Shown piece by piece: positions 1-64,000 of a stretch of DNA of 64,000 nt (position 1 is its first letter; every line of letters starts with the position of its first letter). The notes under the pieces are model-generated. The model was not told the origin of the DNA. It did not search any database and saw nothing but the letters and a program-made list of their open reading frames with translations. The position numbers and the translations under genes are program-made. The stretch is from Sipunculus nudus (taxonomy: Eukaryota; Annelida; Sipuncula; Golfingiida; Sipunculidae): positions 52,976,750 through 53,040,749 of the forward strand of contig CM049318.1 of NCBI GenBank assembly GCA_026874595.1. Reading direction: 5' to 3'.

Positions 1-49
1 GTTTTGCCCGTCGTACTACGTGACAGGACAGTGTCACAAGCATCCTTTG

Positions 50-275
50 AAAATATATCCTGGCCTTAACCAGGCCCGATGACTACTGCACCTGCGGACC
101 CTGTGTGTGTAATCCTTCCCATTGCTGTGCCATACCACCGAGGAACCGTACCGTTGGATACGGCCTGTCAGTAAAGGTTGCAGGGAGCTCACCCTGATTG
201 TGGGCCGACCGTCAAAATCTCCTCGCCTCGGCCGAGAGTCTATTAACCTCTCTAAACGACAGTGACCCCGGATTG
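50..275 (-). repeat. SINE B, tRNA-derived, degraded
   Basis: Matches the better preserved minus-strand copy at 7,035-7,325 over the shared block ttaaccaggcccgatgacta and the following Cys/Pro-looking antisense stretch. The tRNA-like head lies at the high-coordinate end. The 97-aa minus ORF here is a by-product. Confidence 0.6.
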
Positions 276-1374
276 AAAATCGTACTAACGAATTCTGATG
301 TATAATCTTACTCAAATTTTGACACAATTATTCAGGGGCTATCTGTTTTAAAAAATATAAAACCTTTTTTTCAGTCATTTAAGATTTTGTATTTGCAATG
401 TGAAATGATATTTAAAATATTTTAAATGATATTTTAAATATTTTTGATATAAAATATTTTTTCAATTGTTAAATTTTGTAGGTTTTGCTTATATCAGCAG
501 AGAAGTAAGAATTCTATTTACTACTGGATGATTTAAAAGTATTTATTTAATATTTATGACAATTAAACATTTTTTTATTAGTAAATACAAAAAAAATAAT
601 CCTTGATGAATGAAAATGAATGAATAAGAATTCTCCTTACTTTTAGATGAATTATTCATAAAATAAGTCTTAAGAATTAATATACTCTTTATTAATACAT
701 TTGAAAAAAAAATAATCTTAAATAATTTATAAATTAATCGATGTGTTGAAATATAAATAAACCCATTTCGTCAAAATTGTAAACACAAATCAAGACTCGG
801 ATCTCTTTTATATTAAATATTGATAGAATTGATTAAGGGTAATATAAGGCAGGCGGGTGTTGCAACATACAAGTAGCGGAGGTTTATTACCGGGTGCCTA
901 GAAGACAATGGCAAATGTGTCAATCATGGCACCGCACGGCTAAACGCCACGCGTGCCATGGTGAAACAGACCTAAAAACACTTGCATTTCTTTCATTGGG
1001 CTATTACCAATACATATTTTATGAAGCTGGCTTAAACGTAACAAACCTAAAAAGAATATGAAATAAAAGTTCCTTTTGTTCTGGAGGGCAGGAAACAATT
1101 TCCCCCGTGTATCACAAATGTAACTTTTTTTACATTCTAATTTACTTTATTGTCTGCAGCATTTATAATAAAAAAAACACGCACAAATACATCATCAAGA
1201 ACTTGGAAATGGCAATAGCTCTTTTAATGTTTGGCGATTCAATCCCTTTCTGAAAAGAACAAGCTTAGTTTCATCTCCTGCGGAGCAAATATATTTCATG
1301 CAGCTTCCCAATGAACAGAATTGTAAAGTTAACTGTGAGAGAGTTTTAAGTCTATATTTAAAACTTAGGTCTCT

Positions 1375-1575
1375 CTGTCCCTCCCTCTCCCATTTTCTCC
1401 GACTCTCTCTCTGTCTCTCCTTTTCTCTGTCTCTCTCTCCCTGTCCCTTTTTTCTGTCTCTATCTATCTATCTCTCCGCTTCTCTCTGCTTCCCCTTTTT
1501 TATGTCTCCCCCGGTCTCTCTCTCTCTCTCTCTCTCACTCTCTCTCTGGATCGATCGATCGATCAATCGATCCCG
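1375..1575. repeat. Pyrimidine-rich (CT) tract plus GATC repeat
   Basis: Interrupted CT/CTGT repeats run to about 1,545, followed by a short gatcgatcgatcgatc run. They explain the 161-aa ORF at 1,298-1,783. Confidence 0.85.
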
Positions 1576-2738
1576 ATCTTTCTTTATTTGTTTTTCTTAC
1601 TCTCTAACACTTTCTCGTTCCGGAAGTCATATAATCAGTTACGCTGTCTTTCCTTCTGTTCGTTGGTCTGTGTGTATATCTCTCTCTTGCTCTAATGTCC
1701 CTCTTCTTTTACTTTGCATGGGCATGGGTCACCTATCGGAATTAAATGTAGTATATATATACACACAGACAGATATTAAGTAACGTAAACTATTATATGG
1801 TCAATATGCACCATGTTGTTGTGTTGTGACATTTCCTTCCACAATTCCAGGAGCACGCGGTCTCCTGAAGAGAAACCATAGTAACTATCGTGACAAACAA
1901 CAATTACGTTCGTGTTCCCTGTCAGGACAGACGTCAGGAGATAGCAGGGGATAGTTATATCAAACATGGTACGGTATCTATTGGAACTGGTTCTCCAGAC
2001 CTGTTAGCAACATGGACCATGGTTCATTATCAATTTGATTCAATGAAATTAATGTTATGTTTAGGTTTCGTATATCAAACGTAACGAATGGGTGTCTCTC
2101 TTGGACAGCAATTTTATGTGAAATAAAACATTTTGTATTCTTGTATATATTGTATATAATAATTTGTCTATTATAAATATTATCATTTAACGAGTCTTTC
2201 TACAGTTGAGTTGGTTGCGTGTGGAACCCGGATGGAAGTTTAGTTACACGTAACACTATCATTTGTTGTGGTATACAAGACATATATTATCCTTGATGCA
2301 ACGGATGTATAACTGTCATTTATTTGCTGAGACCCCGCAAAACATGCTTAACACAGCAGCGGCTAAAAGAAATGAGATCTGAAACGATTGCAGTGTATGA
2401 CGAAAGTTTAGCTTAAGGGGATTTCGAAACAGAGCCGAACCTAAAATAACATAGTACCACGTACATATTGTAACAATGCAATAATTTCTTATACAATGGA
2501 TTATAGGGATTCGGATAAGATTTTTTATTTTTTTCCTTTTGAACCCGCCCTATGTACACGATAGTATATAACAAGGTAATCAGTTTTCTGGGGTGTGCCA
2601 GCTGATTCCATAACCTTATATTCATTTTCAGATGTAATACTCTGTAAATCTAAATAGCCTTTAACATGCTGTTTTATACCCTTTTACCTTCCTCTTTTTG
2701 TCTGTCCATCTTTTTACTTCTCTATATCTTTCTCCCTC

Positions 2739-2753
2739 CCCTCTCTCTCTCTT

Positions 2754-2806
<53 letters not shown>

Positions 2807-2873
2807 CTTCTCTCCCTTTCTTCCTCACTCTGTCTGTCGATCTTTTCTTCTTTATCTCTGTCCCTTCTCTCTC

Positions 2874-2940
<67 letters not shown>
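2739..2940. repeat. Compound (CT)n-(AT)n-(GT)n microsatellite
   Basis: A (CT)n array at about 2,741-2,803, a CT-rich spacer, (AT)n at about 2,875-2,934, then a short GT run. Confidence 0.95.
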
Positions 2941-2942
<2 letters not shown>

Positions 2943-4984
2943 TCATTTGTTCACGTAAAACTTATGATATTTCTCATTCTTGTTCTAAGTGGACTGTTAA
3001 AGCAGGAGAGAAATAGTATATATCAAAATTCTTTAACGGAACCAAAAGAGGAAAAAAAGTACTCCTGACAAAAAGAGTAGAAAAACAGCCATAAGTGTCA
3101 TTTACAGTTTTTATCATGGTTTCCCTCTAGTTTTCCTTTATAGCCCTTGGCTACAGAAAATTTCACCCAAAAAATAAGTTATGGTCGATAATTGATTTAT
3201 CGCTTGAATGTCAATCAATGAATAGACTAAAATGTTTTTTTAATTATGTTTATAATCATATCATCTTTTTATCTAATTATCTCTTTAGTAAACTGAAATA
3301 TAAATGACAACATTTCATATCAGTGATCATCTTTCAGAAGTTCCAATGAATGGATAACTTGATTCATTGACTCACTTTATTTTATGAAATAATATGTTAC
3401 GTTAATGTCAAATTTAAAAATAATGAGCAAGATATATGCAAATGAAAAAAATAATTGCAAATGAAAAAAAGTCTAAAAAGACATTTTGTTTTTCTACTTT
3501 ATGAATGACATTGCATTTAACGATTTTGAATAGGAAAATATCGATTGAAAAAGCGCATCAGCTCAACCCTGTTGAACCTTTATGGAAGACCTGATTATCT
3601 AAAGTTTGCAAACTAGGAGTCATGGGTCTGAATATCTTCCCCTCTTTTCCACCTAAAGTAACACAATTCCGTATGCAAAAGCTTTAGTTTTCATGAACAC
3701 TTCACTAAATTGATTCATTACTTATTAAATGTAACTTGAGGCTTATTAATTTCCCTTAATAAGCTATCATGACGGCTTACTTGTCATTCAGTTTGGTTTA
3801 TATTGCATTTAAACGTCTTCATGCGTATCTACCCTACCCTGTTGTACCCTAATGTAAGATCTAATTATCTAAAAGTTTGTAAACTATGTATCATGAGTGA
3901 TAATGTCTTCCCTCATATCCGATATGGACTAACACTAATCCGTACGCAAAAGCTTTGGTATTCCTGAACACTTTAGTATATTATTCATCACTAATTAAAT
4001 GTAACTTGATAACTGATTAATTTCCATTAATTTACAATCATCATTTCAACAAATGAACCACCACACACGTAGCTTAACCTTTTATTCCTTGTAAATCCTT
4101 TATTGGCCTTCAGTTTTATTGATTGGGTCTACAGTTTATGCCATGATACAATGCTTTTAAACTGTATATAGATGATGGTATAGTTGTGGCTTAATGCGAA
4201 AAAAAAAACCATTTTAATGAGCATGTACAATGCGCCAAATTATTGTCCCGGTAAAATGTCCGGCGAGTATTCTAGATTCTTGAGAGGAAAAACTACGTTT
4301 TTGAGATAATATCATGTAAATGGATATGCAAGCATTAAAAATTGGTTTGCAGTCACTGGTTGCTTAAAATTGTGTACCTTTTGAACATTTGAATTTTCGA
4401 AAAATGTTAAAATTTCATATAAAAATGAGTGTATATACTGTTTACACACATACCAATAGAAAGAGGTCTGTACCCGGTTCAAAATGATAAACATTTTATG
4501 GGGTTTTATATGCATTTTAAGAGCCTTTTGATTGATTTAATATTTAGGGGGTTATGCAAGCGATGCTACCATAAACCATTCAGAGGCTTCTGCAGGATCC
4601 TTACTTATAAGTTTAAAGTAGGATACGTTTGTTGTTAAAAAATAATTGTTTGATCATTTGGTGTATAACCATCCTTAATTTTAGTATAACGGACCCGACC
4701 ATTCAATTTCAATCGTCTCCTGCAGATGGCGAGAGTGAGATATAAAAGCTCTAATGATGGCATATGTAAGTCGGGTCTCTTTACGTTATTTCAGTTAACT
4801 ATTAATTGTTTTTGTGTGGCTTCATTTTATGTCATATGTGAACGACTTTTTTAACATTTTAGTTAGCAGCAACCTGGAATCATGTGCATATGCAACCACA
4901 CTTTTTCCTTTCAAAGTGACATTTTCCAATAATGTTTTATCATTACGTCATCTTTTAATCATTTATAATGCCCCGAACATAATG

Positions 4985-5215
4985 CCGGGAAAAGACACAG
5001 CCTAGTGGTTATGGTATTGGACTTCGGAGCTGAAGTTGTCTCAATGGCAAAATGGGGAAGTCTGGATTGAACGTCAGTCGCTCCAATGTCCTAACATCAG
5101 ACGATGAGTATTTTTTATTTGTCCTAGCCCTAAGCATATAAAACGTGAAATCCGGAAGGCTTAATAAGATATCATTCTTATTGTTTAGAAACAATCATCC
5201 TCATTCAATATAGAC
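4985..5215 (+). repeat. SINE C, tRNA-like head and conserved tail (copy 1)
   Basis: The head cagcctagtggttatggtat resembles a tRNA A-box region. A middle gctccaatgtcctaac and a tail aatccggaaggcttaataa follow. The same tail is found at 9,890, 18,820, 33,967 and 44,750, twice behind different tRNA-like heads. Confidence 0.65.
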
Positions 5216-5493
5216 AGTACAGCCAAGAGGCAATAGACCTACATGGATCCTGTCCTACAAGTACTCAACTCACTGTCAGTCGAAGCGCACTCGGCTGTAT
5301 TCGTGAACGTTTCCTCCGCTTCCAATATATACAGTTCAGAGCTTAATTGAGCCGTGTATGTCCCAGTTAGAAAAGCTGACCTTTGATGCCGTCATCAAGT
5401 ACATGAACCGAGAATTACGTTGTTCTCGGCTCAAATGAAAATAAGTCTCCGCTTGTGAAATGCACTAAAGTTCGACCAGGTTAATTGTAATAT

Positions 5494-5645
5494 CGGGGCC
5501 GGGACAGTTCAGTGGTAAACCACTCGGCCCTCTCCTTTGACGCCCCGGGTTCGATCCCCGGCGTGGCTATGAGAGTGAGCTGTAACAGCCCGTCTAAAGC
5601 ATTTGGTTTTCTTTGGGTTCTCCGTTTTCATCCATCAATAGATAC
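5494..5645 (+). repeat. SINE A, tRNA-derived (copy 1)
   Basis: A GC-rich tRNA-like head has an A box (cagttcagtggtaaac) and a perfect B box (gggttcgatcc), then a body with gagctgtaac and a tttgggttctccg motif. It is repeated at 10,229 and 19,050 in the other tandem copies and on the minus strand at 20,468 and 32,474. There is no anticodon-arm structure or 3' end suggesting a functional tRNA gene. Confidence 0.75.
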
Positions 5646-6579
5646 TATCTAACATTATAACCTAAGGCCACTAAGAGTGACATGATAAGTAACTATGATT
5701 AATAATTATTTTTTACAATCTATGTGAACTGAATAAATTTCAAAATACTTCAGATTTGGTGAACCAAATGTTGGCGGAGATATGCGGTCTCTCAGCACTT
5801 TCTGTTTTATAAATGATATAGTATATACGGAAGGTCTGGTCGGTAAAGAAATATTAAAAAAATATTGTGTACTGAGACAGCTTAAACTGCCAAAGAGCTG
5901 CGCTTGTGTTATTCCGGCATCCTAGGGTTTATTGCCGTACTCATCATGTTCAGAATGTCAGACCCCCCGGCAGTGCTGTGACAGCCTCGGGGGAAGTGCC
6001 TGGAGTATATAAATACAAACACAACAGCACGACCTTGTCTTGATGGCTACCGAAACATTCTCTTAGCAGAAACGTCCGGAAATACTGTCACTTGCTGGCT
6101 CTTTCTCGCTCTTCGTAGAATCGATGAACGGATAAGGGTATTTGACTTTTATATCTGCAAAGATGGATTTTCTGGTATAAAAAATTTCTTAAAATTTTTC
6201 TTCAATATAAAGGTTGTGAAGAGAAGTGGATTTAGTTGTGGTGCCCCTATCCCCTATTTTTCAACCTAAGATTTTCGAAACAGAACAACATACGCTTAAA
6301 ACCGAAATACAGGCTATATATTAGTCTGGCATTGTTTTTTTTCCAATATTTCTGCATACAAGATTTATGCATACCAGCTCTCCCGATACACTTGTTTAAC
6401 CGTGCAAGGGCGATGCCCCCCCCCCCCCCTTTCCATAATCCTGTATCCAACCTCGGTGAATATGATGTGCAGCTGGTGCTGTCTATTAATAGAAGAATAA
6501 TTAAGATCACCGTATCCTAATGAATGGATCTAATTTGGAAATATTATTTGTATTTGCTCGTTGTTTTAATCATTTATAT

Positions 6580-6734
6580 TGTTAGGTTCACACTTTCCCA
6601 GGGGAGAATATTTGGCTAATCCAACGTTTGTGCCGAAGTCGGTTGCGCACATGTCCGGCATTCCAACCGCTTCGCTGAAAGACAAGCTTTACTAGTGAGA
6701 CAGTTTTATCTGCTTTTATATGCAACCCGTAACT
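6580..6734 (-). mobile_element. Solo LTR of the TRIM family (copy 1)
   Basis: The reverse complement matches the TRIM LTR of 60,780 (gttacggg...ataaaagc, gtctcactagt, gcgaagcggttggaatgccg, acatgtgcgc). It is about 155 bp long, flanked by atat on the left and attt on the right. Confidence 0.75.
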
Positions 6735-7034
6735 ATTTATTACGTTATAAACGGAATGTGTGTGCTGTTTAAGATTTCTTATTAATACTGTAATGTGAAC
6801 ACCACCCAGGCTACCTTAAATTGTAACTGAAGGGAATCTAGGGATCTTGAGTATATAATCAGGATATTCCAGATCTTGAGAATACGCATAAGAATGTATT
6901 AATTTTTTTTTTTTTTTTTTGGAAATAACCTCCTGCATTATTTTTAATGTTAGCTTAACTAAGCATATGTATATCTGCAGAATTCCGTTCCGGCTTTGAA
7001 CTGTGTGCTACGTGACAGGGAAGTATCACACGCA

Positions 7035-7325
7035 ACCTTTCATTTTATCCTGGCCTTAACCAGGCCCGATGACTACTGCACCTACGGTCCCTGTGTGTGT
7101 AATCCTTCCCATTGCGTGGTCATAACACCGAGGAACCCCAGGAAGGCACACTCGTTTATGAGTGAAACACTGCCGTTGGATACTGCCTTTCCCATCAAGC
7201 TTGCAGAGCGCTCACCCTGATTGGGGGCTGACCCCGAAAAAAATCCTCGCCTAGGCTTAGATTCGAACTCACAATAACCCGGCCCTGAGTGCTTTGCTGT
7301 ATTTACCGCTCTAAACGACAATGAA
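7035..7325 (-). repeat. SINE B, tRNA-derived
   Basis: On the minus strand the element starts with a tRNA-like head: an A-box-like tttagagcggtaaa is followed by a B box gagttcgaatc (plus-strand 7,257-7,271). The body ends near the ggccttaaccagg block. A plus-strand relative at 46,800-47,095 ends in an A-rich tail, which fixes the orientation. Confidence 0.7.
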
Positions 7326-8644
7326 CCAAGATTAAAATTGTTACTTAAGAATTCAAATATATTATCTGATTCATAGGTAATTTATGACACAACTATTCAG
7401 GGGCTATCCATCTCAAAAATATAAAAGTTCTTTTTCAGTGATTGGGGATTTTGAATTAGCAAGGTGAAATGATGTTTAAAATACTTTAATGATATTATAC
7501 AGATTTTTATATAATATATTGTGTATTCGATTGTTAAATTATGTTGGTTTGCTTATATCAACTTACTATTGGATGATTTACATGTATTTATTTAATATTT
7601 GATGATAATCAAGCATTTTTATTTAGTAAATGAAATAATAGTTCTTAATGAATCAAAATAAATGAATAAAAATCCTCGTTATAAGTTGTATTTGTTATTA
7701 TATTTTTCTTTATACATTTGAAGAAATAATCTTGATTAATCAATAAATAAATAGATGTGTTGGAATATAAATTAAACCACTAAGTCAACAATTGTAAACA
7801 CAAATCAAGACTCGAATCTCTTCTATATTAAATGTTGATAGAATTGATTTACGGTATTATAAAGCAGGCTGGTATTGCAACATACAAGCAGAGGAGGTTT
7901 ATTACCTGGTGCCTTAAAAACAATGGCAAATGTGTCAATTATGGCACCGCTCGGCTAAACGCCACGCGTTCAAAGGGTGACACAAGCCACGTGAACCTCA
8001 TTACACTTGCATTACTTTCATTGGGCTATAACCAATACATATTTTATGAAGCTGGCTTAAACGTACCAAACCAAAAAAGAATATGAAATCAAAGTTCCTT
8101 TTGTTATGAAGGGCAGGAAACAATTTCCCCCATATATAATAAATGTATTTTTTTTTTTTACATTTTATTTTACCTTATTGTCTCTAGCTTTTATAATAAA
8201 GGACGCCGACGCACAATACAACATTAAGGCCTTTAAAATCGCAATATCTCTATTAATGTTTGGCGATTCAATCCTTTTCTGAAAAGAACAAGCTTTAGTT
8301 TAATCTCCCGCGAGGATTATATTATATATATTTCCTGCAGCTTGCCAAAACGTAATACACCTGAACAGAATTGTAAAGTGATCTGTGAGAGAGTTTTAAG
8401 TCTATTTTTGAAACTTAGGTCTGTCTGTCTCTCCCTCTCCCATTTTCTCTGACTCTCTCTGTCTCTCTGTTTCTCCTTTTCTCTGTCTCTCTCTCTCACA
8501 CTTTCTCGTTCTTGACGTCATATAATCAGTTTAGCTGTCTGTCCTTCTGTTCGTTGGTCTGTGTGTTTGTATATCTCTCTCTTTCTCTAACTGTCCCTCT
8601 TTTCATTTTGCATATACACGGGTCACCTTTTGGAATTAAATGCA

Positions 8645-8645
<1 letters not shown>

Positions 8646-8699
<54 letters not shown>
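8646..8699. repeat. (AT)n microsatellite at a deletion junction
   Basis: Pure AT array. It joins two unit blocks that lie about 2.1 kb apart in copy 1. Confidence 0.95.
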
Positions 8700-8704
<5 letters not shown>

Positions 8705-9724
8705 CAGTATCATGAGTGATAATTTCTTCCCCTTTATCCGATTTGGACCGAGAGTAATCCGTACGCAAAAGCTTTGGTATTCATGAACACTTCAGTAATT
8801 TAAGTACATTATTCATTACTAATTAAATGTAACTTGATACTCATTAATTTCCATTAATTTACAATCATGAAGGCTTAATCATCATTTAAACAACTGAACT
8901 GCCGGACACGTAGCTTAACTTTTCCTTCCTCATAAATCCTTAATTGACTGTCAGTTTTAGTCTACAGCCTATATGATGCCATGCTTTTAAACTGTTTAAA
9001 TGATGATGATATAGTAGCGGCTGAATTGAACAAAACAATTCCCTGAGCATGCGCAGTGCGCCTAATTATTAATCCGGTAAAATGGCCGGCGGGAATTCTA
9101 GATTCTGGACAGGAAAAAAGACAGTTTTGAGATAATGTCATGTTGTGGTTTTGCTGTTACTGGTTGCTTAAAATTTTGTACTTTTAAAAAATCAGATTTT
9201 TAAAAAATGTTAACATTTCATATGAAAATGAATGTGAATTTGTAAACACATATACTATGTGAAAGACCTCTGTGCCCGGATCAAAATGGTACATACTTTA
9301 TAGGGTTTTATATGCATTTGAAGAGTCTTTTGATTGATTTTAAATTAAAAGGGATATGCAAGCAATGCTACTATAATCAATTAAGCGGTTCCTGCAGACT
9401 CCAAGTATAAATACAATAATTGTTGTTAAAAATATTATTTTGTTTATCGTTTAGTGTAGAAAAATTCTTATTTTTACTATAACGGACCCAAACACTCAAT
9501 TTGAACCGTCCCCTGCAGATGGCAAAGTAAAAATTTCCGTTAATTATTATTACTTTGTTAGGCTCCAATTAATTTCATATATGATTTCATTTAATTTCAT
9601 TTAAGTTAGTACCAACTCGGAATCATGTGCATATGCCATCACACTTTTTCCTGTAAAAGTTAGATTTGTTTTAATAACATTTTATCGCTACGTCATCTTT
9701 TTATCGTTCATAATGCCCCGAACA

Positions 9725-9962
9725 TAATGCCGGGAAAAGACTCAGCCTGGTGGTTATGGTATTGGACTTCGGACCTGAAGGTGCCCGGTGTCCCAATGGC
9801 AAAATTGGTCAGTGTCGATAGGACGTCAGTCTATCCAATGTCCTAACAGGAGTTTTCTTAACTGTTCTAGCCCCGTGCATATGAAACCTGAAATCCAGAA
9901 GGCTTAATGATATATCATTCTTCTCGTTTGGATACCTTCATTCTCATTCAATAAACACAGTG
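9725..9962 (+). repeat. SINE C (copy 2)
   Basis: Repeats the head cctggtggttatggtattgg and the tail aatccagaaggcttaatga; ends near ttcaataaacacag. Confidence 0.65.
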
Positions 9963-10228
9963 TAACCATGAGGCAATAGACCTATATAGTCTTACAAGTA
10001 CTCAACTCTGAGTCAGTCGAATCGCATTCGGCATTATTTGTGAACGTTTCCTCCGCTTCCAGTATATACAGGTCAGACCTTATCGAGCCGTGTTTGTTCT
10101 AGTTAGAAGAGCGTATCCTTGATGCAGCCATCAGGTATATGAACCGAGACACACGTTTCTCTCGGCTCAAATGGACAGAAGTCTTCGCTTGTGAAACACA
10201 CTAAAGTTTGGCCAGAGTAATAGAGATA

Positions 10229-10378
10229 TTGGGGCCGGGGCAGTCCAATGGTAAACAACACGGCCCTCTCTTCTGACGCCCCGGGTTCGATCCCCGGCGC
10301 GGCTTGAAGAGAGAGCTGTAACGGCCCGTTTAAAGCCTCTGGTTTTCTCCGGATTCTCCGGTTTCAACCGTCAATAAT
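10229..10378 (+). repeat. SINE A, tRNA-derived (copy 2)
   Basis: Same head and body as at 5,494, including ccccgggttcgatccccggc. The antisense reading yields the spurious 66-aa ORF at 10,167-10,367. Confidence 0.75.
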
Positions 10379-11362
10379 GTACTATCTAACAACGGGACCT
10401 TAAGGCACGAAGAGTGACATGATTAGTAACTATGATTCCTAACTATTTGTACAATTCACGTAAACTGAATAAAGTTTGAATTGATTCGAGTTTTGTGAAC
10501 CAACATGCTGGCGGAGGTATGTGGTCTCTCAGCACTTTCTGTTTCATAGATGATAGCCGCAAATATAGTATATATGGACGATCTGGTCGGTATTGAAATT
10601 CAGCTGGGCAATTAATTTGTACTAAGACACCAAAACTATCAAAGAGTCATGCGATGTGTAATACCGGCATGTAAAGTTTTATTGCCCTGCTCAGCCTGTT
10701 CAGAATGTCAGACCCCACGACAGTGCTGCGACAGCCTCAGGGGAAGTGCCTGGAATATATAAATACAATCATGACAACACGGCCTTGTCTTAATGGCAAC
10801 CGAATCACTCTCCTGGCTTAAACGTCCCGAAATATTGTCACTGGGTGGCTCTTATTCGTTCTTCGTGGAATCAATGACGGCTAAGGATATATGACCTTCA
10901 TATATGCGAAGATAGATCTCTGGTACAGAAAAGTTTTTGCTCCTGTATAAAGGTTTTGATAAGGGAGGGGTTTAGAGGTTGCGCCGAGGACGAGTGCCCC
11001 CCCCCCCCCCCCTATTTTTTACCTAAATTATGACAAATAAAATTATACATGCTTAATACCGAAATGCCGCCCCAGTTGGTATATATTAGTCTCGCATTTT
11101 TCTTTCCGATATTTTTGCATACAAGATTATTTGCATTAAGTCTACTAGCTCTCCCGATGGAAACACTTGTTTAACCGTGCCAGGTAGCGGACCCCCCCCC
11201 CCCCCCCCCTCCTTCCTTAATCCTGTGTCCAAACACCTTGAATATGATGTGCAGCTGGTGTTGCCTATTAACAGAAGTTTAATTAAGTTAATCGTATCGT
11301 AATGAATGAGATCTAATTTGGAAATATTATTTGTATTTGCTACTTGTTTTTATGCTGTATAT

Positions 11363-11519
11363 TGTTACACATACATTTTGCTTAGGGGCGTACATTTGGA
11401 TAATCTAGCAATCCGACCCAAGTCTGTGGCGCCAATGTCCGGCGTTCCAACCGCTTCGCCAGAAAAACAAGCTTTACTAGCAAGGCCGTGTAGTCTGCTT
11501 TTATATGCAACCCGTAACG
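11363..11519 (-). mobile_element. Solo LTR of the TRIM family (copy 2)
   Basis: About 157 bp, same position in the tandem unit as 6,580. Perfect atat duplications lie at 11,359-11,362 and 11,520-11,523. The orthologous place in copy 3 (near 20,796) has gtatatgtaac with no LTR. Confidence 0.8.
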
Positions 11520-12949
11520 ATATATTACGTTATAAACGTAACGTATATGCTGATTCAGATTCCTGATAATTACTTTAATATTAACACCGTACAGGATTAC
11601 TTAACTCGTAACTGCAAGGGATTCTTGGGATCTTTAGTACATAATCAAGAGATTCCAGATCTTGAGAATACGCATGAGAATGACTTTTTAAAATATTTTT
11701 AATGGATGTGATCTCCTGTATTATTTTCAATGTTAGCTTAACTAAGTATATATACATCTGCAGAATTCCATGCCGGATTTGCACGTCGTACTTCGTAAAT
11801 ATTTTAATACAAAATATTGTGTATTCGATTGTTAATTCCTGTAGGTTTTGCTCATATCAGCAGAGAAGTAAGAATTCTGTTTACTACTGGATGATTTACA
11901 AGTATTTATTTAATATTTTATGACAATTAAACATTTTTTATTTGTAAAAAGAAAATAATAATCCTTAATGAATGAAAATGTGAATAAGAATACTCCTTAT
12001 TCATAGATTAATTATTCATAAAATAAATTATTTTAATTAATATATTCTTAATTAATACATTTGGAAAAATAATCTTAAGTAATTAATAAATTAATCACTT
12101 TGTTGAATTATAAATAAACCCATTTAAATTGTTAACACAAATCAAGACTCGGATGTCTTCTATATTATATGTTGATAGCATTGATTTACGGTAATATGAG
12201 GCAGGTGGATGTTGCAACACACAAGTAGCGGAGGTTTATTACCTGTTGCCTTGAAGACAATGGCAAATGTGTCAATCATGGCACCGCTCGGCTTAACGCC
12301 ACGCGTGCCATGGTGACACAAGCCACGTGCATGTACTTTCACTGGGCTATAATCAATACATATTTTATGAAGCTGGCTTAAACGTACCCAAGCTAACAAG
12401 AATATGAAATAAAAGTTCCTTTTGTTCTGAAGGGCAGGAAACAATTTCCAGAATACATCATAAGTGTAATTTTTTTTCACATTTTAATTTACTTTATTGG
12501 TTACGGCTTTTATAATGAAGGAAGCCGACGCAAAATTACATCATCGAGGACTTTGAAATTGCACTGTCTCTTTTAATGTTTGGCGATTCAATCCTTTACA
12601 GAAAAAAAAAACAGCTTAAGTTTAATCTCCCGCGAACAAATATATAACTCAGCTGAAAAGAATTGTTAAGTGATCTGTGAGAGAGTTTTAAGTCTATATT
12701 TGAAACTTAGGTCCCTTTTCTCTGACTCTCTCTGCCTCTCTTTCGCCCCTTTTCTCTGTCTCACAATGTCTCTCCCTCTTCCCCTTTTCTCTGTATTTAC
12801 CTGTCTATCTTTCTTTCTATCGACCTTGATCTTTCCTTTTTTTCCCTCTCTCTCTCTAACACTTTCTCGTTCAGTACGTCAGTGAATCAGTTTAGATGTC
12901 TGTCCTTCTGTTTGATAGTCTTTCTGTGTATATATCTCCCCTTTTATCT

Positions 12950-13011
12950 CACTGTCTCTCTCTCTCTCTCTTTCTTTGGATAGGCCACCTTCTGGAATCA
13001 AATGCAGAAAT

Positions 13012-13055
<44 letters not shown>

Positions 13056-13076
13056 TATAATTATATATATATATAT
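12950..13076. repeat. (CT)n and (AT)n microsatellites
   Basis: A short CT run near 12,950-12,972 and an AT array at 13,017-13,076. Confidence 0.9.
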
Positions 13077-13449
13077 ACAGACATATATTAAAGAATGTAA
13101 ACTATTATATATTCAACATGCGCCACATTGTCTCCTGAAGAGAAACCATAATAACGTCCGTGCTCCCGGCCAGGACAGACGTCAGGAGACAGCAGGGGAT
13201 AGTTATATAAAACATTGTACGGTTTGATCTATTTGGACTCAAGATCGGTTACCAACATTGACCATGGTTCATGAATAATTTGGTTCAATAAAATGTTATA
13301 GTTATGTTTAGGTTTCAGGTATTTTCGTATTTTAAACGTAACTACCAAACTTATGTGGTATAAATGGCATATATTATCTTTTTTGCAACGGATGTAAAAC
13401 TGTCATTTTTTTGTTGAAACCCTGAAACCCTAATACGAAAGGGAACTGG

Positions 13450-13681
13450 CAGTGGCGTCAATTTTTCTTCAAGGGTGGGGTGGGGGGGGGGGTCGGGGTG
13501 ACTCGCAATTTTTTTTAAACACACACTATTAATATATATATATATATATATTTTTTTTTTTTTATTGTCTGTGTTAAACATTTAAATGTATTACAATTAA
13601 ATATATGGTTTTAGAAAATAAGGTATTCTGTTTCTAGTATTTGATTATTTTAAATCAGGTCTAGATATTTTGACGCCCTTG
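13450..13681. mobile_element. hAT-like MITE with 8-bp target duplication
   Basis: Terminal inverted repeats are cagtggcgtcaattttt on the left and the complement of caagggcgtcaaaatat on the right. Flanks ggaactgg (13,442-13,449) and agaactgg (13,682-13,689) match in 7 of 8 bases. It has no ORF. The interior holds a G-rich run and an AT array. Confidence 0.75.
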
Positions 13682-13784
13682 AGAACTGGAACGATTTCAG
13701 TGTAAACTGCTCTATGACGTAAGTATGCCTTAAGGGGATATCTCAAAAGAGCCGAATCTGAAATGGCATAGTACCACTAAAATA

Positions 13785-13788
<4 letters not shown>

Positions 13789-13836
<48 letters not shown>

Positions 13837-14078
13837 TCTTCTCCACTTCATCTTCTACTTCCCTTCTCTTGCTCCCTTCTCCCGCTATTTTGTCCATACC
13901 TTTCTGCTTGTCTTATTCTTCTTATCCTCTTCTTACCTGCTTCTTCCTCTTTATTTCTACCCTTCACGTCTTTTTCTCATCCTGTTTTCTCTCTTTCTTC
14001 TCTCTGTCTCTCCTGTCTGTCTTTCTCCGTCTTGCGCTTCATTCTTCATATCACTGAATAATGATATGCTTCAAATGG

Positions 14079-14135
<57 letters not shown>
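13789..14135. repeat. (CT)n, pyrimidine-rich stretch and (AT)n
   Basis: (CT)n at 13,789-13,832, a CT-rich stretch to about 14,045, and (AT)n at about 14,083-14,135. The (AT)n directly abuts the TRIM LTR. Confidence 0.9.
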
Positions 14136-14139
<4 letters not shown>

Positions 14140-14565
14140 ACGAGGTGACATAAAAGCGGACCGAACCGTCTCGCTAGTGAAGCTTGTTTTTCTAGCGAAC
14201 CGTTTGGTACGCCAGACTTGTGCGCCACCGACATGGGTTCGAAACCGGGATCGGCTAACAAAATGGGGGCTCGTCCGGATGAAGGAAAACTTTGTGGCCC
14301 AGGGAATAAGATCACCAAAGTGTGACTCCTGGGGTAATCAGTCTTGTTCTGATAGCAGAGTTCACGCTCTTATGAGGGGGTGTGTTACGGGGTGACATAA
14401 AAGCGGACCGAACGGCCTCGCTAGTGAAGCTTGCTTTTCTAGAGAAGCGGTTGGTATGCCGGACTTGGGCGCCACCAACAGGAGTTTGAATCCCGGACGA
14501 GACCCCCAATTTTTTTTACGAAGACAAATTGCTAAGGGGAAAATATTGGGCCGACCCGAATTCTT
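14136..14565 (+). mobile_element. TRIM element, rearranged copy
   Basis: LTR1 is 14,136-14,260 (TGTTACGAGGTGACATAAAA...CTAACA; about 32 bp shorter than the intact LTR). It is followed by PBS TGGGGGCTCGTCCGGA at 14,264-14,279, a short non-coding interior, a purine tract (gaggggg) and LTR2 from 14,383. LTR2 does not finish normally. At 14,491-14,508 it switches to a reverse-complement PBS (tcccggacgagaccccca), followed by an inverted LTR end (cgaagacaaatt...gggccga). The left flank is an (AT)n array. Confidence 0.75.
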
Positions 14566-14684
14566 TCACAGAAAAAATAAGAAGAATAAAGTGTATTAAA
14601 GTAATTAAAGTCAATGTCAGGAAATAATACAAAACAAGACGGGCTCTTTAAACAAAGAACGATTTGGCAGGCCTGCACACACAC

Positions 14685-14688
<4 letters not shown>

Positions 14689-14741
<53 letters not shown>
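14689..14741. repeat. (AT)n microsatellite
   Basis: Pure AT array after a short cacacaca run. Confidence 0.95.
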
Positions 14742-14742
<1 letters not shown>

Positions 14743-16189
14743 CTATCGCTTAGGAACTACAATGTGAATTGGTATCCCCATTTACCTGTCCTCTTAATTG
14801 CGTTTACGCTTACATACACTGATAAAAACACACACACGTCTTTTTTCTCCATTATTGGCTGAATGTTTTGTTGTTATTAACAACCTCATTTACAGTCTGT
14901 TGAATGTAAAGATAATATAATCGACAATCAAAACGCACCAAGCTGTTTTGACGGGACATTGTGTTCCGGCAATCCAATGTGAACCGTACCTTCAATGGAG
15001 CGCACTTGAAAGTTATCCGGTTATCATCCCATAATGACGTCATAGAAGCATCAAGGGATAGTTTCCTTAATTATTGTACATTTTGATCTAATCTGACAAG
15101 CCTGGCAGGGATCAGGTAACATGCAGTCTGATATATGATCAAATACCTGTATTCTAAGAGAAATTTTAATTAAAACGACCCTCGCACATGCAACAACATC
15201 GCACAGAGATTACATGTCGCCGCTCAAACGCTTTTGATATACTGTGAGGTCTAAAAGTTGACCCTTCTATCCCAACCTCCGTCTGAGTTACCATGCATTT
15301 CTTTTCTAACACCGGTTTTCGCTTCTTTAGGCACACTGCAAACCTACAGGATACCTTACCAAAACTGCAAAGCGTAATTTTTCGGTCACACGACACTTAA
15401 AGGCGTACGTATTCGGTCCGCTGCTACTGTCACGATTGATCCATGTGCTCTGATATTTTTCTTTCTTGTTTATATCTGCATACATAACATTTTAAGAGGA
15501 TTCACATAAAGATTCTTTATGCCTTCTAACGTGTGTTAAAACAACTATTCTTCCTCCAACGTCGTGGTTAATGATTTTCCGTATCGAAATTTACGTTGGC
15601 TATATATCCTAATTAAGGATGGTATTGGAAATGAATACACAGGATTTCCGCTGATAATTGTGTGCTATTCCATATTTCCAAACTTGAATACAGTTCATTT
15701 ATGAATACAGGTGTATAGTGTTACATTTTTATCATGGTTTCCCTGTAGTTTTCGTTTTTAGCCCTTGGCTACAGAAAATTACACCCAAAATAAGTTATGG
15801 TCGAAAAATGATTTATTGCATGAATGTCTATCAATGTATTAACTAGAATATCTTAATAATTATTATGTATATAATTATCTTTTCATTTAATTATCTGTTT
15901 AACAAACTACAATATATTGGACAACCGTGAACCAATGAACAAGTAACTTTATTCGTTTACTCAATTTTATTTAATGAAATAATATGTTACGTAAATGTTT
16001 AATTAAAAAAATGAACAGGGTATTCGCGAATGAAAAGAATAAAATTTGAGAATTAAAAACGTCGTGAAAGAAAAAGATTTTCCCTTATTTGATGACATTG
16101 CATTTAATGATTTTGAATAGGAGATTGTCAATATAAAAAAGCGCATCTGCTCGACCCAATTAAACTTTTATGTTAGACCTGACTACTAA

Positions 16190-16717
16190 TTGGGCTGTCC
16201 CACTTAGGCGACTCTACAACGGCTACAGACGACTCCGGGCACAAAACGACCTCCGCTACGACAATAGTCTACGACAAGCTACAACAGGTTGACGACTGTC
16301 TGACGACAAGCTGTCGACAACTGGCGACACAATCGCCGCGACAAAGGACAATCACCTATAACAACCTACGACCACATCAACGAGAACTAACGACTACACT
16401 GGCGACAATCCACGAAACCAGAATTCATGTTACGTCCACTAGCGACAAATCTCTACCCTGTGACAAGGATGGGCAGCTGTATCAAGTACACAGGCCCACG
16501 ACAGAACCTACGACAACCCAAGTCACATGAAAACAGCCTACGACAGGACCTACGACAACCCACGTCACCTGGCGACAGCCTATGATAGCGCCTAGAATAC
16601 ACGACAAGTCAGAGGTCACGCGTCTTTTGACGACTTCGGGCGACTACAGCGACTACATTCGACCATAGTCTGGTCGCCTGTAGTCGCCTGTAAAGTCGCC
16701 TAAGTGGGACAGCTCTA
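16190..16717. mobile_element. PIF/Harbinger-like MITE with CGAC-rich interior
   Basis: Terminal inverted repeats of about 24 bp have the core gctgtcccacttaggcgact. The insertion is flanked by taa at 16,187-16,189 and 16,718-16,720. Removing the element and one taa restores a sequence aligned with copy 1 near 3,592 (gattatctaaagtttgc). A 3-bp TAA duplication fits PIF/Harbinger. The interior is dense in cgac/acgac words and has no ORF. Confidence 0.75.
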
Positions 16718-18054
16718 TAACAGTTTGCAAACTAAGTGTCATGGGTCTTTATATCTTTTTCACTCTGCCACCATCAGTAGCAAAAATGCGTATGCAAATC
16801 TTTTAGCATTCATAAATACTTCAGTTATTATACTCATGACTTATTAAATGTAACATGATGGTAATTAATTTCCCTTAATTACCTATCATGACGGCTTGCT
16901 CATCATACAATTTGCTTTATTTATTATCGAATTTAAACGTCTTAATGCGTATCTGCCCAACCCTGTTGTACCATAATTTAGGATCTAATTATCTAAAAGT
17001 TTGCAAACTAAGTGTCATGAGTGATAAAATCTCCCCAATATCCTATTTGGACTAACTTTGGTATTCATAAACACTTCAGTAACTTAAATACTTTACTCAT
17101 TACTATTTAATCGTACTTGATGATCATTAATTTCCATTAATTTACAACCATAAAAAGCTAAATCATCATTTCAACAACTGAACGGCCACACACGTAGCTT
17201 AACTTTTTCTTCCTGATAAATCCTTAATTGACTGTCAGTTTTATTGATTGGGTCTACAGTTTATGCCATGATGCCATGCTTTAAAACTGTATATAGATGA
17301 TGATATAGTAGTGGCTTTATTCTATAGAACAATTTCCTGATCATGCGCAATGCGCTAGAGGAAAAATGTTTTTAATAATGTCGTGTAGTTTAATATTAGA
17401 GCATAAAAAAGTAGATTACTGTTACTTGTTGCTTAAAATTCTGTACCGTTTAAAAACTTAGAAGTTTCAAAAATATAAAAATATCTGATGAAAATGAATG
17501 TGAATTTTGTAAACATATATACCATTAGAAAGAGCTCTGTACAAGGTTCAGAATGATATAAAATATATGGGGTTTTATATGCATTTGAACGAGCCTTTTG
17601 ATTGATTTAAAATTTAGGGGATTTTGCTTTTGCTAGAGATGCATCTGTGATTAATTCAGAGGCACTGCAGGAAACTAACCTCGAAGTATAATGTAGAATT
17701 CGTTTGTTATTAAGACAATTTGTTATTTGATCATCTGGTGTACAATAACCCTTACTTTAAATATAACGGACCCGGGCACTCAATGTAAATCGTCTCCTGA
17801 AGATAGCGAAAGTGAGATAAAAAAGTTCTAATGATGGCACTTTATAAGTCCAATCTCTTTTAGTTATATTTGTTTACTCTTCTTTTGATTTAGTTTGGTT
17901 ACATTTTATGTCATATGTGAACGTTTACTTTAAGTAGTAACTAAATTTAGTAGCAACTCGGAATCAAATACATATGACACATGTATTTTTCCTGTCAAAG
18001 TGAAATTTGGCTATATCTTTTTACCTTTCATCGTCATCTTTTCGTCATTCATAA

Positions 18055-18890
18055 TCATGACGGGAAAAGACGCAGCCTCGAGGTTATAGTATTGGACTTC
18101 GGAGCTGAAAGTTCCCGGTGTCTCAATGAAAAAATAGTTATGTTTCAATGAACGTCGATGCCATGGATCCGCCTGATAGGCATATATGGATCCATAGCTT
18201 TCTTAGGTGCAGGTAAGATTCACTTTATATAAAGTAGATGATCAACAGAATAAATCCCTCAGAGCAGCCTTAAGAATAAGGCGGTTCACTAAAACATCAT
18301 AACTAAGAGTGCGCAAAAACACGCCGACTGTTACAGATTAAATAATAGAACAACAGGATAAAACGTATAAAGTCAACACAGATCTTAACAAATGACCATC
18401 AGCACACAATAGCCAAAAATAAATTCGTTTCTCTTCTAGACATAATCGAGCCACATCCAATGTTGAAAGAGACTAACATCACATCTACTAAGCAAGCGGT
18501 CTTTTTAAGTCAGCTTGATCTTTCCTTGCAACCAGTTTAGTATTTATAGACCTAGGCTATTTATAAAACCTTAGTGTTTCATTTCTATCTCCTCTGATTT
18601 TCTCCCAATCTTTGGGACTACTTGTAATTCAAATAGATATCATCTTTATCGTTGATAAAGGAGCACCTTAGGGCAGGGGTCATTGACTTCCTATACTATG
18701 GCGCTCGAGCGCAATCTTTTCTTTGTTTAAAAAAAGATAGAACGTCAGTTGCTCCAATGTCCTAACATCAGATGACAAGTTTTTTTATTTTTCCAAGCCC
18801 CATGCATATAAAACCTGTAATCCAGAAGGCTTAATAATATATCAATCTTCACGTTTGGATACCTCCATTCAAATTCAATATACACAGGTC
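18055..18890 (+). repeat. SINE C (copy 3), split by a 584-bp insertion
   Basis: The head is at 18,070-18,150 and the middle and tail at 18,747-18,880. The two parts are separated by the insert at 18,157-18,740, bounded by the direct repeat aacgtc. Confidence 0.65.
18157..18740. mobile_element. Unknown 584-bp insertion with 6-bp direct repeats
   Basis: Flanked by aacgtc at 18,151-18,156 and 18,741-18,746, and absent from SINE C in copies 1, 2 and 4. It begins gatgccatggatccgcctga and ends tttaaaaaaagatag. There are no clear inverted termini and no ORF. The A-rich right end would suit a retroposed sequence. Confidence 0.6.
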
Positions 18891-19049
18891 AATATATGTC
18901 AGACCTACGTGGAGCTGGCTCTGTCTAGTGGGAAGAGCTGACCTGTGATGCAGGTATCACGTAAACGAACCGAGACACGTTTATCTCAGCTAAATGAAAA
19001 TAATTCTTCGCCTGTGAAACACACCAAAGTTCTATCAGGATAATAGTTA

Positions 19050-19202
19050 TATTGGGGCCTGGGCGGTCCAGTGATAAACCACTTGGCTTTTTCCTCTGAC
19101 GCCCCGGGTTCGATCCCCGGCATGGCTATGAGAGCGAGTTGTAGCGGCCCGTCCCATGCCTTTGTTTTTTTCCGGGGTTCTCCGCTTTCTTCGATCAATA
19201 GA
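19050..19202 (+). repeat. SINE A, tRNA-derived (copy 3)
   Basis: Same head (cagtgataaaccacttgg; B box gggttcgatcc) and body with a ggggttctccgctttc motif. Its antisense gives the 70-aa ORF at 18,986-19,198. Confidence 0.75.
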
Positions 19203-19787
19203 TAATAGCTAACGATAAGACCTAAGACACGAAGAGTGACATGATTAGTAACTATGATTTAAAACTATTTGTACAATCCATGTAAACAGGATAAAGTTCG
19301 ATAAAAATCGAAATGAGTAAGCCAAAATGTTGGCAGAGATATGTGGTCTCTTAGCACTTTCCGTTTCATATATGAAAGCCGCAAATATGGTATATACGGT
19401 CGGTCTGGTAGGTATAGAAAGTTCAGCTTCGCAATATATCTTGCACTGAGACAGCTTAAACTGTCAAAGAGTGCTGCGATGTTTAACTCCGGCATCCTAG
19501 GGTTTTTTGCCCTACTCATCCTGTTCAGAATGTCAGACCCCCGGGCAGTGCTGCGACAGCCTCGGGGGAAGTGCCTGGAGTATATAAATACAATCACAAC
19601 AACGCGGCCTTGTTATGATGGCTACCAAATCACTCTCCTGGTTGAAACGTCCCGAAATATTGTCACTTATAGTCGCCCTTCGGGGAATAGATAAATAGAT
19701 GAAGGTATATGACCTTTATAACTGCGAAGATGATTTCCGGAACAGAAATCCACCAGAATTTCTTAAAAGTGTTGCTTCAATATATAG

Positions 19788-20265
19788 CAGGGGCGTCAAT
19801 ACAGGGGGATGGGGGTATTTATCCCTTTGGAGGATAGAGGTATAACCCCCCCCCCCCCCACACACACTTTTTAGCAAGGAGGATGGCCATTGTAATCAAC
19901 CACTCACCTCGGTATTCAGAGAAATATTATAAAGATATTGAAAATGAAAAATGATAAATAATTTGAATTATAGACTTTGGTTCAATTTCTGAGTTTACTA
20001 TGATATATTAGAAATATATACCTAGTTTAGATATACCTGTATATACTGGAAACAATGTTATTGTGTTTTTATATCAGTTCCAGCTAAAATGCTCGATACT
20101 ATGTGTAGAGCAAGTTATGGCTAAATATAAATAAATATTTATGTATTTATAAAAAAAGTTGTTCTAATAATTGTTAACTTCCCACGCCTGCGAAACATTC
20201 CCCCATTACCCCTCCCCCAACCCCCCGTCCTTACCCAAAACCTTGCAGATAAATTTACGCCACTG
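19788..20265. mobile_element. hAT-like non-autonomous element
   Basis: The left end caggggcgtcaat and the right end (complement cagtggcgtaaat) match the termini of the MITE at 13,450. Copies 1 and 2 lack it between ttcaatata and aaggttgtg. The target duplication is imperfect (tatag near both ends). The interior contains a poly-C run and is otherwise AT-rich. Confidence 0.6.
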
Positions 20266-20467
20266 GTATAGGTTGTGAATAGGGGTGGATTGAGAAGTGG
20301 CGCAGAGGGCGCTGCCTTCCTCCTCCCAAATTTTCGACTTGCATCGTTTAATTTTCTTTCCGCATGCGAGAGTTATAAAGTTAACTAGCACTCTCGGTAC
20401 ACTTGTTTATTTAAGCTTTATTTATTTTACATGGATTATACAACTTGTTATATTAATCATTCACGAG

Positions 20468-20672
20468 GCACGCTCCATGTCTCGGATGGTGGCTTTCTGC
20501 AGTCATTGGAAGTGGAGGAAACTGGAGAACCCCGGAGAAAACCATCGACCGTGGGCGGGCAACTACAACCAACTCTCATAGCTACGACGGAGATCGAACC
20601 CTGGTCGTCAGTGGAAAGCGTCTAGTGTTTTAGCACACGACTGTCTACTTGACTGTGCCACGGCGCTGACAT
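20468..20672 (-). repeat. SINE A, minus-strand copy, near full length
   Basis: The reverse complement has an A-box-like region, B box gggttcgatctc, then ctatgagagttggttgtag and ttctccggggttctcc, matching the plus copies. The body extends further to a conserved end near gagacatggagcgtgcctcg. The ORFs at 20,297-20,625 are its antisense translation. Confidence 0.7.
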
Positions 20673-22309
20673 CCCCCTTTTACGATCCTGTTTCTGTAAT
20701 AGGTGAATATGAACTAAAGCTGACGTTGTCTATAAAACGAAGATGAAATTAACCGCATGGTAGGGATGAGATGTGTGTACTTATTGTTTTCATGGTGTAT
20801 ATGTAACATAACAAACGTAACGTGTGCAGATCCAAATTCCTTTAATATCGCCCACACTAACAAAAATCGAAATTGCAATCAAATCTTTAGAACACGATCA
20901 TGAAAAACCAATTTTGAGAGAACGCTTTAATGAACTTAAGCTTTTGAAATGCTTTTGACTTTAATGGCTTATAGCTATATTCTTACTATTTATATTAGGT
21001 GGATATAATCAATTCAGCTTATCTGATCAATGCTGGGGTTCTAACTTTCGCTAAGTTATTGGTATGGTTAAAGAGTATTACTCCATGCTTCATATGGTAT
21101 ATATTTTATAATTTAAAGGACCTGCAACACACAAAGACACACTTTGTGATTCTGGAGCCAATTCATACCTGTACAATGAATGAACATATATGCAAGCAAA
21201 GACTGAGGGTTATTAAGAGAATTTTTCGTATTAACCTCTCTAAAAGACAATGCCCCATATTAAAAAATCACTTCAGGATCTATATATATTATCTCTGTAA
21301 AATGAATTTTTTACGCAATTATACAGGGCTCTCTAGTTCAGAAACAAAAAGTTCTATTCAGTAATTGTTTTTTTTTATTTACAATATGTATATCATTTGA
21401 AGTGATATATAAATAATTTTTGATTATGTATTAGATTGTTAAATTATGTAGGTTTTGCTTATATTCTGCTTACTATTGGATGATTTATTATTTAATAAAC
21501 TACGATAATTAAAAAATTTTTAATCAATTAATGAAAATCAGAATTCCAAATGAATAAAAAATGAAAAGAATTCTGCTTACTCCTTGATGATTTATATATT
21601 TAACAAATAATAATTAATACAATTCTTAATAAATAAAATAAAACTATGAATTGTATTTGACATTTAAACTAATAAATGTGTTTTAATATAAATTTAACTA
21701 TTAGGTGAAAATAAGTAAATCAAGACTCGACTTCCATTAAATTTTGATAGAATTAATTTACGGTTATGCAATTAACATGACATATAATGACATATAAGGC
21801 AGGCTGGTATTTCAACATAAAAGTAGCGGTGGTTTATTGTCTGTTACAAGAGAACATGAAAACATGACATGCAAACACATCTTCAAAGACTTCAAAATGG
21901 TATTCTTGCTTTGTATTTTAATTTCTTTACTGTGACATGATCAGGTCAAATAAAATTCATTCTTATGTGGGCTGAATATATGAAGTTGGCCTTCTACCAA
22001 GAATCTGAAATTAATTCCTTTTGTTCTGAAGGACATTGAACAGTTTCCTCCAATGTATCATTAGGGGACTTTTTTATTTTAAAGTGCTCTATTTCCCGGA
22101 GCTTTAATAATAAAGGAAGCCCACGCACCAATACATCTTCACGGACTTTAAATGTTTGGCGATTTAATCTCTTTCTGAAAGGAGCAAGCTTTAGTTTAAT
22201 CTTCCGTGATGCAAATATATTTCATGCAGCTGGCAAAAACGTGACATAATTCAATAGAATTGTAACCGTGTATTAGGAATACAAATTAAATGCAAAAACC
22301 AACATGCAG

Positions 22310-22310
<1 letters not shown>

Positions 22311-22354
<44 letters not shown>
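22311..22354. repeat. (AT)n microsatellite
   Basis: Pure AT array, equivalent in position to the array at 13,017 in copy 3. Confidence 0.95.
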
Positions 22355-22359
<5 letters not shown>

Positions 22360-22664
22360 GACAGTAGGTAAGGTAAATTAATATAAAGACAACATGCATC
22401 ATGCTGCTGTGTTGCGACAATTACCTCCGCAATCCCAGGGGGCCCCAGTCTCCTAAAGAGAAACCACAATAACGTTCTTGCTCCCGGGCAGGACCTACGT
22501 CAGGAGACAGCAGGGGATAGTTATATCAAACATTGTGCGGTTTGATCTGTTTTGACAAGTCTGCCAATCTGTTAGCAACATGGTTTATCATCAATTTGAT
22601 CCAAAGTAGTAAGAATCATGTACAGGTTTCGTGCCAATTGATGTGGTAAACAAGACATATTTAC

Positions 22665-22852
22665 GGGGCCCCGTTGGGAACATGAGAAAACAATATTTAA
22701 AATATTAAGTCGTGGGCACGACTTAATAACTCGTGCGCACGACATATTAACTCATGCGCACGACATAATTATATCGTGTGCACAACATAATTAAGTCGTG
22801 CCCCGGCTTAATATGTTGAATATTTTTTTTTCTGAAGCCCCCAATGGGATTT
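22665..22852. mobile_element. Short inverted-repeat element with palindromic tandem repeats
   Basis: Imperfect terminal inverted repeats (ccccgttggg...acaatatt against tcccattggggg...aaatatt). The interior has about five units of roughly 21 bp, each centred on a palindrome such as cgtgcgcacg and separated by ac-taatt-like spacers. It is absent from the matching place in copies 1 and 3. Confidence 0.6.
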
Positions 22853-23992
22853 TTTGTCATTGAGCTTAAACTGTCGAAAAGTAAACTCGATGTAGTATAT
22901 GCTAATATAAAGTTTTTTTTTCCGTCAATGAATATATGAATGAATAATTAAATGAATGACTGAATGAATGAATGAGTTTATTAATTATAGTGTAATGTAC
23001 AATAATACAGGAAGAAATACAATCAGCTAATAATACCCAACCCTCGCAGGGTTATTAAGCGACACCTTGCGAAAATAAGGGAATTCATTAAAGAATTGCT
23101 TCAATTACGTCCTCAAGTAGTGACCTGTGGGTTAATTGTTTCGAGGTGCTCTTTTGTGCTTTAGTCTGCTGCGCCTGATAACGAATTTTTTAATAAAACT
23201 TAAATAGAATTATGCCTTGTTTAGCCGCCTGGTCAAAACAAAGTAATAAAAAAACGCCCTGGCATCTGATCAAGTAAATACGGAATCCATCTACCATCTC
23301 TGTAGGAATTATATATTTTCTGGCTTATTCTACGTATACTGCATTTTAATGAACTGTAGGCAGGTTCCTATGCCTCTGCCATGACCCTTCGAATATTTTA
23401 TATCCGGTATGTACACTTGGTTTTAATTTGAAAATGCGACATGTTAATAAGATAACTAGTAATAAGTATTTACCTGTATCAATTTACAGTAACAACATGT
23501 TTTACTTACAAAAGTAAAAGTCATTTCTCTTTCATTTTCAAAGATAAATACATTTGTCCTATGGAATCAAAATGTTGTGTGCCTCCTCAGGCGGGTAGCA
23601 AAATATTTTGTCCCCGGACGTTAAATGCTTGCGAATATTTGTTTTCAATTTTGAGCCAGCGTTGTAAAAGCTACCGAGCGTCATTAGACGTTAGCCTAAC
23701 TACACTCACGCAGGAGTTTTCGCTGCAGTAGTTCGCGATGCCCTTCGCTTTAACCGCTGCTTTATATTTCAAGATTCTCTGGGTTATACCGCCGTGGCTC
23801 ACACAGAGCAAAACCAATGAAAGCATGGTATTGATTTGTGCATCCAACAGCAAGTTTTAAATCCGCGACACCCTACTCTCGGTTTTCTGATTCTTGATCC
23901 TGTCCCAGGTGTTGAGACCCCGAAAAACGTATTTAGCAAATTGGCGATTTAAGCATATGGAAGGTAGCAGCGTATAACCGCTCTGTGGGGAG

Positions 23993-24503
23993 TAGGGCTG
24001 CGCGAAATTATCGACATATGGATATATGACGATACGGTGATTCGCTTATTGCGTATCGCGATACAGTTTTCATACATCGATATTTTGCAAAAACGTGCCT
24101 TAAACTGATACATTTGCAATTAAAATAATGTTTCTTTCACAAATTTAGACATGGGTTGAGATAAATGACAGACCTACAGTGAAAGCCCTTATCGTGTCTG
24201 TAGACGTTTAACAGGAAAAGTTCAAGAAAGCCTGATAAACCATTCACCAAAGGTCCGTCTAAGGAAATTTGCATGTCGGCTCCATTACAAATTGTTTTAA
24301 GAGTTATAACTGATCTGATTTGCATAAACATATTTACCAGATAAAGAATGGCTGATAATGATATTAAAAATTCATATATAATGAAAAACAATCAATTCCC
24401 TTAAATTAAATACAATGAAGATATCGCAATGCGTTTCGCAATACACTACCAAGTATATTGCTATATATTGCAATTCAAAAATTGTATGGGATACCCAGCC
24501 CTA
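23993..24503. mobile_element. hAT-like MITE with 8-bp target duplication
   Basis: Termini are tagggctgcgcg on the left and ctagggctgggta on the complementary right end. Flanks gtggggag (23,985-23,992) and gtgaggag (24,504-24,511) match in 7 of 8 bases. The interior is rich in tatcg/atatcg words and the 84-aa ORF has no recognisable features. A fragment of the same family lies near 32,260-32,335. Confidence 0.7.
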
Positions 24504-24848
24504 GTGAGGAGTGTATAGCGTTAGAGGAAATCAGAAGACAGATGCAACTGACATAACATAGTGCAGCTAACATATATAATGGTGCAGTAATATTCTGTTT
24601 CATTTGATTAAAGGGTTTCGGATCATATTTCTTACGTTTTTGTCCTGAACCCGCGCATGTACACAATCGTATATAAATATATAATCATTTTTATTACCTG
24701 GGACAGGTGACTCCATAATCTGACATGTATTTTTCAAATGTAAAACCCTGAATTACGCATTGCCCGCTGTTTATACGTTCTTTTCCTCATATATAGAAGA
24801 ACGTACAACATATGTAGACACTCATAACCATAGATTTCTAATTCTTAG

Positions 24849-24916
24849 AATATATATATATATATTATTATTATTATTATTATTATAATTATTATTATTA
24901 TTATTATTATTATTAT
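24849..24916. repeat. (AT)n-(ATT)n microsatellite
   Basis: A short AT array runs into an ATT trinucleotide array. A similar AAT array lies at about 32,190-32,230. Confidence 0.9.
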
Positions 24917-25030
24917 CAATACTATTATTGTCAAAAATTCTTTAAAACAATTAGACAATAACAGGTTCAGTAGATCAGTTTATAAAAAAAAAGAAATATG
25001 GCAATATCATAAGTACAGGTGTACTAGGTA

Positions 25031-25096
<66 letters not shown>
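25031..25096. repeat. (AT)n/(GT)n microsatellite, left target of the retrotransposon
   Basis: AT, then GT, then AT. It ends exactly where the left LTR begins. The array resumes at 30,802 on the far side of the element. Confidence 0.9.
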
Positions 25097-25098
<2 letters not shown>

Positions 25099-25841
25099 CT
25101 ACGGAACCTAATAACAACAAATCACGTAATCGTGACGAGCAATTTTGTTACGGAGAAAGAGAAAAAATCAGATTAATCAACACTAAGCGCGTGAAATGTC
25201 TAGGGGAATGAATAAAGAAGACAGTGGTTTTTTGTTAACAAATAATTATAGTTTATTCTTAGAACAATCCTAACATTCCAATACACTAAATCAATACAAT
25301 TGCACATTATAACAATACTAAAAATATACATCGCCAGAGTGGCCGGATCCTATGCTTTTATTTCTGGATACCTTCACTATCACAGCTCAACAAGAGTCAT
25401 TTAGCACAAGTAATCCATGTAAACAGTTCAAATAAATCTTCTCATAGAATAGTCCGATTTAATCGCGAAAACAATCTGTGTAATCCAAAAGTGAAGTTCT
25501 AGTAAGGCAAACTGTGCAATCCGTATAAAATCTGTTACAAAATCCGTAGAATATCTGTAAGTTCTGTAATTATCGGAATAGGCCGTAAAAATTGAAGAGA
25601 GAGTCACACTCTTCCGTGTCCGCTGGTATTTTCCTCTCTGCCGGCTCTAAACACATCCCCTATATATAGCTTTTCCATCCGAAGCCAAGAAACGTCCATA
25701 TTCACGAACATACAACGAGCACTGTGTCTCTACAAGCAAGGGTACAAGTACAGTTCCCATAGCAAGGCCACCTGCTTGGGCCCAACACGAATCAGAATGC
25801 CACGCAAAATCATGAGCATAATAAAACAGATACCTGTAACA
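25097..25841 (-). repeat. 3' LTR of the retrotransposon
   Basis: This 745-bp LTR runs on the minus strand from TGTTACAGGT to GGTTCCGTAGCA. The solo relative at 50,538 is 899 bp. Relative to the other LTR (30,279-30,801) it lacks about 57 bp near 25,710. A GC-rich block with a tatatatag motif near 25,665 is shared by both and could hold the promoter. Confidence 0.85.
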
Positions 25842-25908
25842 CTCCTGTAAGTTGACTGAAAATTTTCCCCAAACACTAACTTTTTGCGATCAGAATCTGA
25901 AATTTTTT

Positions 25909-27160
25909 ACAACATTTCAAAACCATCTTCTTTACAAATTTGCATAAACATCTTGTTTACAACATTTGTTAAATATCTCGATAAACAATCAGCACGTACA
26001 TTGTCTTTCCCTTTAATGTGTCTGATTTCAAGATTTTAATCCTGTAGAACCAATTTCTATCTCAACAATCTTTGATTTTAACACTTCAACTTGTTCATGA
26101 ACGTGAGGGGATTGTGATCACTGAAGACAATGATAGGCTTGACTGATGAAGTAACATAAACTTCAAAATGTTGCAATACATAAATCAAAGCCAAACATTC
26201 TTTTTCAATAGTGAAGTAGTTTTTTTTCTGGTTTGCATTATACTTTCTTGAAAAATAACAAATTGGATAATCTATGCCATCACTGCCTTCTTGTAACAAC
26301 ACACCACCACCAGCAGGATCACTAGCATCTACAGCTAACTTAAAGGGTACAGAAAAGTCTGGAGCAACTTGAACTGGTAAACTTTGCAGAATTGCTTTCA
26401 AATTCTAAAAGGCATTTTTACCCTGAACAATCCATACAACTTTTGCTTCTTCTTTAAAAATTTAGCTACAGCAGAACAATTTGGACAAAACTTCCTGTAG
26501 TATCCAACCATACAAAAAAAAACGCATTATTTGCAGATGTTTCTCCCAGGTGTCGCTGTACATGATGAGGTCATCAATATAAGCCTCGCAGCCCTGAATG
26601 TCCTTGAAAAGCATATGGATGAGGCGCTGGAACATGGCTGGCGAGTTCTTCATGTCAAACGGCATAACTTTATACCGGTACAGTTCTCTTGTTCTCTCAG
26701 CGGAACTTGCCAGAATCCTTTAGCAAGTCAAACTTGGAAACATATCTTGAGCTACCGACTCTATCAATACAATCATCGATCCTCGGAATCGGGAACGTGC
26801 CAGTATTGGTTACAGAGTTTAGTTTTCGATAATCTGTGCACACACGGTAATTTCCATCAGGTTTGGGCGCAAGAATACATGGTGAACTCCAGTTACTGTT
26901 ACTAGGTTCAATAAAAGCATTGTCCAGCACATGTTGAACCTCATCTTGTAGATACTTTGCTTTCCTGGATTCAGTCTATAAGACTGCTGCTTGACTGGGC
27001 TTGCCTCGCCAACATCGACGTCATTGCACAATATGTTAGCTCGCATTGGAATGTCACTAAACAAATGTTGAAAATTCCGCAGCAGGTTCTTGAGGTCTTG
27101 TTTTTGTTGCCCGGTAAAGTGTTAAGCACGTCTGAGTTCTTTAGTGGTCCTGTTCCACAC
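25909..27160 (-). pseudogene. Reverse transcriptase-RNase H pseudogene
   Basis: The linker (NFQHLFSDIPMRAN) leads into RT motifs (SNWSSPCILAPKPDGNYRVC, FPIPRIDDCIDRVG, KFDLLK). A frame change and a short deletion follow, then MPFDMKNSPAMFQRL and the catalytic YIDD at 26,581-26,570. Most of the thumb is deleted between KHLQ and the downstream FFGMVGYYRKFC-like stretch near 26,500. RNase H is open at 26,401-26,078 and keeps FKLAVDASD, TIEKECLALI and FSDHNPLTF, which hold the D-E-D residues. After that, stops interrupt a readable IRHIKGKDNVRADCLSR end. All motifs are Ty3/gypsy type. Confidence 0.9.
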
Positions 27161-27164
27161 TGAA

Positions 27165-28055
27165 TGTCATACTTTGTTTTCATTTTACTTTGTGCAGATT
27201 TAAGATTTGACTTTGCAATCTCACAAGCATTTTGTAGTATAATGCGAAAGTCTGAGACATACAGCAATAAACTCAGAGAATCAGGATTTCCACACAAGAG
27301 TTTTTTAAGCAGTTTTACTGGACTGAGTGTCCAAAAACTAGGTTCAAGGGACTGAAACCCAAGGACTCTTGAAAAGATTCTCTAACAGCAAACAGCAATA
27401 GGTGGATTCGTTCATCCCAGTCTTTCTGTGTGTCATATAACAATAGGTCCTCATCATGTTTTAATGCCTGGTGAAAACGGTCGAGGGCGCCCTGACTTTC
27501 AGGATGATATGGGGAAGAGCTGCACTGTTTTATACCTAGCTGAAGCATAACTTGCTGGAATAAGCCTGACATAAAATAAATGTTGGTAATCCAACAGTGT
27601 AAAAAACTTGGTCATAGCCTTGACAACACTTTTGACATGAATTCTGCGCAATGGTATTGCCTCAGGGAACATGGTAGATGCGCACATAATTGTCAGCAAG
27701 TATTCATGTCCAGATTTTGTTTTGAGCAGTGGTCCAACACAATCAACAATAATCCTACTAAATGGTTCCTCGAAAGCAGGAATAGGCCTAAGTGGGCCTT
27801 TAGGAGGATTCTGACTGGGCTTGCCTACCATATGGCATGTGTGGTATGATTTACAGTATTGTACAACATCTCTCCTCAGATTAGGCCAATGGAAGTGTGT
27901 ACTAACTTTCTGATACGTCTTATTTTTACCTAAATGGCCAGAAAAAGGGCTTTTGGGCACTACTATTTGATGTTTTGGCCCACTCATCATCAGCGCATAC
28001 ATCAGGTGGTCGCCATTCACTCATAAGCACTCCATTTTTAACATAGAAACAAACT
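27165..28055 (-). pseudogene. Integrase pseudogene
   Basis: The N-terminal zinc-binding domain is readable (FSGHLGKNKTYQ, HFHWPNLRRDVVQYC). The first His-containing stretch is lost and the first Cys of the CxxC pair is Tyr (CKSYHTC). The catalytic core begins with IIVDCVGPLL (first Asp). It then suffers a 1-base shift and a small deletion near 27,570-27,590 that removes the segment carrying the second Asp. The third catalytic residue survives in YHPESQGALDRFHQ. The C-terminal part (VSDFRIILQNACEIAK, KMKTKYD) leads directly into the RT linker. In most Ty3/gypsy elements integrase follows RNase H; here it precedes RT. Confidence 0.85.
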
Positions 28056-29176
28056 TGGTTTTGTGACAGTTCATCTTTAGAAACTGCCCTTGGAAACAAA
28101 CAGGGTCCTTATACTGTTCCGCGATAGGTTCTGACCTTGAAAATGCTGCATCTTGTACCGGCGAGTCGTTATACGAGTCACTAGTGACTCCAAGGGTGTT
28201 ATTATCTGGACCATTATTCTCATGTGTGTTTTTCTTGGCCATAAATCTAGTTACAGCACATGAGGATACAAACCAGGAATTTCCTGATTTTCAGGATCAG
28301 TGTCCTTATCAAGTGACGGCTTTTTTGTCAATATTGGTACAGGCTGTACTTTGTCACCTGCAACATCATTGCCTTATATCAACTGAATTCCCTAAAGGGG
28401 TAAAGCAGTCCCTATGCCTAGAGAAATATTCCAAAAAACCAAATCTGACTTTCAATGAAGACTGTTAAGCGGAACTGAAGTGTGTTTGTCTGAAAACACA
28501 CCATTAACAATTGCACGTGCACCAGTAAAAGACCTATTAGAAAATGGCTTAGTGTTTGCTTACAAGAGGGTGGTCTGAACCAGTGTCCCTCAAAATTCTA
28601 AAAAGGGTAAAATCTGAAAATCACTTGAAAGTGATACAACCCATCATGTATGAATGGCTTAAATACCTCCATTTCAGAGTCAGGAGAGGAATCTACTACC
28701 TCAATTTCATCAAACAAAGAACTGACACTGACACTCTCAGCCATAAACTCGTTTTCAGGGTCACTAAAGGAATCTACATCCTTATTACAATCAAGCTCCT
28801 CATGGGAATCAACAGAGGAATTTTCCTAAGCAGAAATAAACTTTCATAAGAGGACCTGGCCTTATTTGAAAGACTCTCGCAAGAGTCATCAAAGTACTTA
28901 GCCATATTTAGAGGATACTCCTCGCAGGAGTCTTGAAAAGACATGGCCTTATTAGATTCCTCGCAGGAATCAAATGAGGTTTTTACCCCGCAAGCTACGG
29001 ATGCTTTTTTGGAGTCAGACGGCACGTTGGCCCCCGTAGCATCAAATTTTTTTTCAGTCAATAAAGGAGTTGTACCCCTGATTTATATGAAAAGAGCTTG
29101 GCTCTTGTATTTTGCTATGCATAGATTTTGAAACAAAACCAGAAGGTTTGCTCATTGGTTTATTTGCGAGTTTCTA
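28056..29176 (-). pseudogene. Gag-Pol linker and protease remnant
   Basis: On the minus strand, 29,061-28,774 is an open acidic segment with a repeated DSCEE/DSCES motif. An aspartic protease active site (LRDTGS; DTGS at 28,587-28,576) is readable. Frame-shifted from it are protease-like stretches (TGARAIVNGVFSDKH near 28,520) and the conserved end GNDVAGDKVQP near 28,360. A linker (ORF 28,242-28,021) leads to the integrase N-terminus (near 28,020). Several stops and frame changes rule out a functional product. The domain call rests on the DTG and GND-GDK motifs, which are standard in gypsy proteases. Confidence 0.7.
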
Positions 29177-29327
29177 GCTGTCAGATATTAGATGACCTTC
29201 CTTTTTGCAGTAATTACAGTTTTTCTTGGACTTTTTTTTAACTAATAGGAATACTAGAACTGGGTGACTGCGCCTTTAACTTCTTTTGAACATACTGATT
29301 TATATTCTTGTTTGTGAATGACTGGTT

Positions 29328-30245
29328 TTATTTGCTTGTAAAGGACATTTTATGTGTTAATGAATAATCATCGGCTGATTGAGCAGCAATGTCAAGTGTT
29401 TCAGGACTTTTCTCATCAAGGAAAGTTTTAACACCTGCGTTTAAGCAGCGCTTAAATTCTTCAAGCAAAATCAACTGGCGCAAATTGTCATAATTTTTCT
29501 TTACATTTGTAGAACAACACCAGCGATCAAACAATTGCTCTTTAGTCCTAGCAAATTCTACATAGGTCTGTTCTTTGCGCTTTTCCCAATTTCTGAATCT
29601 CTGGCGGTAAGCCTCCGGAACTAACTCATAATCTTTTAGGATTGACCGTTTAACCTGGTCATAGTCAGCTGCGGCATCTACTGAAGCTCTGTATAAATTT
29701 CTCTGGCCTTGCCAGTCAATACACTTTGTAAAAGCATAGTCCAATTTCCCTTAGGTCATTTTAAAAGTTACCTCCTAAAAGTGTAAGAAATATTTATCAA
29801 CCTTTTTTTTCTCGAAAGGTGGGACAAGCCTAATGTGTTTAGTAACATCAAAACAGTGAAATGTGGCAGCATGTAGACCATGTTCTAATGGGTCTTTCTA
29901 ACTCAAGTCGTTTTAACTCAATTATATTTTTCTTTGTCTCCCTCATGTTCTTCCCTTTCTCACTGTTTTAATGCTAGCTCATGTTGCAATTCAAACTTTT
30001 TTAATTCTAACTGCATAGCAAGCTGTCATTTTTTTTTTTTTATTTTCCACTTCACTCTGTTCAGTTTAACCTTTGCCAACTAGATCTTGCATGGTTTTAG
30101 CAATGATATCAGGCTTTCTAAAAGTTTTTTTTTTCACACCAAGCGCTAAGTGTTGTCCCAAACGCAACAACTGATCTTTTGTCAACTGTTCAAGTTGATC
30201 AGGGTTGGGATCTTCAACAAATACCTCAGATTTTAAATCTGCCAT
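29328..30245 (-). pseudogene. gag: gag pseudogene
   Basis: Gag would form the particle that packages the RNA. The start is the ATG at 30,245 (MADLKSEVF), followed by an acidic N-terminal segment (QLTKDQLLRLGQHLAL) typical of Gag of this gypsy group. The reading frame breaks between about 30,066 and 29,744, where an ELKRLELER-like linker is readable in another frame. The capsid-like domain is open at 29,744-29,328 (YELVPEAYRQRFRNW, YVEFARTKEQLFDRW, LRQLILLEEFKRCL), a SCAN-like signature of vertebrate and invertebrate gypsy Gag. A nucleocapsid zinc knuckle follows at 29,218-29,177, reading C-x2-C-x4-H-x4-S with the last Cys changed and a stop directly after it. Confidence 0.85.
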
Positions 30246-30278
30246 GTTAAGATGTTTAAACAATAACAAAAAAAAACA

Positions 30279-30797
30279 CTCAACAAGAGTCCTTTAACAC
30301 AAGTAATCCACTCAAGCAGTTCAAATAAATCTTCAAAGAGAATAGTACGATTTAATCGTGAAAAAAAAATATGATGTAATCCAAAAGTGAAGTTCTGGTA
30401 AGGCAAACTGGGCAATCCGTAAAAAAATCTGTTTCAAAGTCCGTAGAATATCTGTAAGTTCTGCAGTTATCGGAATAGGCCGCAAATAACTGACGAGAGA
30501 GTCACACTCTTCCGTGTCCGCTGGTATTTTCCTCTCTGCCGGCTCTAAACACATCCCCTATATATAGCTTTTCCATCCGAAGCCAAGAAACGTCCATATT
30601 CACGAACATTCCAAACACAACAATACACGCGCCCCATAGCGCATGAACAGACCCGAAATCTTTAGACTACAACGAGCACTGTGTCTCTACAAGCAAGGGT
30701 TCAACAAGTACAGTTCCCATAGCAACGCCCAAGGCCTGAGCCCAACAAGTATCAGAATGCCACGCAAAATCCTGCGCATAATAAAACAGACACCTAT

Positions 30798-30801
<4 letters not shown>
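30279..30801 (-). repeat. 5' LTR, truncated at its internal end
   Basis: Homologous to 25,386-25,841 from ctcaacaagag onward and ends with the same terminal sequence (cacctataaca). The part matching 25,097-25,385 is absent. Only about 33 bp separate the truncation from the gag start codon, so the R/U5 end, the primer-binding site and the leader are gone. Confidence 0.85.
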
Positions 30802-30863
<62 letters not shown>

Positions 30864-31249
30864 TTTTCGTTCTCTTTTCCTTCACCTCTCTTTGTCAATC
30901 CCACTATGTCATTTCTTCTTCTCTATCTCTCCTATTCCTCTCTTTGTCTGTCCCTCATATTTTCTTCTTCTCTATATCTTTCTACCCCCCCTCTCTGTCC
31001 CTCTCTTCTTTTCCTTCTCTATCTCACTTGTTTATCTCTTTCTTGTATTCCTCTTCTGTCTCTCTTCTTGTTCTTCTCTTTACAGCTCCCTCCAGCTACC
31101 TCATTTCTTTTTCTTTTCTGTCTCTCTCATTCTTCTCTCTGTCTCTTCATCTCTGACTCTCTCCTTCATGTCCTGCTTTTTCTTCCTCAAGCTTATCTGT
31201 TTCTGTTGTGTCTTTCTCTTTCTTTCACCCCCCCTCTATCTCTCGTACT

Positions 31250-31319
<70 letters not shown>
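30802..31319. repeat. (AT)n / pyrimidine-rich tract / (AT)n
   Basis: (AT)n at 30,802-30,860, then about 390 bp almost free of purine runs on the plus strand, then (AT)n at 31,253-31,319 and a short GA run. It generates the 299-aa and 147-aa false ORFs. Confidence 0.95.
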
Positions 31320-31323
<4 letters not shown>

Positions 31324-32191
31324 GAGAGCGAGAGAGGGGTGAGAGATAATTATACCTTGATGAACTACAATGTGAAGTGGAAACCCCCTTTTACATGTGT
31401 CCTTATTAGCGTTCACGCATGCAGACACAAAAAAAAACACACATACGTATTTTTTTCTTCTCCAGTGTTGGCTGTATGTTTCGTCGTTATCAACACCCCA
31501 ATTTACGGGCTGTCAAGTATTAAGGTAAAAAAAAATAGATAGTCATCATGCACCAAGCTGTTATGACGGGACATTGTCTTCCGACAACCCGATGCGCACC
31601 CTGCCCCCCCCCCCTAGATCCTACTTTGATATCATATTTCCGGCCTTAACCGACGTCAAATGAGCAGCAGGGAATAGTTTCCTTAATTAATGTACAGTCT
31701 AATTTGTTCTGGCATGCCTCACAAGGATCAAGTAACATGCAGTCTAATAAATGATCAAATAACCTTATTAATAAGAATTTTAATAAACCCGACGCACGCA
31801 CATGCAACAAATGCACATAGCGGTTTCATGTCGCCTCTTTTCATGTCGTCTCTTTAATACGCAAATAGAAAAAAATATGCTGAACACAGTCATAATAACC
31901 AATCATTCATTAATCATATTATCTCCTCACATCTTATGATAACTGCAGGAAGACCAAAGTGTCAACTTAATTAACAGTATTATTTTTTAAGATCGACAGC
32001 CTTGCGATGTAGTATACACGGCTGTAATTGTGCTTATCACCTATATCTCTTTATGCAAAACCACATTTAAAATTCTCTAATTGCCAACTTTTTGCAAATG
32101 TAAGGCCTGAAGACAACTTTTTAACATTTTTTTTGCACTGTTATTGTGTCATTATATTTAATATGATAAACAATAGTTAACTATAACAATA

Positions 32192-32229
<38 letters not shown>

Positions 32230-32473
32230 CATTTATGTATATTTCATACAAAAATCCGTACGTATCGTATTGGGCTACAAAATATCACAGTATATTGCGG
32301 TACGAAATTTGTAGCCGACACCCAGGCCTAGCCTCTACAGACACTTTGGACCAAACAAGCAGAACACAGGCAAACAAGCTCTGGTTCGATTGTCACAAAT
32401 TTATGTGATATTAAAACCATAAATCTTATTTAGTTTTATTTAATTTTTATAAAATTAGTTATCAAAACTAATA

Positions 32474-32650
32474 CGAGGCATTCACCATGGCTTGGGTGGT
32501 GGCTTTTGATAGTCTCTTGAGGTGGAGAGACCGGAAAAACCGTAGAAAATCACCGACCTTGTACGGGCAACTACATCAAACTTTCATATGCCACGCAGGG
32601 GAGAAGGACGAGGGTTTACTACACCACTGTCCAGGCCCCCTGTATGCATG
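32474..32650 (-). repeat. SINE A, minus-strand copy, diverged
   Basis: Collinear with 20,468-20,672: gaggcattcaccatggcttg resembles gaggcacgctccatgtctcg, and both continue through gtggaggaaac/ggtggagagac and cgggcaactaca. The three overlapping ORFs here are artefacts. Confidence 0.65.
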
Positions 32651-33789
32651 TGAATATCGAATGTCACCGGTTTGATACTCACAGTTGAATATCGAATTTC
32701 CCTGATTTGATTTACATTCAAATATCTGTCCAACTTCAATGATGTTAACACTTTTTGCCATTGTTTCTCTGTCATTGCGTTTTTAGTACTTGGCTCCAGA
32801 AAAAAACACGAAATTTTCCTCATAGAAAACTAAAAGATATCTGAAATGAGCTCATGGCAGTGATCCTCTTTGTCGAAGTATCAATGAAGAGATAACTTGA
32901 TTCATTTGCGCACTTTCATCTGTTTAACTTTAATATGAGATCTAATTATCTTAAAGTTTGAAAACTTTATATCATGGGTAATAATATCTTCCACAATAGT
33001 TTATTTTGACTAACAGTAATCTGTACGCAAAACCTTTAGTATGCATGAACACTTCAAACACATTTACTACATTATTCATTACTAATAAAATGTAACTTGC
33101 TGCTAATTCATTTCCATTAATTTACTATCATGAAGGCCTTCTCATCATTCAATTTATTATTTTCAAAACTGAAATGGCACACACGACCTAAGTAGTTCAA
33201 TTCTATATAAGTAATATTCACGAGGCTTAACTTTGTCTTCCTTTTAAATTCTTAATTGACTGTCAGTTTTATTTATTTATACATTGTTAAGTAATGAATA
33301 CGTGCTTTTAAATTGTATCTAAATGATGATATAGTAGGTGGCTTAATTGAAAAGGCCATTTCATGCGCATTTCATACGGGTAATTAATTAAGCGGTTTCT
33401 GCAGAAATCTTGCGTTGAAGTATAAAAGTAGGATGCATTTTAACTTTGATTACATTTTGATTATTTGATGAATAACATCATTATTTCCAATATGACGGAC
33501 CCGAACGCCCATTGTCAATCGACTCCCGCAGATGGCGAGAGTGAAGCAGAAACGAACTAACAACCATTTAAGTCCAGTCTCGTTCCTTTATTTTTTGTTA
33601 CTTTTCTTGATTTCTTTCTTTTCAATTTCATGTTATATGTGAACATTTTCGTATTAAAACATTTAAATAAGCAACACCTGGGAATCATGCACATATGTCA
33701 CGCCACTTTTTTCCCTGACAAAGTGACATTTTACCATGAATTTTTATTGTTACGTTTTGTTTCATCAGAATGTCCCACATATAAAGCCA

Positions 33790-34032
33790 TCACAATCACT
33801 ATCTGGATAAGACGTAGCCTATTGGTTAAGTCGTTTAAATGGGAAGCTTAAGGTCCTCGGTTCAAATCCCCGTCGGCGGCTGAATGAAAAATTGTGAAAT
33901 ATTAAATGGACCTCCAAGATTCGCTCCAATGTCTAAACGAAAGGTTATGACTTCGGGATTATTCCTAACCCTAGAAATCCAGAAGGCTTAATAATAATGT
34001 ATCATCTTTATCGTATAAGTATCTTATTCCTA
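33790..34032 (+). repeat. SINE C (copy 4) with a complete tRNA-like head
   Basis: The head contains A box tagcctattggttaa and B box ggttcaaatcc at normal tRNA spacing, followed by gctccaatgtctaaac and the tail aaatccagaaggcttaataa. It is the best preserved head of this family, but it lacks a convincing cloverleaf, so it is called a SINE rather than a tRNA gene. Confidence 0.65.
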
Positions 34033-35200
34033 TATACAGTGCCACCAACAGGCCATGATGGGCCTATCCCGTGAAAAAAAATCACAGTTGGCAATTTTAA
34101 ATGTCATAGTTTATCTTACACTGCGTCGCAGCTTATACACATTCTTGAAGCCCAAACCTATATCTTACACATATACATACGTAACCGCAGGTGATATAGT
34201 TACAGGGCAGCGATGTAAGAGAAGATTAGGGGGAGGCTGATATTAAGCAAGACATCTTTCAGAGGCAATTTGCAGAGCTAACACTGTTTAGTATTTGTGA
34301 GAGTGACAACCCTTCTGCAATTAGGCCAGTAAAAACCAGCAAAGCAAGACCATAACTGATGTTTTGCTATACTGTCTGGAATAATTACGGTTTTGGAACC
34401 TAATAGGGACTAACTCAATGTCAGTTTTTTTTATAAATTTTATCTATCTCGTGGTGCTTGCAAGTGCTGTAGGGTGGCATTTATTTTTATATAAATTTTT
34501 GTTCTTTGGCCACGGGAGCTGATCACACTCCATTAAACTTAATTTAACTGAATGACGCAAGGTATTGCTGAGTTGGTTGTATTTAGCGACGCGTGGAGGA
34601 GGAAAGTGAAAACCTTAGACATTCATAACTCGTTGTTGTGAACACTCATTGACAGATATTCTGTAACAATTCAATAGTATCACATTATTTGTAAGAACAC
34701 TGAGGCACATGTCATTTTTACTTTGGGAAAGATGGATCTTGTGAACAATTGTTTACATGCTTATTTCTTTCTGTCTGAAATTTCTGCACTCAACTGCCCG
34801 GATCATTAAAATTGAGGGGAAATTCCTAGAGTTTTGTTGTTATCACGAATAAAATGGATTCTCAATAAAACTTTACGTGGGATTTAACCCCTTAAGTCCC
34901 GGACTCTCCATAAATTTGGCCTTTTGTAGGCCCTGTTAATATTACTCATTTTTATGCCTTATCGCATATAGGTATAGTGTAACTCAGAGTAAAGCAATTA
35001 ACCAGCGTGTGCCTACATTTCTTCTTTCAAATACATTTACCATGAGCGATAAATTTTCCGATAAAAATAAGTAAAAAGTTAAATCTCCCTACAAGGAGAT
35101 CTTCCACAGATTCAGTGATTGACTTCTTAGTCGTGCGAGACTCAAGGAATGAAAACGGTCAACGTACAAATAGGGTCAGAACTCTTTTGAGTTGATTCCT
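34033..35200. other. No feature recognised
   Basis: AT-rich unique sequence following the last SINE C. No exon, repeat array or inverted repeat stands out. Confidence 0.5.
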
Positions 35201-35668
35201 AAAGGCCCCTTTATACAGGGATGCGACATTTGTGCGACCTTTGAGCAACCAAAATATGGCCAGGACACTCAATGGTCGCCTAAACACAGAAAATCCTGTG
35301 TCTGTGTATTAACTGCTCCAGCGTTACTTGTGCCTCTCTTGAACCTCCTGAAATTCAAGTTTAGGGTATTTTCACGCCTGCCTCCTCTCTGCTTCCCCTG
35401 GGATCACTGTGCCTCCATTCTAAACAACGGCTAAACAACTTCCTGTGTGCCACCTTTGAGCAACAAACACACTCAGCGACCTTTCTGGGACTGTTTTGAA
35501 CATGTTCAAAAATTCACGGCAACCATGGCGTCCATGGCGAGGTCTAAAACTCATGTGTACCACCTTTGAAAGATGTAGGCAACCACTCTGCCTTCTTTGA
35601 GCCTCAACGACGACCTGGTAAATTCTGTGGTCGCACACCGGAGGCACAATTCTGTTTATTGGCCTTTG
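35201..35668. mobile_element. Probable MITE
   Basis: The left end aaaggcccctttatacaggg and the complement of the right end (aaaggccaataaacagaat) form an imperfect inverted repeat of about 26 bp. The interior repeats gcgacctttgagcaacc-like words (35,235; 35,451; 35,473). The three ORFs over it are on both strands and unconvincing. No clear target duplication is seen. Confidence 0.5.
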
Positions 35669-37209
35669 AGTCTATACATGATGTTAAGATTACAGGCTTT
35701 TTCAGAAATATCATTTTAACAGTATATGGACGGCTACGACAATGCAGTTTTCCACATAAAAAGTGTCATGTATAATTGTATCGATGGTTCTCATGGATCT
35801 ATGGATCGTTTGGAATCGATCGAAATAAAGCACTATTTATGATACAAGTTATTAGAAATCATACGAATGCCGCTAAGCGGGCGTTTTCTTTCGCCACATA
35901 ATTTCTCTTTACCTTCCGTTATTTTGTAAATGCCTCCTTCTATTCTTACATCATTTTTTAATTTAAATATTCTTTTTATTTGGGAATGGCAGTATCTTTG
36001 GAACTTAAATGTTTCTTTTATGCTTAATGAACTTTCATTAAGTCGGTCCAGCTTTTGAATATTTGGTGCACAACAGAAAACTCTATATTTCTCTATGTCA
36101 TTGACCCTTCAGACTTGATATTTTTACACGTATTAAATAAAATGATGCCAGACTCGATAATGAATAAAAATTGCATTATCGTGCAAGGTCATCGTTATAT
36201 GTCATTTTATGTTGCAGTCATGATTCTTTAACAATGATAATTATAATAATAATAGCTGAGGCCATTAATGGGAACGTGTAGAGAAATCAAGTCATTTACT
36301 CAGGGAGTGCCTGTCACAATTTATCTTTATTATCATGACACGTTGAATTTATTATTACTTATTGCTTTTTATCACCTTTTCAATATAACGATTCTCCCAG
36401 CTTTATGTGGGTGTGGTGCACTTTGGGCAAAATTCAGCGTGCCTGTTGTTGCTTGTAGATATACAATGTTCAACGATGGCTACCAAGTAATTGTGCAAGG
36501 CGTTACACCAGTGTCACCTTGTTAAGTAATTATATGATAATAACATTTAATTTACCTGTTTTGCAAGATCTACTCGACGCCCGCAGTACCGAGGGACGAT
36601 AGGCCTGCCCGGAGGCCACTACTAAGGCAATATATGAAATATTTGTAATTAACGGCTACGCATGCCATCATTTAAACGAACCATGAACAGTTAATCTAAT
36701 TTCACAAAGTACTAAAAAGAAATTTCAAAGGCGCATTTTCACACCTTTAGGGTCTCACTTTATTGCAGTTTCATGCTATACATGGCGACTTCTCACGCCC
36801 GCTGTCGATTTCATTTAGTCGCGGGGCATTGTAAGGTCACAACAACCATGTTGCTTGTCGATTTCATGCCGGATCGTTACACTCAGTGTATGGGAATATA
36901 TGAACCTATAATGGCGTGTTGTATTAATTACTTTTGGCTTCGGTTAATAACATGCGTGACCGGTTTTTAAATATGGATATTTGACAATGTTTTTCCTTTC
37001 ACTTTTAAAACAATATCTTATTAAAACAAATAATCCGAAAAATAATAAATAAGAGTTGACAAACAGTCTTGCTAAGTAAGATTTAAGGTAAAAAAAAATC
37101 TATAGCATGTTTGACGTGACTGCAGTAATACCTTACTTTAAATCAGGCGACCATATTTTTTTTCCTTTACGCCTTTAGCTCATTTATCAACGTAGTTTGA
37201 CATCTACAG
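35669..37209. other. No feature recognised
   Basis: Unique AT-rich sequence. An 85-codon open frame at 36,268-36,525 and a 65-codon one at 36,773-36,970 have no recognisable domain and no clear splice context. Confidence 0.4.
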
Positions 37210-37458
37210 CGCAAGATTAATCCCCATCTAAGGCAAAATGGCGCCGACAAACATTTTAATACGATTCGCGTGGGATTTAAATATCCCGGCAGGAAAAATG
37301 GATGTGTTGCTAGCACCTGGATTCTAGAACAGTATGCTATTACATCTAGTGAAATACAACCCACAGCTCAAGAAAAAAGTTTCGAATTACTCACTCGTAA
37401 AGATATATATCAAACTGTCAGTCATCGAATAGAAGACGTATTGCACCCTAGACGATAG
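37210..37458 (+). CDS. Weak candidate terminal exon, unassigned
   Basis: After a pyrimidine-rich stretch and an acceptor-like ctacag, a frame of 82 codons stays open to the TAG at 37,456. It reads as a fairly hydrophilic sequence (VGFKYPGRKNGCVASTW, then EKSFELLTRKDIYQ). I do not recognise it. In another frame the same stretch starts with caaaatggcgcc, a YY1-like context, so it could also be a promoter region. An open frame of this length can occur by chance. Confidence 0.2.
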   Translation, partial: RKINPHLRQNGADKHFNTIRVGFKYPGRKNGCVASTWILEQYAITSSEIQPTAQEKSFELLTRKDIYQTVSHRIEDVLHPRR

Positions 37459-37917
37459 AAATGGGGATAATGGTTGTTTAATATAGATGGATGCGCCGTA
37501 GGCGGGGATAGCCATCTCGCTCCTCAGTGTCGGTGTAACGACTTCAGGTAACGCGCCCTTCTATGTTTACCCCCGGGGCAGCCTGTGTCTGGTTTAAGAT
37601 CACCCCCTCACATTGCAAATTACCCCCTCGCTCGTTTTAGCAAAATGATATATTCTCATGTATATAATCACGATGTACTGTTTTAATAAATTTCATTTAA
37701 GACTTAAACTTGATTCAACATCTGAAAATAAATAGTTGGACTATGTTTTAAAATTATCTTAAAATTTTATGAATATTCACTAACAAAGCGCATGATGCAC
37801 AACATACCACATAAATTATTATACAGAAAGATCAACCTATTTTGTGAAACCCTTATGGGATAACCTGATATCTTAAGATAAATTCGATTTCCAGTTACCC
37901 TCAGGGGAATTCAGACA

Positions 37918-38954
37918 CAGTGATGGAGGATTCGAGTCCAGACTCGAGTTAAATTTTTTAGGAACTTTGACTCGGACTTGTGCTCATTGGTCCTGTACTC
38001 GGACGTACTGGTACTCGGACTCGGAAGTCAGAACTCGCGAAATTAGGCCGAGCCCATCTAAAGCCCGGTAGAAGGAAAGCTCTGTGACCATTCGGAACTC
38101 CTCGGTCGTCTCCGTTGGCTCCTAGCCTCGGATGTAATGTATGGCCTAATGATACTCCCACAATTTTGGAGAAGTTCGCCGGAAATTGACCGGTTTGCCA
38201 TTTCTAATGACTCGTTTAACTAAAGATCACAGTTTCTACAAAAAAATAAACCTATATTGATTTGCCATAATAATGTGTATTATATCGGCCTGATATGTTT
38301 CTAAACATCAACTTTTACAAGGTTCCGACGGTAAGTTAACTTAAAGTTTCAGTTTATAACAAATGCCTCATTCATCGCCCACTCGGAGTGGACTTCCACT
38401 CCAGATCAGTACACATGGGATTTTCCCGATGTTTCTTGGATCAGTGTATTCTTATAGCTTTAAAGGTAGAATACGTGAGGACTGGCAGTATCTGTACACA
38501 AAATACATTTTTACCCTTGTAAAGCGCACAACACATGTGCGGTTGACCCGCCATGGCCTTGACCTTGCCAGAATACTTTCCATGGTGACCCCTACGTACA
38601 TCCGAGGTTAGAAGCCAACGGATTCAGCAGAGGAGATCCGAATGGTCCTGTGACATAATATAAACTCATTTATGTCATGTGTAAAATAATAACAAAAAAG
38701 AAGATATGTATATATATAAAGATTAATATACCAAACTTTAGATTTCATCAAAGCTAAAGGTAGTTTAACAAACAAGCGAACAGCATGTGTAAAATAACAA
38801 ACAAATACTTAAGGTCATCTAAAATTTTCATACGTTTTTATATGGAGATTTTAAAAGACGTGGACTCAGGCTTAAGCTCGGGATGTAGATGACGCAGGCT
38901 TGAAGAAGATGGACTTGGACTCGAACCTCTAGGGCTCTGACTTGGACACCACTG
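37918..38954. mobile_element. hAT-like element with GACTCG-rich ends
   Basis: The left end starts cagtgatggaggattcgagt and the right end, complemented, starts cagtggtgtccaagtc. Both ends then carry words such as gactcg, ggactcg and gagtcc, over about 130 bp on the left and 120 bp on the right. There is no transposase ORF. The 8-bp flanks do not match, so ends or class could be wrong. Confidence 0.5.
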
Positions 38955-39396
38955 ATCTAAAATTGATAGCACCATAGCTCCCTGACACCTGAATGCGATT
39001 TTAAGATACGGGGACGGGGGTTGAAGCGAGGGTGATCTGAAATCGCTACACTGGTTCTTGTGAGAAAGAACGATGTTTTCTTTCCACTTCAGGAGCAATA
39101 AGTGTTTATATCGATCAGACATCCGCCACTCTGACCTCAAGGACTTCTAAAAGAAAATAAATGACACTTTGCTAAAATGGATTCCACTCTAGGGCGTGGT
39201 CCGTGGTGGCTTTGGCACGCGTGAAAGTAATTGATATCTCTATCAAATGACTTGACGAAATGTTTAAATATGTTTTACATGCATAGTTTTTTACATATAC
39301 GCTCTTATATATGTCTTAAAACATTTGATTCCTCTTTATTTGTATAAGAGAGATAGAGAAAAATAAACAAAACAAAAATAAACAGACAGAGAATAA

Positions 39397-39401
<5 letters not shown>

Positions 39402-39441
<40 letters not shown>

Positions 39442-39533
39442 AGAGAGAGAGAGAAAGAGAGAGATAGACAGAGTGAGAGAGAGAAAGAGACAGGCAGGCA
39501 GACAGGCAGACAGAGACACAGAAGGAATATAAT

Positions 39534-39598
<65 letters not shown>
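39402..39598. repeat. (AT)n-(GA)n, then a second (AT)n-(GA)n
   Basis: Two successive compound arrays: AT 39,402-39,438 with GA-rich to 39,490, a caggcaga repeat, then AT 39,536-39,573 with GA to 39,598. Confidence 0.95.
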
Positions 39599-39599
39599 C

Positions 39600-42500
39600 T
39601 ACAGTTAAATGCTTGTCTGTGTAAACATGGTATCTACTCATATCTCTTTAATCTAACATGCACCATTTAATTCCGAATATGTATATGCACACAAATTCGG
39701 AAAATATAATTAAAAGCACTTTACATTTTAGACCACTCTATCTTTAACGTCAAGAACGCCTTGTTTTACAACAAGTAAAATTTTTCCATGATTGGTGTCA
39801 AAACGTATGGCGCCGCGAAATGTACAAAGCAAAGGCATGAATGAAATGTACAAACACCAGGTGTGATACTGACAGCCACAAAGGTGTCGCGTGCACGCAT
39901 CTGTCAAAGTTGCTATGAAATGTACACGGGACACACGTACATATTCGGGCATTGATGACGTCAATTTTATCAGCGTTTGTCCGATTCAAATTCTGAAACT
40001 TGAGTTACCTTACTGCAATTAAGGCATGGCTGTTCTATGCTCCATTTACCATATGTATTATGTACTCCAAAGTATGTCACATTCAATTGATTACAATGTA
40101 TTTTTGTTTGACTGTATTATGATACATGAATTTTTGTAATACAACATAAATTACTCGAATATCTTTATTTAAGGCATAAGCTGTTTTTTATTAACCTTTG
40201 GTGGTTTCTAACATGACATATAGAAATGCCGTATTTGGGATTTACTTTTCTCACAGAAACGCCCAGTTTATTTCCTTACTCTAACTTCACATTACATAGG
40301 GGAGTCGACAGTATTGAGAAAAGAGATGAGACCGTTTTTAAATGGATTAAATGGATATTTCTGAATATTAGGTCAAGAGAGGTCAAATAATATTGTTTCT
40401 GATACGGTTTTACCCAGAGTATTATTTTGTATGATAAGCCGGGGCTTTTTCGTTTCTGAAGAACATCCATTTATAAGACCCCACTGTTCTTTTCTGAGGT
40501 TTATTGTATGCCGTACCGATTTTTCCAGGGTAGCTCCAACGCCCAGAACATATTCAGCCTTATATTTTTTGGCAAATTTTCTCCAGAAATACTCAAAGTA
40601 TTTGTAATTTGACCAAGACTAGATCTTCTTTGTGCACTAGGCGGAAGACCTTTTTACACCTGTCCAAATTTGAACATCAAAGAAAATTGGAAATAATGTC
40701 CGAAGTAACCTGAGATAATCTTTATAGTATAAAAATATTACTTTGTCAATACAGCTAATTTATAATATCAATTCCACCTTTTTCCTAAAGAGAAAATGGA
40801 GCATAAAATATCTTTCAGATAATTGTTTTCTAGTCCAAATGGTAAGCAATATATATCCATCGATTTCAAAGTACGTTTTCACTCATTTTAACACTGTAAT
40901 CTCATATGGTTCCATATGGTTTTGTAAAATAACTCTGGAACACCATTCTTAACCCGTTGTTAAGCTAGTAACCCAAGCTAGTAACAGAACCTCACTGGAA
41001 ATGATTTTTCATTGTTAAAAATATACATCATACTAACTCTTTGGTATTCATAAACCCTTCTTTTTCGCGTATTTTTAATAATTTTTCATCACGATTTTTC
41101 GCGATGTTATGAAGGTTTGCTTTCCTCTATAAGGTTTACAATATTTTTGTTCGTTCAATGATTGGTCGCCCTTTGAAATTTGGGAACATTTTCATAAATT
41201 GACTGATCAGAACAAAAAAATAAGATGCAATGATGGAATAAGGCATAGGATTAATTAACTAGAATGAAAGAAAAATCATACCTTCCAAAATGTTTTTACG
41301 TCTGAATCCTATTTATGGATGAAGGGCAAGGTCACGAACACATGCTCAAACAGTAACATTTAAAAGCTGTTGATTGTTTTTTTATGTGTTATAAATATTC
41401 TAGAAAAAAAAACTATCAAAGTTCGGCTGAAAACACATGACAGACGCCATGACATTGGCCCACAAGATTCAGAAGGAGTTGGTTGCAAAATATACATGTT
41501 GTATTTTTGTGATGAGGGTTTTTCTCAAAATAGGCCCTCATCAGCTTTAGTGTTAAAATGTGTGATCATATTTAAGTTTGAGCGTTGTTGAGATATCAAC
41601 ATTCAAAATTAAACGTACACATATAAAACCATACTAAACTAATATGGTTTTGTTTTCCTAGTCACAAAAACATATCTCCCAATTGGCCACTTTTCCAAAA
41701 TTTGTGAAAAAAATGGTCGCTATCTAAAAAGGTATGGCGTTTACAGAAGTCATATGTTTCCACAGATTTTACTTTGAACAACCCCGAGAACATGATTATG
41801 ATGTGGGGTCATAATAATCCTGGCTGGTCCTAGCTTAGTCTTCAGATTTGACATTAAAGGTCAAGGTCAAGTTCATAGTTTGTCAAACTTTTCCGATAAC
41901 CTGATGGAAACAACTTGCATATTAACGTTGAGAGGAAAATATCTGCAGTACTAAAAAAAACAATAACGTGGACTGAAAATTCTAGATTTGGGCTGATTTG
42001 ACCTTGGGATCTAGGTCAAGGTCAACGGTTTTGAACTGTCCGAGACCTTGATGGAAACAAGTTGTGCCAATTATGGGAGAAAAATAGGCCGTGACAACAC
42101 GACACAGTAGGCAATTATTTTGGCTGGTAAGCCGAACTCGACAGCCAGTTGCCTGGTCGTAGACTATCTAAAATCAGAGAGCTAAAATGGCGCTAGAAAA
42201 AATATTCTCTAATATTTTATGATAAACGGCGTTCATAGAGACGTTGAAGTATTAATCGGCTGGTTTGCCCATGAAGATCCATGCCAAACTCACCTGTTTT
42301 CAACTCTTCCGAGATTCTTGTAGAGATTTACGGTATTTGGAAAATTCGGGAAAATGCACAGAAAATGGACTAAAAATGTCGCTCAGGGTAAAGGGGTATT
42401 GTAATTAGAAATCCTTGACTGAGACATTCGGCTAAATGCTAGTTGATTTCTTTTTTTGCTGAAAGTGCACAAAGATATTATGAGAAGAAAAGTATATATA

Positions 42501-43521
42501 ATAGGCAGCAGTGCTGTTTTCATGACGTTACAGTCACTGCTTATGTCAACAAGTTGTTAGAATTCGATCACTTGACCCCGATGTCAAATTTAACGGCTAC
42601 GTACACGCCAGGGCTGACTTTTAAAAAAAACAGCCACTAGACCCCGTTCGACACCTAGGCTAGGTAACGTTAGTTTCTATTGTGATGCAGGATATGAGAA
42701 AAAATCCCTTGTCCTTATTAGACAACAAGATTGATCTTCCCTCATTTGTTTTTATATACTTGTTTATGCGTTTTATTGTTTTGTTGAAATGTCGTGATGA
42801 GTCATTTCTTTTTCATGGGCTTGCGATCTTGGGATTTAAGAAATGACAGCTTTCCCACATACCAAAGGAATTAGCCAATAACTACTTAGTAAGACTCTTA
42901 GGAATGTCACTTTCATATATAACGTTAATCTTTGAGTTTGTTCACATAGTGATGCAATCGAAGGGTTTCACTTTTGATTCGTTTCATTCAAGGATTATTA
43001 CTAACGTAATTTTATAACAGTCAATATAAACCTAACTCTGTTTAATATCTTTAATTTTTTATATTTTAATAAAATATAATAAGAGGTGATAGATTGTGTA
43101 CTATCTATCGAGGTTAATTACTAAATTGGACTTATAAAAAGGGAACATTTAGTTCTGTGCATGTTATAAAAGTACCATTTTCCTATATTTAGATTTTCGC
43201 AATGTAGAGACTCTGATTCCATTAAGCCCTTTGAGGATTCATATTTAAATAAGTTTTTTTTTTAAGTTTTTGAAAGGCTATGAAATATTATCAGAAGCCG
43301 GGTTTTTATACTTTTTCACTGTTTCTTTTCCCCAACGTCCATTATTTAATAGCAAACAGATTGATAGTAATTCAAGTATCAAACGATAAACCCTGAAATG
43401 TCCTAGCAAACAGATAGAGAATTCTTCAAGTATCAGCCAATAAACACCAAAATGGCTTATTTAAATTTGACGGAGGAGTTTTATTACATGAATTTTACCA
43501 TTGCATTTTACCCGTATCGCA
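39600..43521. other. Unique AT-rich sequence, no gene recognised
   Basis: Scanned on both strands; ORFs of 60-78 codons only. Two AGGTCA direct repeats without spacer (aaggtcaaggtca near 41,858 and aggtcaaggtca near 42,012) are notable. A poly(A)-signal-like tttatt at 43,480 belongs to the minus-strand candidate exon that follows. Confidence 0.5.
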
Positions 43522-43920
43522 TTAGAAGAAAGCGATATCAAGGCAGAGATTCTGACATCTGATATAAATTTCTGTCAGGGTTGAGGAATGCTTCTTGAAT
43601 CTCTCCTCGGGTGGTATTCGGAGGAATGCTTTGTACACGGTCACTGGTAAGATGTAGACGTTAGTGTTAAATCCCATGTCGGCGGCAGGAATCAAGCAGT
43701 GGTCCACTAAGCAAAGCGAGCCAGACGAAGTCTCGACACATGACCTTTCACAGCAATGACAGGGGTAAACGGGGCTCTGTTTGAGAAACAGCCTATCGGA
43801 GTGGTCGGCTCCACCGAGACAAGCTGATAACTGGCAATTTTCATTGCGATCAGAAGCAAAAGGGAAACCAATCTTTGCCTCAAGGTAATTCAGGTCAAAG
43901 AAATTGGACGCCTGCCTTGC
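43522..43920 (-). CDS. Candidate terminal exon of a cysteine-rich protein, unassigned
   Basis: On the minus strand an acceptor-like attcttag (plus-strand 43,928-43,921) is followed by 132 codons in phase 0 without a stop, ending at TAA (43,524-43,522). AATAAA follows 36 bases after the stop (43,485-43,480). The product has ten Cys, including PCHCCERSC, SLCLVDHC and RCQNLC, and a hydrophilic stretch RIPPEERFKKHSS. The pattern suggests a secreted or disulfide-rich protein. I do not recognise the family, and no upstream exon was located. Only the last 61 codons follow an ATG, so the start must lie in another exon if it is real. The alternative is a chance open frame. Confidence 0.35.
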   Translation of the reverse strand, partial: ARQASNFFDLNYLEAKIGFPFASDRNENCQLSACLGGADHSDRLFLKQSPVYPCHCCERSCVETSSGSLCLVDHCLIPAADMGFNTNVYILPVTVYKAFLRIPPEERFKKHSSTLTEIYIRCQNLCLDIAFF

Positions 43921-44054
43921 CTAAGAATATGTGTCCGTCGGATATACCTGAACGCCAGGTGCCGTTGGTATGACCTTCGGGAAGCAGAAACCAAATCACT
44001 ATCCATAGCCTGCGATTTACAGGCGTCTGGGATAATATTGTTATAATAAAAGCA

Positions 44055-44200
44055 AGAATGCCCCCCCCCCCCCCCCCCATGATGCATGAACACACGCACG
44101 CACACAAGACAAACGCACGGCCGCCCGGGAGAGGGAGAGGGACAGAGAGTGAGAGGGACAGAGACAGAGAGAGCCAGAGAGAGAGAGAGAGAATGAGAGA
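44055..44200. repeat. Poly-C run and purine-rich (GA) tract
   Basis: A run of C near 44,061-44,078, then a gagaga-rich plus strand to about 44,200. It explains the two Ser/Leu-rich minus ORFs at 43,890-44,252. Confidence 0.85.
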
Positions 44201-44409
44201 GAACACGATATAAGAGCGACTGTCTGTGTTTCATTTCTTGTGTATTAAACACAGACGCTTGGAAGTACGGAAGGTGTCACAGGTCATGAATATGATAATA
44301 AGATAGAACACCTTCATGGAGGACAACCTGTGTCATAAATGAGATGTAGATTAGGTAGACTTTAAAGAGAATGTAGGGGTGATGGCAATAAAAGCGTCAC
44401 ACGTTGTTT

Positions 44410-44825
44410 TCTTTTTACCGGCTTTTGTGGTCAAGAGGTGGAGCACAGGACTCAAAGCCGGGAGATCATGAGTTTAAATCTCAGTTTCACGGTCTTTTCC
44501 CACGCAGGCCCGCCATAGCAACAACGATCAGATTACGAGACCTGCACAGGCTATCAGATATTTCCATTAATGTCAAAACGACAGGTTATGCCCAGGGCTT
44601 TCTGGAACGCGCGGTTAAGCGTCTCTGGCGCTCGAACTATCTTACAGACGCTCGGTTCTGAGTATCTAAACCTAAGGGACTCTTGAACTTATCTTCCTAT
44701 TGAAAGCCCTGTATGCCTTACTGAACATTCGTATATTTAACCTTAAATCCAGAAGGATTAGTAATAACATACCATTCTTATTGTATGGTTATCTTCATGA
44801 TCAATCAATAAACAGTTAAACCGAC
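44410..44825 (+). repeat. SINE C relative with a different tRNA-like head
   Basis: The head gtggtcaagaggtggagcac with B-box-like gagtttaaatctc is followed by about 250 bp of unrelated body, then the family tail aaatccagaaggattagtaa and caataaacagt. The 85-aa plus ORF here lies in the SINE. Confidence 0.55.
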
Positions 44826-44985
44826 AAGTCATGGGCTCATCCTATGTTAGGCAAATTTTTAACATTCTAAAGGTAACAAGGTAAGAAAATGCAAAATCAC
44901 CTTTATTAAATTGCACATATAAAAATGGAGATTATTTCTTAATAAATTATATATCGTTATAAATGCAACTTCTTCAACAAGCTCG

Positions 44986-44990
<5 letters not shown>

Positions 44991-45046
<56 letters not shown>
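44991..45046. repeat. (AT)n microsatellite
   Basis: Pure AT array. Confidence 0.95.
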
Positions 45047-45051
<5 letters not shown>

Positions 45052-45068
45052 TAATTTATCTTGTTCAG

Positions 45069-45150
45069 CCGAATTGACAAAGAAAGCTCCAAAGCAGTGT
45101 CACATTGAGACAGACGGAGACCGCTTGGCCTTGGCTGCAGATCCGTTAAG
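45069..45150 (+). CDS. Candidate internal exon, unassigned
   Basis: An acceptor-like atcttgttcag at 45,058-45,068 and a strong donor ttaag|gtgagt at 45,150/45,151 enclose 82 bp. One frame is open, with 26 complete codons (KKAPKQCHIETDGDRLALAA). The local sequence is clearly richer in GC than its surroundings up to about 45,300. The minus strand is also open over 45,051-45,308 (85 codons, Arg-rich), so strand is uncertain. No family was recognised. Confidence 0.25.
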
Positions 45151-45309
45151 GTGAGTCCTTTTACGAGACCTGAAGTACTCGTAATGGAAATCCGGGAAAG
45201 CAGCTTTCTGTACAGCCGCCGACGGCGACGCAAAAAGCTGCTATATATATCACGCCTGTGGCTTAGCCGCCCGGCCCGCCCATGTTCCAATTGGTGAAAC
45301 AGCTGCAAA

Positions 45310-46799
45310 TGGCCGCAAGTCCTTAAATGGAAATTTATATAAAATCATATCGAGATCTGACATGATCGGGCATGAACAGAAAGTTTGACATTATTTTGCG
45401 ATACTGTCTGTTAACTCCATGCATTTTGCCATATGTTCAGATATAGGGTTTGATAATATAAAATTTAATCCAGTAATAGAAACTGCAGTTGTTGTATTGA
45501 CAACATCAGCCTTAAAAGGCTGTTTAAATCATATTGTAAGATGCAAATAAGATACATTATACAACAATGAACCGTAAGCAACATTTGATAACTAAGATCA
45601 ATTTTATATCTAAGATTCATTATCTGAAAAATATACATGATACGACTACAAAAAATTATGTGGATGAGATGAATCTTTGATAACATAACCTCCACATAAT
45701 AAAAAGAGGAAAAATAAAAGCTTTGCTCATCATGTATGTATGCTTCATCTAGATTATCCTTCTGATAACCACCATCATGCTTTTTATTAAGTCACTGCAT
45801 TATATCTATTCCCATATCATGAAAGAAAACGACATCGCCAATGAAAGTGATATATATCGCTAATTAATGGCTAGTCTATTTGCAGATTATATGAAAAAAA
45901 AGATTGGTTAATGTGGCAGTTAATTTTGACCCACTGCATAAAACATTTGGATTTCACACTAAGACATTACGTAGACAAGCCTGATAAATCGGACTTGAAT
46001 AAGCAAACTGTGACTAGACAGAAACTGATGGGAAGAACTGGAAAATAAGGCAAAGCTAACCCTTAGATTAAAACTTCATTAGGTAATTCCAGTGTGACAG
46101 AGTCTGTATCTTGGATTGTGGCGCATTTGATCTAAATAAGAGGTTACACATTTAAAACTGAAACTCTGCATTCAAATGAATGTAAGCCTCTGCCATATGG
46201 GATTCCCTGTGGGGTGATGGTCCCCACACGTGGTTGCCTTTATTTAATCGGCCCATATCCTCAGGTTTATTTATGCATATATGACTGTACATTTGGGAAT
46301 ATTCCTAGATGACACTCTTGAATCCGAATCCTATGCCGAATCTACACGAAAATCTAATCATTTGTTCATTAGCCCATTCCCGAAATGCCCTGAGATTTCG
46401 AGAGATCCCGTTTATCATTGCATGAGGTATGTTGTGAACAATCACACAGACACACACACTCCTGGCGGAGGCAACAGCAAGGGTTATATATATTCCACAA
46501 TTTGTACATTTCGTATTATACTTAAATTAGAGTATATAAAAACCGATTTTTAGCATCTAGGTATTTACTTCAAGAAAATCAAACACAATTAAACCTCTAT
46601 AATGCAAATGGTCACTCTTGGTACTTGGCCATGCTACCCACTTTATAGAGGTGCTCACTTAATGAAGATCAACAGCGCAAAACAAATCACAAACAATAAG
46701 GAGGATAACAAAAGGGATTGTCCAGAACTGCCCATTATATAGAGGTGCCCATTTTATGGAAATGCCAACTAGGGGAGGTTCCATTGTAATAACATTTCA
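45310..46799. other. No feature recognised
   Basis: Unique AT-rich sequence. The ORFs at 45,465-45,695 (minus) and 46,281-46,553 (plus) show no domain character. Confidence 0.45.
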
Positions 46800-47095
46800 T
46801 AAACACCATCCCCTGTGGTTCAGGGGTAAAGCAAAGGAGCCAAAGCAGGGAAGTCGTGAGTTCAGATCTCAGCAGAGGGGCGATGATTTCACAGCCGGCC
46901 CCTAACCCAGGGTGAGCGCTCTGCAAGCTTAATGGGAAAGCTGTACCCCTAAGCCGTGTATCACTCACAAACGAGTGCGTCTTTGTTAGGTTCCTCGATG
47001 TTATGACCCATGCAGCAATGGGGAACATTACACACCCAGGACCTGCTGGTTCGGTAGACGGCGGGCCTGAATGACACCAAGATATAAAAAAAAAT
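46800..47095 (+). repeat. SINE B, tRNA-derived, plus-strand copy
   Basis: The head ccctgtggttcaggggtaa with B-box-like gagttcagatctc (near 46,858-46,870) is followed by a body that is the reverse complement of 7,035-7,250 (gtgagcgctctgcaagctt, cactcacaaacgagtgcg). It ends in an A-rich tail near 47,083-47,100. The antisense 97-aa ORF here is not a gene. Confidence 0.7.
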
Positions 47096-47989
47096 AAAAT
47101 GACAGGAAGCGAGTGCTACCGCCCTGTCACGTTGTTCCAAACCGAAAAGGAACTCTGCAGATGTAAATACATAATTTAGGCAATAAAAAAATGGAGGCGG
47201 TTACCTCCATCGTAAACAATCTATAAAAAAATTCGGAAACATTTCGTTTTCTTTTACATGTATAGCCAAAAAATTTAAATATCATGCTTGTCCCCTTATC
47301 TAACATAGGAAATTATAATCAACAACTTGTAATAGGAAAAAATCGCCTTTCCCGCACTGATTTCCGGGAAAAAATTCCTGCCACCCAATTTTTATTGTTA
47401 CCTTATACAGCTTACATAAACGTCTATCGATTCCAAAACAGCACATGGGCTATTTGAGGCATCTTTTCTAACGGGTTGATGTATGCCCCAGTTGACCCTT
47501 ATGGGATATATTATGGGAAGGCTTCTATACAACCTGGACTCTGACGGCGAGGCAGGTGTCTCGGCAGGCTTTATTCACTGACATTACCAAAAGGCTGATA
47601 TAAATTGAACATGCCGTGAGCGATCGGTTGCCATTTACCAAGTATGATATGATGACAGCAAAGTAATCGTGGATATATGGTATGAAAACCGGCGACTAGG
47701 GAAAGGGCATGCCGCATGATATTTTAATATCCTGCCGATTAGTACCGAAAGGCCATAGGCACTTAACACGTTTACCCTGGATAAGTTCTTTCCGACATAT
47801 GAATATTTTATCTGTCCTTCGTTCCATGCTTCCACCGCCTAGGGATAATATGGCTTGCGTATATCCATTATGTTACACCTTGTAAAGGAACATCGAATTT
47901 CAACACTATAAGTCGGAGGGATATTTTGTTGGTCCGTTTATTTTTTTTCTTACTGTTCTTTATTATATTAATTTTATACTATATTAAAG

Positions 47990-48022
47990 AGAGAAGGGGG
48001 AGGGGAGAGAGACAGAGACAGG

Positions 48023-48066
<44 letters not shown>

Positions 48067-48174
48067 AAGACAGACAGACAGAAACACACAGTGAGAAATG
48101 GAGAAAGAGGGACAGATAGACAGACAAAAATTAATATTGGATTTAAAAACAGGATTAAAACTTTATTTTAACAG

Positions 48175-48225
<51 letters not shown>
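47990..48225. repeat. (GA)n tract and (AT)n array
   Basis: GA-rich at 47,990-48,120 with cagacaga repeats; AT array at 48,177-48,225. Confidence 0.9.
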
Positions 48226-48229
<4 letters not shown>

Positions 48230-48799
48230 CCGCTGTTACCATATAAAGTTTTTTTTTTCTATCACAATCTGCCTTTGAGGGGAAAAACTAAAGAATAATA
48301 CAGTTATTACACACAACAAATGACAATGCATGGAAAAAAACGCTGCATTTGCACGACACCTCGCAGGCGTATGTCTTCATATATTCTAAAGGTAATTATT
48401 TATTATTTGTAACAGCCGTCACGTCTTGGCGACGAATTATACTTTGCAATTTTCTAATAATTCTTCTCATTCGACATGCTGCATGAATGATCATTTTACG
48501 TCTGTGTGCTATATTCACTAGTACAATACGGCAATTTGGTAACTAATTTAAACCTACGTTCTGCCTTTGTGGTAGACGTGATATGTTATATGTTGTATGA
48601 CTAATAATTACCACCATCCTGGTGCCTACACTGAGTTAATCGCGTTAATTACGTCCTCATGTTAATATCGCAATATACATATAATTCTTGTTTTGCTACC
48701 TAAAATAGTCCTGTAGGCAATAGTCTGTAAGAGCATATATATTCTGTATAGACAGTGTATTTTATTAAGTATAAATTAATTTATGTCAGGATATGGATC

Positions 48800-48805
<6 letters not shown>

Positions 48806-48869
<64 letters not shown>
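48806..48869. repeat. (AT)n microsatellite
   Basis: Pure AT array. Confidence 0.95.
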
Positions 48870-48872
<3 letters not shown>

Positions 48873-50537
48873 CGACTGAATCGAATAAAGTTAGTTGGGC
48901 AATGCATTATAACATTAAAATTTAATAGGTGAGGTTATACATTAACCTTCGAATACGTTAAACAACGGCTGATAGAACAGAGCTGCCCTGTTAAACAAGC
49001 GCACCTACAGATTCAAGGGCCACTGTTCGGGGCGCTCCACAAAGTGAACAGACAGACTGGCGCCCGCAAATGGGACTATATTTTCTGGTGTGCTTCATAT
49101 TCGCTATGTTAAATATTCGTGATTTTCACTTTTCCATTGTTTTGAAAGGGGGGGGGGGTGTTATTTGATTTACACATACAGTAACTTGCGTTTTGCAAAT
49201 AACCATCGTTATATCACTTGCCTAATATGTACACAAATTCTTGACAATGGCACCAGGAGCTAAAGAAAAATCGAACAGATGAAACATTTTCACACAATAG
49301 TGGCAGATATAAAAAGAATTTATATTATTTAAATAATCAGTCTTACGGGTAAGATCAAATGTATGCTAATATTGAAACTATCGGCACAATATACGTGGAA
49401 TGCCATTGAGGCTACAGAATAAATTACTGTCTACCTTTGGACATGTGGTGTCTTATTTTCGCGAAAAATTCACCTTCGCAAACAAAGCGAATTTGGAACC
49501 CTCGCGTTTAAAGAGACAGCCACAGTATACATGATCATGAAACCCATAAATAATACCACGCTTTACGTAATACGCAAATCTCCTGTCAGGACGCTTACGG
49601 ATCTGGTACTCCAACTAGACACCATTTATCCTTATTACAAAAAAAATATTTAACTGAACAGAGGAATGTGACTTAATGAAATATTACGAAAATGCATTAT
49701 AGAAATTATAAAAGAAACAATGAAATAGGTGCTCCTGTTTATAGCCGAGTCATTTTGAAGACAAACTTTTACACAGGGCAAAACACGTTACAATAGAGAT
49801 TGCTTATTATAAGTATGGACGGGTGTAAAAGATCACTCATTTAAACTCCTTGGTCTAAACTAAAGCTCACAAAGTGCAATAGTTAGATATCATTGTATCG
49901 TCTACATTATCAAAAACAAGAAATGATAAGAATCCAGTCAGAGCTTGACCTGAGGATATCGAAACAAAATGAGTCAATGACTGAAGTATGTAATATTCCC
50001 ACCCATAGACAGACGGACATACAGACGGACTGACAAACCCTTACATAGCCGAGACAATCCATAGTCAAACTCTCAGCAGCAACAGCTGTTTGACAACATA
50101 AGTGTGCTATGTGGAATGTGACTTCGGAGGCTGAGGGAAGTCATTACATATATTGCTGTGTGTATTCGCTGCCATTTTACTGGCTAATAATGTGTTTTGA
50201 CACCAGACGGCGGGCAAGCATACCCTGAAATGTATGGAACAACTGGCAGCCAATCAATATCCTCTATACATAGCGATATATCAACAATAGGAAACTTTGT
50301 ATAAGATTCCCGGCATAAACCGCCTGTTCATTGCGACTGGAATATATTTTTCTGAAGTCTACTAACATGTTAGTCTTTCTTTGCAACCAAACTGAGTTTT
50401 AAACCTCTGACAGATGATTAGGAACCGTATCACAAAGCATGTATTTTAAACATTAAGCTATTTGCCCAAAGTGGTAGAAGATGTATCAATGCAAAAGTAC
50501 TAACCCATTGGCTCAACCAGTCTTACTCAATAAACTA

Positions 50538-51435
50538 TGTTACGGAACCTAATATCAACACATCACGTATGCGTGATGAACATAAATTTTGTAATGGAAA
50601 AAAATAGAATCTGTAACACTAGGCAGCCTGAAATGTCTAGGAAAATGAATAAAGAAATCAGTGTTTTTTTTGTTAACAAATACTTATAATTTATTCTTAA
50701 TACAATCCTAACATTACAATGCACTAAATCAATACAATTTCACAGTATAACAAGAGTACAACAGCAAATCAATACAAGTGTATAAATAAATTGTACAGTA
50801 CCTTGATACCACTACTGTCACAGCGACAACAAGTCCCTTATAACGTACAACTTAGATGAACAGTTCACATGAATCTTCTTGGGAATAACAGTCCAGTTCA
50901 TTCACAAATCAATCCGTTGTAATCCAAAAGTTATTGTTATTATCCCGAAAGCAAACTGAAGACTATACAAGATCCGTCACAAATTTAGGAAAAAATCTAT
51001 AACTGCCGCACTTGTCGGAAAAGGTCCACAACTGAATTACACTCTTCTGTGTCCGCTGGAATATTTCTCTCCTCTCCCCTGGCTCTAAAACACAGCCCCT
51101 TATTTATAATTTTTCACCTAAAGCCGAGAACTTTCCATTTCTCGAACAATCCAAAAAACCCAATAATACACACATTACAGGAAACATCTAGAACAACGAA
51201 TGCTGTGTTTCTACATATCAGGGTTCACACGTGGGCCGGCCCGGCTTGGCCAGGCGAGAAAGCACCAGACTAGCATGACCGCTGTGTTTACACGTTGGCC
51301 GCACCCGGCCAGCTAGAACAAGGAACGCTGTACCTTAACAACGCACAGGGCTTGAGCCAAACACGAATCAGAATGTCAACAGCGCACAATAAAAGAGACA
51401 TTTCATCAGCTCACAATAAAACAGACATCTGTAAC

Positions 51436-51436
<1 letters not shown>
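50538..51436 (-). mobile_element. Solo LTR of the Gmr1-like retrotransposon family
   Basis: On the plus strand it begins TGTTACGGAACC and ends CTGTAACA, like the left LTR at 25,097, and is collinear with it throughout. It is 899 bp, the fullest LTR in the window, and keeps the block that is deleted from 25,097-25,841. The flanks acta (50,534-50,537) and acta (51,437-51,440) form a 4-bp target duplication. The right flank continues into (AT)n. ORFs at 51,049-51,513 are not genes. Confidence 0.85.

Positions 51437-51438
<2 letters not shown>

Positions 51439-51485
<47 letters not shown>
51439..51485. repeat. (AT)n microsatellite
   Basis: AT array immediately next to the solo LTR. Confidence 0.95.
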
Positions 51486-51487
<2 letters not shown>

Positions 51488-51489
51488 CA

Positions 51490-52024
51490 GTAAAAAATGC
51501 ATATACATTGTAGCAATAATAATCAGATCAATTAATTTTTTAGAGATGATGATTACTGAGACGGACTTAAAGTAACAATTTAATTATAGATGCAATTAAT
51601 TTCCTTTATTGTGTCAATTAGTGTAAATATAAGAATATAAGAGCAAGAAACAAATTGATTAAATTAATCAGAGTTAGTTTAATTTACAATTAAACAAGGA
51701 GTGCCAGTTTTATGACAGAAAAGTGCATTAATTTACGACATCAACCGGCATTTTTTTAAAGATAACTTTCTATTGGTTAGGTGAAACGGGCAAGTTATAA
51801 AAAAATCTACTGAATGGGCAAACATCTATGTTGTGTCGCGTTTAACGACATCAGTTATAATTAATTAGTCTCGTTTTGAAAAGAGCGCCATATCTTCCGT
51901 AGCAAACCACATAGTCAAGTAGACTCGCTCGCTGCTCATAAAAAGTGATGCCGTTAAGGTGTAGTTAAACTTTCAGGAAAAAGCCGGACAGTATTAGGTT
52001 GGCTTCTTCAGCTGCTGTTCAGCA
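51490..52024. other. Unique sequence; possible promoter at the right end
   Basis: AT-rich. A TATA-like cataaaaag at about 51,936 lies 88 bases before the ATG of the next candidate. Nothing else was recognised. Confidence 0.3.
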
Positions 52025-52156
52025 ATGTTGCTGTCAGATTTGAGCAAGCACCTGCCTTCCCCGTCCGGTAAAAGCTGTCTATATGGGAAGCCAATTAAAG
52101 ACAGACTGACAGTCGCTGGGAGACGCCAGAGACCCAGCATTGGCGCTCTGAGGTAG
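52025..52156 (+). CDS. Candidate first coding exon, unassigned
   Basis: An ATG with purine at -3 (agcaATGt) opens 43 codons (MLLSDLSKHLPSPSGKSC, later RRQRPSIGALR). The frame ends at TAG, but a donor-like ctgag|gtagcg at 52,152/52,153 just before the stop would allow splicing. The sequence is more GC-rich and less repetitive than its surroundings. No domain was recognised, and a chance frame is possible. Confidence 0.25.
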   Translation: MLLSDLSKHLPSPSGKSCLYGKPIKDRLTVAGRRQRPSIGALR

Positions 52157-52159
52157 CGT

Positions 52160-53110
52160 TAATTCTTATACGGACATATATTGCAGTGGATGCCCGCTCA
52201 TGTTTACGACAAGTTTTATATATCCCGGTCAGTAAATGCCACTTGGGATTATGTGCCTGTTTATCTTGTGCAGTCTGAAATAAACCATGCTTTTATTCTA
52301 CCTTATATTTCCGTTATTTGGTATGCGTTCATCCCCGTTCGTGTGTGTTTGTGTGCGTGCATGTTCATAACATAAATCACGCAAACATAAACAGAATGTC
52401 AGGACATTTCGGAAATGGACCAATGAACAATCGATTACATTTTTGTTTGGATCGGCAAATGATCCGAATCGAGGAACGTCCTGAAGCAATATTCACAGAA
52501 TGAAGTCACTAATGCACGAATGAACCGGAAATATGGGCCGAATAAGTGAATGCAAAAACGGATTTAGGAGCTTCCAAGAATAAGGACCTCCACTTTTTAC
52601 GGAGGCATGCATTCCTTATAATGCAGTTTTCTAATTATAATATAAGTTCATCCCTCTTTATTCTACCAAGTAAAATTTAGGCAATACGTTATATTATGTA
52701 TATTATGTATGTTACATTGACTTGTATAATGTTATATGTGATAATGTTATATTTTATCTTATTATTATTAACATATTTTGTTATATTTTATTAACAAATA
52801 TTATATTTATCATATAATTTTATGTTTTTTTGCAATATTAAATTATAACAACAGCTATATAATTATGAGCAATTAATTTCGCCGAATGATAACGTGAGGA
52901 ATAAGTTAACTTATTGATCCCCCTTCCTGAAACTTCGAGAAAGTATAACTTCATTATTATCTGGGGATGATTAACCACCCCGTCGATTTGTAGAACATCT
53001 ATTGCATCATTCTGGTGTATAAACACTATTAAACAGGGCCCATCCCATTTTAGACGCGTGCACGTGGCACCACACTGTTTTGAATATGTTGCATGCTCTT
53101 CTTTCGTTCT
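52160..53110. other. No feature recognised
   Basis: AT-rich unique sequence with short ORFs on both strands at 52,181-52,503 that show no domain character. Confidence 0.45.
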
Positions 53111-53121
53111 TAAAAAACGTG

Positions 53122-53125
<4 letters not shown>

Positions 53126-53174
<49 letters not shown>

Positions 53175-53195
53175 ATTTCTCCCTCCCTCCCTACC

Positions 53196-53261
<66 letters not shown>
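53126..53261. repeat. (CT)n-(AT)n compound microsatellite
   Basis: CT array 53,126-53,180 and AT array 53,202-53,261. They give the false Ser-Leu/Tyr-Ile ORFs on both strands. Confidence 0.95.
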
Positions 53262-53265
<4 letters not shown>

Positions 53266-53651
53266 ACCCAAGCAGTGCCGCAGCTGTCCCGCCTCAAAAC
53301 CCGGAATAAAAGCTTGAATCAACACTGCATGGTCATATTTAGAAGTTTTCCCGTAATTTTTTTCATGTCTCCCTGGAATATCTATGATGAAATTTAGCTA
53401 CAGCGGGAACCATCAAAGGTGACTTCAATTTCACACGGTGATCAATAATCTGTATTTTAATTATCATTGTTTATATAATTTTCTCATCAGACTTTTATGA
53501 AACAAACTTCAACAGATCCAATGTACTACTTCCACATTTTATTTCTTTCATCATCGAGAGAATTGTATCACTTTATATTTATTTTGTGTGTGATATACAA
53601 GATGTACATGGACCCTGTACATATATACTGTATATGTACTACTATATACGC

Positions 53652-55113
53652 CCAAGCAAGAGCCCTGCGCGGGCCGGAATTTAGAGCCCGCACCCGCCCC
53701 GCAAAATAAACCCAAGGCCCGCAACCGCACAGCCCCGCAGTTGTTAAAACCCGCCCCGCACCTCCCCGCACTTACAAAAAATAAATCGACCCGCACCCGC
53801 CCCGCACATTTAGCTTTCAGCCCGCATCCGCCCCGCCCCGCATTTTTACCAAAAGTCAACCCGCATTCAACCCGCAAATAAACATAAGACATGATAAGAG
53901 ACAACCAGAAAGGTAGCCAACTAAAATATATGATTAATTTTTATATTTTTTCATAATGCATGGAAGACCACCTTCTGTGAGTACATACCATGTTTTGCTG
54001 ATGGTATGACATTTCCAGTTTTTTTTTCACTTGTATTTTATTTTTATTTTAAATATAAAAATACAGTTATTTACCGTAATATAAGTGGAAATGTCAGTAA
54101 CTGGGACACACTAATCAAATATTGCCTTTGTGTCCCCTTTAAATATTTAAAGTAATTATAAATTCAATATATTCATATAATTAGCTAACAATATATAATT
54201 AAAGTTTAAAAATATTTTCTATGCATATGCTGCCATAAGGAAACAAAATAAAACTCAAGCATAAAGCAATCATTTTCTATCAAGTTTGTATGCCTAGAGT
54301 TACACTACTAGCTAGTCACTAGCTGCACTACCATGAGACAGTACTTGCTCAACACAGTTCACACCTTTTATTTGACAAAGACTTCGATCCTGTTCAGTGA
54401 TGATCAGCTAATTAGCTGAGATGGAAGGCTGTGGTACTGCAGAGGGAGTCAGCTCTAGGTCATGGTTGTGTACACAAGAGTAGATATCAAATGAGTGCCA
54501 TGTTCGTTATCTCATTCTGCTTTGTCCTTATAAAGACACCTCTAAACTAACCAGTGTTTATTGGCTCATCCATGATTAGCACACCTCAGTCTTAAAGCTA
54601 TATCCAGCTGGTGACAGAGCCATATGCACCCATGCTGTGACTATTATAATATCACAGGCATAATCCTGGTGCTCTGCCCTCAGCCATGTTACGTAATATC
54701 TGAGACTGGCCACATGTATAGGCCTACAGTGCTGAACATTCTATGATTATGCAACGCTATTTCCAGGTACATATGTGAAATATTCTGAAAAGTGGTCTCT
54801 TCAAAGATGAATCTTTCTCAAAACTGAGAGAATTTATATTTCACAAGTGCAATATATAATAATGTAGTTATTAAGAAATTTTAATAACCGAAGGAACATA
54901 AACAGACCTGCAGTTTTTACATTTAAGATAATTTGATCATCTTCTTGCTACATAACCATGTTTTCGGCCCGCAGAAACCCGCACTAAAATTTCATTTAAC
55001 CCGCCCCGCCCCGCATATCCCACCTTTTAGCCCGCACCCGCCCCGCCCCGCAGGGAATTTTTTATGGCCCGCCCCGCCCCACGCGGGGCGGGTTTTGGTT
55101 CGCGCAGGGTTCT
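53652..55113. mobile_element. hAT-like element with CCCGC-rich ends
   Basis: The left end carries agagccctgcgcgggcc and the complement of the right end carries agaaccctgcgcgaacc. Both ends then contain repeated cccgc/gccccgc words, over about 230 bp on the left and 150 bp on the right. The repeat tatacgc lies at 53,645-53,651 and 55,114-55,120, a 7-8 bp target duplication candidate. The 1-kb interior is AT-rich without a transposase ORF, so it is non-autonomous. The 117-aa and 74-aa ORFs are translated terminal repeats. Confidence 0.65.
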
Positions 55114-55857
55114 TATACGCACGTCCACGAACATATGTGCATCAGAACAACGACTGATCTGCATCATATTTATTTTTTTTATCTACCTTATGGTCCATAA
55201 TTATAATAATTATAATACACATATATTTGATGTGCCATAAGATCTTACCTTCCCTAAACAAAAATCATGTCAGGGCGCCTTTTTTGATTAAAAATATTTT
55301 TCTTCAAGTTGTACTTGGTTTTGAATCAGGCAGCTTGGGACTTGGTACAACATGAATGATAGAATAAGGGCTTGCTGTGATTCCAAATGGGTTAATGGAG
55401 CATTTAAAGGTCTGTGCTTCAAATTATGAATGAACCAAGACAGCAGAATTCCATTACGTTTTCAACAGGAGCTACCGGTTACTGGTGTAGCGGGCAATGT
55501 TAATCGAATTCCCCGGAACACGGGCTTTCATACGACATCCGAAAATCTGTCACGTCAACTTTCAAGATGGTGGTTCCTGTGTCAGCGTAATCACATGAAT
55601 CATGTGATTGATGGGGGATGAACTACTCACAATCTTTTGTGTTTTAAAAGTAAGAATGCATGATCTATTTCAACTCACATATTCCCAATGTAATTTATAT
55701 GCATTTACATGTATGTATCTTTTACATGTATATGTTACGATGAGGGTATGAGCAACCCACTTTTTGTTATTAATTAATAGTAATATTAATAGAAGCAAAG
55801 TAAAAGTAATAGAAATAGGAATAGATGAAAAACTGTTGTTACAGTAAGATTTTATAC

Positions 55858-55858
<1 letters not shown>

Positions 55859-55916
<58 letters not shown>
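55859..55916. repeat. (AT)n microsatellite
   Basis: Pure AT array. Confidence 0.95.
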
Positions 55917-55918
<2 letters not shown>

Positions 55919-55989
55919 CGGAACCAATTATCAATATAGAAATAAACCCATCAGCCTCTATAGAAAACAATCGACGGTGTTGTATTTTC

Positions 55990-56310
55990 TTCTTCCCGTT
56001 TTTTTTTCTTTTCCTTCTATATGGTTTTTCTTCTATCCATGTTTTTCTTTTTAATGCCTTTGAATCCATGTTTTTCTTCTTTATGCGTTTTTCTTCAATT
56101 CATGTTTTTTCTCTTAACCGTTTTTTTTTCTTCTATCCGTGTTTTTCTTTTATCCGTGTGGTCCTCTGTATGTGGTTTTCCTCTCTATGTGCATTTTCTT
56201 TTATCCGCGTGTTTCTTCTTAGGTATTTTTTCTTCTATATATGTGTTTTTCTTCTATGCGTTATTTTATTCTATTCGTGTGTTTCTTCTATATGTATTTT
56301 TATTTGGACA
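55990..56310. repeat. Decayed T-rich minisatellite
   Basis: About a dozen imperfect units of roughly 20-25 bp around tgtttttcttctatccgtg. It explains the Phe-rich ORFs at 55,825-56,331. Confidence 0.7.
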
Positions 56311-56339
56311 TTGACCTTTCTTCATGGATGACTGATGAC

Positions 56340-57895
56340 TGATGAGCCCCTTACTTTATTTTTATCTTGACTTAATATTCAAGGTCATCACCTTTTTAGC
56401 CTATTATCGCCAGGGGGAGGACTCTTACGCAAAAGCCACCTTCAGTGTTGGTCGCTGAAGAATATGCAGAAGCAGCTTGCCAGTCAACGGACTCGTCTTC
56501 TCTTAAATATTATATATCTTATATATTATAAACGACTTCTGAGTCTTATATTCACGGCTATCCGAGAAAGCTTGAACAATTTTTATATTACTTTAACTTT
56601 ACTGTGTTTCCTTTACAGTCATTTACTAATAACATAGACTCGTGACATTTGTAAAGCACAAAATATCCCCAAGTGTGTGGACAACCTTGGGTAGTCCAAC
56701 TTTCAAAGAGGATCAAATAGCGTTCTAAAGCAAAGCAAAGTGTCTGTTCTCAAAATGTTGTGCTGATTCCGGGGTAACTGTGCTTTTAGTTTATTTAATC
56801 TTACATGTCGAGCTGTTCTTTTCTCATTTCTGGACGGCCGGACGGTTTTGAGACGAACATATGTGTCACCTGGGAGTCCAGGCGTGCCAAGGCAATGACT
56901 GTAACGGGACCATTCGACATATACACGGGACATTGAGCTTGAATGATCACATTTGGTGTGGATTATCGCTCCATCAAGTCTGGAGTTAGCCAAGCAAAGT
57001 TTCACTGATTGATTTGTCAATAAAGACTCTCACCCAGGATAAAAGCAAATATCTTTGCAACATAGGGGCCGTATGTTAAGATTTCATGCAACCTCCATTA
57101 CACGTTGCTCCTGGTAATCGAAATTTGATTTTAAATTGCCCCCGGAAATGACCTGAATTTGAATTCAGGTTACCCGAGCACTTTTGAGATTAAACTCTTC
57201 GCTGATTCAGCTAAATCATAAATATCCCATACCTTTCACTCAAGGACCTGTTATTGCATAAAGCGTACGGAGAATTTAATGATGACTTCAATATATGTGA
57301 AAAAAGCGCAACATTTTATGATATGGTTGAATATACCGATATACAAAGATTAAGATATACAAAGATTTAACCTCATTTAAGAAATCCAGATAATTAATAC
57401 ATGAATTCAACATATTGTAAAATACAATAATTTTGAACAAATACACTTAAAGAATCAAATGTGTTCATGGATCAGCCTGAAATAGCAAAGGAAAGAATGG
57501 TATCGTTGGAATTCAATCGACTAATCGGCTATAATTATGTATTTATATATATATATATATTCTTCAGGGAGAAATAACATAGCTATGATTAAATGAATAA
57601 CTGCTCTTACCACCAGCTACTGTTATATTTGTTTTGCCAAGGAATACTTGGCAGTTTTAAAAAGCTCTTCATAATAATATCTTTATGCAGTTGATAACTG
57701 ATTTGTTGTAAATGTTTTACACGGGAAACATATGTTCTTGTAGCCGCTTTTATAGGAACACGGGAGGCGAAGAGATTTGATTTTCCATCTGTTTTAAGTT
57801 ACCTGTATATATCAAAGCCATAGTCCATCGGCATATCTTAATGCTGCACTTATATAAGTAGTGTCCGTCTATATGTGGTGGATGTTCATGGAAAG
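56340..57895. other. No gene recognised
   Basis: Unique AT-rich sequence. A 105-codon minus frame at 56,703-57,020 is non-repetitive (SSMSRVYVEWSRYSHC) but has no recognised domain or splice context; I give it about 0.15 as coding. Confidence 0.4.
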
Positions 57896-57898
57896 ACT

Positions 57899-57901
57899 AC
57901 C

Positions 57902-57948
<47 letters not shown>

Positions 57949-57962
57949 CCTCTCTCTCTCTT
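57899..57962. repeat. Poly-C plus (CT)n
   Basis: A run of C followed by a CT array. Confidence 0.95.
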
Positions 57963-58667
57963 TAATATCACTCATACGTAATAAAGCAACAAGGTTATCT
58001 AACTCTATCTAACTCTACAAGCAGAAACGATTGAGGCATGCAACTCGGTTAGGTACAAAAAATCTGTCTCGCTTGTCTTTAGATCTGGCTACGCGTGTAC
58101 GTGACAGGAGAGGGAAACCAAATATTTGATAAAAGTAAGTTGGATAATATTAGTATTTATTTCAGGCAATTTTCGTAACCGGGTAAACCTTAAATGCTAA
58201 TTAAGTAAACCATGGGATGAGCGTACCGTGGGCCTGACGACAAGTCGTCTAGACGACGCAAAATACAGTAAGAACGCTCGGGCTAAACTACAGCTAAATC
58301 CTGAATAACGGGCCACTGTTACTTAGTCTAAAAGGATTCATTCGCGTAACGCATCCGACCAGCTACAAAGGGTTCGGTTAGAATCGTGAAAATGTCTGTA
58401 TTTTGTTCGTTCAGAAAGCTTTTCCAGCTTATACTGTGCGGTTTTAAGTTTGTCAAGCAAGGGTATACATTTTGGATTATAGGCGTTTATCAGAAACTTA
58501 GACATAAATCATTAATAAATATTGCGGCTGCGCGTATATATTATGCGTTGTTCAGACAGAAAGAAAGAAAATTAAATATAACAAAATAAATCTTTGAACG
58601 TGGACTGTAAGGATATTTATAGATACCTAGTGAATCCCACATACCGATGAAAGATGGCTTTATTTAC
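57963..58667. other. No feature recognised
   Basis: AT-rich unique sequence; the 67-codon ORF at 58,386-58,589 has no recognisable character. Confidence 0.4.
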
Positions 58668-59134
58668 AATTGTGCTACATCCAGTGAAAGATACTCAAAA
58701 GCAAACTAAAGTCTATATAAAATCTGTTACAAATTTCAAGAAGATCTATAACTGCTACAATTATCGGAAAGGTCCACAAACTGACTCACACTCTTCCGTG
58801 TACGCTGGAATATTTCTCTTTCCTCCCTTTGGTTCTAAAACACAGCCCCTATTTATAACTTTTTTATCCGAAAATTCCATAAACTTTTTTTCACGAACAA
58901 CCGAAAGAACCCAACAATACATAAAACATACGCCTAGAGAACATTACAAGACACGCGCTCATAGAGCGCGACCAGCCCAGAAATTTCCAGATTAGCATGA
59001 GCCCTGTGTTTCTACACGTCAGACCCCTCACGTGGGCTGGCCCGGCTCGCGCGTCTCCCATGGCAACGGACAATGCTAGCGCTACACAGACACATGCAAG
59101 ACTGCTGCACACAATAAAAGGGACACCTGTAACA
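58668..59134 (-). mobile_element. Truncated LTR of the Gmr1-like family
   Basis: Collinear with 50,920-51,436 (tataaaatctgttacaaatt, cacactcttccgtgt, cacagcccctatttataac) and ends in acctgtaaca at 59,134. The TGTTACGG half is missing. ORFs at 58,654-59,236 are LTR translations. Confidence 0.75.
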
Positions 59135-59739
59135 GACGTCATAGTTACCGTACCAAACACCAGTCTTATTCATTCTGGACAAGTGCACGTATGAGCCTGC
59201 TGAGTGGGAAAAGAAAGGTATCAGAGTATTTGACACTGAAAAATAATTGTTTAGCCCATGTTTGGCATAACCTTTTTTTTTATAAATACCGATAGGCCTA
59301 CAGATTGTAATATTTTGAACTTTGAATGAAACTACAGCTGTCAGACGTGAACATGTAATTTAATTTGATACGTCTGGATATTTATTCGTCAGTGCTTGCA
59401 AATCAGTCTGTACTGAGCGAAACAATGTAGGCTAAGGCGGCTTATATACAATAATTCTGCAACTGAATAGATAATTTATGACAATTTCTCATTATTATGC
59501 CCTCCTTGTTCAAAACTAAATATGTTAATTGCAGTACGTTTTAATAAGATCTAAACTAAGCGGTTTGCATACAATCTCGTATATAGGTCTACATTAACAT
59601 ATAGGCTATCTAAAAAATAGATGGAAGATTTATTTCATTTAGATCAACAGCCAAAAAAAACCATTGTTTACAGTCAAAAGGGTTTGTTCCTAGCCATAGC
59701 TGGAATGGAAGAATACCAAAGAGTTCTGCTCAGGCCAAT

Positions 59740-60165
59740 TTGGCACCGAATCGCCAAGATGCTGAAATGGTGGCGATTCGTAGCCAATCAAACTGTCGTG
59801 TTAAATCCATTAGGACGATATTGCTCGACAGGAGTACGTACGAAATGCTACGATAGTGACACGATGACAGCACGATATGACACGAGACTTTAAAAAATGT
59901 TCACGACACCGTTGCGGCGTCCAGGAAACTGGTGCGATACCTCCACGACTGGGCTATGGCTTTTGGACAACGCCCCTACGAAGGGACTTTACATGTTGAG
60001 CGTTTAAAAAAAAGCGCCACGAGTAATGAGTGCTTCAGACATAGCTACGAAGATCGCCGACTGTTCAAGACATCATTTACGACCCTCCCCCCTCCCCCCC
60101 CCCCCCGGTCGCCCTGACTTCCTCACGCATTATTATGGTGTCAGTTCGTGGTGATTTGGCGCCAA
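59740..60165. mobile_element. Possible MITE with CGA-rich interior
   Basis: Positions 59,740-59,759 and the complement of 60,146-60,165 match in 16 of 20 bases. A perfect 10-bp hairpin (cgaatcgcca/tggcgattcg) sits at 59,747-59,780. The interior is rich in acgac/acgata words like the MITE at 16,190. No clear target duplication was found. The 90-aa and 61-aa ORFs here are probably not genes. Confidence 0.4.
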
Positions 60166-60775
60166 CTGCGTCAAAGTGGGAAGGGGGCATTCGTGGATAC
60201 AATGTTTCATGTATAGCCTACTTGTCAACATTGGCACCTAAAATGAACAACTCGGGTGAACCGTCACACACCTCAAAACACTCTTGTGTATCTGTGATGT
60301 AGGCCTGTTTCAGTAAACCTTACATTTTCGGTATATAAATGATTTGATTTCCATAATAAAGTTAGTCAGATTTATTTCACAATTTAACTCAGTCGAAGAA
60401 AACGTAGAGCAGGTTATTTTCAGTCTTGTGTCTTGTGGTTCTAGACTTGTTAACTAATAAGCCCATGACATGACACAATGTCGAAAGCCATTCAACATCT
60501 CATCATTCCCCCTTAATTAATATAGCCTAATTGTGTAAATTGTGATTTTGTAAATTCATAGGTACGGTGTAGCCCTTAATCCCTCTATATTTATAACTAT
60601 CAGTGTTTGTATACAGTTTTATCAAATTTGAATAATATTCATCTAAATTTACTATCTAAATTATACCGGTACCTGCAAATATGCTTCATATGAAAACGGA
60701 GACAACCGTACACCAACAGTTGGCCTCAGAGTAGAAAACAATCATTTTATTCCATTAGTGTTATTACATTATTAA
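60166..60775. other. No feature recognised
   Basis: AT-rich unique sequence up to the TRIM. Confidence 0.45.
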
Positions 60776-60779
60776 TTAT

Positions 60780-61203
60780 TATTACGGGGTAACATAAAAG
60801 CGGACCGAACTGTCCCGCTAGTGAAGCTTGCTTTTCTAGCGAAGCGGTTGGAACGCCGGACATGTGCGCCACCGACATGGGTTCGAAACCCGGATCGGCC
60901 CAGAATTTTCCCCTGAATAATTTGTCTTTTTAACAAAATGGGGGCTCGTCCGGAAAGACGGTTAACTTTGTGGCCCAGAGAATAAGCTCACAAAGACTCA
61001 TGGCAAAATTAGTCTTGTTCTGATAGCAGAACGCTTTTAAGAGCGGGTGTTACCGGGTGACATAAAAGCGGGCCAAACTGTCTCGCTAGTGAAGCTTGCT
61101 TTTCTTGAGAAGCGTTTGGAATGCCGGACATGTACGCCACCGACATGGGTTCGAATCCCGGATCGGCCCAGAACTTTCCCCTGAATAGTTTGTCTTCGTT
61201 ACT
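60780..61203 (+). mobile_element. TRIM element, structurally intact
   Basis: LTR1 60,780-60,935 and LTR2 61,048-61,203 are both 156 bp and clearly homologous (ataaaagcgg, cgctagtgaagcttgctttt, gaagcg-ttggaa). After LTR1 come three bases and PBS TGGGGGCTCGTCCGGA (60,939-60,954), complementary to the 3' end of tRNA-Pro. The interior is 112 bp with no ORF and ends in a purine-rich gagcggg before LTR2. The flanks ttat (60,776-60,779) and ttat (61,204-61,207) form a perfect 4-bp target duplication. It is non-autonomous, so proteins must come from an LTR retrotransposon elsewhere. The 67-aa minus ORF over LTR2 is spurious. Confidence 0.85.
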
Positions 61204-61348
61204 TTATCAATATTTTGTACTTGAAAATTTATTGATTTCAACAAGTTTCTGTGACGATGTGACATAGCTTCAGTTCGGTCTTCTGACATTAGAGAGTCTA
61301 CTGGCTGTCAGAGGTCCTCTCCATCCTTCAAGGAGGAACGCACTTTCA

Positions 61349-61907
61349 GGCTCTGTGAGGTTGCACATAGTTGCAGAGCCAACCAGTACGTGCGCTTACA
61401 TTTGACAAAAAACAGACAAATCATTAGCTTTTAGTATAATTTCTAAAATCAACTACCATGGACGAGAAAATCTGTTTTAACTCAGCATACTGGTAAATCT
61501 CTCTGGATGTTTGTTGAATTTCTATATTCATTTCATGAATACAAGCGTGGCTCGTACGAGTTACTGGACGAGAGCTAATTTGTTCGCGCTTTAGGAAATG
61601 ACCCGTTACCACAGACATGTAGAGTCGCATTTTCAGTTTAAGCTCACAAGTATTCTTTTGCCTAATGTTAAGATAATGGGTTGTGTACCATGATGTAAAT
61701 GTTGCATGATGGAAGACAACTGCAATTCATTCCTCCGTATGGCTACATCATAACTCAGTTTAGGCTTACAAACCCAGAATAAATGCTTACTGAGTCGTGT
61801 ATTTACGGCTAGATATTACATTACTTATGCATCACCAAATTCTTTATTCCAACAGTCACAAAACTTGGAAATGAAAACAAGTTTAAAATTCAAATTTAGT
61901 GAATGTA
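61349..61907 (+). repeat. Direct duplication, left copy
   Basis: Starts ggctctgtgaggttgcacat and is collinear with 63,439-64,000 through ctcgtacgagttact, aaatgcttactgagtcg and gcatcaccaaattctttatt to caaatttagtgaatgta. The two copies differ by substitutions and short indels. A 68-aa minus ORF is not conserved between them. Confidence 0.8.
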
Positions 61908-63438
61908 CCAAACAAAATATAAGCTATAGGATCAGAGTTTGTTCTTCGCTGTGAAGCGGATTACTTTGAACGTACCAATGGGTTCTATATTGCTAATTTG
62001 ATATATCGTTATAGAAAGGTGAAATGAAAACATGTGTGTCACAATTTTATGATATTATAACTAATCTGAGTATTAATATGGCAGCAGAAACTTAATACCC
62101 GCGTATATTAATCGAAATCGTCACCAGCTGGTTCCGCACTGTCATTTATTACTCTTTTCAATGATAACGAAACATTATCTGTATTAACTTCTGTCGGTTT
62201 ATTGGACTGGTAATCGGATAAAACGTCGACTGGATGAAATATTAAGGCGGTAATCTGTTTGACACGTTAACCGCGTCAACCTTGCAGGTTTATATCGATT
62301 TGCTTGCCTAATTTAGTTTAACATGTCTTCAGACGGCGAGACATGTTTCATTTATTCCCAAAATGCGTGAGTATTATGGAAATAAAAGTCTCAAAGGAGA
62401 GAAAAGTTTAACGATAGACTGGTGATATTTATTGTGCTTAATGACACTTATTAGGATTATAAAGTTTAATTTATTTTCTTTCCAGACGTCGCAAACCCGT
62501 CTATAAACGTTATGTTTATGGCCTTTTCGTCTGATTCACCATTGCACCTTTGAATGGCATCACCACAACAAGGAATCATAAAATTGATAAAGTAGGTGTA
62601 AATATGTTCCAGTGTTCACCCTTGTTGCCCGCCACAGGCTACGATTTTTTTAGCGTAAACAACCATACAGCAAGCTATTCATTTACCTTCTCTATAGAAC
62701 ATTTATAATTTCTGGCTTTCTCTGCGTGTATATATAAAAGAACTCTAAGTATATTTCACCATAAGATAATTCCTTATAATGCCACTGTGATGGTTTTATG
62801 AGCTTGTTTTTCTTCATGTTGTTTGTAAACACAATAATGTTTACAAATTGAAAATCATGTCATCTAAGATGGCTGGTTGCGGGGGCCCCATATGATATAA
62901 CAACGTGGATATAAACAAAACGAAGAGCCTCTGTGCGATATGATCCGCATTTTCTGACCTTTTTAATAAAGGTTCCAGGTATAATCAGTAGTAATTAGAC
63001 ATCAATCTGCCCCTTTATGATGGTATGACATATGTGTATGCATTGATTATGTGTTCACATTATATTCGTTGTGAGTTATACCATCAATACGTATGCGTAT
63101 GATGCTAGTTATGACCGATCACTGTAGATAAGGAAAACGCATATGCACGGAACGGACGGTGAGATGACACACTTTAATGTCAGTAAAAGGGTGTATGACT
63201 CCTCTATCCCTGCAGCGCTTTACTATATACCTAGTGCAATACTGAACAATCTAGGAATCTATTCTTCGTTTGAACTGTTGTTGTGTGGAACCATCTGGAA
63301 GAAGCTAGAGTAAATGCGCAATCTGCTGAGGCATTTAGAGCTAGCCTCATCATCGGACTAATTTACTAACTGCTCTCTCTTTCCCGTTGTGTACGTGCCA
63401 GAAGTGGTTCCTGCAAGGTAAAGATACAGATTCAGAAG
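61908..63438. other. No feature recognised
   Basis: Spacer between the two direct copies; AT-rich with no ORF or repeat array. Confidence 0.45.
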
Positions 63439-64000
63439 GCTCTGTGAGGTTGCACATATATGCAGAGCCAACCAGTATGTTTACATTTGAGAAAAAAAAA
63501 CAGACTAATCGTTAACATTTTACTATACTTTCTAACATCATCTACCATGAACGAGACAAAATCCGTTTTAACTCAGCCTACTGGTAAATCTCATTTCATG
63601 AATATATTCATGGCTCGTACGAGTTACTAGACGAGAGCCAACTTGTTCGCGAAACAGGAAATAGCCCGTTGCCATAGTCATGTAGAGTCGGATTTCAGTT
63701 TGAGCTCACGTGTATTCTTTGGTGTTAATTCATCTTCGTGGCCTAAAATTATTATTAAGGTCTGTGTAGCATGTTATCAATGTTACGTGATGGAAAACTA
63801 TTGCAATGCATTTCTCCGTACGGCTTACATCACGACTCAGTTCAGACTTACCAACCAAGTATAAATGCTTACTGAGTCGAGTGGTCACGGCTATATGTGA
63901 CATGACTTATACATCACCAAATTCTTTATTCCCATAGAAACAATTTAAAGGGTTGACTTGGAAATGTACACACGTTTGAAATTCAAATTTAGTGAATGTA
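63439..64000 (+). repeat. Direct duplication, right copy (cut by window end)
   Basis: Matches 61,349-61,907 at an offset of about 2,090 bases and is still matching at the last base of the window. Confidence 0.8.

What the first reader, a model, noticed from the sequence alone, without database searches (positions are those of the whole stretch)
25097..30801. Ty3/gypsy retrotransposon with integrase upstream of reverse transcriptase
On the minus strand the remnants read gag, protease (DTGS at 28,587), integrase (WPNLRRDV, IIVDCVG, YHPESQGALDRF), then RT (YIDD at 26,581) and RNase H (LAVDASD, SDHNPLTF). All domains are gypsy-like, but the order is copia-like. This is the hallmark of Gmr1-like elements, first described from deuterostomes. 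Finding one here either informs the host's identity or extends the clade's range.
Basis: partly seen in the sequence, partly recalled or inferred. Interest (0 to 1): 0.75.

Follow-up and report, generated by a model that had tools for sequence, protein, structure and literature searches.

The report
Integrase-first Gypsy retrotransposon, Gmr1-like
This is a decayed copy of a jumping element whose enzyme genes stand in an unusual order; the order is real and shared by relatives elsewhere in the genome, but this kind of element is already known from vertebrates, sea squirts, crustaceans and a worm.

Summary
Confirmed. Window 25,097-30,801 (minus strand) is one decayed LTR retrotransposon. Between its LTRs the order is gag, protease, integrase (IN), RT, RNase H (RH). 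All domains are Gypsy-type. The order is no nesting accident: of 10 relatives fetched around integrase matches, 9 read IN-RT-RH on one strand and the tenth (RT missing) IN-RH; one met through its LTR agrees. In 24 of 24 SCAN/IN coordinate pairs (window included) SCAN lies upstream on the same strand. A second, distant IN-first family has IN, RT and RH in open frames; 7 other Gypsy loci (6 families) read RT-RH-IN. RNase H and integrase trees join the two IN-first families (80-86%); the RT tree does not. No named Gmr1 sequence could be put in a tree. Gmr1-like elements are already in print for crustaceans and an annelid, so 'deuterostome' is out of date. The host is probably a bivalve (inference); the mollusc survey I read names no Gmr1 clade. 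New member of a known kind.

The parts
25097..30801 (-). whole decayed element; flanked by ATAT on both sides, but inside a TA repeat, so the target duplication is not informative
30279..30801 (-). 5' LTR, its inner (3') part deleted; no primer-binding site seen
   Evidence: 11 of 12 other copies with both LTR ends aligned are 794-831 bp
30066..30247 (-). N-terminal stretch of gag (MADLKSEV...)
   Evidence: no Pfam hit
29349..29618 (-). SCAN-like capsid domain of gag
   Evidence: Pfam PF02023, E 1.2e-13, 51.1 bits, cut-off 27
29177..29218 (-). degenerate gag zinc knuckle CX2CX4HX4S (last Cys lost)
   Evidence: read directly from the translation
28576..28587 (-). protease motif DTGS
   Evidence: same motif in 6 of 11 relatives
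27499..28020 (-). integrase: zinc-binding H2C2 and first part of the catalytic core
   Evidence: PF17921, 50.7 bits, cut-off 25.5
27315..27611 (-). integrase, second part of the core (YHPESQGALDRF), in another frame
   Evidence: rve_3 below cut-off; matches the IN of the second IN-first family at 41%
26999..27121 (-). linker just before RT
   Evidence: found before RT in 10 of 11 relatives, L033 lacking it
26697..26975 (-). RT, first part
   Evidence: (below cut-off)
26462..26719 (-). RT palm with YIDD
   Evidence: PF00078, 42.6 bits, cut-off 29.6; PDB best hit Ty3 RT, E 2.9e-7
26078..26404 (-). RNase H
   Evidence: PF17917, 83.7 bits, cut-off 24.8
25097..25841 (-). 3' LTR
50538..51436 (-). 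solo LTR of a related family, 4-bp target duplication ACTA (50,534-50,537 and 51,437-51,440)

Best explanation
A decayed copy of a high-copy Ty3/Gypsy LTR retrotransposon of the Gmr1-like kind, in which integrase is encoded before RT-RNase H. Shown: domains, order, LTR ends, a SCAN gag, linkage of SCAN with integrase and of integrase with RT and RNase H in relatives. Inferred: it moved like other LTR retrotransposons. Gag with a SCAN/capsid domain forms the particle, the protease cuts the polyprotein into the same set of enzymes whatever their order, reverse transcription starts at a tRNA (a candidate PBS was seen in one relative, resembling a tRNA-Pro site as I recall it), and integrase inserts the DNA with a 4-bp duplication. 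Many insertions later recombined to solo LTRs. The window copy is dead: frameshifts and stops, no PBS seen, LTRs 8.3% apart.
For: Domain order and types. LTR pair around the whole. Of 10 loci fetched around integrase matches, 9 have IN, then RT, then RH on one strand and L033 has IN then RH with RT missing; L019, fetched by its LTR, has IN, RT, RH, LTR. The 150 best SCAN and 150 best integrase places give 24 pairs within 6 kb, the window's own among them, all same strand, SCAN upstream by 1,672-1,947 nt in 23 and 982 nt in one, none on opposite strands. A second IN-first family (C5:22,249,200-22,252,625) is open from integrase through RNase H and stops just after it; the RNase H search gives its frame as 1,600 aa. 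Canonical control: 23 of 23 RNase H/H2C2 pairs have integrase downstream of RNase H, as do 7 of 8 fetched Gypsy loci. RNase H and integrase trees join the two IN-first families with 86, 85 and 80%. LTR ends TGTTAC...GTAACA; 4-bp duplications clear at 3 of 12 LTRs with both ends aligned (L012, L013, L023) and at the window's solo LTR.
Against: The RT tree does not join the two IN-first families, though it does not reject joining them (AU p 0.42); the RNase H and integrase trees do not reject the one rival placement I tried either (AU p 0.09-0.22). The window's RT pieces score better against canonical families than against the second IN-first family. No named Gmr1 sequence was available. The 150 best RNase H places share no pair with the 150 best integrase-piece places, so IN-to-RH order in the window's family rests on the fetched loci alone.
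Confidence: 0.92

Rival explanations
1. A canonical Gypsy element in which a second element's integrase was inserted or a rearrangement moved the integrase forward in this copy only.
For: The window copy is broken in many places, and nested insertions are common in such repeats.
Against: IN-first order in 10 of 10 loci fetched by integrase (one lacking RT) and in L019; 24 of 24 SCAN-IN pairs in the same orientation, the window's own included; a second family carries IN, RT and RH in open frames; no further LTR copy between integrase and RT in the window.
Confidence: 0.03
2. The IN-first order arose here independently of the Gmr1 lineage, a second origin of the same architecture.
For: RT tree does not unite even the two IN-first families of this genome; no named Gmr1 sequence was compared.
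Against: SCAN-type gag, reported for Gmr elements only in the frog survey (PMC4131045, passages) and said to be the source of the vertebrate SCAN domain (PMC3424704, passages), is present; RNase H and integrase trees unite the two IN-first families.
Confidence: 0.08
3. A Ty1/Copia element misread as Gypsy because of its order.
For: Order is the Copia order.
Against: RT, RNase H and integrase match Gypsy-type models; no Copia RT model (RVT_2) is listed at E up to 1 for the 8 pieces; best solved relative of the RT piece is Ty3.
Confidence: 0.005

Closest known systems
Gmr1 and Gmr1-like Ty3/Gypsy elements (Gadus morhua, Ciona and others)
   Same: Gypsy-type RT, RNase H and integrase with integrase before RT; SCAN-type gag
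   Different: host appears to be a bivalve rather than a deuterostome; no sequence comparison with named members was possible
LGF3 of the annelid Lamellibrachia luymesi (PMC8220671) and GyRex4 and relatives in crustaceans (PMC3587641)
   Same: protostome elements assigned to the Gmr1 clade by their authors
   Different: known here from text only; sequences not compared
Second IN-first family in the same genome (L047/L044, L048)
   Same: IN before RT (L047/L044), frame ends just after RNase H; 34% identity in integrase, 37% in RNase H
   Different: frame open (1,600 aa); RDSGC instead of RDTGS protease motif; gag not examined
Ty3 and canonical Gypsy families of the same genome (L039-L043, L045, L046)
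   Same: domain types
   Different: integrase after RNase H (Ty3 order by its residue numbers)

Membership tests
Gmr1-like Ty3/Gypsy | Gypsy-type RT, RNase H and integrase | tested here: met
   Pfam; Ty3 best in PDB for the RT piece
Gmr1-like Ty3/Gypsy | integrase upstream of RT | tested here: met
   window; 9 of 10 IN-selected relatives IN-RT-RH, the tenth IN-RH without RT, plus L019; second family in open frame
Gmr1-like Ty3/Gypsy | SCAN-type capsid in gag (reported for over half of Gmr elements, in frogs) | tested here: met
   PF02023 51.1 bits in the window; 150 of 150 scored places over cut-off in the genome, of 2198 candidates; 24 of them paired with an integrase place
Gmr1-like Ty3/Gypsy | groups with named Gmr1 elements in RT/integrase trees | not testable with these tools
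   I found no named Gmr1 sequence in the collections at hand; a scan of viral contigs gave no relative
Gmr1-like Ty3/Gypsy | IN-first families form one clade apart from canonical families | tested here: inconclusive
   RH 86, INa 85, INb 80 for (INa and INb share most rows, so are not independent); RT not united; AU tests reject neither
Ty1/Copia | Copia-type RT (RVT_2) | tested here: not met
   no RVT_2 listed; RVT_1 and RT_RNaseH matched
canonical Ty3/Gypsy | integrase after RNase H | tested here: not met
   no recognisable integrase between 26,078 and the 3' LTR (by eye)

The most novel reading that the evidence does not exclude
IN-first, SCAN-bearing Gypsy elements are a large part of the repeats of a bivalve genome, which also holds a distant IN-first family still in open frames. 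If a proper tree joins them to vertebrate, tunicate, crustacean and annelid members, the IN-first order and the SCAN capsid were both present before protostomes and deuterostomes parted, so the SCAN domain of vertebrate zinc-finger proteins comes from an element family far older than vertebrates.
Probability: 0.45. Interest if true: 0.5.

Novelty: new member of a known kind. Interest (0 to 1): 0.36.

Why it matters
It gives a well-supported, high-copy case of the rare integrase-first Gypsy order in what is probably a mollusc, where a survey of nine genomes plus database sequences (PMC6238403, section 6 read) names six known Gypsy clades and Gmr1 is not among them. It shows a SCAN-type gag in a probable protostome element, which bears on where the vertebrate SCAN domain came from. 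One genome with both orders and several families would allow a direct test of whether the domain swap happened once.

Tried and rejected
Nesting and one-copy rearrangement: rejected by relatives. Copia: rejected by domain type. Host by mollusc hemocyanin (PF14830): 0 matches, but the controls rang in 0 as well, so uninformative. Host by COX1: of 11 matches, 10 are long intact frames that look bacterial; the one piece read (C123) is a cbb3 oxidase subunit, so no mitochondrial clue. C1q: 141 matches among 150 scored of 203 candidates, many in clusters, which I read as fitting a bivalve (expansion recalled, not tested). Annelid haemoglobin linker (PF16915): not completed. A scan of viral contigs with the integrase piece: 2 pattern matches, no relative. 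PDB search with the gag piece: 0 matches at E up to 0.01. My first protease screen used a pattern too strict to match the window's own motif and gave 0 of 11; the looser one, limited to 400-800 nt before integrase, gave 6 of 11.

Literature: Gmr1 searched with integrase/RT/gypsy, octopus/Gypsy, SCAN domain/gag, mollusc (20 of 21 listed), 'Gmr1-like', SCAN domain/gypsy/bivalve (0 papers) and Ty3/annelid. In these listings and the papers opened I saw no Gmr1 report from a mollusc (PMC6238403 has the word once, in its Background); most listed papers were not opened, and subscription papers are not held. Goodwin and Poulter 2002 and Emerson and Thomas 2011 were seen only as reference entries; the latter is not held.
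Full report
What is there. On the minus strand of 25,097-30,801 lies one LTR retrotransposon. The LTRs are 30,279-30,801 and 25,097-25,841; in the shared part they differ at 38 of 456 aligned sites, K2P 0.088. The 5' LTR lacks about 290 bp of its inner end, and I see no primer-binding site. Between them the pieces read: gag N-terminus; a SCAN domain (PF02023, E 1.2e-13); a worn zinc knuckle; DTGS at 28,587; integrase (H2C2 zinc domain, PF17921, 50.7 bits, then the core in a second frame); RT with YIDD (PF00078, 42.6 bits); RNase H (PF17917, 83.7 bits); 3' LTR. Four of the 8 pieces given to Pfam pass the curated cut-off. By eye nothing resembling integrase follows RNase H. The copy is dead: frames are broken in many places.

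Is the order real? The genome holding the window (G000, 1.43 Gb) was searched with window pieces. The integrase piece had 5,550 first-look candidates, of which 150 were scored and listed; the LTR had 3,593 candidates, 40 scored. Candidates are not copy counts, but the family is plainly large. I fetched ten of the twelve best non-window integrase places (L029-L038). In 9 of 10, integrase, linker, RT and RNase H follow on one strand, with similar spacing except L037, where about 1.3 kb splits RT; in L033 RT is missing and RNase H follows integrase. Matches to the window's 3' LTR lie beyond RNase H in 7 of the 10 (L029, L030, L032, L033, L035, L036, L038); in 6 of these 7 only the last 220 bp or so of the LTR match, so these are a related subfamily rather than sister copies. 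Of 20 loci fetched by LTR only L019 has pol, in the same order; L010 has gag; the other 18 show LTR matches but no coding piece, as expected of solo LTRs or fragments.

Independent linkage. SCAN had 2,198 candidates; 150 scored, all over cut-off, the window's own among them. Pairing these 150 with the 150 integrase places within 6 kb gives 24 pairs (the window and two of the fetched loci included): all same strand, SCAN upstream, 1,672-1,947 nt apart in 23 and 982 nt in one. With the 150 best H2C2 places SCAN gives 13 same-strand pairs, 12 with SCAN 1,575-1,743 nt upstream; in the other, the H2C2 lies 4.6 kb on the upstream side and belongs to a neighbouring canonical element; that SCAN has an RNase H 3.3 kb downstream. 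By contrast 23 of 23 RNase H-H2C2 pairs have H2C2 downstream (564-975 nt), the canonical order. The RNase H list and the integrase-piece list share no pair, so for the window's own family IN-to-RH order rests on the fetched loci. All these lists are capped at 150. Chance pairs would be about 0.2 per comparison (my arithmetic: 150 x 150 x 12 kb / 1.43 Gb).

A second IN-first family. Of 8 Gypsy loci fetched around high-scoring RNase H matches, 7 (L039-L043, L045, L046; L039 and L040 are one family at 98.7% identity) read RT-RNase H-integrase in one frame. L044 stops 24 residues after its RNase H domain. The 2.1 kb before it (L047) is one open frame with H2C2, rve and a Tf2-1-like SH3 match below cut-off, in that order before RT, and a protease motif RDSGC. 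L048, another place, ends the same way; L049 reads on past RNase H. The window's integrase pieces score best against L047 (94.7 and 75.5 bits against at most 68.6 and 47.0 for canonical families) and its RNase H against L044 (78.2 against at most 67.8); its RT pieces score better against several canonical families.

Trees (LG+G4, ultrafast bootstrap). RNase H 86, integrase first part 85, second part 80 for joining the window family with the second IN-first family, against six canonical families and Ty3. The two integrase trees share all rows but the window's. RT does not join them (45 and 44% for other groupings). AU tests: RT does not reject joining (p 0.42); RNase H and integrase do not reject the one rival placement tried (p 0.09, 0.15, 0.22). 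So one origin is favoured by two of three domains and not proven.

How it works (inferred from LTR-element biology). The element would make Gag and Pol, with the protease cutting out integrase and RT-RNase H; the order in the polyprotein need not change the chemistry. LTR ends are TGTTAC...GTAACA; 11 of the 12 copies with both ends aligned are 794-831 bp and one is 706. Four-base duplications are clear at 3 of those 12, L012 (CTTT), L013 (AGTG) and L023 (ATGT), and at the window's solo LTR 50,538-51,436 (ACTA); two more lie in TA repeats and the other seven show no exact one. In L010 the stretch after the 5' LTR reads TTGGGGGCTTGTCCGGGAT, which resembles the tRNA-Pro primer site as I recall it; not tested against the host's tRNAs, and one copy only.

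What is known. Gmr1 elements have integrase before RT (PMC6238403, PMC8220671, PMC3587641, passages). The SCAN domain was found in over 50% of Gmr elements and only there among the frog elements (PMC4131045, passages), and the vertebrate SCAN domain is said to come from a Gmr1-like gag (PMC3424704, PMC4592553, passages). First protostome members: crustaceans, 2013 (PMC3587641, passages); an annelid, 2021 (PMC8220671, passages and Discussion). PMC8556966 (passages) says Gmr1 is present in several phyla, but did not find that clade in its own annelid data. The mollusc survey (PMC6238403, section 6) names C-, A-, B-clade, CsRN1, Cigr-1 and Tor2 as the known Gypsy clades retrieved; Gmr1 is not among them. 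One of its 16 MolGy clades could still be IN-first; I could not check.

Host. Not named by the tools. In some searches the listed places fall on contigs C1-C17; the 15 whose lengths I saw are 63.5-110.9 Mb. The assembly also carries at least one bacterial contig and several that look bacterial. C1q matches: 141 among 150 scored, 203 candidates. The lucinid clam Indoaustriella scarlatoi has 1.58 Gb on 17 chromosomes with 42.66% LTR elements, and its family is chemosymbiotic (PMC11830101, abstract and passages). A symbiont-bearing bivalve, perhaps a lucinid, is my inference; an annelid was not excluded.

Verdict. It is a new member of a known kind, more interesting for its copy number, the SCAN gag and the second open-frame family than for the order itself.

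Noticed in passing
G000 contigs C60, C61, C62, C66, C72, C74, C75, C89, C123: The assembly seems to contain bacterial contigs: COX1-type genes with 577-578 aa frames on eight contigs (not read), and a cbb3 oxidase subunit on C123, 83% to a Shewanella plasmid record; symbionts or contaminants.
   Followed up: partly
G000 C4:34803129, C3:64478560 and eight more: A canonical Gypsy family with open frames of exactly 1,304 aa at ten of the 150 listed RNase H places, suggesting recent activity.
   Followed up: no
G000 C5:22252166, C5:80583450, C6:26038986: Places with long open frames (1,600, 1,594, 1,600 aa); the first is a second IN-first Gypsy family, the third ends in the same residues after RNase H, the second was not examined.
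   Followed up: partly
window 58,698-58,921: Fragment 79% identical to part of the solo LTR at 50,538-51,436.
   Followed up: no
window 5,346-6,127; 10,082-10,877; 18,992-19,702 and 774-1,131; 7,789-8,156; 12,126-12,477: Two sets of three dispersed direct repeats, 81-91% alike, with no match to the element.
   Followed up: no
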